IMG/VR virus record: IMGVR_UViG_3300025118_000082 | Span: 1 to 31,845 of that record | DNA length: 31,845 nucleotides | Source: a virus | Direction: 5' to 3' (one strand) | In this document: one piece after another, positions 1 to 31,845 of the stretch | Layout: every line of letters begins with the position of its first letter | How positions within the stretch are numbered: position 1 is the first letter of the stretch | Translations under genes and position numbers: made by a program | Notes under the pieces: model-generated | Databases searched by the model: none | What the model was told of the DNA's origin: nothing | The model's input: the letters and a program-made list of their open reading frames with translations, nothing else

Positions 1-85
1 TGAGACCACCATCCTCCCCGCAGTGGATCAGTTGGACATAGCTATCAGCTATCCGTTTGTTGGTTAGGTCTGTTACCGCCGCCAT
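1..85 (-). CDS. 5' end of a gene cut by the window edge, probably tail fibre or other structural protein
   Basis: An ATG at 85 follows a good ribosome binding site (AGGAGA, 6 nt upstream) and opens a frame that runs off the left edge after 28 codons, beginning MAAVTDLTNKRIADSYVQLI. Short N-termini of this kind (a statement about tests or kinks, then DSY/DTY..LLHI) are common at the start of marine-phage fibre proteins; this is recognition of style, not a proven homology. It directly follows the FmdB-like gene in the same operon. The gene at the other end of the window (fibre, open at 31845) could be the continuation of this one if the genome is circular or circularly permuted. Confidence 0.6.
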   Translation of the reverse strand, partial: MAAVTDLTNKRIADSYVQLIHCGEDGGL

Positions 86-94
86 CTATATCTC

Positions 95-289
95 CTAAGT
101 GTCAAATGCCCCCCGTTTGAATTCTTCCTCATAAAAATCTTTGCCAAAGCGTGTTTGTACCCGTGAAATCAGCCGTCTAAGGCGAGAACTGCTACACTCT
201 GGACACTTGTGCCGTTCCTGAGAATCAAGCCCCTGAAATACGTCAAAGACGTTTTTACATTTCTTACATTGGAACTCGTAAGTCGGCAC
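95..289 (-). CDS. FmdB-family zinc-ribbon mini-protein
   Basis: This 64-residue protein begins MPTYEFQCKKC and has two cysteine pairs (C8/C11 and C29/C32) framing a zinc ribbon, the layout of the FmdB/putative regulatory protein family (MPxYxYxCxxC...CPxC). Such proteins are about 60-110 residues; the exact biochemical role is not established, and in phages they are simply small zinc-ribbon proteins. The start is GTG, and its G is shared with the TAG stop of the upstream 48-residue gene (TAGTG), so translation is probably coupled. The stop codon lies just before the AGGAGA that serves the next gene. Confidence 0.8.
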   Translation of the reverse strand: MPTYEFQCKKCKNVFDVFQGLDSQERHKCPECSSSRLRRLISRVQTRFGKDFYEEEFKRGAFDT

Positions 290-435
290 TATTTCTTAGC
301 TTTCTTTGCTTTCTTAATAGCCCCGCCAGACTCATCACATTCTTTGTGTCCCGCTTTTTTGTATTCCTTCATCTGATCTTCAGAAGGATTTTCTTTGCCA
401 AAGACCGAACCGTCTTTACGCTTAAACCATTTCAT
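289..435 (-). CDS. Small basic protein of unknown function (48 aa)
   Basis: The ORF begins MKWFKRKDGSVFGKENPSED and ends in a lysine/alanine-rich tail (AIKKAKKAKK). The ATG is preceded by AGGAGA 6-7 nt upstream (in the reading direction), a strong start signal. The first dozen residues (KWFKRKDGSVFG) resemble the N-termini of many tiny phage proteins found between capsid and tail genes, but no function is known to me. It is the first gene after the capsid gene and overlaps the FmdB-like gene by one base. Its basic tail could bind nucleic acid; that is only a guess. Confidence 0.65.
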   Translation of the reverse strand: MKWFKRKDGSVFGKENPSEDQMKEYKKAGHKECDESGGAIKKAKKAKK

Positions 436-590
436 GTTATTCTCCTATGTAAGCAATACAAGAACCAGATGTCAATTCAAAGGCTGTCCATCTTCCGTAG
501 ATAGTTAAACCTTTTGGAAAGGTTATTCCATTTGTGAGTATTGGGGGCAGTTAAAACCGCCCCCTTAACTCAGTTAATCTTCAGCTATCC
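436..590 (-). other. 155-nt gap after the capsid gene with a GC-rich stem-loop (543-564)
   Basis: The gap between capsid and the next small gene holds a hairpin with arms GGGGGC (543-548) and GCCCCC (559-564) and inner pairs GTT/AAC. On the minus-strand transcript no U-run follows it, so it is not a classic intrinsic terminator; it may slow polymerase or protect the abundant capsid message from 3' decay. The rest of the gap shows no ORF with a start signal. Confidence 0.5.
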
Positions 591-1457
591 TTACGGATTG
601 TTGAAGTTTGCTACTGCACAACTTGTGCTTCCTGCCGCATGACTTAGACAAGCACCGAAAATCACGTCTGCTACGATTGATGTACTAAGGTAATCAATAT
701 CGTAACTCGACTGAACTCTCGGGCTTAGTTGCATCGCCATGTAAACCGCTTCCCGCTTGAACAGGGAAGCCGTCTCGTCGCCCGTACCGCCATCGTCGTC
801 CCAATCTGTGGATACAAATGTTGGGACACCATAGACCATACCCACAGCACCCGAAGCGTTCGGGTTCTGAGCATCACCCCTTCTGGAAGCATCGTAGAAG
901 TCCTGTAATGAGAGGGCACTCATATACGAAGCGGGGGAGCAATACAAGAAAGCATCTCCGTCCGTGTAAGAATGACCCGCATCAAGGAAACTTTGAAGTC
1001 CGCTTCTAATAAGGGCGGTGGTGAAGGTATTATCCGTACCCAGCGTTACATCATTCCCAGTAGCCGCTTGGATCACGCTTACCGCAATATAGTTCTCGAC
1101 GAACTTTGCGATAGAATAACCCATGCTTTTCGCATACATACCAAAAAGGTCAGCATTTTCCTGGACCTTTACGATGTCGCCTATGCGTTTTGCTTCGTAG
1201 GCGTGTTGGTCTACAGAGAGATCAACCTTACCATCCGTGTTCGCACCATAGGTAACAGCCGAGCCAGAGGACAATGAAGCCGCTGTCTCTTCGGTTACTT
1301 TTGGAACGTGGATAGTATCGCCACCTGCCGAAACCATGCTTGATAGATCGGTTACCTGATTACGTAACTGGAAAGCCCGTTCTGCATAATCAAGGATACC
1401 GTCTGACCACATTTCGGGAATGAAGTTGGCTGCAGTAGTTAATGTTACTTCTGCCAT
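591..1457 (-). CDS. Major capsid protein
   Basis: The 288-residue product begins MAEVTLTTAANFIPEMWSDG and has the composition and length of a HK97-fold coat protein without a delta domain: an N-terminal region on how subunits enter the shell (FIPEMWSDGILDYAERAF), a central IGDIVKVQENADLFGMYAKSMGYSIAKFVE-type spine helix region (about residues 92-122) and a C-terminal segment rich in beta structure. It resembles the P22-coat/gp5-like major capsid family of marine siphoviruses. The preceding gene looks like a scaffold, which fits a coat protein assembled on a separate scaffold. A TAGGAATT ribosome binding site lies just upstream. Identity as the coat protein rests on family resemblance and on position after portal, head morphogenesis and scaffold. 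Confidence 0.85.
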   Translation of the reverse strand: MAEVTLTTAANFIPEMWSDGILDYAERAFQLRNQVTDLSSMVSAGGDTIHVPKVTEETAASLSSGSAVTYGANTDGKVDLSVDQHAYEAKRIGDIVKVQENADLFGMYAKSMGYSIAKFVENYIAVSVIQAATGNDVTLGTDNTFTTALIRSGLQSFLDAGHSYTDGDAFLYCSPASYMSALSLQDFYDASRRGDAQNPNASGAVGMVYGVPTFVSTDWDDDGGTGDETASLFKREAVYMAMQLSPRVQSSYDIDYLSTSIVADVIFGACLSHAAGSTSCAVANFNNP

Positions 1458-1466
1458 TTTTAATTC

Positions 1467-1985
1467 CTATTTCGTGTAACCCGCTACAATACCTGCCCAG
1501 TTGTCACGCCTTTCATCTTTACTCATCTCAGACATTTTCTTTGACGAGGTAGTTGAAACTCCTGCAACTGAGTTTTCAGTCTTGGCGGGTTTAGGTTTTA
1601 GAATTTTCCCATGAACTTTCCGCAGGGCGGGTGTTGGAAGTTCCTTGAAATCTTCCCGATCTTCCTCGGAAAAATCAGAGAGCAGTTCTTCTCGCATGGT
1701 AGCATCGTCAGCTTTCGCCCGTTCCACGATGGGTTCTAATTCAGCAATCTGTTTACCCCGCTCTTCAGCGAGTTCACGCCACTGGTCATTTTCTTCCATC
1801 TGTTTCTGCCTATCTACATCCATTTGCTTCTGAAGTTTGCCTAACTTCGTCTCTGCTTTCTGTGCCCGTTGCCGATACTTTTTGCTTTCTGCTATGAACT
1901 CGGCGTAATCCTCACCTGAAGTTGATTCCTGTACTTCTGGTTCTGGTGCTTGACTCTCCTGAGCCTCTTGAGTTTCTTCGGTCAT
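1467..1985 (-). CDS. Capsid scaffold-like protein
   Basis: This 172-residue protein is highly charged and mostly helical. Residues 1-25 are acidic and rich in Glu/Gln/Pro (EETQEAQESQAPEPEVQEST), residues about 30-105 form a long predicted coiled coil (KKYRQRAQKAETKLGKLQKQ and onward), and the C-terminus is basic (KPKPAKTENSV...KKMSEMSKDERRDNW). This is the standard build of phage scaffolding proteins (compare the DUF4355-type scaffolds), which copolymerise with coat protein and leave or are cleaved before packaging. It lies immediately upstream of the major capsid gene with a 9-nt gap and starts at an ATG with a full AGGAGGT binding site. Confidence 0.8.
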   Translation of the reverse strand: MTEETQEAQESQAPEPEVQESTSGEDYAEFIAESKKYRQRAQKAETKLGKLQKQMDVDRQKQMEENDQWRELAEERGKQIAELEPIVERAKADDATMREELLSDFSEEDREDFKELPTPALRKVHGKILKPKPAKTENSVAGVSTTSSKKMSEMSKDERRDNWAGIVAGYTK

Positions 1986-2026
1986 GCTGACCTCCTGTTT
2001 GTTATATCTTAAATCTTATAGTTAAA

Positions 2027-2090
2027 AGGGGATGGTGGGAATCGAACCCACGCTTATATTTAAAGGTATATATTAGATCCTGTCATCCCC
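2027..2090 (-). tRNA. tRNA-like element lacking a D arm
   Basis: On the minus strand, GGGGATG (2090-2084) pairs perfectly with CATCCCC (2034-2028) as a 7-bp acceptor stem. Directly inside the 3' half is a perfect T arm, GTGGG-TTCGATT-CCCAC (2051-2035), with the canonical T-loop sequence. Between acceptor and T arm there are only 32 nt instead of about 41. They contain a 5-bp TATAT/ATATA stem with an 8-nt loop ACCTTTAA, but no D stem. Depending on which U is position 33, the anticodon reads UUU (Lys) or UUA. No CCA is encoded. The 5' end overlaps the stop of the upstream gene, and the element fills the only gap (1986-2082) in this operon. It could be a decayed tRNA, a D-armless tRNA, or a tRNA mimic. 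Confidence 0.5.
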
Positions 2091-2547
2091 CGATTTTGAT
2101 GGTTGTTGTACCTGATACTTTTTTAAGTTTTCTATCTATCTGCCTTCCGTATTCATCCTCAATAAATTTTTCTATGTGTTTAGCAACAGGACGTTTATCA
2201 GCGGTGATTACTCTACCCCTTTTCGCTTGGCCTTCAATGATGTGCCCGAACGATGCCCAACCGATTGTCACTGAATCCCGTGTTGCATTTAAAACTTTTA
2301 AGTCCCCCATCGTATCATTCGTCAGTACAAAATTCGGCTTTCCTTTAGCGTGTGCTGTTGATTGACGTGGAATTAATCCTGATGACTTTCGTTCTGCATA
2401 ATCTTTTGAATAGGCTTTGAAAGGGCGACCATATACATCTTTCCCTTTATTTATCGTCCAATCCTTAATTTTACCAACGACTTTATTACCGAGTTTCGTC
2501 CATTCGGATTTAGACCTCGGGATTATATCTGGTATTCCTTTAGCCAC
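2083..2547 (-). CDS. Putative neck/tail-completion protein (HK97 gp10 or phage virion-morphogenesis type)
   Basis: The 154-residue basic protein begins MAKGIPDIIPRSKSEWTKLG. It contains a segment reading KDVYGRPFKAYSKDYAERKS (about residues 36-55) and a later GHIIEGQAKRGRVI stretch. The phrase 'DxxGxPFKxYSxxYAxxK' is typical of small phage proteins annotated as virion morphogenesis/tail completion (gpG/gp10-like), which cap the head-tail joint. It overlaps the end of the head-morphogenesis gene by 8 nt. Its last codons overlap the 5' part of the tRNA-like element. The family assignment is by motif style and position; the exact role is inferred. Confidence 0.6.
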   Translation of the reverse strand: MAKGIPDIIPRSKSEWTKLGNKVVGKIKDWTINKGKDVYGRPFKAYSKDYAERKSSGLIPRQSTAHAKGKPNFVLTNDTMGDLKVLNATRDSVTIGWASFGHIIEGQAKRGRVITADKRPVAKHIEKFIEDEYGRQIDRKLKKVSGTTTIKIGG

Positions 2548-3328
2548 TTAATTGTTGAAGGGGAGTTTGTGGCGTTTGCCATTTCCCTTCATCCTGTTTT
2601 GATGTGATTCTATTCTTCGCTCCAGATTGATCTAACAATTCAGAAGAAGCAGCTTCGATAGCGGTCCACCTGTGGCGGCAATTAAATCCTCCACCATCCA
2701 CGAATGAGCCAGGGTAAGATGATTCGATTTCATCCTGTGTTAATTTCCCTGCACTCGCCATCTCCAGACAAATATCCCGAGTCTTATCATCAACGGGGCC
2801 TTCGTAAATAAACTTCTGGCTTGATGGTAAGCCCCGAGCCATCTCAGCATTAACAGTACGGCTGAAAGTATTGAGGGATGTATTGACTAACGTCTTTGCA
2901 TGGTCTGGCCTGACGATCTCCTTAAGGGCGTTGAGCATCTGAGTATCACTTGCCCCTGATAAAACTTTGCGTCCTAATTCCTGTTTGATAAGATTGGCTT
3001 GATACCCCGCTTGTTTCATAAAGGTCGCTTTATCAATGGCCACCATAGATTGCAACATTGGTTCTGTTACGGATCCATACATTTTCATGTTGGCGAGAAC
3101 ACCCGTTTCGTATCTCGCCATTAGATTATCGATGTCAGCTGCAAACCCCACATCTGATAAAATAAATTGTTCCATATCAATAGCGGATAAAGCGAGATAG
3201 ATTTCATTGCTTACCAATCCTTGCTTTCTCATATCCACGATAGCGTTGACCAAAGAGACCTCCATAGCCTCTACCGCTTTGGCAAATTCAATACCTGCTA
3301 TTTCTATTTCTTTTTGTACGTTAGGCAA
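2540..3328 (-). CDS. Head morphogenesis protein (phage Mu F / SPP1 gp7-like)
   Basis: This 262-residue protein has the conserved C-terminal signature of the Mu F/SPP1 gp7 family: a 'YEGPVDDKTRDICLEM' segment (about residues 174-189), then 'GGGFNCRHRW' (about 212-221), with paired Cys and His residues. Members associate with the portal and enter the head in a few copies, affecting assembly or DNA ejection. The N-terminal part is helical (AGIEFAKAVEAMEVSLVNAI). It overlaps the portal gene by 8 nt, the usual portal-then-gp7 order. Family identification is firm; the precise function in this phage is inferred. Confidence 0.85.
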   Translation of the reverse strand: MPNVQKEIEIAGIEFAKAVEAMEVSLVNAIVDMRKQGLVSNEIYLALSAIDMEQFILSDVGFAADIDNLMARYETGVLANMKMYGSVTEPMLQSMVAIDKATFMKQAGYQANLIKQELGRKVLSGASDTQMLNALKEIVRPDHAKTLVNTSLNTFSRTVNAEMARGLPSSQKFIYEGPVDDKTRDICLEMASAGKLTQDEIESSYPGSFVDGGGFNCRHRWTAIEAASSELLDQSGAKNRITSKQDEGKWQTPQTPLQQLSG

Positions 3329-4640
3329 CTTGTCGTGCTAATGCTCCTAATAGTCCCTGCTGTTCTGTTGGGGGCGGCTGCGATTCTGTTTCGGCCTCAC
3401 CAATCCGTTCGTCTATTTCTTCCTCGCTGGAATCAGGATTGTAATGCCTGAACCAATCTTTCTTTGTAGCCAAACCATTCGACCATTTCCACTCCCATTC
3501 TTCTCGTTCTTCTTTCGGGGATAGCGGGATGTGAGGCTCGGAGAAATTAACCGAATGCTCATCGCTTATACCGATACCGTTGGTCTCCAATATCACTTTG
3601 TCTAATTCAAATCTTTTACCTTCAAACTTTCGCCACCGTTCAAAGTCGGCCATCACAGCTTCGGTTAGATCGACCTCGAGGATCCGCTGATGCTCTCCCG
3701 ATGTGGATCCTGACTCGCTACCCCATTTAACTTTAAGATGTAGAGCATGGGCTGTTGTCTCAACTATCCATCTCATGTTCTCCCTGATTTCATTCAATGA
3801 ACCAGATGGCGATACGATGGAATAACTCGCCCCCTCTGGAAGAACTAATAATTTTGATACATCCATCTTGACACGCGTTGGTTCGTCGACTCCCGTCAAA
3901 ACACTCTGCCCGAGACTTTGATACATATTTCCGAGCGATAGCTGAGTGCCGAATACGTTATAGAGCAGATTGGAATTGGCGATCATTTTCCCTTTGCCTG
4001 TACGCCACCATTCGTTACCCATCATTGGATAAAGATGACTCCAGACAATAGGAATAACCCCGTATGGATTAACGTCCTCTTCGTTAACGTGGATGATTGC
4101 TCCACCCTTAAGCATTTTGAAATGGGCATCGTTACTCCAGTAAACCCACTCCTGCTCATCCGTTTTAGAATTGCCGTGACTGAATAGGGGATAGATTATT
4201 CCGATAGGTGTTGGATTGCTACAAACGAACATAGGTTCGAAATCAGTAAGGATATGAGAATCTAATTTTTGACGTTCTTCATCGTAGAATCTTAACATGG
4301 CAACCGAACCTAATAGCCCCGTGAGCCTGTCAAGTTCAATCATGTCTTGGTCTAAGTCACCTACCACTTCATGGTAACGTTCATCAGCCTTCCGCTCTGG
4401 TGCGGTCTTATATGAAATGAAACGACCATCAATCAGCTTCTTGGTGATATTGACCGCCATAGGCGGTGCGTATTTGAGTGCATTACTATCGAACCACTTA
4501 CGGGTCTCCCCCTCCAGATTCACGCCCTCATAGTAGTTCATCGAGTTGATTCTATCTTCTCTTTCCCTAACATGAGACTCATCTATCCAGTTCTTTATAC
4601 TTGCTACAATCGCCTGTTCGCTTAAATCGGGAATAACCAT
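3321..4640 (-). CDS. Portal protein (SPP1 family type)
   Basis: At 439 residues the product has the normal length of an SPP1-like portal, the dodecameric ring through which DNA is pumped and to which the tail attaches. It starts MVIPDLSEQAIVASIKNWID, includes the early 'INSMNYYEGVN' block and the 'PPMAVNITKKLIDGRFISY' block (about residues 59-77), and ends in a charged, Pro/Gln-rich tail (EAETESQPPPTEQQGLLG). The start codon follows the TerL stop with no gap (TAGATG). Gene order TerS-TerL-portal-head morphogenesis supports the call strongly. Confidence 0.9.
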   Translation of the reverse strand: MVIPDLSEQAIVASIKNWIDESHVREREDRINSMNYYEGVNLEGETRKWFDSNALKYAPPMAVNITKKLIDGRFISYKTAPERKADERYHEVVGDLDQDMIELDRLTGLLGSVAMLRFYDEERQKLDSHILTDFEPMFVCSNPTPIGIIYPLFSHGNSKTDEQEWVYWSNDAHFKMLKGGAIIHVNEEDVNPYGVIPIVWSHLYPMMGNEWWRTGKGKMIANSNLLYNVFGTQLSLGNMYQSLGQSVLTGVDEPTRVKMDVSKLLVLPEGASYSIVSPSGSLNEIRENMRWIVETTAHALHLKVKWGSESGSTSGEHQRILEVDLTEAVMADFERWRKFEGKRFELDKVILETNGIGISDEHSVNFSEPHIPLSPKEEREEWEWKWSNGLATKKDWFRHYNPDSSEEEIDERIGEAETESQPPPTEQQGLLGALARQVA

Positions 4641-5930
4641 CTACCAATACCTTTGTACTTCAATCGCCTCCCGTTTAACGATCGGAAACCTGTTAATAAA
4701 AAAATATCTCACCGCATCCATGCCGTGATCGTGTCGCCCATCCTTGAGTGGGTCGTCCTTAAGCATTTGATTCTCTCTCTTCTCAGGATAGCGGTAGTTC
4801 TCAAAATCTTCTATAATGCCTTTGCACTTGTCCGAGACGAATAGCCTTGTCTTCCCTTCTGCGTTCTCGAGATACGATCTAACCAGATCAACACCTGAAG
4901 CGACGGAGCGACTGACCTTGTCCTTTCTAAATCGCGGAAAGATGCCCTTTCTCTTAAAGATTTCAACGTCCCCGAGTCCTGATGTTGATTGGACTCCCGC
5001 ACCTGCGGGGTCGCAATAGACGTGTAGAACGGGGTAATTCTTTGCAAGAATCCTATCAGCCAACTCTTCAGTCTTGATGTTGGTGTCGTGGATGATCTCA
5101 TCTATGATGTGAATCTCAACGTCCCCATCCACCTTGCCAACCTGTAGCCAAGCAACAGAGGGCATACGGAAACCAAAATCAACAGAGCAATAAGTCTCCC
5201 AATCAGGGTTGAAATCATATCGACCAACGTGTACGTTTCTATCGAAGGGATAGACCTTTCCCGCAAATGAGGTGAACTGTGCAAGGTACTCCTGTTCAAA
5301 GGTCTCTTTGGTGAGTTCGTTCTTGAGGTCATTTATGTTATCCCTGAAGTACCTCGAACTTGTACTGGCGTGTTGCCAAGAGTCCCATTCTGGATAATCA
5401 TCAGAGATGCCTCTCGAGTAGAGATCATATAACCAGTTGTATCCCCGAGGGGTTGACACGAATAACGCCCATCCTTGTCGGTCTGCGAGAGTGGGTCTGA
5501 GGTATTGCTCCCAAATAATTCTTGAAATAAGAGCGGCTTCATCAATGATAAGCCAATCAAGTCCCTCTCCGACAAGCCCTGTATCGGGTGAGTCGGCTGA
5601 CTTGATCCAGACCTCTGCATTATTGATGAACTTGGCATAGAACAGTTGTCCGTTGATGACCTTCTTGGTGACTGTGGGGAGTTTGTATCTGAGGATAAGG
5701 TTTTCGTGAATCTCCCTGCCAATCTTATTAGCCAACTCATAAGAAGGTGCAACAATCCACCCACGACTATCTTCAGCAAAGATCGCCATCTCCGCTTCTC
5801 TTGCCGCTCCAAATGATTTTCCACTACGTCTGCCCTGTATGTTTACTCGAAATCTTTTTTTGCTGTTATGGATATTCCATTGGATAGACTCAGGCTCATA
5901 TCCTATCCGCTTGAAGTAATCAGCTTTCAG
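4641..5930 (-). CDS. terL: Terminase large subunit; start probably a CTG at 5930
   Basis: The packaging ATPase/nuclease has Walker A GRRSGKS (residues 33-39 of the extended protein), Walker B LIIDEA (about 127-132) and a coupling motif VSTPRG (about 158). The RNase H-like nuclease acidic residues are in SVDFG (D251), YCDPAG (D307) and GRHDHGMDAV (D405). The first ATG in frame (5789) lies after the Walker A motif, so it cannot be the true start. Upstream the frame stays open for 47 codons to a CTG inside the end of TerS, giving the expected N-terminus (KADYFKRIGYEPESIQWNIH) and 429 residues, a normal length. No ATG, GTG or TTG exists in that extension, and the binding site is weak (AGAAG). Translation may be coupled to TerS. 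Confidence 0.9.
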   Translation of the reverse strand: MKADYFKRIGYEPESIQWNIHNSKKRFRVNIQGRRSGKSFGAAREAEMAIFAEDSRGWIVAPSYELANKIGREIHENLILRYKLPTVTKKVINGQLFYAKFINNAEVWIKSADSPDTGLVGEGLDWLIIDEAALISRIIWEQYLRPTLADRQGWALFVSTPRGYNWLYDLYSRGISDDYPEWDSWQHASTSSRYFRDNINDLKNELTKETFEQEYLAQFTSFAGKVYPFDRNVHVGRYDFNPDWETYCSVDFGFRMPSVAWLQVGKVDGDVEIHIIDEIIHDTNIKTEELADRILAKNYPVLHVYCDPAGAGVQSTSGLGDVEIFKRKGIFPRFRKDKVSRSVASGVDLVRSYLENAEGKTRLFVSDKCKGIIEDFENYRYPEKRENQMLKDDPLKDGRHDHGMDAVRYFFINRFPIVKREAIEVQRYW

Positions 5931-6222
5931 GCTTGTATGCTTCTTTCACGACTTCCTTCCACTCGTCAGAAACTACGCTTCGCTCTATTGCTTTCCCCTC
6001 CGTCCTGTCAGCTATGAACTGAACCGCCCACGCTCTCCCATCAACAGCGAACCCGAACACCTTCCTCAATACCACCTCAAGCTTAGACAACCCATCAACC
6101 GAGCCTTCTTCTGAGCCGATCTTCCTGAGTAAGTCAGGGATTGATTGAACACCCTTTGGTCGCCCTTTGGGATTGCCTGATTTCCCCTTCTTAAATCCTT
6201 TGCCTGTGATTCCACCGTCCAT
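5920..6222 (-). CDS. Terminase small subunit-like protein (DUF5681 N-terminus)
   Basis: This 100-residue protein begins MDGGITGKGFKKGKSGNPKG; the 'GxxFKKGKSGNPKGRPKG' block is the DUF5681 motif found at the N-terminus of many phage small proteins encoded directly before the large terminase. The middle is helical (SKLEVVLRKVFGFAVDGRAW) and contains a 'FIADRTEGKAIERSV' stretch also common in that family. Position immediately upstream of TerL (overlapping its start) supports a DNA-recognition role in packaging, as with other TerS proteins. Confidence 0.75.
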   Translation of the reverse strand: MDGGITGKGFKKGKSGNPKGRPKGVQSIPDLLRKIGSEEGSVDGLSKLEVVLRKVFGFAVDGRAWAVQFIADRTEGKAIERSVVSDEWKEVVKEAYKPES

Positions 6223-6244
6223 TTGTCCGTTGCTCTACGTTGCT

Positions 6245-7381
6245 TTAACAACGTACGGATTCCATCCTCAAAGCTTCCTTCCCTGTAAATTCTTCCCATC
6301 TCTTAACAATCACATCGCAGTAATGCGGATCAATCTCCATGCCGTAACACTTACGGTTCGTCTTTTCACAAGCGATTAGCGTTGAACCAGATCCGAGGAA
6401 AACATCCAAAACATTGCTGCTTGTCTTTGTTTGTGGGACAATTAATTCTTGTAATAATTCGACAGGTTTCGGGCAAGTGTGGACTTCTCTAATCCCATCA
6501 CCACGATTTGCTTTAATTTCAAATGTATCCCATTTATATTTTTCATTCACTTTTCCAAATATAAAAATCGGTTCACTTTTCCTTAAATGAAATGCACGTC
6601 CACCGCTTTGTTTTGTATTATCAAACCACACCATTTCATCATAAGGATTTTTAGAATACCAAAAAGGTTTATATTTCCACCCTGTTGTAATAATTACTAT
6701 ATCTGAAAAGGATTTAAGAACATTCCAAAATGATTCACAAAAATTGAGATATTCACTCCCTTGTTCGTCTCTATGGGAATTGTATTCGTAGCCTATGCCA
6801 TAAGGTGGATCAGTAAAAACCATATCAACCTTCCCGCCATCCATCAATCTTTCAACATCTTCCTTCTTTGTCGCATCCCCGCACAGGACTCGATGTTCCC
6901 CCAAAAGCCACAAATCCCCTGCCTGAGTAACCGCTTCCTCAACTTCGGGAATTTCATCATCTTCAATCAGTCCTTCGGTGGGTTCATCCATCCAGAATTG
7001 GAGTTCATCTTCCGTGAACCCCCACTCTGTCAGTTCCCCCACATCAAAGTAATTCGCCAGAGCATCGTAATCCCACTCCCCTACATTACGATTCAGCCTG
7101 ACGTTCAGTTCTTTCTCTTGGTTCAGATCAAGACTCAGTTCAACACAAGGGACTTTCTCAATCCCCATGTCTTTGGCTATTCTCAATCTTTGGTGTCCCC
7201 CGATCACGATATTCTCCCGATCTGGATGCTTGTTAATGATAACAGGATCAACCAGGCCAAACCTCTCCATTGAATCACGGAGACTCTTGTACTGGTCTTT
7301 GGTGAGTTGCCGAGGATTGTATTCGGCGAAGATTAATGATTCTACAGGATGGTAAACTGTTTTGAGTTGTCCATTCTCCAT
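6245..7381 (-). CDS. ParB-like domain fused to a beta-class DNA methyltransferase
   Basis: The 378-residue protein has two parts. Residues 1-130 are a ParB/Srx-type domain, with YNPRQL (21-26) and GGHQRLRIAK (61-70), the nucleotide-binding ParB motif. Residues about 150-370 are an amino-methyltransferase with TDPPYG (190-195) before the SAM-binding DVFLGSGST (326-334). That order (motif IV before motif I) is the beta class, which methylates adenine N6 or cytosine N4. The fusion is known in phages and may protect DNA from host restriction or help mark DNA for packaging, since TerS follows after 22 nt. A perfect 14-bp palindrome covers its ribosome binding site. No partner nuclease gene is visible. 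Confidence 0.9.
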   Translation of the reverse strand: MENGQLKTVYHPVESLIFAEYNPRQLTKDQYKSLRDSMERFGLVDPVIINKHPDRENIVIGGHQRLRIAKDMGIEKVPCVELSLDLNQEKELNVRLNRNVGEWDYDALANYFDVGELTEWGFTEDELQFWMDEPTEGLIEDDEIPEVEEAVTQAGDLWLLGEHRVLCGDATKKEDVERLMDGGKVDMVFTDPPYGIGYEYNSHRDEQGSEYLNFCESFWNVLKSFSDIVIITTGWKYKPFWYSKNPYDEMVWFDNTKQSGGRAFHLRKSEPIFIFGKVNEKYKWDTFEIKANRGDGIREVHTCPKPVELLQELIVPQTKTSSNVLDVFLGSGSTLIACEKTNRKCYGMEIDPHYCDVIVKRWEEFTGKEALRMESVRC

Positions 7382-7387
7382 ATATTT

Positions 7388-7401
7388 GAGGTAGCTACCT
7401 C
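7388..7401. promoter_or_regulatory. Perfect palindrome over the ribosome binding site of the ParB-methyltransferase gene
   Basis: GAGGTAGCTACCTC is a perfect 14-bp inverted repeat ending 7 nt before the ATG at 7381. On the transcript its first GAGG is the best Shine-Dalgarno-like sequence available, though a little far from the start. The palindrome could be an operator for autoregulation, a site methylated by the enzyme, or an RNA hairpin that hides the binding site. A TTGACA hexamer lies upstream at 7456-7451, without a convincing -10. Confidence 0.5.
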
Positions 7402-7460
7402 GATTGAAGGGTGGTCGGTTTCCCGTCCCTTGAGAATACTATATGACGGTTGTCAAACCC

Positions 7461-7979
7461 TTACAGGTATCTCGGCTTTGAAGAAACGCCTGAAGAATAT
7501 AGTGATCTGGCTCGTTCAACACTCTCAGGGCTAACCGAAAGTGTCTGAGCAATTTGTACATCTGAAAAGCCTAAAGTCATAAGATCAGATAATCTTTGGG
7601 GATTTATATAATCAAAAGGTGGTTTGGTTCGTTTCCCAATGTCCTCCTCGGGATCACCAAGAACATGAACATGTTCCTGCGTATCTTTGGAATCTCTTTG
7701 CGACAGGCTTGAGTGATTGGCTTCAACTTCCTGCCAATCCACATGATCCACTATTTCACGATCATAAACATCCTCACCATTTTTGCTTTTGTATTTAGAT
7801 TCATATTCATCGACAATCTTTTCATAAGCTTCAATTTGTAATTGACCATAAACCCTTTCTTCTGCAGCATAACGATCAATACCGTAAATCTGCTGAATTG
7901 CACCTATTTCTGGATCATCTTCATCAAGGACAACATCTTCTATAGCATCCCGTAACTTCTGAGTTTCATCAGTCATCAT
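7461..7979 (-). CDS. HTH-containing protein of unknown function (about 172 aa)
   Basis: The frame is open to 8201, but the upstream part overlaps another HTH gene and looks non-coding. The likely start is one of the clustered ATGs at 8009, 8000, 7979 or 7976; GAGAG lies close to the last two. The protein is acidic and charged in its first 100 residues (ETQKLRDAIEDVVLDEDDPE), and the C-terminus has a helix-turn-helix-like stretch, LMTLGFSDVQIAQTLSVSPE, followed by a basic end (SSKPRYL). The DNA-binding end and charged body fit a transcription or packaging-adjacent regulator; it could even be a terminase-associated recognition protein. No family recognised. Confidence 0.65.
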   Translation of the reverse strand: MMTDETQKLRDAIEDVVLDEDDPEIGAIQQIYGIDRYAAEERVYGQLQIEAYEKIVDEYESKYKSKNGEDVYDREIVDHVDWQEVEANHSSLSQRDSKDTQEHVHVLGDPEEDIGKRTKPPFDYINPQRLSDLMTLGFSDVQIAQTLSVSPESVERARSLYSSGVSSKPRYL

Positions 7980-8014
7980 GTCTCTCATAGTAGTCATCAT
8001 GTCTCTCATAGTAG
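7973..8014. repeat. Two perfect 21-bp tandem repeats at the gene start
   Basis: Two adjacent identical 21-bp units (7973-7993 and 7994-8014) each contain an ATGAGAGACATGATG core on the minus strand. Because 21 is a multiple of three, they keep the frame and give MRDMMT twice if translation starts upstream. They multiply the possible start codons of the HTH gene and could be a recent slippage duplication or paired binding sites. Confidence 0.8.
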
Positions 8015-8095
8015 GTGAGAAATGGTGGGTATTTTGAGAGGGAAAAAGCTGTAAGTTAAAGAATATAGAGAGAAAAAAGTTTTTACAATGGTGGG
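8015..8095. promoter_or_regulatory. 81-nt intergenic stretch with a repeated decamer (possible operator)
   Basis: Between two HTH genes the decamer AATGGTGGGT occurs at 8021-8030 and 8087-8096, 66 bp apart (about six helical turns), with an A/T- and purine-rich segment between. Spacing and placement beside two DNA-binding genes suggest operator half-sites for one of them, but no promoter elements are clear. Confidence 0.3.
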
Positions 8096-8302
8096 TCAGG
8101 GTGGATATAGCCCCCTCTTTTTTAATGCCTTTATATGATCCCTCACTGTGCTTCTTGAAATCTCCATTATTTCGGCAATCTTTTCTTGAGTCCATCCCCA
8201 AGAACGAAAGATCAACACCATGACCTGTTTTACTGTAGGTGGGTTCTTCGGGTTGTAATCAATATCCGTAGCCGCATAGGGCGGCTTATTTGTGTTCCGC
8301 AT
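8096..8302 (-). CDS. Small helix-turn-helix DNA-binding protein (68 aa)
   Basis: After an unstructured N-terminus (MRNTNKPPYAATDIDYNPKN), residues 25-62 hold a clear helix-turn-helix of the LuxR/sigma-region-4 style: MVLIFRSWGWTQEKIAEIME then ISRSTVRDHIKALKKRGLYP. 'TQEKIAEIM.ISRSTVRDHIKALK' is the classic recognition helix arrangement. GGGAG is placed 7 nt before the ATG. It lies at the end of the replication block and just before another HTH gene, so it may control the switch toward packaging and structural genes. The target is unknown. Confidence 0.85.
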   Translation of the reverse strand: MRNTNKPPYAATDIDYNPKNPPTVKQVMVLIFRSWGWTQEKIAEIMEISRSTVRDHIKALKKRGLYPP

Positions 8303-8325
8303 CTATATCTCCCGCAAGATAGAGG

Positions 8326-8673
8326 TTATTTGTTCTTCAGCAATTCCTGTATTGTCAGTTGATCTCCTATCCAATCGTTCAGTCTCATATCTGCCCTCCA
8401 CTTGCCTTTATGCTTGTAGATCAAAATGGAGGTCTTATCAACAGGGCAATCATTTTCAACCTGTTTGATCCATTGAGGGAGGACAAGGCTTTTGGTGTTC
8501 TTGATTTCAAAGTGATAGTTGTGAAGGTGGCTGTCAATGTCAATATCTATAATATCACCCTTAAAAGACAGCCCTCCTGAGTTCGGTGTCCTGCGACAAT
8601 TCACTCCGAGGGTCTTGTTGATTATCTTGGCGACTTCCCTTTCGCCACGTTTTCCTTTAGCGTTAGCGTTCAG
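8326..8673 (-). CDS. Holliday-junction-resolvase-like PD-(D/E)XK nuclease; start probably a CTG
   Basis: The extended protein (115 aa) begins MNANAKGKRGEREVAKIINK and continues RRTPNSGGLSFKGDI...HFEIKNTKS...QWIKQVENDC. The pattern GxRGERE (E13), KGDI (D40), FEIK (E55, K57) and a following Q matches the Hjc/archaeal-resolvase nuclease fold, with E, D and ExK as metal and catalytic residues. Starting at the GTG at 8604 would delete the helix with the first Glu, so the true start is upstream. The only start-like codon is CTG at 8673, directly after the TGA of the previous gene, with AAAGGA 8 nt before it. It would resolve recombination or replication junctions before packaging. Confidence 0.8.
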   Translation of the reverse strand: MNANAKGKRGEREVAKIINKTLGVNCRRTPNSGGLSFKGDIIDIDIDSHLHNYHFEIKNTKSLVLPQWIKQVENDCPVDKTSILIYKHKGKWRADMRLNDWIGDQLTIQELLKNK

Positions 8674-8838
8674 TCAAGTTATCCTTTCTCTCCCCTTTGA
8701 ACAGGCGTAACAATACCTGGGCGGAGACTGTTTTATCAAAACGAGCCTTGCCTTTATAGGTTTACCACATTTTCTGCAACGAAATTTTGACATTTTTGTA
8801 TATGGATAATGAACCCCCTTAAATTTCTTCAGCATCAT
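8674..8838 (-). CDS. Zinc-ribbon mini-protein (54 aa)
   Basis: The ORF begins MMLKKFKGVHYPYTKMSKFR and contains CRKC and CYAC pairs (about residues 20-23 and 42-45), enough for a one-zinc ribbon. The start (ATGATG at 8838/8835) overlaps the stop of the methyltransferase gene and is preceded by an excellent GGGAGG site. An internal ATG (MSKFRCRKC) would give a 39-residue form. The stop is adjacent to the CTG of the resolvase. Role unknown; it belongs to a set of small zinc-ribbon proteins in this early region. Confidence 0.7.
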   Translation of the reverse strand: MMLKKFKGVHYPYTKMSKFRCRKCGKPIKARLVLIKQSPPRYCYACSKGRERIT

Positions 8839-9887
8839 TTCCCTCCCGATTCAAATAATTCATGCTGATCGAAACGTCTCTCAGCTATCTTTATGTATTC
8901 AGGATTGAGTTCAATCCCAATCCATTTACGGCCAAGTCTTTGAGCTACCCATCCTGTTGTCCCACTGCCGAAGAATGGATCTAAAACAATATCACCCTCA
9001 CTACTACCAGCCTTGATACATAATTCAGGCAATTTGGGTGGAAATACGGCGAAATGGGCTTCTTTGTAAGGCTTGGTGTTGATTTTCCAGACAGATTTTT
9101 TGTTAGCATTTATCCCACAAATCGGATTTCCGTCTTTATCAAAGTAACCCTTATGCCCTTTTATTTTTAGACCATCACCAGCCATATTGCTTTGCCAATT
9201 TTTACCACCAACAGCTTTCATTGGTCCATTTGTTTTTTTCGGTACACGATCTGACCCTTTTTGATTATCTATATCCTGCAATAGTCTTGCGATTGATTCA
9301 TCTTTCAACGGTGTCTTAATCGCATCCGCATCATAGAAATACTTGGCTGATTTGGTTAACAAAAATATATATTCGTGGGATTTAGTACATCTATCTTGGA
9401 CCGATTCAGGCATTGGATTAGGCTTATGCCAAATAATGTCCTGTCTTAAATACCATCCATCAGCCTGTAATGCGAAAGCAACACGCCACGGGATTCCAAC
9501 AAGGTCTTTTGGTTTAAGCCCTTTGACATTAGTTGGTATACCAATTTTATCTTTATTTTTTGCTGGTTTACCAAATTCTGTATGTTTCTTGTAATACTCG
9601 CTATTTTTATTACCAGCCTTCCCACTTCCATTATAACTATCCCCCAAATTCAGCCATACAGTTCCATCGTGTTTTAATACTCGCTTTATCTGTCTAAATA
9701 CTTCTACCATCTTCTCAACATATTCTTCAGGCGTTTCTTCAAGACCGAGTTGGCCATCCTGTCCATAATCCCTTAATCCCCAATATGGTGGCGATGTTAC
9801 TACGCATTGAATAGTCTCGTTTGGAATCTCTCCCAACTTTTCAAGAACGTCTCCTGCTAATATCTGATTCTCAGCGTGAAAATCCAT
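8835..9887 (-). CDS. Beta-class DNA methyltransferase (N4-cytosine or N6-adenine)
   Basis: The 350-residue enzyme starts MDFHAENQILAGDVLEKLGE, has TSPPYW early (about 31-36) and the SAM-binding DPFFGSGTTG late (about 303-312), followed by RKWIGIELNPEY. This is the beta-group order seen in M.PvuII/DpnA-like enzymes; SPPY is commoner in N4-cytosine enzymes but does not decide it. ATG at 9887 is preferred to the longer frame from 9914 because the extra residues lie inside the upstream gene; a GAG lies about 8 nt before it. It is a second methyltransferase besides the ParB fusion, again without a restriction partner, so self-protection is the simplest role. Confidence 0.9.
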   Translation of the reverse strand: MDFHAENQILAGDVLEKLGEIPNETIQCVVTSPPYWGLRDYGQDGQLGLEETPEEYVEKMVEVFRQIKRVLKHDGTVWLNLGDSYNGSGKAGNKNSEYYKKHTEFGKPAKNKDKIGIPTNVKGLKPKDLVGIPWRVAFALQADGWYLRQDIIWHKPNPMPESVQDRCTKSHEYIFLLTKSAKYFYDADAIKTPLKDESIARLLQDIDNQKGSDRVPKKTNGPMKAVGGKNWQSNMAGDGLKIKGHKGYFDKDGNPICGINANKKSVWKINTKPYKEAHFAVFPPKLPELCIKAGSSEGDIVLDPFFGSGTTGWVAQRLGRKWIGIELNPEYIKIAERRFDQHELFESGGK

Positions 9888-10212
9888 TAGTCTCAAACTC
9901 GAAATCCTTCTCAAAATTCTCCCGTTCCACCGCCTCCTTCACGCTCTTGAATCCATCAAGTCCCGCAATATGTGAGTCTGTGGGGAACCAATGCCGCCAT
10001 TGACCCTTCACTGAAATATAATAGAATAGAGCAACAGCCAACTTTCCTGATGTTTTTACAAATACAACACTGGCCATCTGGTCTGAATGGGGAATGATCT
10101 TCTGTACCGCGAAAGATTCTTTTAAATAATTGTGGTCCCTGTCTGTCCGGCTATATTGGGCGGCGGCTTCTGATGCAGCCCGTTTGAGTGCGATTTTATG
10201 AGATTTGGTCAT
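9871..10212 (-). CDS. Conserved-looking phage protein of unknown function (113 aa)
   Basis: The protein begins MTKSHKIALKRAASEAAAQY and has a compact central beta-rich part (VVFVKTSGKLAVALFYYISV, about residues 49-68) followed by GQWRHWFPTDSHIAGLDGFK. 'KTSGKLA..LFY......W..FPTDSH..G' is a pattern I associate with a small phage protein found beside methyltransferases and replication genes, but no function is known. It overlaps the 81-residue gene upstream by 4 nt (ATGA) and the methyltransferase downstream by 17 nt. Confidence 0.7.
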   Translation of the reverse strand: MTKSHKIALKRAASEAAAQYSRTDRDHNYLKESFAVQKIIPHSDQMASVVFVKTSGKLAVALFYYISVKGQWRHWFPTDSHIAGLDGFKSVKEAVERENFEKDFEFETNGFSR

Positions 10213-10454
10213 ATTTGATCTGATTCTTTCTCAGGTGGATACCATTCATTCAGATAATCCTCTTTGAGTTTTTCAAGATATGCGGGGTTGGAATTGGAAT
10301 TGATCTTTTCAATCAACAGTTCCAGGGCTGTCACTTTTTTGATTAGCCTGATCTGGTCTTTGGCCCAATCCTGTTTCGTCTCCACCAATTCTTTTCTAAG
10401 TCTCTGGATCTCGGTTTTCAGTTGTTGAATGAAGGGTACTTTATTATTACTCAT
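10209..10454 (-). CDS. Coiled-coil protein of unknown function (81 aa)
   Basis: Residues 5-50 are a heptad-rich helix (FIQQLKTEIQRLRKELVETK...), followed by KINSNSNPAYLEKLKEDYLN and an acidic end. Its ATG overlaps the TGA of the upstream basic mini-protein, and its own stop overlaps the next start; all are ATGA junctions, so the set is translationally coupled. No catalytic motif is visible; it may be a dimerising adaptor. Confidence 0.65.
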   Translation of the reverse strand: MSNNKVPFIQQLKTEIQRLRKELVETKQDWAKDQIRLIKKVTALELLIEKINSNSNPAYLEKLKEDYLNEWYPPEKESDQI

Positions 10455-10573
10455 TGTGAGGGATTAGATTTAGCCTTCTTCTTTGCTTTTCTTTTCTCCC
10501 TTTTCCACTTCTTGATCGCTTCGTGCCGTTCCCTTCGTTCCTGTTTTCTCCGCTTTGCCTTTCTATTGGGCAT
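10451..10573 (-). CDS. Very basic mini-protein (40 aa)
   Basis: This ORF reads MPNRKAKRRKQERRERHEAI and continues to a KKWKREKRKAKKKAKSNPSQ end: more than half of the residues are Lys or Arg, in one long predicted helix. Such a peptide would bind nucleic acid. It overlaps the gene before it by 11 nt and shares an ATGA with the gene after it, so it fills an otherwise empty slot in a tightly packed operon. Whether it is made cannot be decided from sequence alone, but packing and clean start/stop junctions favour it. Confidence 0.55.
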   Translation of the reverse strand: MPNRKAKRRKQERRERHEAIKKWKREKRKAKKKAKSNPSQ

Positions 10574-10823
10574 GGGGTGAGTTTTCCTTTCCACCTAAAC
10601 TCTTTTTCATCTTTTTCCAATCTCTCATCGTCTTCTCTCTGAACCCCATCTCATAAAGGGCTTCCTGTATTGTTCTGAGATCGTAAAGGTTACACCTGTC
10701 AAGAATCCTTATTATCTTTTCATGAATCTCACTCTCTTCAAGACAGTTATAGCACATCCGTTCATCTACATCCATATCAGTTGCGTGGTATTTGAATCCA
10801 CAGGATATGCAAGTGTATTTCAT
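10563..10823 (-). CDS. Zinc-ribbon protein (86 aa)
   Basis: The N-terminus MKYTCISCGFKYHATDMDVD followed by CYNC gives two Cys pairs (C5/C8 and C24/C27), a one-zinc ribbon. The rest is helical and ends basic (MRDWKKMKKSLGGKENSPHA), with a segment IIRILDRCNLYDLRTIQEAL that resembles a small winged or all-helical domain. It overlaps the gene upstream by 4 nt. No specific function recognised. Confidence 0.7.
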   Translation of the reverse strand: MKYTCISCGFKYHATDMDVDERMCYNCLEESEIHEKIIRILDRCNLYDLRTIQEALYEMGFREKTMRDWKKMKKSLGGKENSPHAQ

Positions 10824-11053
10824 TTCGAATCCTCATCAGCCCATGCACCATAGTCCTTCCAGAGATGTAGCATTTTGGCTTCAAGGATATTGAGCCGTCT
10901 GATAACATTGAGGCAAAAATCAGTTGACTCTTTTTTCATTTCCATCAGTTCTCTCTCCATCTTTTTCAACCTCTCTTCCGGCTTCTTTTTCTCTTTCTTT
11001 GTGGCGATGCTCAACAAGACAATGGTTAGGGCAAGGAGTGACACAACTGACAC
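10820..11053 (-). CDS. Membrane-anchored coiled-coil protein (77 aa), i-spanin-like build
   Basis: It starts at a GTG with a hydrophobic N-terminal segment (VVSLLALTIVLLSIATKK, residues 2-19) and then a highly charged coiled coil (KPEERLKKMERELMEMKKES). One N-terminal membrane helix plus a periplasmic coiled coil is the layout of an inner-membrane spanin (Rz-like), but also of many regulators. A second ORF overlaps it in another frame (see 10920-11081), as in Rz/Rz1 pairs. It lies in the replication region, far from the endolysin, which argues against the spanin reading. Confidence 0.6.
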   Translation of the reverse strand: MSVVSLLALTIVLLSIATKKEKKKPEERLKKMERELMEMKKESTDFCLNVIRRLNILEAKMLHLWKDYGAWADEDSK

Positions 11054-11081
11054 ATAGAAGCGGTAGGAGGAGCTTCGTCAT
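10920..11081 (-). CDS. Overlapping ORF with an N-terminal signal-like segment (53 aa), uncertain
   Basis: The ORF begins 10 nt after the stop of the upstream gene and reads MTKLLLPLLCVSCVTPCPNH, a short hydrophobic, cysteine-rich segment resembling a signal peptide (lipobox only approximate: CVSC), then a fully charged tail (KEREKEAGREVEKDGERTDG). It overlaps the membrane coiled-coil gene for most of its length in a different frame. The placement fits a small lipoprotein (o-spanin-like) embedded with an i-spanin-like gene. The charged tail could simply be the out-of-frame shadow of the coiled coil. Confidence 0.3.
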   Translation of the reverse strand: MTKLLLPLLCVSCVTPCPNHCLVEHRHKEREKEAGREVEKDGERTDGNEKRVN

Positions 11082-11091
11082 TATACGCCAC

Positions 11092-11313
11092 TCACTCACC
11101 CTCATAAATTTCACCGCAGATTTCCCGGTAATAAGAATCATCCAATATCTTTTCAACCGACTTGGGATTTCCTTTTTTCTCATCATCAAAACGATTGAGC
11201 AGGATTTGCCCGAGTTTGACCGCGTTCTCTGTGAGAAAATTCTTTGCGATAATAAAGCCTGTTCCCACCATTAATCGCCAGAGTTCAACTTCATCTTCAT
11301 CTTTCAATCTCAT
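11092..11313 (-). CDS. Small acidic protein of unknown function (73 aa)
   Basis: The product begins MRLKDEDEVELWRLMVGTGF and is mainly helical with an acidic C-terminus (YYREICGEIYEGE). Its ATG overlaps the stop of the replication initiator gene by 4 nt (ATGA), placing it as a coupled downstream gene. The position directly after a replication initiator is where helicase-loader partners or small regulators sit in other phages, but no motif confirms that here. Confidence 0.6.
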   Translation of the reverse strand: MRLKDEDEVELWRLMVGTGFIIAKNFLTENAVKLGQILLNRFDDEKKGNPKSVEKILDDSYYREICGEIYEGE

Positions 11314-12158
11314 GGTGCTACTTCCATTTTCAAGGGGACGATCTTGTCTTTACAACAGCGTGAATCACCCCAAATCTCGGCCCTTGAATATGAACTCCCC
11401 TCCCCACAGGTTGAGCAGTAGCCAATATAAAACCCTGCTGTATCTGTTTTGAACTGGTCCACAACCTCTTTTTTCTCAAGAATCTCGTCGTCCCATCGCT
11501 GTTGATTCAACCAGGTAGAAGGGTGCGGGATATATTGAGGGTCTTGCCACCCTTTAGATTTTCGGTGCTTTTCAACGGATACCATGATTGTTTTTATCAA
11601 CACTCCATCAGGGTTGATCTTGTTCCATGCTTCAAGAGATTTGACCTTACCGACCTTTCTCGGGTATTTTTTCCAGAATTGTTCAAAGGATTTAGATGAT
11701 CTCTTATCTTTCCTTTTCTTTATTTCCTTTCCTTTCCTTTCCTTTATGGCATTGGGTTGGCATTGGGTACCCAATGCATCCGCATTTTTTCCCGACTTAT
11801 CCACAGACCAACGCTTCTCAGCCGCCTTCTTACCTAAAATTGATTTTTTCTCCCTCTTATCCACGTTTTTCAATACTCGCTTGGAATAGAAATTGTTGTC
11901 ATCATCCTTTTGAAACAGTCTCAATTCAAAACATCTCTTCAGAAATACCTCCAGAAAATCAGATTCGACAGATAAAGACCATGCAAGGCCCTTGATCCCG
12001 GATAGGCTCAACCGATAATTAGAAGCCTCGTTCAACATCTCAACGATTGCCCAATAAATTCCATATCCCTGCCAATCATATTCAGTCAACAGTTGTAAAA
12101 TCCGCTCGTCGTTCCTGGCGTTTGTATCGTGTGAAAAATAAAAAGCATTGTCCTTCAT
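11310..12158 (-). CDS. Replication initiator / replisome organiser (DUF4373-type N-terminus)
   Basis: The 282-residue protein starts MKDNAFYFSHDTNARNDERI, followed by a GYGIYWAIVEMLNEASNYRL block (residues about 34-53). This is the DUF4373/Lin1244-type winged-helix domain of phage and plasmid replication proteins, which binds the origin. A basic, low-complexity linker (KERKGKEIKKRKDKRSSKSF) precedes FEQFWKKYPRKVGKVKSLEA, a second conserved block of such proteins, and the C-terminus has a CSTCG/CC pair. ATG at 12158 is preferred to the upstream one at 12173 because GGGAG sits 8 nt before it and its A starts an ATGA overlap with the gene before. No polymerase or helicase is seen, so it likely recruits the host replisome. 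Confidence 0.85.
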   Translation of the reverse strand: MKDNAFYFSHDTNARNDERILQLLTEYDWQGYGIYWAIVEMLNEASNYRLSLSGIKGLAWSLSVESDFLEVFLKRCFELRLFQKDDDNNFYSKRVLKNVDKREKKSILGKKAAEKRWSVDKSGKNADALGTQCQPNAIKERKGKEIKKRKDKRSSKSFEQFWKKYPRKVGKVKSLEAWNKINPDGVLIKTIMVSVEKHRKSKGWQDPQYIPHPSTWLNQQRWDDEILEKKEVVDQFKTDTAGFYIGYCSTCGEGSSYSRAEIWGDSRCCKDKIVPLKMEVAP

Positions 12159-12445
12159 CTTATCGGCTCCCATTTCCCGTTTTGTCGTTTGTGCCAGACA
12201 TATTCACCATCGACCATAATACTCCTCACTTCTTCCCCTTCTTCTGTGACCCACGTGCCGCAACCACAGAGTTGTATTCTTTCTTCAGTGCAAGAACAAT
12301 GTTCATCACCTCCTGAGGGGAGCATTGGTGTGTCATCTTTCCACCCACTACTCCCCTCTTGATTATTTTGGATCTGGCTATTCCCCTTGCGAACCCCAAC
12401 ACTTTGTATAGGTGCTGTTGCCCAAGAGCGAATTGATTTGCCCAA
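12155..12445 (-). CDS. Cys-rich mini-protein, start uncertain (up to 96 aa)
   Basis: The C-terminal half has HCSC and LCGCGTWV cysteine pairs followed by VDGEYVWHKRQNGKWEPIR, a plausible small zinc-binding protein whose stop forms an ATGA junction with the replication initiator. The frame is the same as that of the preceding ERF-like gene, read past its stop, and begins at a TTG at 12445. A later ATG at about 12325 (MLPSGGDEHCSC) is also possible. A different frame across 12226-12336 competes for the same DNA, so the true gene content is ambiguous. Confidence 0.45.
   Translation of the reverse strand: MGKSIRSWATAPIQSVGVRKGNSQIQNNQEGSSGWKDDTPMLPSGGDEHCSCTEERIQLCGCGTWVTEEGEEVRSIMVDGEYVWHKRQNGKWEPIR
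12226..12336 (-). CDS. Competing small ORF (36 aa) in another frame
   Basis: The ORF reads MTHQCSPQEVMNIVLALKKE and ends VVAARGSQKKGKK; it makes an amphipathic helix with a basic tail and has ordinary codon choice. The frame is open further upstream to 12483, with GTG or TTG alternatives. GGTGG lies just before the ATG, and an internal AGGAGG precedes a second ATG by only 2 nt. It overlaps the Cys-rich ORF throughout. Either one, or both, may be real. Confidence 0.35.
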   Translation of the reverse strand: MTHQCSPQEVMNIVLALKKEYNSVVAARGSQKKGKK

Positions 12446-12457
12446 CGTCGCCAGGGA

Positions 12458-13192
12458 TCAGAATGGCAGGTCGTTTGATTCAACTACTTCAGCCACTTCA
12501 TTATCCTTTCTGTATTCAATCTCATGCTCGGCGAAACCACCTTTTGATTTGTGGTGATCAACAGCCCATTCAAGAATGCCGTTATCCAGTTCACTCCACG
12601 TTTTGTTGGCGTTCTTTCCAGTTGAGAAGGCAACGGTTTTCCGGGTAGCTTCCCAATCAGAGTCATCAGATACTGAGATTTCACCGTTAGACAGATCACT
12701 GTAAGGACCCTGTGGAACAGAATCATCTCTTCTCATTTCTTCAGTGATCTCTTCAGCGGGTGTGGTTTGATAACCCTTTAACCGAACAACCCACGCAAGG
12801 CAACCTCTGAGAGCCTTTGAGATGGCTCTTGTTTGGGCCATTGAGGCGAGAGCAAAAGCCTCCCGGTCCGTCCATATCCCTTCACGCATACATCTTCCGA
12901 TAGCCTCTGAAACGATCATTCCATCAGATGCTTTTCGGACAACAGCGTGAGCCTCGTAACCCGTGATACCACCTTCTTCTATGTAGGTGGCTCTGTCCGA
13001 TCCTGCAACAACGCCGTAGATTGTTCCGATGGTTTGCCAATCTTCCACAGTCAAGTATTGCTTACCCCCAATAGTGACAGGTTTCGCAACACTCATCAGG
13101 GCTTCTGCGGCTGAGGATGCCACATCAATCACGCCCTGCGGATTAGCATCGGGTGCGAGGTTAGTTGTTTTAACCTCTTCTATTTCACTCAT
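12458..13192 (-). CDS. ERF-like single-strand annealing recombination protein
   Basis: This 244-residue protein carries the signature SMAQTRAISKALRG (about residues 117-130) seen in ERF and related phage/archaeal ssDNA-binding annealing proteins, after a GYEAHAVVRKASDGMIVSEA beta-region (about 78-97). The C-terminus is acidic and ends ESNDLPF, closely resembling the protein-docking tail of bacterial SSB (DDDxPF). It would coat or anneal single strands during replication and recombination, and the tail could recruit host SSB partners. Neighbours are a replication initiator and a resolvase-like nuclease, a coherent recombination set. Confidence 0.8.
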   Translation of the reverse strand: MSEIEEVKTTNLAPDANPQGVIDVASSAAEALMSVAKPVTIGGKQYLTVEDWQTIGTIYGVVAGSDRATYIEEGGITGYEAHAVVRKASDGMIVSEAIGRCMREGIWTDREAFALASMAQTRAISKALRGCLAWVVRLKGYQTTPAEEITEEMRRDDSVPQGPYSDLSNGEISVSDDSDWEATRKTVAFSTGKNANKTWSELDNGILEWAVDHHKSKGGFAEHEIEYRKDNEVAEVVESNDLPF

Positions 13193-13193
13193 C

Positions 13194-13454
13194 TTATTTC
13201 CTCCCGTTTCTTATTATTGAATCGACATCTCGGCAGAACCTGCTTTTGATGTCCTTACTATTGCCTTGCTCATCACGCTCGATGGCAAAGTCAATCTTTG
13301 GTTTTGAATAGATCGGGATCATAGGTTGACGACATTCACCCATGAAGACCTCTACAGCCTGTTCCAGAGCATACTCATATTCGCTTTTGTTCCAATCCCA
13401 ACAGCCCTGATGTTCATAGGGCGAATCGTAACTGACTCCGAAGATCCACCGCAT
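13194..13454 (-). CDS. Protein of unknown function (86 aa)
   Basis: It begins MRWIFGVSYDSPYEHQGCWD and contains an aromatic-rich N-terminal half with WNKSEYEYALEQAVEVFMGE, then a basic C-terminus (CRDVDSIIRNGRK). ATG at 13454 shares its A with the TGA of the upstream gene (TGATG), so this start is preferred to the longer frame from 13484. It lies one base before the ERF-like gene and may work with it. No family recognised. Confidence 0.65.
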   Translation of the reverse strand: MRWIFGVSYDSPYEHQGCWDWNKSEYEYALEQAVEVFMGECRQPMIPIYSKPKIDFAIERDEQGNSKDIKSRFCRDVDSIIRNGRK

Positions 13455-13636
13455 CAAAAGACCCGATCGAGAAACCGAATCCACGCCCGGTAAATCCTGA
13501 CATGAACTGGTTGAGAGTAGGCTGCAAAGAAGTCCACGACCAGAACGGCCTTGTAACGTTTGGCTTTTTCATTCTCTTCACGCTTCTTGTCGATAGCACA
13601 TTGGAACGAATCAAGTACCATGTTTTCTATATTCAT
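13454..13636 (-). CDS. Small protein of unknown function (60 aa)
   Basis: Starting at the ATGA junction with the previous gene, the protein reads MNIENMVLDSFQCAIDKKRE, then a charged helix and a hydrophobic, aromatic segment (KAVLVVDFFAAYSQPVHVRI) with a basic end. An ATG 15 nt upstream (MEIETMNIE) is an alternative start. A competing ORF on a different frame (13414-13614) lacks any start signal and was not kept. Function unknown. Confidence 0.6.
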   Translation of the reverse strand: MNIENMVLDSFQCAIDKKREENEKAKRYKAVLVVDFFAAYSQPVHVRIYRAWIRFLDRVF

Positions 13637-13902
13637 TGTTTCAATCTCCATGCTGTTAAATATCCCATTCTAAAATTGTCCGACTGTTCCATCTGGAAAC
13701 AGGGACCACATTGTTTATTTGCTTTCCCATAACGCGGAATGTTCTCGAAGTAATCTTCGCCTTTTCCGACTGAAAGATATGAGGCACTAAAAACCCTCTG
13801 ACAGGTGGGGCAGAGGTACATTGTCTCTTGGGGGTGGGGGATGGTAGATTTCTGATTGCTCACTTTCGTGGAGGTAGAAACCCACCATCCATTTTCAAAC
13901 AC
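13633..13902 (-). CDS. Zinc-ribbon protein (89 aa; N-terminus uncertain)
   Basis: CPTC and CGPC pairs (about residues 31-34 and 65-68) frame a zinc ribbon around RVFSASYLSVGKGEDYFENI. Three starts are possible. The internal ATG at 13821 gives MYLCPTCQRV; the GTG at 13902 (GGGAC before it) gives the 89-residue form listed. The frame also stays open and protein-like (IPTSRKPGR) back to an ATA at 13935, which has GGAGG 4 nt before it. The last is not a standard start codon but would fit the near-cognate starts seen elsewhere in this genome. Downstream gene overlap is ATGA-type. Confidence 0.6.
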   Translation of the reverse strand: MFENGWWVSTSTKVSNQKSTIPHPQETMYLCPTCQRVFSASYLSVGKGEDYFENIPRYGKANKQCGPCFQMEQSDNFRMGYLTAWRLKQ

Positions 13903-13947
13903 ACGTCCCGGTTTCCGCGAGGTAGGGATTGTTATTTAGCCTCCACT

Positions 13948-14190
13948 TTAATTAATGCAAATGTGAGTTGGTTTTTCCTTTAGCCAATCCATCTGTGGGA
14001 TAATTTGAGAATCAAGTATTTTCCCCGACATTGAAACGCCACCTTTGACTTTCATTGGAGTAGGGGAGAAAAGAACCTGTCCGTATGAATTCCCCTCATC
14101 GTCCGAGGCGTAAATCAAGGGAAGATTCCCATACTTCTTCTGTCTCTCCTGTAACATTTTGATGTAGTCGTTTAACTTTAATTGTTTCAT
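13948..14190 (-). CDS. Protein of unknown function (80 aa)
   Basis: It begins MKQLKLNDYIKMLQERQKKY and has the middle block LPLIYASDDEGNSYGQVLFS (about residues 23-42). 'I..L......YG.LPLVYASDDEGN.Y' is a common pattern in small phage proteins of unknown role. The ATG has GGGAGA 7 nt upstream. It follows the SEC-C gene by 12 nt in the same early operon. Confidence 0.65.
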   Translation of the reverse strand: MKQLKLNDYIKMLQERQKKYGNLPLIYASDDEGNSYGQVLFSPTPMKVKGGVSMSGKILDSQIIPQMDWLKEKPTHICIN

Positions 14191-14202
14191 TATTATTCTC
14201 CC

Positions 14203-14460
14203 TTATTTAATACAACACTTTTTGAATTTCTTTCTACTGCCACAAGGGCAAGATTCATTTCTTCCAACCTTACGCCCCTCCACGCCATACGGACGGCTTG
14301 GGAGAAGAACAAGACGTGACTCTTTCCACCCCTCAAATTCCACCTCTACTTTTTTTGCTAATCCTTCACGATCGCAGAACGCATGATAAGGCCGCCAACC
14401 TCCAATCTTACGGACGAATTCACCTGAATGAATGGGTAGCTTTACAAACGCGGTTTTAAT
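14203..14460 (-). CDS. SEC-C motif protein; start probably an ATT codon
   Basis: The C-terminus reads [16 protein letters not shown], a textbook SEC-C zinc-binding motif (CPCxS..K.K.CC) as in SecA tails and many stand-alone proteins. The 60 residues before it are beta-rich ([20 protein letters not shown]... [20 protein letters not shown]). No ATG, GTG or TTG lies in frame near the beginning; ATT at 14460 has GAGGGG 5 nt upstream and gives 85 residues. Its first bases overlap the end of the preceding 36-residue ORF. Role unknown; SEC-C proteins bind zinc and often partner ribosomal or secretion factors. Confidence 0.7.
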
Positions 14461-14566
14461 TCTTACCCCTCTTTTTACCGCCCCTCTTCCACGCCTTAGA
14501 TGCGTTCTTTGTGGACCCGTGCCTACGCTTGTATTCGATGCGATATAATTTCTCAGCTAATTCCAT
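14456..14566 (-). CDS. Basic mini-protein (36 aa)
   Basis: The ORF begins [20 protein letters not shown] and ends in a Lys/Arg/Gly-rich tail ([11 protein letters not shown]). The ATG lies inside the last codons of the C5-methylase-like gene and the TAA overlaps the start of the SEC-C gene, so it occupies the slot between them without gap. The basic tail suggests nucleic-acid binding. Supported by packing only. Confidence 0.5.
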
Positions 14567-15144
14567 TGTGTGGCCATAGCATCGGCTATTCCCTGATAGG
14601 TTTCTGATCGCAATTTCCATCTGTCCGCTGAAGGACCGAGTTTGTTTTGCCCACTTGGGGTTTGATTTGCATACCGATCTTTTGTAATTATATCAGTTGG
14701 GATTAATTCGGGAAGATTCTTCAGCCAGAGGCAAGTCTTTTTACTGGCATCGTGACCAAATTCATAGGGTTGAATTATCTGGTTGGGCTTTCTCCATTTA
14801 GTTGACATGATGCCGACAGGATTCTCAATGGCTATCTTTGGGATCTCGGCATTTGCCAGAGACATGAAAAAATCTATCCCCTGTTGCTGTCTGCCATCGG
14901 CACGTTTTTCTGGAAACCATCTCGCTCCCGATACAGCAAGATGGGTACAAGGCGGGAAGGCAATCATTAAATCCCATCCGTTTGTTCTATAATCTGAAAG
15001 AATAGCCAAAACATCGCCAATATGATGAACACCATGTTTCGGGTTATCACTTGGGAGAAGATCACAAGACATGGCGAAATGACCTTTCTTTGCAAAAGCA
15101 TCCCTGACCTTACCGCTATATTCACAGGCAATTAAAACTCTCAT
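14557..15144 (-). CDS. C5-cytosine-methyltransferase-like protein
   Basis: The protein begins MRVLIACEYSGKVRDAFAKK, an N-terminal SAM-site-like strand, and has FPPC (residues 63-66), the catalytic-Cys PPC motif, and IENP (106-109), the motif VI position. At 195 residues it is much shorter than full C5 methyltransferases and seems to lack a target-recognition domain, like a known family of short phage proteins annotated 'DNA cytosine methyltransferase'. Activity and target are unknown. Of ATGATG at 15147/15144 the second is preferred (AGGAG at 6 nt). It is the first gene after the 465-nt non-coding hub and so heads the early operon. Confidence 0.75.
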   Translation of the reverse strand: MRVLIACEYSGKVRDAFAKKGHFAMSCDLLPSDNPKHGVHHIGDVLAILSDYRTNGWDLMIAFPPCTHLAVSGARWFPEKRADGRQQQGIDFFMSLANAEIPKIAIENPVGIMSTKWRKPNQIIQPYEFGHDASKKTCLWLKNLPELIPTDIITKDRYANQTPSGQNKLGPSADRWKLRSETYQGIADAMATQWN

Positions 15145-15308
15145 CATTTGCTCCTACTAAACGAAACCCTCCAGGACAAAGATGAAACAGAGATAAGAAG
15201 TCCCGAAGGGCTGAATTTTGTTATTTTATTATTTAGTTTCATCTTGAAAACAATATAACAAATAATACTATATAAAATCCATAAAAATTATCCAGATAAT
15301 AAAATAAC
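15145..15308 (-). promoter_or_regulatory. Leader of the early operon, with a weak promoter candidate
   Basis: This AT-rich stretch before the early operon contains TGTTATATT (15260-15252 on the minus strand), an extended -10-like sequence, and one arm of a long inverted repeat. No good -35 is visible. A CCCTTCGGG mini-hairpin lies at about 15202-15212. Transcription of the early operon probably starts here or at the upstream site near 15419. Confidence 0.3.
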
Positions 15309-15312
15309 AAAA
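15216..15312. repeat. 17-bp perfect inverted repeat with 63-nt AT-rich spacer
   Basis: TTTTGTTATTTTATTAT (15216-15232) is the exact reverse complement of 15296-15312. The spacer is almost pure A/T in places (tatataaaatcc). With a 4-nt bulge the pairing extends to GGGC/GCCC outside the arms. The right arm shares four bases with the terminator hairpin beside it, so the two RNA structures compete. It could be a replication-origin cruciform or an RNA switch. Confidence 0.75.
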
Positions 15313-15341
15313 GCCCTATCTCTTTGTACAATAGGGCTTTT
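15309..15341. terminator. Strong bidirectional intrinsic terminator
   Basis: AAAAGCCCTAT and ATAGGGCTTTT form an 11-bp perfect stem with an 11-nt loop. The A/T ends give a U-run on either strand, so it can stop transcription in both directions. It lies between the tail operon and the early operon, downstream of the promoter-like site at 15419. Confidence 0.85.
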
Positions 15342-15412
15342 AATAAATGCGTTTGACTTAAAATGTTTAAGTTAGCCGAAAAACCGGGCCAGATAGTGAC
15401 TATCCCAAAGCA
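15309..15412 (-). ncRNA. Candidate small RNA or leader between a promoter-like site and the terminator
   Basis: From about 15412 (7 nt after the extended -10) to the terminator the transcript would be about 104 nt. It would fold into GATAG-TCA-CTATC, then CTTAAA-CAT-TTTAAG, then the 11-bp terminator stem. There is no ORF. This is a compact promoter-hairpins-terminator unit, as expected of a phage small RNA or an attenuated early leader. The call depends on the promoter being real. Confidence 0.4.
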
Positions 15413-15418
15413 GACCTG

Positions 15419-15449
15419 ATTATATCATTTTTTATGCTTATAGATTCAA
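15419..15449 (-). promoter_or_regulatory. Extended -10 promoter candidate
   Basis: On the minus strand TGATATAAT (TG + TATAAT at 15424-15419) is a perfect extended -10. A TTGAAT sits at 15449-15444, 19 nt upstream, a spacing longer than ideal but tolerable with an extended -10. It points toward the terminator at 15341 and the early operon. Confidence 0.5.
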
Positions 15450-15519
15450 TCCCAAGCGATTATTCCATTCTTTTCGATTACAACTACGAAAAACCAAGCC
15501 CCTGCCCTTAAAACGCCTG

Positions 15520-15545
15520 TTTGACCGCTTCAAACCGATTTGACC
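15520..15545. repeat. Short iterated motif TTTGACC
   Basis: TTTGACC occurs at 15520-15526 and 15539-15545 with TTCAAACC, a near inverted copy, between them at 15529-15536; centres are 9-10 bp apart, one helical turn. The arrangement resembles small iterons or a repeated operator in the non-coding hub. Confidence 0.35.
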
Positions 15546-15559
15546 TAATTCTGAAAGAT

Positions 15560-15587
15560 TTTAAGTGAAAAGGCTGTTTCACTTAAA
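15560..15587 (-). terminator. Hairpin after the tail operon
   Basis: TTTAAGTGAAA (15560-15570) and TTTCACTTAAA (15577-15587) make an 11-bp stem with a 6-nt loop, 23 nt after the last tail gene. On the minus strand the stem is A/T-rich and the following run (ATCTTTC) is only partly U, so it is a moderate terminator. Confidence 0.6.
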
Positions 15588-15609
15588 TAATTAAGGTTTG
15601 GACTTTCAA

Positions 15610-16617
15610 TTAAAATTCCTCGATAACTGAAAGGGCTGTTGAATATACGTTACTTGCTACCTGTTGCGATGACCATTCTTCTTGCCCGAACCTGCCAAAA
15701 ATGTAATCGCCGTTGGTTGTAGAACTTCCATCAGGTGTAAATACAAATGGGATATGACTGCCACCTGTCCGATTCCAAACCATGTTATAGAATGAATCGG
15801 TATCGGTCGCTGTAGATACATCGCTATTTATCAAATCGGTATCGGTCAGGTAGCTGAAGTTCATATTGAATTGAGTCCTTCCCCCGAACCGTAGGGATGT
15901 AGAGGTCCCCGCACTCTTGAACGGTTGACCGCTTTGAGTAGATGAAGACTGATTCCCTTCCAACCATTTCGCCTGACTGAATCTTCTCCCTGATGGTGTC
16001 TCCATTATATCATTCCCAAAACTGACAGACCTTGTAACTTGGAGATCAGGAGCGAGTGGCATATCAAAGTATTCACCAATTAAGATACACCCAACTTTCA
16101 AGTCATAAGTAGAACTGAAAGTAGAATCACCCTCAAATTGGACAGCCACATATCTATTGGTGTCGGCTGTATCGAATGTAATAATTGAATCCCCATCAGT
16201 TGCGGGGGTGAATATATTAGATGAATCAGCGGCGTTCAGAACTGAAGCACTCGCTTCGGCAGTAGGATCGACAGAGGTTATAGCACTGGCACTCGTTCCT
16301 ACCCTAAATTTTCCTTCAGCCGAATCCATGTTATGATTCAAGATCGCTACGAAGTTAGTAGATACAGAGGTTGCCTGTTTATCAATCGTGAAAAGAACAT
16401 GATCGGCTCGGGTCGCCGCTGAATCTGAAGTTGAGAATACTACCTGATTAGCGGGGTTCATATCGAATAATTCTTCATCTACATAATCTGAATCGTGATT
16501 GAGAGAATCTGATGCGGCATGATAAACAGCGAACTCTGATGAAGCTACGCCTCTTGATACGAGCCAGTTAATGGTGTCCACATAAAATCTTGGTGTCTGT
16601 ATTCGTTGGTAAGTCAT
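15610..16617 (-). CDS. Tail-tip or receptor-binding-type structural protein (335 aa)
   Basis: The Ser/Thr/Asp-rich, beta-type protein begins MTYQRIQTPRFYVDTINWLV. It has repeated patterns 'FDTADTNRYVAVQF' and 'LAPDLQVTRSVSFG', then an RRFSQAKWLEG block and 'FNMNFSYLTDTDL', which look like a beta-sandwich followed by a distal tail-type domain. It is the last gene of the tail operon, after the 758-residue tail protein, with no gap (its ATG follows that gene's end in the opposite reading). It is probably part of the tail tip; adhesin function is not shown. Confidence 0.6.
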   Translation of the reverse strand: MTYQRIQTPRFYVDTINWLVSRGVASSEFAVYHAASDSLNHDSDYVDEELFDMNPANQVVFSTSDSAATRADHVLFTIDKQATSVSTNFVAILNHNMDSAEGKFRVGTSASAITSVDPTAEASASVLNAADSSNIFTPATDGDSIITFDTADTNRYVAVQFEGDSTFSSTYDLKVGCILIGEYFDMPLAPDLQVTRSVSFGNDIMETPSGRRFSQAKWLEGNQSSSTQSGQPFKSAGTSTSLRFGGRTQFNMNFSYLTDTDLINSDVSTATDTDSFYNMVWNRTGGSHIPFVFTPDGSSTTNGDYIFGRFGQEEWSSQQVASNVYSTALSVIEEF

Positions 16618-18894
16618 TTAGTCTGAAACCTCTGTGCAAAAGAACTCGCAACCGTTTGGTCTTTTACTTGTTTGTGTAATAATGAAAAAGTGATTACTGG
16701 AATCCATCGCTGTTCCATACAGTTTTATGCTCGAATCCCAATTTGAAAAATTGATAATATCCCCCACTTCCAGATGATTATACTTTGCGGAAGGGGCATC
16801 GAACATGATGACAACCTTCCTATCTTTCATTGTATCCTTGTAATAAGTAGCAAGATTTTGAGCAGTGGTGTCATCTTGAATTAGACCTGCATCATGCTCA
16901 TATTCTAAAGTTTGATTGATCCCGTTTACGGTTGTCCCCTGAGAAGTTGAGTCGGTTGCTGTTTTTATCCCTACGTTTTCGGTCATTCCATAATTGAATT
17001 TGTAATGAACTGTCACATCATTCCGAACAGCATTGGCAGAAGTGAGATTAATTGAGTCCAGTGTTATATCGTTATAGTCAACCTGTGCATCAGCCGAAGA
17101 ATAGTCGGCGGGTTTTCTCAATGTTTTAATTTTGAATTTTCCATCCCCAGATAGAAAAACATAAGAGCCACATAGTCCACCTAATTTCTCTATTAATTCT
17201 TTCGATCCCAAGAATCTATTGTGACTGAAAGCAAATTTTATATCCCCCACCGAATCGTCAAATACGTCTGTGATTAATCCATCGGTAGAATTTCCAGAAG
17301 TATCAAAAGTGCTTATATCAATATCTGATCCATCCGTATTACTATCCAATCCAAGCCCTTCCCTTAAAATATCTTCAATGATATACACGGGGTTTGTGAT
17401 GTAGTCTGTAGTTGCATAATTGGGATCAGCCGCAGTTCCATTTTCGTCGGTTCTGTTATTCCCATCAATCGTGTCAATCCACGCCCCGTATTTCCTACCA
17501 ATCCCAGAAAAATAAACATAATCAATGTTGGCGGGTTGAGCCTGTTGATGAAAAGCCTGTACCTTTTTCATAACAGTGACCTGCTTGGATTTACCTTTTT
17601 CCCATAAGATTTTTGGGACAGAAGCCAAACGCATATCATCATATTCCTGAAGATATGTTTGGTTTGCACTGAATTGGATTTCCATTTCAATCTGCTTGAT
17701 TGCACAGTTGCGGCTATTCCCCGAAATACTTGTCAGAAGATAAAATTGATACGTCCCTTCCAAATCCCATGAGTCTTTTTGTGTGGTCGAGAACATGGAA
17801 CTCACATCAACCCGCTCATGTAAACTCCCCGCATTCCAAGTGAGACTTGCATTGGTGGAAGGGGATGCGGCATTTTGAACTCGGAAAACATCTTCAGCCG
17901 CAATAGTCGCATCACTAAAAGAAGCATAAGAAATGACAGCCCTGATATAGGTAATCTCTCCCAAATTGGGAATCTTGGGAATATCAAAAGAAACAGTCCC
18001 ACTTGAATTGTTGGCGGTCAATGTCTCTGATGTGCTGAAGCTTTTATCTGTTATATTTCCACCGTTGTAAAGAATGGGGTAGTGATAAAATACTGCCCCC
18101 TTAGTAGAGATCGAGGGATCGGAAGTGCTGACGGCGGCATTACTCCCATAGAAAGTTCCAAACTCGCCTCCTCCTCCATGATAGTAAACATTGTCAGCAT
18201 CAAGTGTGTGCATATCTTCAGTATCAGGTGTTGACACCATGTAATCGGTGGAGTCATTCCATTTATTTGTGATGACAGCGGGGAACTTTGCTTCGGTGTA
18301 AACTCCTGTCATATAAGAATCAATCGTTCCCGCCCCTGTTCTTTCGTGGAAATATCCGTAAGTCATCGGAATGGGTTTACCGAGATTTTTCTCTGGGGCA
18401 TTAGGATATGTTGAGGAATCTATAACTGTCTTGGGCAATTCTTTATGATAGTAAGTAGTAAAATCAAGAAGGGTCAGCATGATTTCGTTACGATTATATC
18501 CTATGTCCCCTGCTATCATTCCCGTTCCGATAAGATTCGCAGATGTGTCATAAGTCAAACCGTGAACGCATTGGAACAATTCCCATTTTCTGTTTCCGAA
18601 ATTCTTGGATGATAATTGATCCGAAAACCTACCTCCCTGAAATGTGTTGTGAGTGTTCACCATCTTGACTGTTACATTAGAAATAGATGAAGAGAACTCA
18701 AAATAATCAATGCTTTGATTTGTGTTGCCCCAATCAGTCACAAGCCCGTAATAAATATCAGACCCGTCAACTCGGTGCGTATCACTTACGCCAACAAATG
18801 CTGATTCATCGTTGTAATAAAGTTTCAAGCACCAGAACGCCTGAGCATTTCTCAGCTTGAGTTTATTGACAAGGGTGGAGTTAAATGAAAGCAC
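16618..18894 (-). CDS. Large tail-tip/baseplate hub-like protein (758 aa)
   Basis: The 758-residue protein begins MLSFNSTLVNKLKLRNAQAF and has an N-terminal beta-rich domain (LYYNDESAFVGVSDTHRVDG...). Its C-terminal third (about 540-757) contains FAFSHNRFLGSKELIEKLGG and LEVGDIINFSNWDSSIKLYG, segments typical of tail-hub proteins in which a 'tail protein' domain is built from a gp27/distal-tail-like fold. It lies directly after the tape measure gene, sharing one base, which is the standard place for the distal tail and hub proteins. Enzymatic activity such as a peptidase motif is not visible. Confidence 0.65.
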   Translation of the reverse strand: MLSFNSTLVNKLKLRNAQAFWCLKLYYNDESAFVGVSDTHRVDGSDIYYGLVTDWGNTNQSIDYFEFSSSISNVTVKMVNTHNTFQGGRFSDQLSSKNFGNRKWELFQCVHGLTYDTSANLIGTGMIAGDIGYNRNEIMLTLLDFTTYYHKELPKTVIDSSTYPNAPEKNLGKPIPMTYGYFHERTGAGTIDSYMTGVYTEAKFPAVITNKWNDSTDYMVSTPDTEDMHTLDADNVYYHGGGGEFGTFYGSNAAVSTSDPSISTKGAVFYHYPILYNGGNITDKSFSTSETLTANNSSGTVSFDIPKIPNLGEITYIRAVISYASFSDATIAAEDVFRVQNAASPSTNASLTWNAGSLHERVDVSSMFSTTQKDSWDLEGTYQFYLLTSISGNSRNCAIKQIEMEIQFSANQTYLQEYDDMRLASVPKILWEKGKSKQVTVMKKVQAFHQQAQPANIDYVYFSGIGRKYGAWIDTIDGNNRTDENGTAADPNYATTDYITNPVYIIEDILREGLGLDSNTDGSDIDISTFDTSGNSTDGLITDVFDDSVGDIKFAFSHNRFLGSKELIEKLGGLCGSYVFLSGDGKFKIKTLRKPADYSSADAQVDYNDITLDSINLTSANAVRNDVTVHYKFNYGMTENVGIKTATDSTSQGTTVNGINQTLEYEHDAGLIQDDTTAQNLATYYKDTMKDRKVVIMFDAPSAKYNHLEVGDIINFSNWDSSIKLYGTAMDSSNHFFIITQTSKRPNGCEFFCTEVSD

Positions 18895-20330
18895 TAACCA
18901 AAAGACCTGACTCTGTTCATGGCGGGTACTAATGTATTCCTTACATAAGAATCTGAGATCAGCCCCCCGCTAATGTGTACATGATTATTCACTCGTGGGG
19001 TTTGCCCCGTAAAACCTTTAAGTAGGAATCCCAGGAAACCACCTTTCCCCGCTTGAGTGGTTGCGAAAGCTCCCCCTGTCCCACCTGTTATAGATTGCAA
19101 CAAAAGAAATATAGCCGCATTAGCTGCCATTTCTATTGCTATAGCTTTCAGCGATGACGTTAAAGCCTCTCCGAGGTCTTGCCCATGAATCACAGCGGCG
19201 GCAAGATTGGTAGCAAGTGATCGAGTCATATCAACAGCCACCTGTTGTCCTTCTGATAACCAAATCTCAGAAGACTCTCCTTGTACCACTGCTACTTTTT
19301 TAATTTCTTGGGTTAAATCTTTTAACTCTCCTCTATATTTAGATATTACCTCAGTTGCAAGTTGAGCTTCTATTGCGGAGTCACTAAAAAATTGACCTAT
19401 TTCTTCCCCTCTAAGCTCTCCTATTCTATTTTTTAGAATTTCTATTTCGTCTCTCTCTAAACGAATTTGGAATGCATTCTCTCCGTGGCTACCCACCTCC
19501 CTTTTTAGTCTCGTGACGTTTTGTTCTCTTAGAAAAATCTCCCTCTCCAGACCCTTTATACTTAATTCCATTCTTTTCTTCGCTTCCGCTTCCATCATTT
19601 TTTCTGCTTTAGATATTCCATCTAACGCTTCTGAAATACCCTCTGCCACTGCTTTGAAACTTTTGGCTAAACTTATTACCATAGGAGCAAATAAATTTCC
19701 TATAACTTCCCCCGTATCCCCTATAGCATTTTTCATTTGTTCTATTTGACCAGACATTGTATCTGCTGCGGCAGCAGCTTGTCCCCCAAACATCTTAGCA
19801 AGATTCCCAGTTAAGGATTCCAATCTTTTTGTCGATCCCGCAGCTCCTTCAACTTCTACGCCATATCTACTCATAGCGTTCATAGAAGTTCCGAAAGTTC
19901 TACCCACTAATTGTGCCGCAGAATTAAGATCCGTCCCCGTTGCTGAGGCATAATCCATAGTGACCTCTGTTAATTTTTTTAAGGCTTCTTCGTCTTGAGT
20001 AAATGCCGCCATCATGGACATAGCTTCAATGGTTGCTTCATCTCCAAAGGCAGTACTTTTTTGTAAAGCAGAAGCATATTGTAAAAGTTCTTTGGAAGTT
20101 CCTCCCAATGCAGTTGCTAATTTTCTTTCTGCTAATTCCTGTTGCCCTGCCAATTCTATAGATTGCTTAAAACCACTAAGAAGTGCCCTTGCTCCAAAAA
20201 ATGCTGCACCCGCTTTTAAGGCAGCCATTCCCATACTCTTTAGATTCTGATCTATCTTTTTGGTCTGCTTTGCTGCCTTTTCAGCACCCCGAGTTCTAAA
20301 TTCTAATTCTACTCTTTTCTTAACTGCCAC
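18894..20330 (-). CDS. Tape measure protein
   Basis: The 478-residue protein starts MAVKKRVELEFRTRGAEKAA and has long helical regions, a hydrophobic middle (GMAALKAGAAFFGARALLSG near residues 34-53), the GRTFGTSMNAMSRYGVEVEG block typical of lambda-H/TP901-type tape measures (about 143-162), a charged coiled coil (KKRMELSIKGLEREIFLREQ), and hydrophobic C-terminal segments. Such a protein sets tail length; at about 0.15 nm per residue, tail length would be near 70 nm. It follows the chaperone ORFs, overlapping their end by 11 nt, which is the expected order. Confidence 0.85.
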   Translation of the reverse strand: MAVKKRVELEFRTRGAEKAAKQTKKIDQNLKSMGMAALKAGAAFFGARALLSGFKQSIELAGQQELAERKLATALGGTSKELLQYASALQKSTAFGDEATIEAMSMMAAFTQDEEALKKLTEVTMDYASATGTDLNSAAQLVGRTFGTSMNAMSRYGVEVEGAAGSTKRLESLTGNLAKMFGGQAAAAADTMSGQIEQMKNAIGDTGEVIGNLFAPMVISLAKSFKAVAEGISEALDGISKAEKMMEAEAKKRMELSIKGLEREIFLREQNVTRLKREVGSHGENAFQIRLERDEIEILKNRIGELRGEEIGQFFSDSAIEAQLATEVISKYRGELKDLTQEIKKVAVVQGESSEIWLSEGQQVAVDMTRSLATNLAAAVIHGQDLGEALTSSLKAIAIEMAANAAIFLLLQSITGGTGGAFATTQAGKGGFLGFLLKGFTGQTPRVNNHVHISGGLISDSYVRNTLVPAMNRVRSFG

Positions 20331-20757
20331 GCTGTTTCTCCATGTAATGTTTTTGTAATGCTATCATCTCGGTCTTAATAACTGAAAAATCCCTCAGTTT
20401 TTGGGCGGGAGCCTCATCGAGGGATTTTGCTAAAGGAATATTAAACGATTCCATCATGTAATGCTCTTCGATCAGCCTATCATATTCTTGTTTCCACAGG
20501 AATTTAGGGTTTGCGAAATAATGAACCTGGAAGTATAGCTGCTGCCCGATAGTGAATTTTGTCCCCGCCGCTTCTTTTGCCAATCTCGCCACTTCGTTCC
20601 ATCTCTCCTCATCATCATATTTAATCTGCTTGAATAAAGACGGGCTTTGAGCCGAATAAGTAGCCCCCGACGGGAGGATTATCGGGAACTGCGGGGTATC
20701 AATATAACCAAGAGCCGTACCCCATACGGCGTAAGCAAGACCCAAAGCCCTTATATT
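20320..20757 (-). CDS. Tail assembly chaperone, C-terminal (gpT-like) part, read by -1 frameshift
   Basis: The frame opens inside the end of the upstream ORF and encodes an aromatic helical segment (ALGLAYAVWGTALGYIDTPQ), then KQIKYDDEERWNEVARLAKE and a helical C-terminus. Its only start-like codon is a TTG at 20745. Read from the slippery site at 20763-20757 by -1 shift, it fuses to the upstream 96 residues into a 241-residue gpGT-like protein. Such proteins hold the tape measure protein during tail assembly in the cell and are absent from the virion. Confidence 0.8.
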   Translation of the reverse strand, partial: NIRALGLAYAVWGTALGYIDTPQFPIILPSGATYSAQSPSLFKQIKYDDEERWNEVARLAKEAAGTKFTIGQQLYFQVHYFANPKFLWKQEYDRLIEEHYMMESFNIPLAKSLDEAPAQKLRDFSVIKTEMIALQKHYMEKQRGS

Positions 20758-21044
20758 TTTTTTGATTCATCATCCATCCTGAGATACTTGACCAGAATTT
20801 TCTGCCCAAGTGTATCAATCTCGGGATGAGACATTTCTTGTAAGACCTCTTCGGGCTTCTCAATCGCAAAATCCAGGGCCATCGCTACCGCCATATCGTG
20901 GGCTTCCCAATCAATTTTGATATTGGATACTTCACCCGATGCGAAATCAATATCGGAATTTCGATAGCTCTTCTTATAAAGATTGTAAAGCTCCCGTTCT
21001 TGCCCAAATGTGATCTCTTTAATTTCAAGGTCGTCAACCTTCAT
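20751..21044 (-). CDS. Tail assembly chaperone, gpG-like part (97 aa)
   Basis: The 97-residue protein begins MKVDDLEIKEITFGQERELY and ends KYLRMDDESKKI; the ITFGQERELYNLYKK segment and acidic helical C-terminus are as in gpG-type chaperones. A GGGAGGT site precedes the ATG. The last codons TCA AAA AAA ATA TAA contain the heptamer A AAA AAA, giving a -1 shift into the downstream frame. It lies between the tail tube gene and the tape measure gene, the universal position for this pair. Confidence 0.8.
   Translation of the reverse strand: MKVDDLEIKEITFGQERELYNLYKKSYRNSDIDFASGEVSNIKIDWEAHDMAVAMALDFAIEKPEEVLQEMSHPEIDTLGQKILVKYLRMDDESKKI
20757..20763 (-). other. -1 frameshift slippery heptamer
   Basis: The minus-strand sequence A AAA AAA (within a run of eight A) is a classic X XXY YYZ slippery site in phase with the 97-residue ORF. 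The zero frame stops only two codons later, while the -1 frame continues for 145 codons. No obvious downstream pseudoknot was worked out. Confidence 0.8.
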
Positions 21045-21130
21045 TTGACCTCCCTTTCTCTATTTTATTGGAAAATGGATCGAGTAATGGGGGTTCTAAG
21101 CCCCGATCTCAACCCGAGGTGATACCTATA
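21045..21130 (-). other. 86-nt gap after the tail tube gene with a small GC hairpin
   Basis: Between tail tube and chaperone genes the transcript can form a GGGG/CCCC hairpin (21089-21104) with an 8-nt loop, not followed by a U-run. Such hairpins often protect the abundant tube message or reduce read-through. No ORF. Confidence 0.3.
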
Positions 21131-22132
21131 TCAAGCGACTATCTGAATAACGTCGCCCGAAGTATGAGCCATACATTTAACACTTACATCCACAAACATA
21201 GCCGCCGCTTCTGACCAAGCAACGCTTGTGATCTTTCCGTAGGATGCCTGTACCCCAAAGGTACTCGCTGATGTCCAAGACGCATTATTTGATAATGTCG
21301 TGGCAACTGTTGTCCCTGCTTTCCAAGTGCTATGAAGTGATGCTGTATTATCATCATACTTTACCGAAGCATCCATTGAAACACCCAACTCGGGGACAGC
21401 CCTGACTATGGACTCGGGATCTGCACTTGCTCCAGAATACCCAACAAAAGCCGCATCGTTCTCAAGGTTCAAAGCCCAAGAAGCGATCACGCTATTTGCT
21501 ACCCCCGCCACTGTGCGAGTTGTGTTGAAGTCCGTCAGGTAATAATAGGTTGAGCCGTGTGCCGTCATTGAGGTTGGGGCTGACTGACTATACGACGGGG
21601 TAAATCCTGATTTGAATGTCCCGCTTATTTTGATTCGACCTGATTCATCACCCATGTCACCCGTCAAACCGAGTGAGGTCAAGCAACAGCCAGGGAAGAT
21701 CATTGATTGATCGTCCCCTGCTTCTGGACTAACTATTGCCACCGTCACAGTTTTGGTGATCCCTGAACTCTGCCCATCCTCAAGTTCTGGGGGTGTGTAG
21801 TTGTAAGCCACATCATAACTGGCGGGGCTTGAACTCACCGCAGTCGTTACAATGTTCTGAATTAAAAGAGGCAAGACCGTTGAGTCTGCCGTCCCCGAAA
21901 ATGAAATCTCTTTAACCGTGCCCTTTTCGGAAGTGTAGGCATCAGCCGCTTTAGCTGTCCGTCCGTCCCCGCTTCTCACATCCAAGACCTGAGTCGGATT
22001 GAGGGCAGGGAGTGAGACGGAATCAACATTGACGAGATTCATGGTCGAGGTGTTTGCTGTGCCGATTGTTGATTCGGCTTTAATTGCGAGTTTGAACTCG
22101 CTCGGGGAATATCCCGCACCATCAAGAGCCAT
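21131..22132 (-). CDS. Major tail (tube) protein
   Basis: The 333-residue, Ser/Thr/Ala/Gly-rich, beta-type product begins MALDGAGYSPSEFKLAIKAE, an N-terminal strand pattern as in tube proteins, followed by repeated IKISGTFKSGF-type and 'LGVSMDASVKYDD' segments. Length and position (before the chaperone pair and tape measure) fit the tail tube subunit. ATG shares its A with the previous gene's stop (TAATG). Two domains of similar build suggest an added decorative Ig-like part, not proven. Confidence 0.8.
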   Translation of the reverse strand: MALDGAGYSPSEFKLAIKAESTIGTANTSTMNLVNVDSVSLPALNPTQVLDVRSGDGRTAKAADAYTSEKGTVKEISFSGTADSTVLPLLIQNIVTTAVSSSPASYDVAYNYTPPELEDGQSSGITKTVTVAIVSPEAGDDQSMIFPGCCLTSLGLTGDMGDESGRIKISGTFKSGFTPSYSQSAPTSMTAHGSTYYYLTDFNTTRTVAGVANSVIASWALNLENDAAFVGYSGASADPESIVRAVPELGVSMDASVKYDDNTASLHSTWKAGTTVATTLSNNASWTSASTFGVQASYGKITSVAWSEAAAMFVDVSVKCMAHTSGDVIQIVA

Positions 22133-22305
22133 TATTTACTCTCCTTCTTTTTTGATTCCGTTACATACTCCTCTGCGGCAGGGGGGATAGAATCAACTTC
22201 TACTTCCTTACCCGCATTGAGTGCTTCCCAATCCTCAGTTGCAAAGCCACAAAAGGACTCCCATCTGGGAACTGGTTTTTTCTTATCTTTAAGTTTTATT
22301 TTCAT
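22132..22305 (-). CDS. Small charged protein before the tail tube gene (57 aa)
   Basis: It begins MKIKLKDKKKPVPRWESFCG and ends EYVTESKKKESK: a basic N-terminus, an aromatic/acidic middle (FATEDWEALNAGKEVEVDSI) and a Lys/Glu tail. Its TAA overlaps the ATG of the tube gene by one base. Proteins of this size just before the tube gene are common in siphoviruses and unassigned. ATG start with AGGATACC upstream. Confidence 0.65.
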   Translation of the reverse strand: MKIKLKDKKKPVPRWESFCGFATEDWEALNAGKEVEVDSIPPAAEEYVTESKKKESK

Positions 22306-22313
22306 TTGGTATC

Positions 22314-22826
22314 CTATTCATAATCAGGTTCTGAGGACATACATGAGAATTGATAATTGACAACATTAAGATTCGGCTTATCAGATTCGTTCTCTCTTAA
22401 CGAAGGGTTATAATCAATGTCGGTGATCTTCCCATCGTGCCAGATATATTGAGTAATCAAATTCCAGTAGTCAATGCTATAAGCCCAACGAGTCAGGTAG
22501 GTTGAGAATGTTGTCTCCGCATTATCTGGCGAGGGATAGTTCTTGAACAGCCGCATTAATCTTTCCGTTGAATTGGAAAGAAATTCGTGATGCGTATGCC
22601 GAGCGTAGCCCTCTCGGAATAAGTAATATCTTATATCAAATATGTAACGCCGTAAAAGCCCTCCCGCTAACGGCTGAATATCCCCGACTGAATTAAGGAA
22701 GATGTTAAAGAACGTGGAACTGTGAAAAGCATAGTCCTTATCAAAATGAACAGCGACCTTGAACTCATTAAAGATAAGTTCCTGCATCTTGTTCATGATC
22801 CGCTTTCCCTGATCCAGATAAATCAT
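22314..22826 (-). CDS. Putative neck or tail-terminator protein (170 aa)
   Basis: The protein begins MIYLDQGKRIMNKMQELIFN and consists mainly of helices and aromatic beta stretches (YAFHSSTFFNIFLNSVGDIQ, YLTRWAYSIDYWNLITQYIW). Its ATG overlaps the stop of the intron-split gene (ATGA), and the tail tube gene follows 57 codons later. By position it should be a joint or tail-terminator protein that caps the tube; no sequence motif proves it. Confidence 0.5.
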   Translation of the reverse strand: MIYLDQGKRIMNKMQELIFNEFKVAVHFDKDYAFHSSTFFNIFLNSVGDIQPLAGGLLRRYIFDIRYYLFREGYARHTHHEFLSNSTERLMRLFKNYPSPDNAETTFSTYLTRWAYSIDYWNLITQYIWHDGKITDIDYNPSLRENESDKPNLNVVNYQFSCMSSEPDYE

Positions 22827-24069
22827 CGGCGTTCCACCTGGATAGTTCTAACTGGAGATCCCGCTTCTGGAATATCACTTGAGCATTCTACCTCCCAAGT
22901 GTCATTTGTTGTCGCCACGCCATAACTCCACCGAGCCTCCAAGCCATGCCCGATTCCCTGATAGCCTCCCGTGATTGCCTCGCTTGAGACAACCGCCTGA
23001 GTCTGTAATCCTGTTGAACTGGAAACATAGGAACTGTAGGTGACGGATGTATTAGCCGACCCCTTTGTTAAGGTCCCCCCCGCACTGATGATAACCTTGA
23101 TGAGATCATCTGCTGTTGCCCGTCCCCTTACATCTATGATGTTTGAGGTCGAACTCGAATTGATACTTACCCGCTTGACGATCCCCTGATTGTGTCGCAT
23201 TGATTTATCATGCCACATTGACAGTTCGCCAGATTTGATATGGTCGAGCCATCCCGTTCCCTCTGGATTGTAAGCCAAAGACTGAAGATAATCAGCCCTA
23301 TCAGGATCATAAGGTCGGGCGAGTTCAGCACAGGCAAGGACAGCATTACATTTAATTATCATGTCATCCCACGAAGCCCCGCTGACTCCCTGAGCCCCAA
23401 CCCCTAATCTTTTATGGATCGGTCTGTTAATGTAGTTGCGTACGAAGGAGGCGGCTCTTGAAAGGGCAGTTTCCTTGAGTGTCTGGTATGATCTGCCGCC
23501 TTCAATGGTATGGTGTGTTAGTGGGTTGTTGTCGCTCCTTACGTAGAGCGTATCCGTATCTGAATCGTAGAACCATTCCCCGTCAGTATCATTGGAAACC
23601 AAAGTTGAGAGGTCTGCAATAGCATCGCCTAAATCAAAGTTATCCCTGAAAAGCGTGTCAATCGTTCCTGTTGAACCCGCTCGATAAGTATTACTCTGAT
23701 AAAAAATCCAACCCGTTATGAGTATTTTACGGTCAAAAGCCTGTATCGAATGTTAGAGTGAGTTTATTATCTCACATCTCCGCATTTCTACGGAGTATCG
23801 GCATATCTTTTCATCCCAGAAGGATGTTGGGAACTCGTGGCAAGATTATATTCTTCGTTAAAAGTTTCACTTGCTATGCTCTGCCCCTGACAAGAGTTTT
23901 GCCCCTTGCCTTCGGTTCGGGTTATCATGGCTTTCGCTTTAGACTCCCCGCTTAATTTCCCAATCATGATAATCATAGTTGCCTATGAGAACGACACACA
24001 GATTGTATCTGGAATAAAATACTCAAGGTCAGTAGTGGCGTTAGCGTAATACTCGTCATAAGTACTCAT
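22823..24069 (-). CDS. Putative head-tail connector/neck protein, split by an intron (exon 1 24069-24007; exon 2 23746-22823)
   Basis: Joining the exons gives a 328-residue protein. Exon 1 (21 codons) starts at an ATG with AGGGGG 7 nt upstream and ends ...LEYFIPD. Exon 2 begins IQAFDRKILITGWIFYQSNT and contains GEWFYDSDTDTLYVRS and a helical RAASFVRNYINRPIHKRLGV. Exon 2 alone has no ATG/GTG/TTG for its first 48 codons, and starting at the first TTG (23602) would discard a clearly protein-like stretch. 'W(F/Y)YDxxxDxLYV' blocks occur in phage neck/connector-like proteins, and it lies between endolysin/phosphoesterase genes and the tail tube. The splice is a structural inference. Confidence 0.7.
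23747..24006 (-). other. 260-nt group I intron candidate (no ORF of its own)
   Basis: Reading the minus strand, the pieces of a group I core occur in the right order. P1 GAU|ACA with UGUGUC has a U.G pair at the splice site (U24007.G23995). P2 is UCAUAG-GCAA-CUAUGA (23988-23973). P3 is UUGGGAA (23963-23957) with UUCCCAA (23833-23827); P4 CGGG (23950-23947) with CCCG (23921-23918); P6 GGCAAG (23910-23905) with CUUGUC (23894-23889); P7 GCAUA (23879-23875) with UAUGC (23805-23801). Extra hairpin GCAAG/CUUGC lies between P7 and P3, as in subgroup IA. P8 is CAUCC/GGAUG (23826-23812), then P9 CUCCG/CGGAG and P9.1 GUGAG/CUCAC. The intron ends in G (23747). P10: exon AUACAGG pairs with intron UCUGUGU (24002-23996). 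Confidence 0.85.
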
Positions 24070-24250
24070 TAAAGCCCCCTTGCCCCACTAATTCGGGAAC
24101 ATCTATCATATCAATCGTCTCCATTATCCTCCGCATTAAATCAAATTTTGCATCTACCGATTCTGGTGTATCCAGATCACTCGCTTCATCATATTGCCAT
24201 CTCAGAACTTTTAACTGAGCAATCGCTTCGCCGAGATTAAGTGTTTCCAT
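24056..24250 (-). CDS. Small protein of unknown function (64 aa)
   Basis: It begins METLNLGEAIAQLKVLRWQY and is an acidic, mostly helical protein (FDLMRRIMETIDMIDVPELV). It overlaps the phosphoesterase upstream by 14 nt and the start of the intron-split gene downstream by 14 nt. 'L..AI..LK.LR..YD' resembles small helical phage proteins near neck genes; no function known. Confidence 0.6.
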   Translation of the reverse strand: METLNLGEAIAQLKVLRWQYDEASDLDTPESVDAKFDLMRRIMETIDMIDVPELVGQGGFNEYL

Positions 24251-24998
24251 CTATTTCGTCTCCCCAAAGAATCGTCTTGCCTTTTGTAATATCCACAACA
24301 TCGAGTCTAAAATCATTATTAGCAAACCAGTCCACAACTCCGAAAGCGTGACCCCATGACGTTTTTCGATTGCGTAGCCAAGTATTAGCTTCATCGCTCA
24401 TGTCCTTCAAACATCCCAAAGAAAACCCTGCATGAGCCCCGTCCAGATGGGTAACGGAATGCCTCTGAATATCGTGAATATGTCCGTAAACCACTGACTT
24501 GCCAAGATTGAGGGCGTGTTGCCTTGCGTGATAAACCGTTGAGTAATGCCCTCCATGATAGAAGTATAGCTTCCCGATCTTGAGATATTTCCCGTAGGGC
24601 TTGTAGATGTATCCCCGTTCTTTAAGCCTGAGAGCGGTGGGGAATTGTATCTCTTTGAGGTAGGGGTGTTCATCTACAAACTGATTACACCAAATGTCAT
24701 GATTCCCTTCGAGTAAATAACGCTCCTCGCATTTAACGGAATCCAGAACCCTGTCGAATTGGTCCAACCCATCATTGACTGCTTCAATGTCTTTCTCAAT
24801 TTCTGGAAGGATATATTCAAGGGGTGGTCGTTTCCTTCTTTTATATTTCCATCCTGAGACACTTTCCCATTCCCCCAGATCCCCCAGATGAATGAAGATG
24901 GACGGCTTCACCATTTTGATCGCCTTGAGAACACAATTCACCGCCGCCTGATCGTGGAGTGGGAAGTGGGTATCTGGTGCGATTATTGCCCGTTTCAT
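24237..24998 (-). CDS. Calcineurin-like metallophosphoesterase
   Basis: The 253-residue enzyme has APDTHFP (D9, H11), HLGDLGEW (D40), LEGNHDIW (N99, H100), YHGGH (H148) and YGHIHDIQRH (H173, H175): the full set of metal ligands of the metallophosphoesterase fold. Possible substrates include cyclic nucleotides, nucleotides or nucleic acids; the class does not decide. ATGA overlap with the endolysin gene ties them together. Phages often carry such enzymes, possibly to counter nucleotide-signal defence or for DNA metabolism, which is speculation here. Confidence 0.9.
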   Translation of the reverse strand: MKRAIIAPDTHFPLHDQAAVNCVLKAIKMVKPSIFIHLGDLGEWESVSGWKYKRRKRPPLEYILPEIEKDIEAVNDGLDQFDRVLDSVKCEERYLLEGNHDIWCNQFVDEHPYLKEIQFPTALRLKERGYIYKPYGKYLKIGKLYFYHGGHYSTVYHARQHALNLGKSVVYGHIHDIQRHSVTHLDGAHAGFSLGCLKDMSDEANTWLRNRKTSWGHAFGVVDWFANNDFRLDVVDITKGKTILWGDEIDGNT

Positions 24999-25384
24999 AT
25001 AAGTTCAAAATGAACCAAATCATCGAACCTGTTATCCTTTGTCTCCCAATCCATATCCCAATCAGCCCCGCTTCTAATTTTTATATTCATCTGCTCGGCA
25101 GTCCCCAGGACAAACCCCGCGAAGAAGTGAAACCTGTCCCTGTCATCCCAATCAATCGGGTAAGGAGCAACGTCCACAGCGACAGATGGTTTCTTATTAT
25201 GCTTCCCCATCGGATACCGCACTTTGGATTTCCCATCATCATAAGCCTTGTTCTGTCTCGCCTTTCCCCGATGCCCTTCTATGATCGTGCAATCGAATGT
25301 CCTTACCACTTCATTGAATAGAACCTGTAATTTGAGATCGCAAGTTTCCAACCGCCCCCGTGATCGCTTTGAAAAACGGGGCAC
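24995..25384 (-). CDS. Endolysin, M15-family peptidase
   Basis: The 129-residue protein has EGHRG (residues 36-40), QNKAYDDGKS, the zinc site H62/D71 in KHNKKPSVAVDVAPYP, and H125 in DLVHFEL. This is the M15 (VanY/L-alanoyl-D-glutamate endopeptidase) signature seen in phage T5 endolysin: H..x6-8..D and late H. It would cut peptidoglycan stem peptides. The start is GTG, overlapping TAGTG with the previous small gene. It has no signal peptide, so it depends on a holin; membrane mini-proteins lie immediately upstream. Confidence 0.9.
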   Translation of the reverse strand: MPRFSKRSRGRLETCDLKLQVLFNEVVRTFDCTIIEGHRGKARQNKAYDDGKSKVRYPMGKHNKKPSVAVDVAPYPIDWDDRDRFHFFAGFVLGTAEQMNIKIRSGADWDMDWETKDNRFDDLVHFELI

Positions 25385-25554
25385 TACTTTTTCACTTTGT
25401 AATTCTTTTTGATATAAGCCCTGATCTTACTCCAGGCGGCGTTATCAGCGGGGTTCGGAGTAATCTTAACAGCTAAATCCCCGACCTTAATAAGAAGATT
25501 GATAAGGCCACGCTTCTTGACCTGTCGTTTTACATACGCTGAAAGGATACTCAT
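25384..25554 (-). CDS. Small basic protein (56 aa)
   Basis: It begins MSILSAYVKRQVKKRGLINL and ends KIRAYIKKNYKVKK; helical and strongly basic, without a clear membrane segment (LINLLIKVGDLAVKI is only mildly hydrophobic). ATGA junction with the gene before, TAGTG junction with the endolysin after. Position in the lysis cluster suggests a lysis accessory role, not proven. Confidence 0.6.
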   Translation of the reverse strand: MSILSAYVKRQVKKRGLINLLIKVGDLAVKITPNPADNAAWSKIRAYIKKNYKVKK

Positions 25555-25694
25555 TTACCGACCATCTTCCGTAAGCCTTCCCAGAAAACATCAAGCAAAA
25601 TGTCATCCTTTTCAGATGGACTCATTTTTACGAATTTCTCGCATACCATAAATCCCAAAAGTACCCACTCCCAATTCTGTGCTATCCAATCCAT
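25551..25694 (-). CDS. Mini-protein of unknown function (47 aa)
   Basis: The protein begins MDWIAQNWEWVLLGFMVCEK, an amphipathic/hydrophobic N-terminus (WIAQNWEWVLLGFMVC), then acidic and basic parts (VKMSPSEKDDILLDVFWEGL). AGGAGG lies 7 nt before the ATG, one of the best binding sites in the window. A single membrane-interacting helix in a lysis cluster fits an antiholin or pinholin-type peptide; uncertain. Confidence 0.6.
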   Translation of the reverse strand: MDWIAQNWEWVLLGFMVCEKFVKMSPSEKDDILLDVFWEGLRKMVGK

Positions 25695-25726
25695 TACAGA
25701 CCTCCTATTGTTTCTAAAATCATTTA

Positions 25727-25942
25727 TTAAAACACTACAGAAGCAACCAGAGAGAGAAGGCTACCCAAAAGCAGACCCACCAACGAGCCAACGCCCTTAA
25801 GCCACGCCACCTGTGTCGCAAGGTGATCCTGCCTTGCATCCATTCGAGAAAGATTATTCTTGATCCATCGGACATCGGTTTTCACCGAGGATAAATCAGA
25901 CGTTACGCTTTCTCTCCAATGATTAATCTCTTTTCCATTCAT
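25727..25942 (-). CDS. XhlA-like membrane protein (71 aa)
   Basis: The layout is an N-terminal coiled coil (DLSSVKTDVRWIKNNLSRMD, about residues 16-35), a further helix (ARQDHLATQVAWLKG), and a C-terminal membrane helix (VGSLVGLLLGSLLSLVASVVF). This is the build of the XhlA/hemolysin-type accessory lysis proteins. It lies between the two-helix holin candidate and the endolysin. Function inferred from architecture. Confidence 0.7.
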   Translation of the reverse strand: MNGKEINHWRESVTSDLSSVKTDVRWIKNNLSRMDARQDHLATQVAWLKGVGSLVGLLLGSLLSLVASVVF

Positions 25943-25945
25943 CCT

Positions 25946-26113
25946 CTACTTCTTCCATAAATTGCCATTTGATTTTAACAGGCGAACTATCCCATATAGA
26001 ACTATCGTGAAAAACACTCCCCAGAACACGCTCGGAAACATGGGCTTGATTATCATCAACAGCATTGTCCCTGCGATGGCAATCGCACAGGCAACCATTG
26101 GGTCGTTTGTCAT
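25946..26113 (-). CDS. Two-helix membrane protein, best holin candidate (55 aa)
   Basis: The ORF reads MTNDPMVACAIAIAGTMLLM and has two hydrophobic helices (residues about 6-22 and 28-46, PSVFWGVFFTIVLYGIVRLL) joined by a short KPMFPS turn, ending in a basic tail (KSNGNLWKK). Small size, two helices and a basic C-terminus are the class II holin pattern. Its ATG shares ATGA with the upstream gene. A longer ORF in another frame (67 aa at 25923-26126) covers this DNA but lacks membrane segments and looks like a shadow. Confidence 0.7.
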   Translation of the reverse strand: MTNDPMVACAIAIAGTMLLMIIKPMFPSVFWGVFFTIVLYGIVRLLKSNGNLWKK

Positions 26114-26364
26114 CTGCTCCCGCCATTTATTCTCCCCTTCAAAAATGAGACAGCATCAGAGAGATCATCAATTTCTTTCATTATATCCTCATGCCTCCTG
26201 TCTCTTGTTTCGTCTGAACGATTCCATCTATCAATGAGTTTTACACTAATGTCCTCTATCTCTCTCAGTTTCCCCATTAGTGTTTTTTGCAGAAAAATAA
26301 TTTGGGTCGCAAACAAAACAACGATGACCCCGATGGCTCCATATTCTGCATAGGCTTCAATCAT
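26110..26364 (-). CDS. Membrane protein with coiled coil (84 aa), lysis-associated
   Basis: An N-terminal hydrophobic helix (YGAIGVIVVLFATQIIFLQK, about residues 8-27) is followed by a charged helical domain (KLREIEDISVKLIDRWNRSD) and a long coiled coil (EDIMKEIDDLSDAVSFLKGR). It resembles BhlA-type or i-spanin-like proteins. The start overlaps the stop of the 76-residue gene by one base, and its end shares ATGA with the holin candidate. Confidence 0.65.
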   Translation of the reverse strand: MIEAYAEYGAIGVIVVLFATQIIFLQKTLMGKLREIEDISVKLIDRWNRSDETRDRRHEDIMKEIDDLSDAVSFLKGRINGGSR

Positions 26365-26594
26365 TACTTAGTCATAAGCCCAACGAGGAGTCTTAGGTCT
26401 GACTTAATTTCACCTAAAGAAACTTTTACTTCTGACATAGCCTTTGCATTGTCCTCGTGTCGCCTTCCAAATTCATTCTTTACCTCGTACAGGCTGAAGA
26501 CGATGAAGCGATAGAGTGCATATATCGCCGCCCCGAGCAGAATAATCGGAAGCCCATATTGCTCCATTAACCCCAGTATAGATTCCACATCCAT
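26364..26594 (-). CDS. Second membrane coiled-coil protein (76 aa), lysis-associated
   Basis: It begins MDVESILGLMEQYGLPIILL with a membrane helix at about 14-34 (LPIILLGAAIYALYRFIVFS), followed by an amphipathic helix (LYEVKNEFGRRHEDNAKAMS). The topology is the same as that of its 84-residue neighbour, and the two share EVK/RRHED-type wording (GRRHED here, DRRHED there), so they may be diverged duplicates working as a pair. Confidence 0.65.
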   Translation of the reverse strand: MDVESILGLMEQYGLPIILLGAAIYALYRFIVFSLYEVKNEFGRRHEDNAKAMSEVKVSLGEIKSDLRLLVGLMTK

Positions 26595-26605
26595 TACTTA
26601 GCCCT

Positions 26606-26860
26606 TTAATTTTTCTCGGCTTCTCCATTCTGAAGGCTCTTCATTAAATCTTGTTTGTATGTTTCCAATCCCGCTTGAAAAGACACCATCGCTTCCACGT
26701 GGTTGAACCTCGCCTGTGTCATCTTATTGTTGAGACTTACTACGTGGCTGTACTTTTCCTGATTCTCGGGACTCATTTCGGAAACTTTATATTCCGTGCT
26801 GTCGCCGTTCTCCCCATTGATTACGAAACTTGGGGAATTATCTACTTCCTTTTTCTTCAT
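26606..26860 (-). CDS. Small protein of unknown function (84 aa), possibly DUF6447-like
   Basis: The protein begins MKKKEVDNSPSFVINGENGD and is a short beta-turn (FVINGENGDSTEYKVSEMSP) followed by a coiled-coil helix (NKMTQARFNHVEAMVSFQAG). 'INGxxY.xxxLSxExQ..V..L......' is a pattern of a small cyanophage protein family (DUF6447), to which it may belong. ATG at 26860 is chosen over an upstream one at 26893 because AAAGGA precedes it at 6 nt. Confidence 0.65.
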   Translation of the reverse strand: MKKKEVDNSPSFVINGENGDSTEYKVSEMSPENQEKYSHVVSLNNKMTQARFNHVEAMVSFQAGLETYKQDLMKSLQNGEAEKN

Positions 26861-26870
26861 TGTTTTCCTT

Positions 26871-26957
26871 TCATTTTTTAAGCCATTCAGCAAAGGTCAC
26901 AGCTATGACTGCTATCCCCGCAACAGTTACCACCGCTAATAACCAGTTGATTATCAT
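26871..26957 (-). CDS. Single-helix membrane mini-protein (28 aa)
   Basis: This tiny ORF encodes MIINWLLAVVTVAGIAVIAV followed by TFAEWLKK: one hydrophobic helix with charged end. The ATG shares ATGA with the upstream tail gene, and the stop is 10 nt before the next start. The gene is too short for confident calling, but the membrane helix and the perfect junction in a row of lysis-type genes argue that it is real. Confidence 0.55.
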   Translation of the reverse strand: MIINWLLAVVTVAGIAVIAVTFAEWLKK

Positions 26958-27322
26958 TCGTTCTCCACCCAATTAATTGCACTCTCATCCCAAACATAAG
27001 TCTTTCCATCACTTGGATAAGGGACAGGTGCTTCCCACAAACAAGAGCTTTCACTTAAACTCCAAGAATCAAACGGCTTCGGTGAAATAAACGCATCCCT
27101 TTCTCCATCGTAAGTGTATCCAATTCCTGCGTAGTTTTTTCTTAATGCGATTCCTCCATCTGGATTGTTTGTATTAGGTTCGTAATGAATACCGCCTCTC
27201 GTATTGTATGATGTTTGAATCCAATTTGACGAATCTCCAACTGCTCCAGAATCAATAAAATCTTGTTCTGTAACTATTACCCGTTGAACCTTTCCGTTTT
27301 TTACTTCTGCAAAATGACTCAC
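26954..27322 (-). CDS. Small tail protein of a marine-phage family (122 aa)
   Basis: The protein (from a GTG at 27322) begins MSHFAEVKNGKVQRVIVTEQ and continues WIQTSYNTRGGIHYEPNTNN, ALRKNYAGIGYTYDGERDAF and AINWVENE. This run of aromatic/GG motifs matches a family widespread in marine cyanophage- and pelagiphage-type genomes, where it lies among tail genes; function unknown. A longer ORF to 27481 exists in the same frame but lies inside the glycine-rich gene. GTG shares its GTGA with that gene's stop, and AGGAG is 8 nt upstream. Confidence 0.75.
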   Translation of the reverse strand: MSHFAEVKNGKVQRVIVTEQDFIDSGAVGDSSNWIQTSYNTRGGIHYEPNTNNPDGGIALRKNYAGIGYTYDGERDAFISPKPFDSWSLSESSCLWEAPVPYPSDGKTYVWDESAINWVENE

Positions 27323-28227
27323 GAAACAGCTCCTATTGAGGTCGTTGAGCCTTGATTGCCAGTGCCAGTTCCTGTCTGTGAGGCACCACCTGCACCAATG
27401 GTCACAGTGTAGTCCCCCGGTGTCATCTCTGCACTTGTCAAAGTTAAAAAAGCTCCTGCACCGCCGCCACCTGCTCCCCAACTTACACCGCCACTTCCAC
27501 CCCCCGCAATCATCAAAACATCTACTTCCACTGTGCTTGAAACAGTGAAAGTGCCCGAACTTGTGAAAGTGTTTACAGTATACGAGCCGTAAGATGTTTC
27601 TGTCCCACCAGAAGCAGTGCCTGAGTCATACCTTATCACCACAATTCCAGAACCACCAGCTCCAGAATCGTTCCAGTATTCTGTTGGATAACCATAAGAA
27701 GCTCCACCACCGCCACTGCCAGTATTATCTGACCCAGCAGCTCCAGAGTTGTCGTCTCCTCTCCCTGCTCCAGCTCCACCGCCACCAGAGCCTCCAGAAC
27801 CTCCAGTGCCACCAGTTCCATTTCTTCCTGCTCCTCCACCGCCTCCTGCTCTCGTTTCATTTGCTCCTGTTCTGTAATCGTTGACCTGTCCAGTGCCTCC
27901 AGCACCGCCGCCACCTGCTCCTGCTGTACCTCCACCGCCTCCTGCTCCACCACCGCCGCCGCCTGAATCGTTGGAGCCTGCTGTGTATCCATCACCCCCC
28001 GCTTCAGCATCTACCGAATAGCTTCCATTAGCGTGTACCCCACTTGGAGCTGATGCCGCCCCACCGACACCATACCAACTACCACCGCCACCAGAGCCGC
28101 CAGTACCGCCATCTACTGTATATCCACCATAGCCGCCTCCCGTAGTAGATAGTGTTGAAGTCCACGTCGGCGGAGGACCAGCTGGTCCACCGCTTCCGAA
28201 TCCTAATAATCTGTATCCGAAACTCAT
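27319..28227 (-). CDS. Glycine-rich tail/adhesin-like protein (302 aa)
   Basis: Long runs of Gly with Ser/Thr/Asn (GGSGGGGSWYGVGGAASAPS) alternate with short hydrophobic strands. GIVVIRYDSG (about residues 196-205) is the closing strand of a Gly_rich_2-type domain. After it a new domain begins (YTVNTFTSSGTFTVSSTVEV, VLMIAGGGSGG) but stops at STTSIGAVS, where the family normally continues. The N-terminus in turn begins in the middle of such a domain. It fits a phage tail adhesin that displays polyglycine-II-like structure. Next to the fibre gene, with no gap. Confidence 0.75.
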   Translation of the reverse strand: MSFGYRLLGFGSGGPAGPPPTWTSTLSTTGGGYGGYTVDGGTGGSGGGGSWYGVGGAASAPSGVHANGSYSVDAEAGGDGYTAGSNDSGGGGGGAGGGGGTAGAGGGGAGGTGQVNDYRTGANETRAGGGGGAGRNGTGGTGGSGGSGGGGAGAGRGDDNSGAAGSDNTGSGGGGASYGYPTEYWNDSGAGGSGIVVIRYDSGTASGGTETSYGSYTVNTFTSSGTFTVSSTVEVDVLMIAGGGSGGVSWGAGGGGAGAFLTLTSAEMTPGDYTVTIGAGGASQTGTGTGNQGSTTSIGAVS

Positions 28228-31200
28228 TTAATCGTCATTCGCTATATCAGTGGTGAAAAATAATTTTATACCGTGCAACCTTGCATCACCAGCCATAGCA
28301 TCACCCGAGACATCTCTAAAAATTCTAAAATAACAAAGTTGGTCATCGGCAGGGCTTCCTGCAATAGTTACATCCCCGCTTTCTGCTGATACTAAACATT
28401 CCTCTACTGCCCCCTGTGCATTGTCTGTAACAACAACAGCAGTGCCATAAGCCGTATCTATTGAATCATTATCTCCAAAAGCTACACCTTGTAATGCCCA
28501 ATCAACATCATCTGCTGATGCTATTCCAGACCAAAATACTTGAAATGTAACAGTCCCCAAATTCCAAGACTTAGGAAACGCAACTGAAAATTGAGCGTGT
28601 TCATCAGAATCCTTGTCGAAATCCAGAACATACATATCAGGTTTGTCAGAGGTTGTTTCAACAGCCGTTATATCAGCACACCCATTTGATTCTGTTGGAG
28701 TCATAGCATTAGACGGAATCCAAATTGTTTCCTTCCCTGCCATTTTCAAAATTGTTGATTCAACTTGCAATACACCCGCCGCATTTCTTGAAAGCGTTGT
28801 ATCTGAAGCGTCTCCAATATTTACCGCTGTTAATTGAGGACTATCCCCAGTTCCGACTCCGATTGAAGTTCTTAGTGTTCCTCCGCTTTCAGCCACAGGA
28901 TCAGTTGAACCATTACCGACAATCATCTCACTGTCAGCAAGGACTGCCATCGCTGTAATGGCATTTGTGCCAGAGCCTAAGAGAACACCTCCGTCTGTGA
29001 GAGTACTTGCCCCCGTTCCACCGTGTGCAACTTCTACGTCTGTAGCTTCCCAAGTGCCTGTTGCAATAGTCCCAACGGCTGTGATATTTGTTTGAGAAGC
29101 GGTCTGTAATGTTCCCGTTACATCGCCAGTAACGTCTCCAGTTAAATCTCCTGTAACATTTCCTGTAACATTTCCTGTAACATTTCCTGTGATGTTTCCT
29201 GTGATGTTTCCTGTAACGTTTCCAGTTAATGCTCCCGCAAAAGCTGTTGCTGTTACTGTTCCCGTTGAAGGATTATAGGTTAAATCACCATCTGATTCTA
29301 AGCCGATATTTCCACCGTCGACATCACCACCTGCTGTAAATATAATGGCGTTACTTTCGTTGGTAGATTCATTATCTGTGATTGTAACCGCTGTGGCAAC
29401 AGCCGCCGTCCCACTATATCCAGAACTTGTAATTGTCCCAAGTGAAACACCAGCATCAGCGAAAGTAATTGTCCCGCCATCAGCATCAAGCGTTACGCCT
29501 CCTGCCGAATCAAGGGTAACTGTTGTTCCCGCTAACTCTGCTGTGCCATCGGCTGTGATTTGAAGATTGGCAGTCGCACCATCGTCATCTACTGTGGTCA
29601 GCGTGGTTGCTCCCGCCGCACCGACAGCGATGTTGAAATAATCACCAGTGTCAGCATCGTCCATTATTTTCAAATTGACACCATCAACGTCAAAGTCGAA
29701 TACAGTGGTAGTCCCGTCATCCATTGTAACATTTCCACCATCAGCGGAGAGGGCTATATCTCCCGCCCCGTCAATCGTCAGGTTGGCATCATTCGTAATT
29801 GTGTCGGCTGTTAATACTAATCCATCAATAGTAAAATCTGTGGTCGCATCACACGTTGTAAATGTTCCCGCTCCCGCACTCGCCCCACCTATTGTAACCC
29901 CGTCAATCGCTCCAGAATCGATATCCACGTTTGTAGAATTGTAATTTGAATGGTCAACATTTCCCCCCAGAGTTCCGAGAATAGAGGTCGTTGCTGTCAT
30001 TGTTGTAACAGTTGTTGCCCCCGCCCCTAATGTTCCAGAAGTGGTGAGGTTCTCATCACCAAAAGAAATTGCTCCACCAGAATCAGTAATTGAGCCGTTC
30101 GCTAAAGTGAGGTTTCCTATGGTCGAACCTGTTGCTGTTGAAATTGTGGATGTGAAAGTCGATGCATCGTCGGCTGTCAAGGCTCCCACTCTAAGGGGGA
30201 CGTAATCCGTGACGGTGATGTTCCCCGTAGTTGTCCCCGCTTCGGTAGCCGCTTTAATTGTGGCAAACCCATCAGCGGATTCATCATAAATAAAAGCCAT
30301 GTTCTGAGTATTACTATTTGACCCATCGCCCCGAGTAAATACAATCCCCTGGTCGTAAGCTGATCCCGTGTACCCCTGTGCCAATTTGATAAGTGAATCA
30401 CCAATGGTAAGGGTGGAACTTGAAACGGTAGTGGTCGTGCCTGAGACTGTGAGATCGCCAGTAACAGTCAAATTATCCCCGATCGTGGTTTCACTTGTGC
30501 CGTGCCCAATCTCGATCGCCTTCCCGCTGTCCTCTGTCCCTATTTTTAACGCACCCGTTCCTGATTGTTGGATAAAAGAATTACTGCCATCGTGGTAAAG
30601 CTGAAGATCAGACCCCGCACCCCACATTCCTTTCGCCGAATCAGGGAATAAAATATCATCCGTTCCCGTAGGAACTGTGAACACTGTCCCATCCGCATCA
30701 TTCTTTAATGTTACATCACTGGTCGAGCCTTGTCCTGTTAAGATAAGCCCCTCACCTGCCGTATATCCTATTGCCGCATTATCACCAGAAGAAGTATCTC
30801 CCGTTGCTTCGAGCGTTGTGCCTGTTATTTCGCCTGATGATGTGATTGCTCCTGATCCAACCGTTCCTAATCCACTAACATTCCCGCTTGTATCAAAGGT
30901 ATAATTCCCATCTGAGAACGTGCCGTCAATCGTAACATTCCTAAATGTTCCTATATCTTTACTTGCATCAACGACAACCGCCTTACTTGCGGCTACCGTT
31001 CCTGCTGTGACTCCATCAATAGTTTCTAATTCTGCCTCCACTATTGCGGCACTTCCGATTGTAAATCCTGTCCCCGTTACCACACCAGATGAAGTAATAG
31101 CCCCCGATCCAACAGTACCAAGACCGCTGACATTTCCGCTTGTGTCGAATGTATAATTACCATCGGATAGAGTCCCCGACAGGGTGATGTTTGTAATTCC

Positions 31201-31845
31201 TGATAACGCCCCATCGAAAGCCACCGCTCCGTTTATATCTATGGTTGTGGCTGAGATGTCAATTTCTGTATCGCCTACGAGACCTAAATGCCCATCAGCT
31301 TTCTGGTAGATATATGTTCCCGAATCACCGAATTGTAATTGAGTTGTCCCAACCCCTGAGTCGTCAGTTAATAATAGACCAGTATCTGCTACATGAGTCA
31401 GGGTAACATCCCCATCATCACCAAAGGCAACAACCGCCCCATCCGCTAAGAACAGATCGCTGAACTGTAATGAGGAAGTTCCCAAGTAAGCCCCGTCCTG
31501 TGCATCGGGTGCGAAACCTGTGGTCGCTGTAACAACTGTCCCCTGTACCGTACTGGAAGAGGTAATCGCTCCAGAACCAACAGTCCCCGCTAAGGTTACG
31601 TTTGCACCGCTGAAGGTTGCCGCTGTGGTTGTTCCCGATTTAATGATTAAGTCTGTACCCGTTGCTGTCAGGCTACCATAAGTAGAGCCGTCATCTTTCA
31701 GGAATACATCGGCACCACCCGCATCAAGTACGATGTCAGTGGTTGCATCAAGCGTAATGGTAGAGCCTGAATCAATCTCCGTAATTATTGGAGTCGTTAA
31801 AGTTTTATTGGTCAACGTATCCGTCGAAGTTTTCGCAACGAGTGT
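28228..31845 (-). CDS. Tail fibre protein, N-terminus beyond the window
   Basis: At least 1205 codons are in the window. The first ATG-like codon is a TTG at 31815, but the frame is open to the edge (TLVAKTSTDTLTNKTLTTPI), so the gene continues upstream. The protein is low-complexity beta-type: a DGNYTFDTSGNVSGLGTVGS-type unit twice, a VDITGN/TGNVTGN run (protein 'TGNVTGNITGNITG...'), 'GDADVTMDDG'-like pieces and a C-terminal globular part (KMAGKETIWIPSNAMTP to SGDAMAGDARLHGIKLFFTT). Such proteins form the long, trimeric receptor-binding fibres of marine siphoviruses. Its stop is next to the ATG of the glycine-rich gene. Confidence 0.8.
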   Translation of the reverse strand, partial: TLVAKTSTDTLTNKTLTTPIITEIDSGSTITLDATTDIVLDAGGADVFLKDDGSTYGSLTATGTDLIIKSGTTTAATFSGANVTLAGTVGSGAITSSSTVQGTVVTATTGFAPDAQDGAYLGTSSLQFSDLFLADGAVVAFGDDGDVTLTHVADTGLLLTDDSGVGTTQLQFGDSGTYIYQKADGHLGLVGDTEIDISATTIDINGAVAFDGALSGITNITLSGTLSDGNYTFDTSGNVSGLGTVGSGAITSSGVVTGTGFTIGSAAIVEAELETIDGVTAGTVAASKAVVVDASKDIGTFRNVTIDGTFSDGNYTFDTSGNVSGLGTVGSGAITSSGEITGTTLEATGDTSSGDNAAIGYTAGEGLILTGQGSTSDVTLKNDADGTVFTVPTGTDDILFPDSAKGMWGAGSDLQLYHDGSNSFIQQSGTGALKIGTEDSGKAIEIGHGTSETTIGDNLTVTGDLTVSGTTTTVSSSTLTIGDSLIKLAQGYTGSAYDQGIVFTRGDGSNSNTQNMAFIYDESADGFATIKAATEAGTTTGNITVTDYVPLRVGALTADDASTFTSTISTATGSTIGNLTLANGSITDSGGAISFGDENLTTSGTLGAGATTVTTMTATTSILGTLGGNVDHSNYNSTNVDIDSGAIDGVTIGGASAGAGTFTTCDATTDFTIDGLVLTADTITNDANLTIDGAGDIALSADGGNVTMDDGTTTVFDFDVDGVNLKIMDDADTGDYFNIAVGAAGATTLTTVDDDGATANLQITADGTAELAGTTVTLDSAGGVTLDADGGTITFADAGVSLGTITSSGYSGTAAVATAVTITDNESTNESNAIIFTAGGDVDGGNIGLESDGDLTYNPSTGTVTATAFAGALTGNVTGNITGNITGNVTGNVTGNVTGDLTGDVTGDVTGTLQTASQTNITAVGTIATGTWEATDVEVAHGGTGASTLTDGGVLLGSGTNAITAMAVLADSEMIVGNGSTDPVAESGGTLRTSIGVGTGDSPQLTAVNIGDASDTTLSRNAAGVLQVESTILKMAGKETIWIPSNAMTPTESNGCADITAVETTSDKPDMYVLDFDKDSDEHAQFSVAFPKSWNLGTVTFQVFWSGIASADDVDWALQGVAFGDNDSIDTAYGTAVVVTDNAQGAVEECLVSAESGDVTIAGSPADDQLCYFRIFRDVSGDAMAGDARLHGIKLFFTTDIANDD
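29112..29232 (-). repeat. 12-bp tandem repeat inside the fibre gene (TGNV units)
   Basis: About ten variants of a 12-nt unit such as CCTGTAACATTT (plus strand) are tandem here, encoding TGNV, TGNI, TGDV. Some neighbouring units are identical, so recent slippage is likely; TGNVTGN runs are typical of fibre shafts and vary in number between related phages. Confidence 0.8.
30832..31167 (-). repeat. Two copies of a 28-residue unit in the fibre gene
   Basis: The copies at 30832-30915 and 31084-31167 encode exactly the same 28 residues, beginning SDGNYTFDTSGN and ending GSGAITSSG, yet the DNA differs in 19 of 28 codons, all synonymous. A partial third copy (GTVGSGAITSS) occurs near 31555. Confidence 0.9.

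Follow-up and report, generated by a model that had tools for sequence, protein, structure and literature searches.

A probable endonuclease-free group I intron in a putative viral neck gene, with relatives in phage capsid genes that the standard Rfam model misses

Endonuclease-free introns in structural genes of phages are already known as a kind. The mycobacteriophages BAKA and Optimus carry an endonuclease-free intron of 265 bp in a minor tail gene, confirmed by RT-PCR, and in LittleE an intron is located in the capsid gene (PMC3706429). In Twort the orf142 gene, which encodes the tail tube, contains several group I introns close together, and the survey of Bastillevirinae introns describes the Rfam model as incomplete and cautions that phage introns may escape models (PMC11878797).

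In this work, we are presenting a comparative analysis of a 260-nt insert on the minus strand of a viral window, that is the whole 31.8-kb stretch of DNA analysed. With a probability of roughly 0.96, as judged from sequence, the insert is a compact group I intron of the IA type without an endonuclease, located after codon 21 of a probable head-tail connector gene, from whose transcript it would be spliced out. By its published description the BAKA/Optimus intron is alike in being compact and endonuclease-free, in its location in a structural gene, in the U before it and the G at its end, and in having intron-less relatives, while the phages concerned belong to a different group and the paper assigns the ribozyme to no subgroup. 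The Twort introns likewise belong to group I and interrupt a virion gene; unlike the lineage described here, they are found by Rfam and missed by our lineage model (at most 15 bits), so they represent another branch. The original prediction regarded an intron in a neck gene as unusual, a view weakened by the introns already published from genes for capsid, tail and tail tube (PMC3706429, PMC11878797). What is new is the lineage beyond the reach of Rfam, of which we found no description in capsid genes in the open-access literature.

DNA alignment of the window with L001, the sole close relative that an IMG/VR scan with the exon 2 protein turned up (identity 86% across the full 307 residues), gave one clean gap of exactly 260 nt (23747-24006), flanked by CCAGAT and ATACAGG; at this site L001 is uninterrupted (...GAGTATTTCATCCCAGAT|ATTCAGGCTTTCGATAGG...). 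The boundary of the insert is free to shift by 1 nt only, and the chosen placement puts a U directly before the insert and a G at its 3' end. Downstream of 23746 the reading frame runs for 48 codons without a start codon of its own, while a 21-codon ORF preceded by AAGGGGGC is placed exactly 260 nt upstream of exon 2. The length of the insert is not divisible by 3, and unspliced reading meets a stop after 28 codons; removal of the insert results in a single 328-codon frame, 283 residues of which are identical to L001. A second scan, with an alignment, added two more relatives, L232 (66% identical) and L231 (52%), both contiguous at ...PDIQAFDRK..., and the IQAFDRKI stretch adjoining the insertion site is identical in all four proteins. 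Relatives with residues encoded by the insert had been named beforehand as one of the observations able to overturn the reading; none of the three intron-less relatives carries such residues, and the proposed in-frame joining across an interrupting insert is upheld. The 62-codon ORF inside the insert (23788-23976) is broken by stops or shifted frames in most of 21 homologous introns; it had correctly been called accidental, and its candidacy as an endonuclease was ruled out. Among the window proteins scanned (small ORFs in part) no homing endonuclease family was found.

Table 1. Split gene and predicted intron elements (window positions, all on the minus strand)
Feature	Position	Strand	Basis
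Exon 1, 21 codons MSTYDEYYANATTDLEYFIPD, last base U	24007..24069	-	N-terminus matches intron-less L001
Predicted group I intron, 260 nt, IA type, no endonuclease gene	23747..24006	-	insertion vs L001; covariance model R2
Exon 2, 307 codons + stop; likely head-tail connector (neck) protein	22823..23746	-	gene order
P1: exon GAU + intron ACA with UGUGUC (internal guide); U.G at 5' splice site	23993..24009	-	minimum free energy fold
P10 strand UCUGUGU of guide; partner exon 2 AUACAGG (23740-23746); 7 bp, 2 G.U	23996..24002	-	sequence
P2 hairpin CAUAG-GCAA-CUAUG	23974..23987	-	5/5 pairs changed on both sides
P3 5' strand UUGGGAA (3' strand 23827-23833)	23957..23963	-	6/7 pairs changed on both sides
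P4 + P5, variant 11-nt GAAA-tetraloop receptor in P5	23918..23950	-	4/7 pairs covary on both sides; receptor-like motif from alignment
P6 + P6a	23886..23915	-	8/10 pairs changed on both sides
P7 5' strand, bulged A (guanosine-binding site); 3' strand 23800-23805	23875..23881	-	100% of cells paired
P7.1 GCAAG/CUUGC + short P7.2, IA-type insertion, P7-P3 interval	23840..23874	-	covariation
P8 hairpin	23812..23826	-	3/5 pairs changed on both sides
J8/7 AAAAGA	23806..23811	-	4/6 positions invariant across 21 sequences
P9, GAAA tetraloop	23778..23795	-	7/7 pairs changed on both sides
P9.1 hairpin	23758..23775	-	4/5 pairs changed on both sides
Terminal G of intron	23747..23747	-	sequence; exact insertion end

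The elements of the predicted ribozyme are collected in Table 1. Group I is recognised by its pseudoknot of P3 and P7, and subgroup IA by an extra stem, P7.1, placed between these two helices. In the window sequence all core pairs of P3-P8 and P4-P6 form, together with the P3/P7 pseudoknot, and the stems from P1 to P10 all consist of standard pairs. P7 has the composition G-A(bulge)-GCAUA / UAUGC-C, and in the alignment of 21 introns two of its pairs covary and four are invariant, among them the G-C pair beside the bulge. The stems named in the original prediction (P2, P3, P4, P6, P7, P8, P9 and P9.1) pair as described, and all are supported by covariation; so is the GCAAG/CUUGC stem on which the IA assignment was based, with 98.1% of P7.1 cells paired and 4 of 5 pairs covarying (P7.2: 100% paired, 2 of 3 covarying). 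The U.G expected next to the 5' splice site forms in the fold of P1, the final G coincides with the exact end of the insertion relative to L001, and the 7-bp P10 likewise pairs as proposed. The noted weak point, an exon part of P1 of only 3 bp, is real; P1 nevertheless extends 3 bp into the intron, and the same 6-bp fold (GAU.ACA / UGUGUC) forms in isolation.

This anatomy points to GTP-initiated splicing in two steps. The transcript would fold into the P3-P8 and P4-P6 core, a free guanosine would dock in P7 and attack after the exon 1 U, held by P1 as U.G, and the released exon 1 would then attack after the terminal G, with P10 aligning exon 2. The ligated mRNA would encode the full 328-residue protein, and we infer that the phage uses this product.

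Comparative support for the fold came from a 15-base pattern of the P7 region, which retrieved 45 viral loci, many of them with homologous introns. We aligned 21 introns by sequence alone and then scored a hand-written structure including the pseudoknot. Standard pairs occupied 91.8% of the pair cells, and 47 of the 62 pairs had changed on both sides; the covariation score was 0.504 versus 0.18 in shuffled alignments (0 of 500 shuffles reached 0.504), and versions of the structure slid along the alignment scored at most 0.12 with less than 40% paired. Shuffling breaks the relatedness among the sequences, while sliding preserves it. Compensatory changes were present in both the P3 and the P7 helix, the latter being fully paired. 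A covariance model (R2) built from 18 relatives, with the window excluded and the structure computed by RNAalifold, gave a single match in the window, on the minus strand and with exactly the ends of the insert (238.6 bits, E 4.1e-72, E-values of this search tool being rough), which agrees with the splice sites originally proposed.

The check with Rfam model RF00028, suggested along with the original prediction, returned no match at the cut-off: the window intron scored 12.1 bits against 50, and an Rfam scan of the window at gathering and relaxed thresholds gave nothing useful. The window-free model thus recognises what RF00028 does not, and the failure extends to the entire lineage. In 44 loci checked, RF00028 recognised none of the 55 lineage copies marked there by models R1 and R2 (8 in cultured phages, 24 and 23 in viral contigs, not all independent); its three matches within these loci all lay at positions other than the lineage copies. 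In a positive control on the Twort orf142 region it detected all three introns. The silence of Rfam therefore reflects what its library lacks.

Homologues of the intron at the DNA level are also present in cultured phages; those of the Aeromonas phages and of Yersinia phage phiR1-37 were detected by DNA comparison (E-values down to 2e-15) and by model R1 (183-202 bits). The homologues are located between pieces of the RNA polymerase gene in Aeromonas phages CF8, PS1, AhC3_1 and ZPAH34 and directly upstream of gyrA (gyrase A) in phiR1-37 (L050, 1411-1659); Listeria phage LIS04 has one upstream of a terminase gene, and in Bacillus phage PJN02 one separates two RecD-like helicase pieces. The introns of the Aeromonas phages and phiR1-37 are thus homologous to that of the window but have other host genes. 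Those of the Aeromonas phages (L048, L049, L053, L054) and of phiR1-37 are unannotated in their records, and in CF8 the flanking genes are listed as hypothetical. The lineage model matched all 75 further viral loci, chosen by a 17-base pattern, and 18 of 63 loci from bacterial or archaeal genomes. One locus at 181.7 bits (L188, 5138-5383) lies on a contig of a Heimdallarchaeota MAG binned as an Asgard archaeon (JABCTC010000034.1), which may be a misbinned phage.

The nearest kin of the window intron reside in major capsid genes of uncultivated phages (e.g. L016, L044, L026, L008, L039, L058, L107), with up to 77% identity over almost the entire intron, a length of roughly 235-260 nt and no endonuclease ORF. 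Their hosts are head genes of the phrog_267 type, some with several introns per gene; a phrog_267 major head protein was identified as host in L107, L058, L072, L026 and L023, and a capsid protein of the SU10 type in L122. Other relatives interrupt a tail-like gene (L129) and a terminase-like gene (L037 and, by exon similarity, L028). The most crowded case is L039 (IMGVR_UViG_3300038752_000092), in which four lineage introns of 240, 254, 245 and 258 nt (1558-1797, 1917-2170, 2699-2943, 3032-3289), each with U before it and G as its last base and none with an endonuclease, split one major capsid gene. Its exons of 54, 119, 528, 88 and 75 coding nt join into a phrog_267 major head protein (E 1.7e-37) of only 288 residues, so intron sequence exceeds coding sequence. 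In L037, L017 and L011 two lineage introns stand nearly back to back in a terminase-large-subunit-like gene (e.g. 1411-1668 and 1690-1952 in L037); either the exon between them would be tiny, or the pair would resemble a twintron. The apparent preference for capsid genes is to be taken as a lead, because the loci were sampled through the intron and not through the genes.

Inspection of the alignment also drew attention to P5 and P9. In L029, L037 and L032 the motif CCUAAG...UAUGG in P5, which we take to be the 11-nt receptor for a GAAA tetraloop, is accompanied on P9 by a GAAA loop. In the window the variant UCUAAA...CAUGA of P5 likewise occurs with a GAAA loop, while the Aeromonas phage introns have a different P5 and other GNRA loops on P9 (GCGA, GUGA, GCAA). 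This would fit a P5-L9 tertiary contact changing in step across the lineage.

On the minus strand the order of genes is endolysin, phosphoesterase, a 64-aa ORF, the host gene, ORFs of 170 and 333 aa, two small ORFs and the tape measure protein, with the terminase and the phrog_267 major head protein elsewhere in the window. A head-tail connector usually occupies this position, which makes the proposed neck gene plausible; the position fits, and gene order is what the label is drawn from, since the host protein had no Pfam or PHROG match and its AlphaFold prediction from two sequences had a pLDDT of 31.6. Relatives of the host gene were not found in annotated phages, plasmids and genomes. The major head protein of the window (591-1457, minus strand) belongs to phrog_267, the family whose genes contain many of the related introns; the lineage model found no intron in this gene. 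The terminase of the window, whose PHROG match begins late in the profile, was considered as a further split gene and rejected, as its open frame runs upstream with a Walker A-like motif. Three DNA methyltransferase-like genes, one with a ParB-like domain, are also present on the minus strand (6245-7381, 8835-9914, 14557-15147).

Several other explanations of the locus have to be weighed. The 3-bp exon pairing in P1 and the absence of an endonuclease for maintenance could speak for a former group I intron that has lost splicing and left the gene broken in the window genome. We hold this to be very improbable, as the core stems, P7, J8/7, the U.G, the terminal G and P10 are all intact, and both exons are open and retain their high identity to L001, which is expected if the spliced product is used. 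A second alternative takes the structured non-coding insert, with matching frames on either side, for a translational bypass element or for mobile DNA of another sort (a MITE or an IStron remnant) that is skipped or tolerated and not spliced out of the RNA. We give this almost no credence: no internal ORF is conserved, the covarying structure, with its pseudoknot and splice-site rules, is a group I one, and homologues occur in many unrelated genes, preceded by U and ending in G wherever junctions were worked out.

Next to no weight goes to the view that the real gene consists of exon 2 only, or of exon 2 read from a non-canonical start, and that the 21-codon ORF is a small gene of its own or has arisen by chance. 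Exon 2 does account for 307 of the 328 codons, but in all three intron-less relatives the exon 1 residues are fused in frame to exon 2, and 20 of the 21 residues are identical in L001. A compact group I intron within a probable connector gene therefore stands as the preferred reading.

Comparison, beyond folding alone, thus supports a small group I ribozyme in a likely virion gene. We lean, with considerable reserve, towards placing it in a large and as yet unrecognised lineage of compact group I introns of IA-like type, most of them lacking an endonuclease gene, that have spread among virion genes of uncultivated phages, above all the major capsid gene, at many sites and with up to four per gene, and that standard RNA annotation overlooks entirely. 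Because the standard Rfam model makes no call, genes split by this lineage get annotated as broken or as two ORFs, and a lineage-specific model would close the gap. For copies that lack an endonuclease, homologous recombination or an endonuclease provided in trans are possible routes of spread. The crowding in capsid genes opens an old question to testing: what lets introns without an endonuclease persist in the phage genes of highest expression, and by what route they travel.
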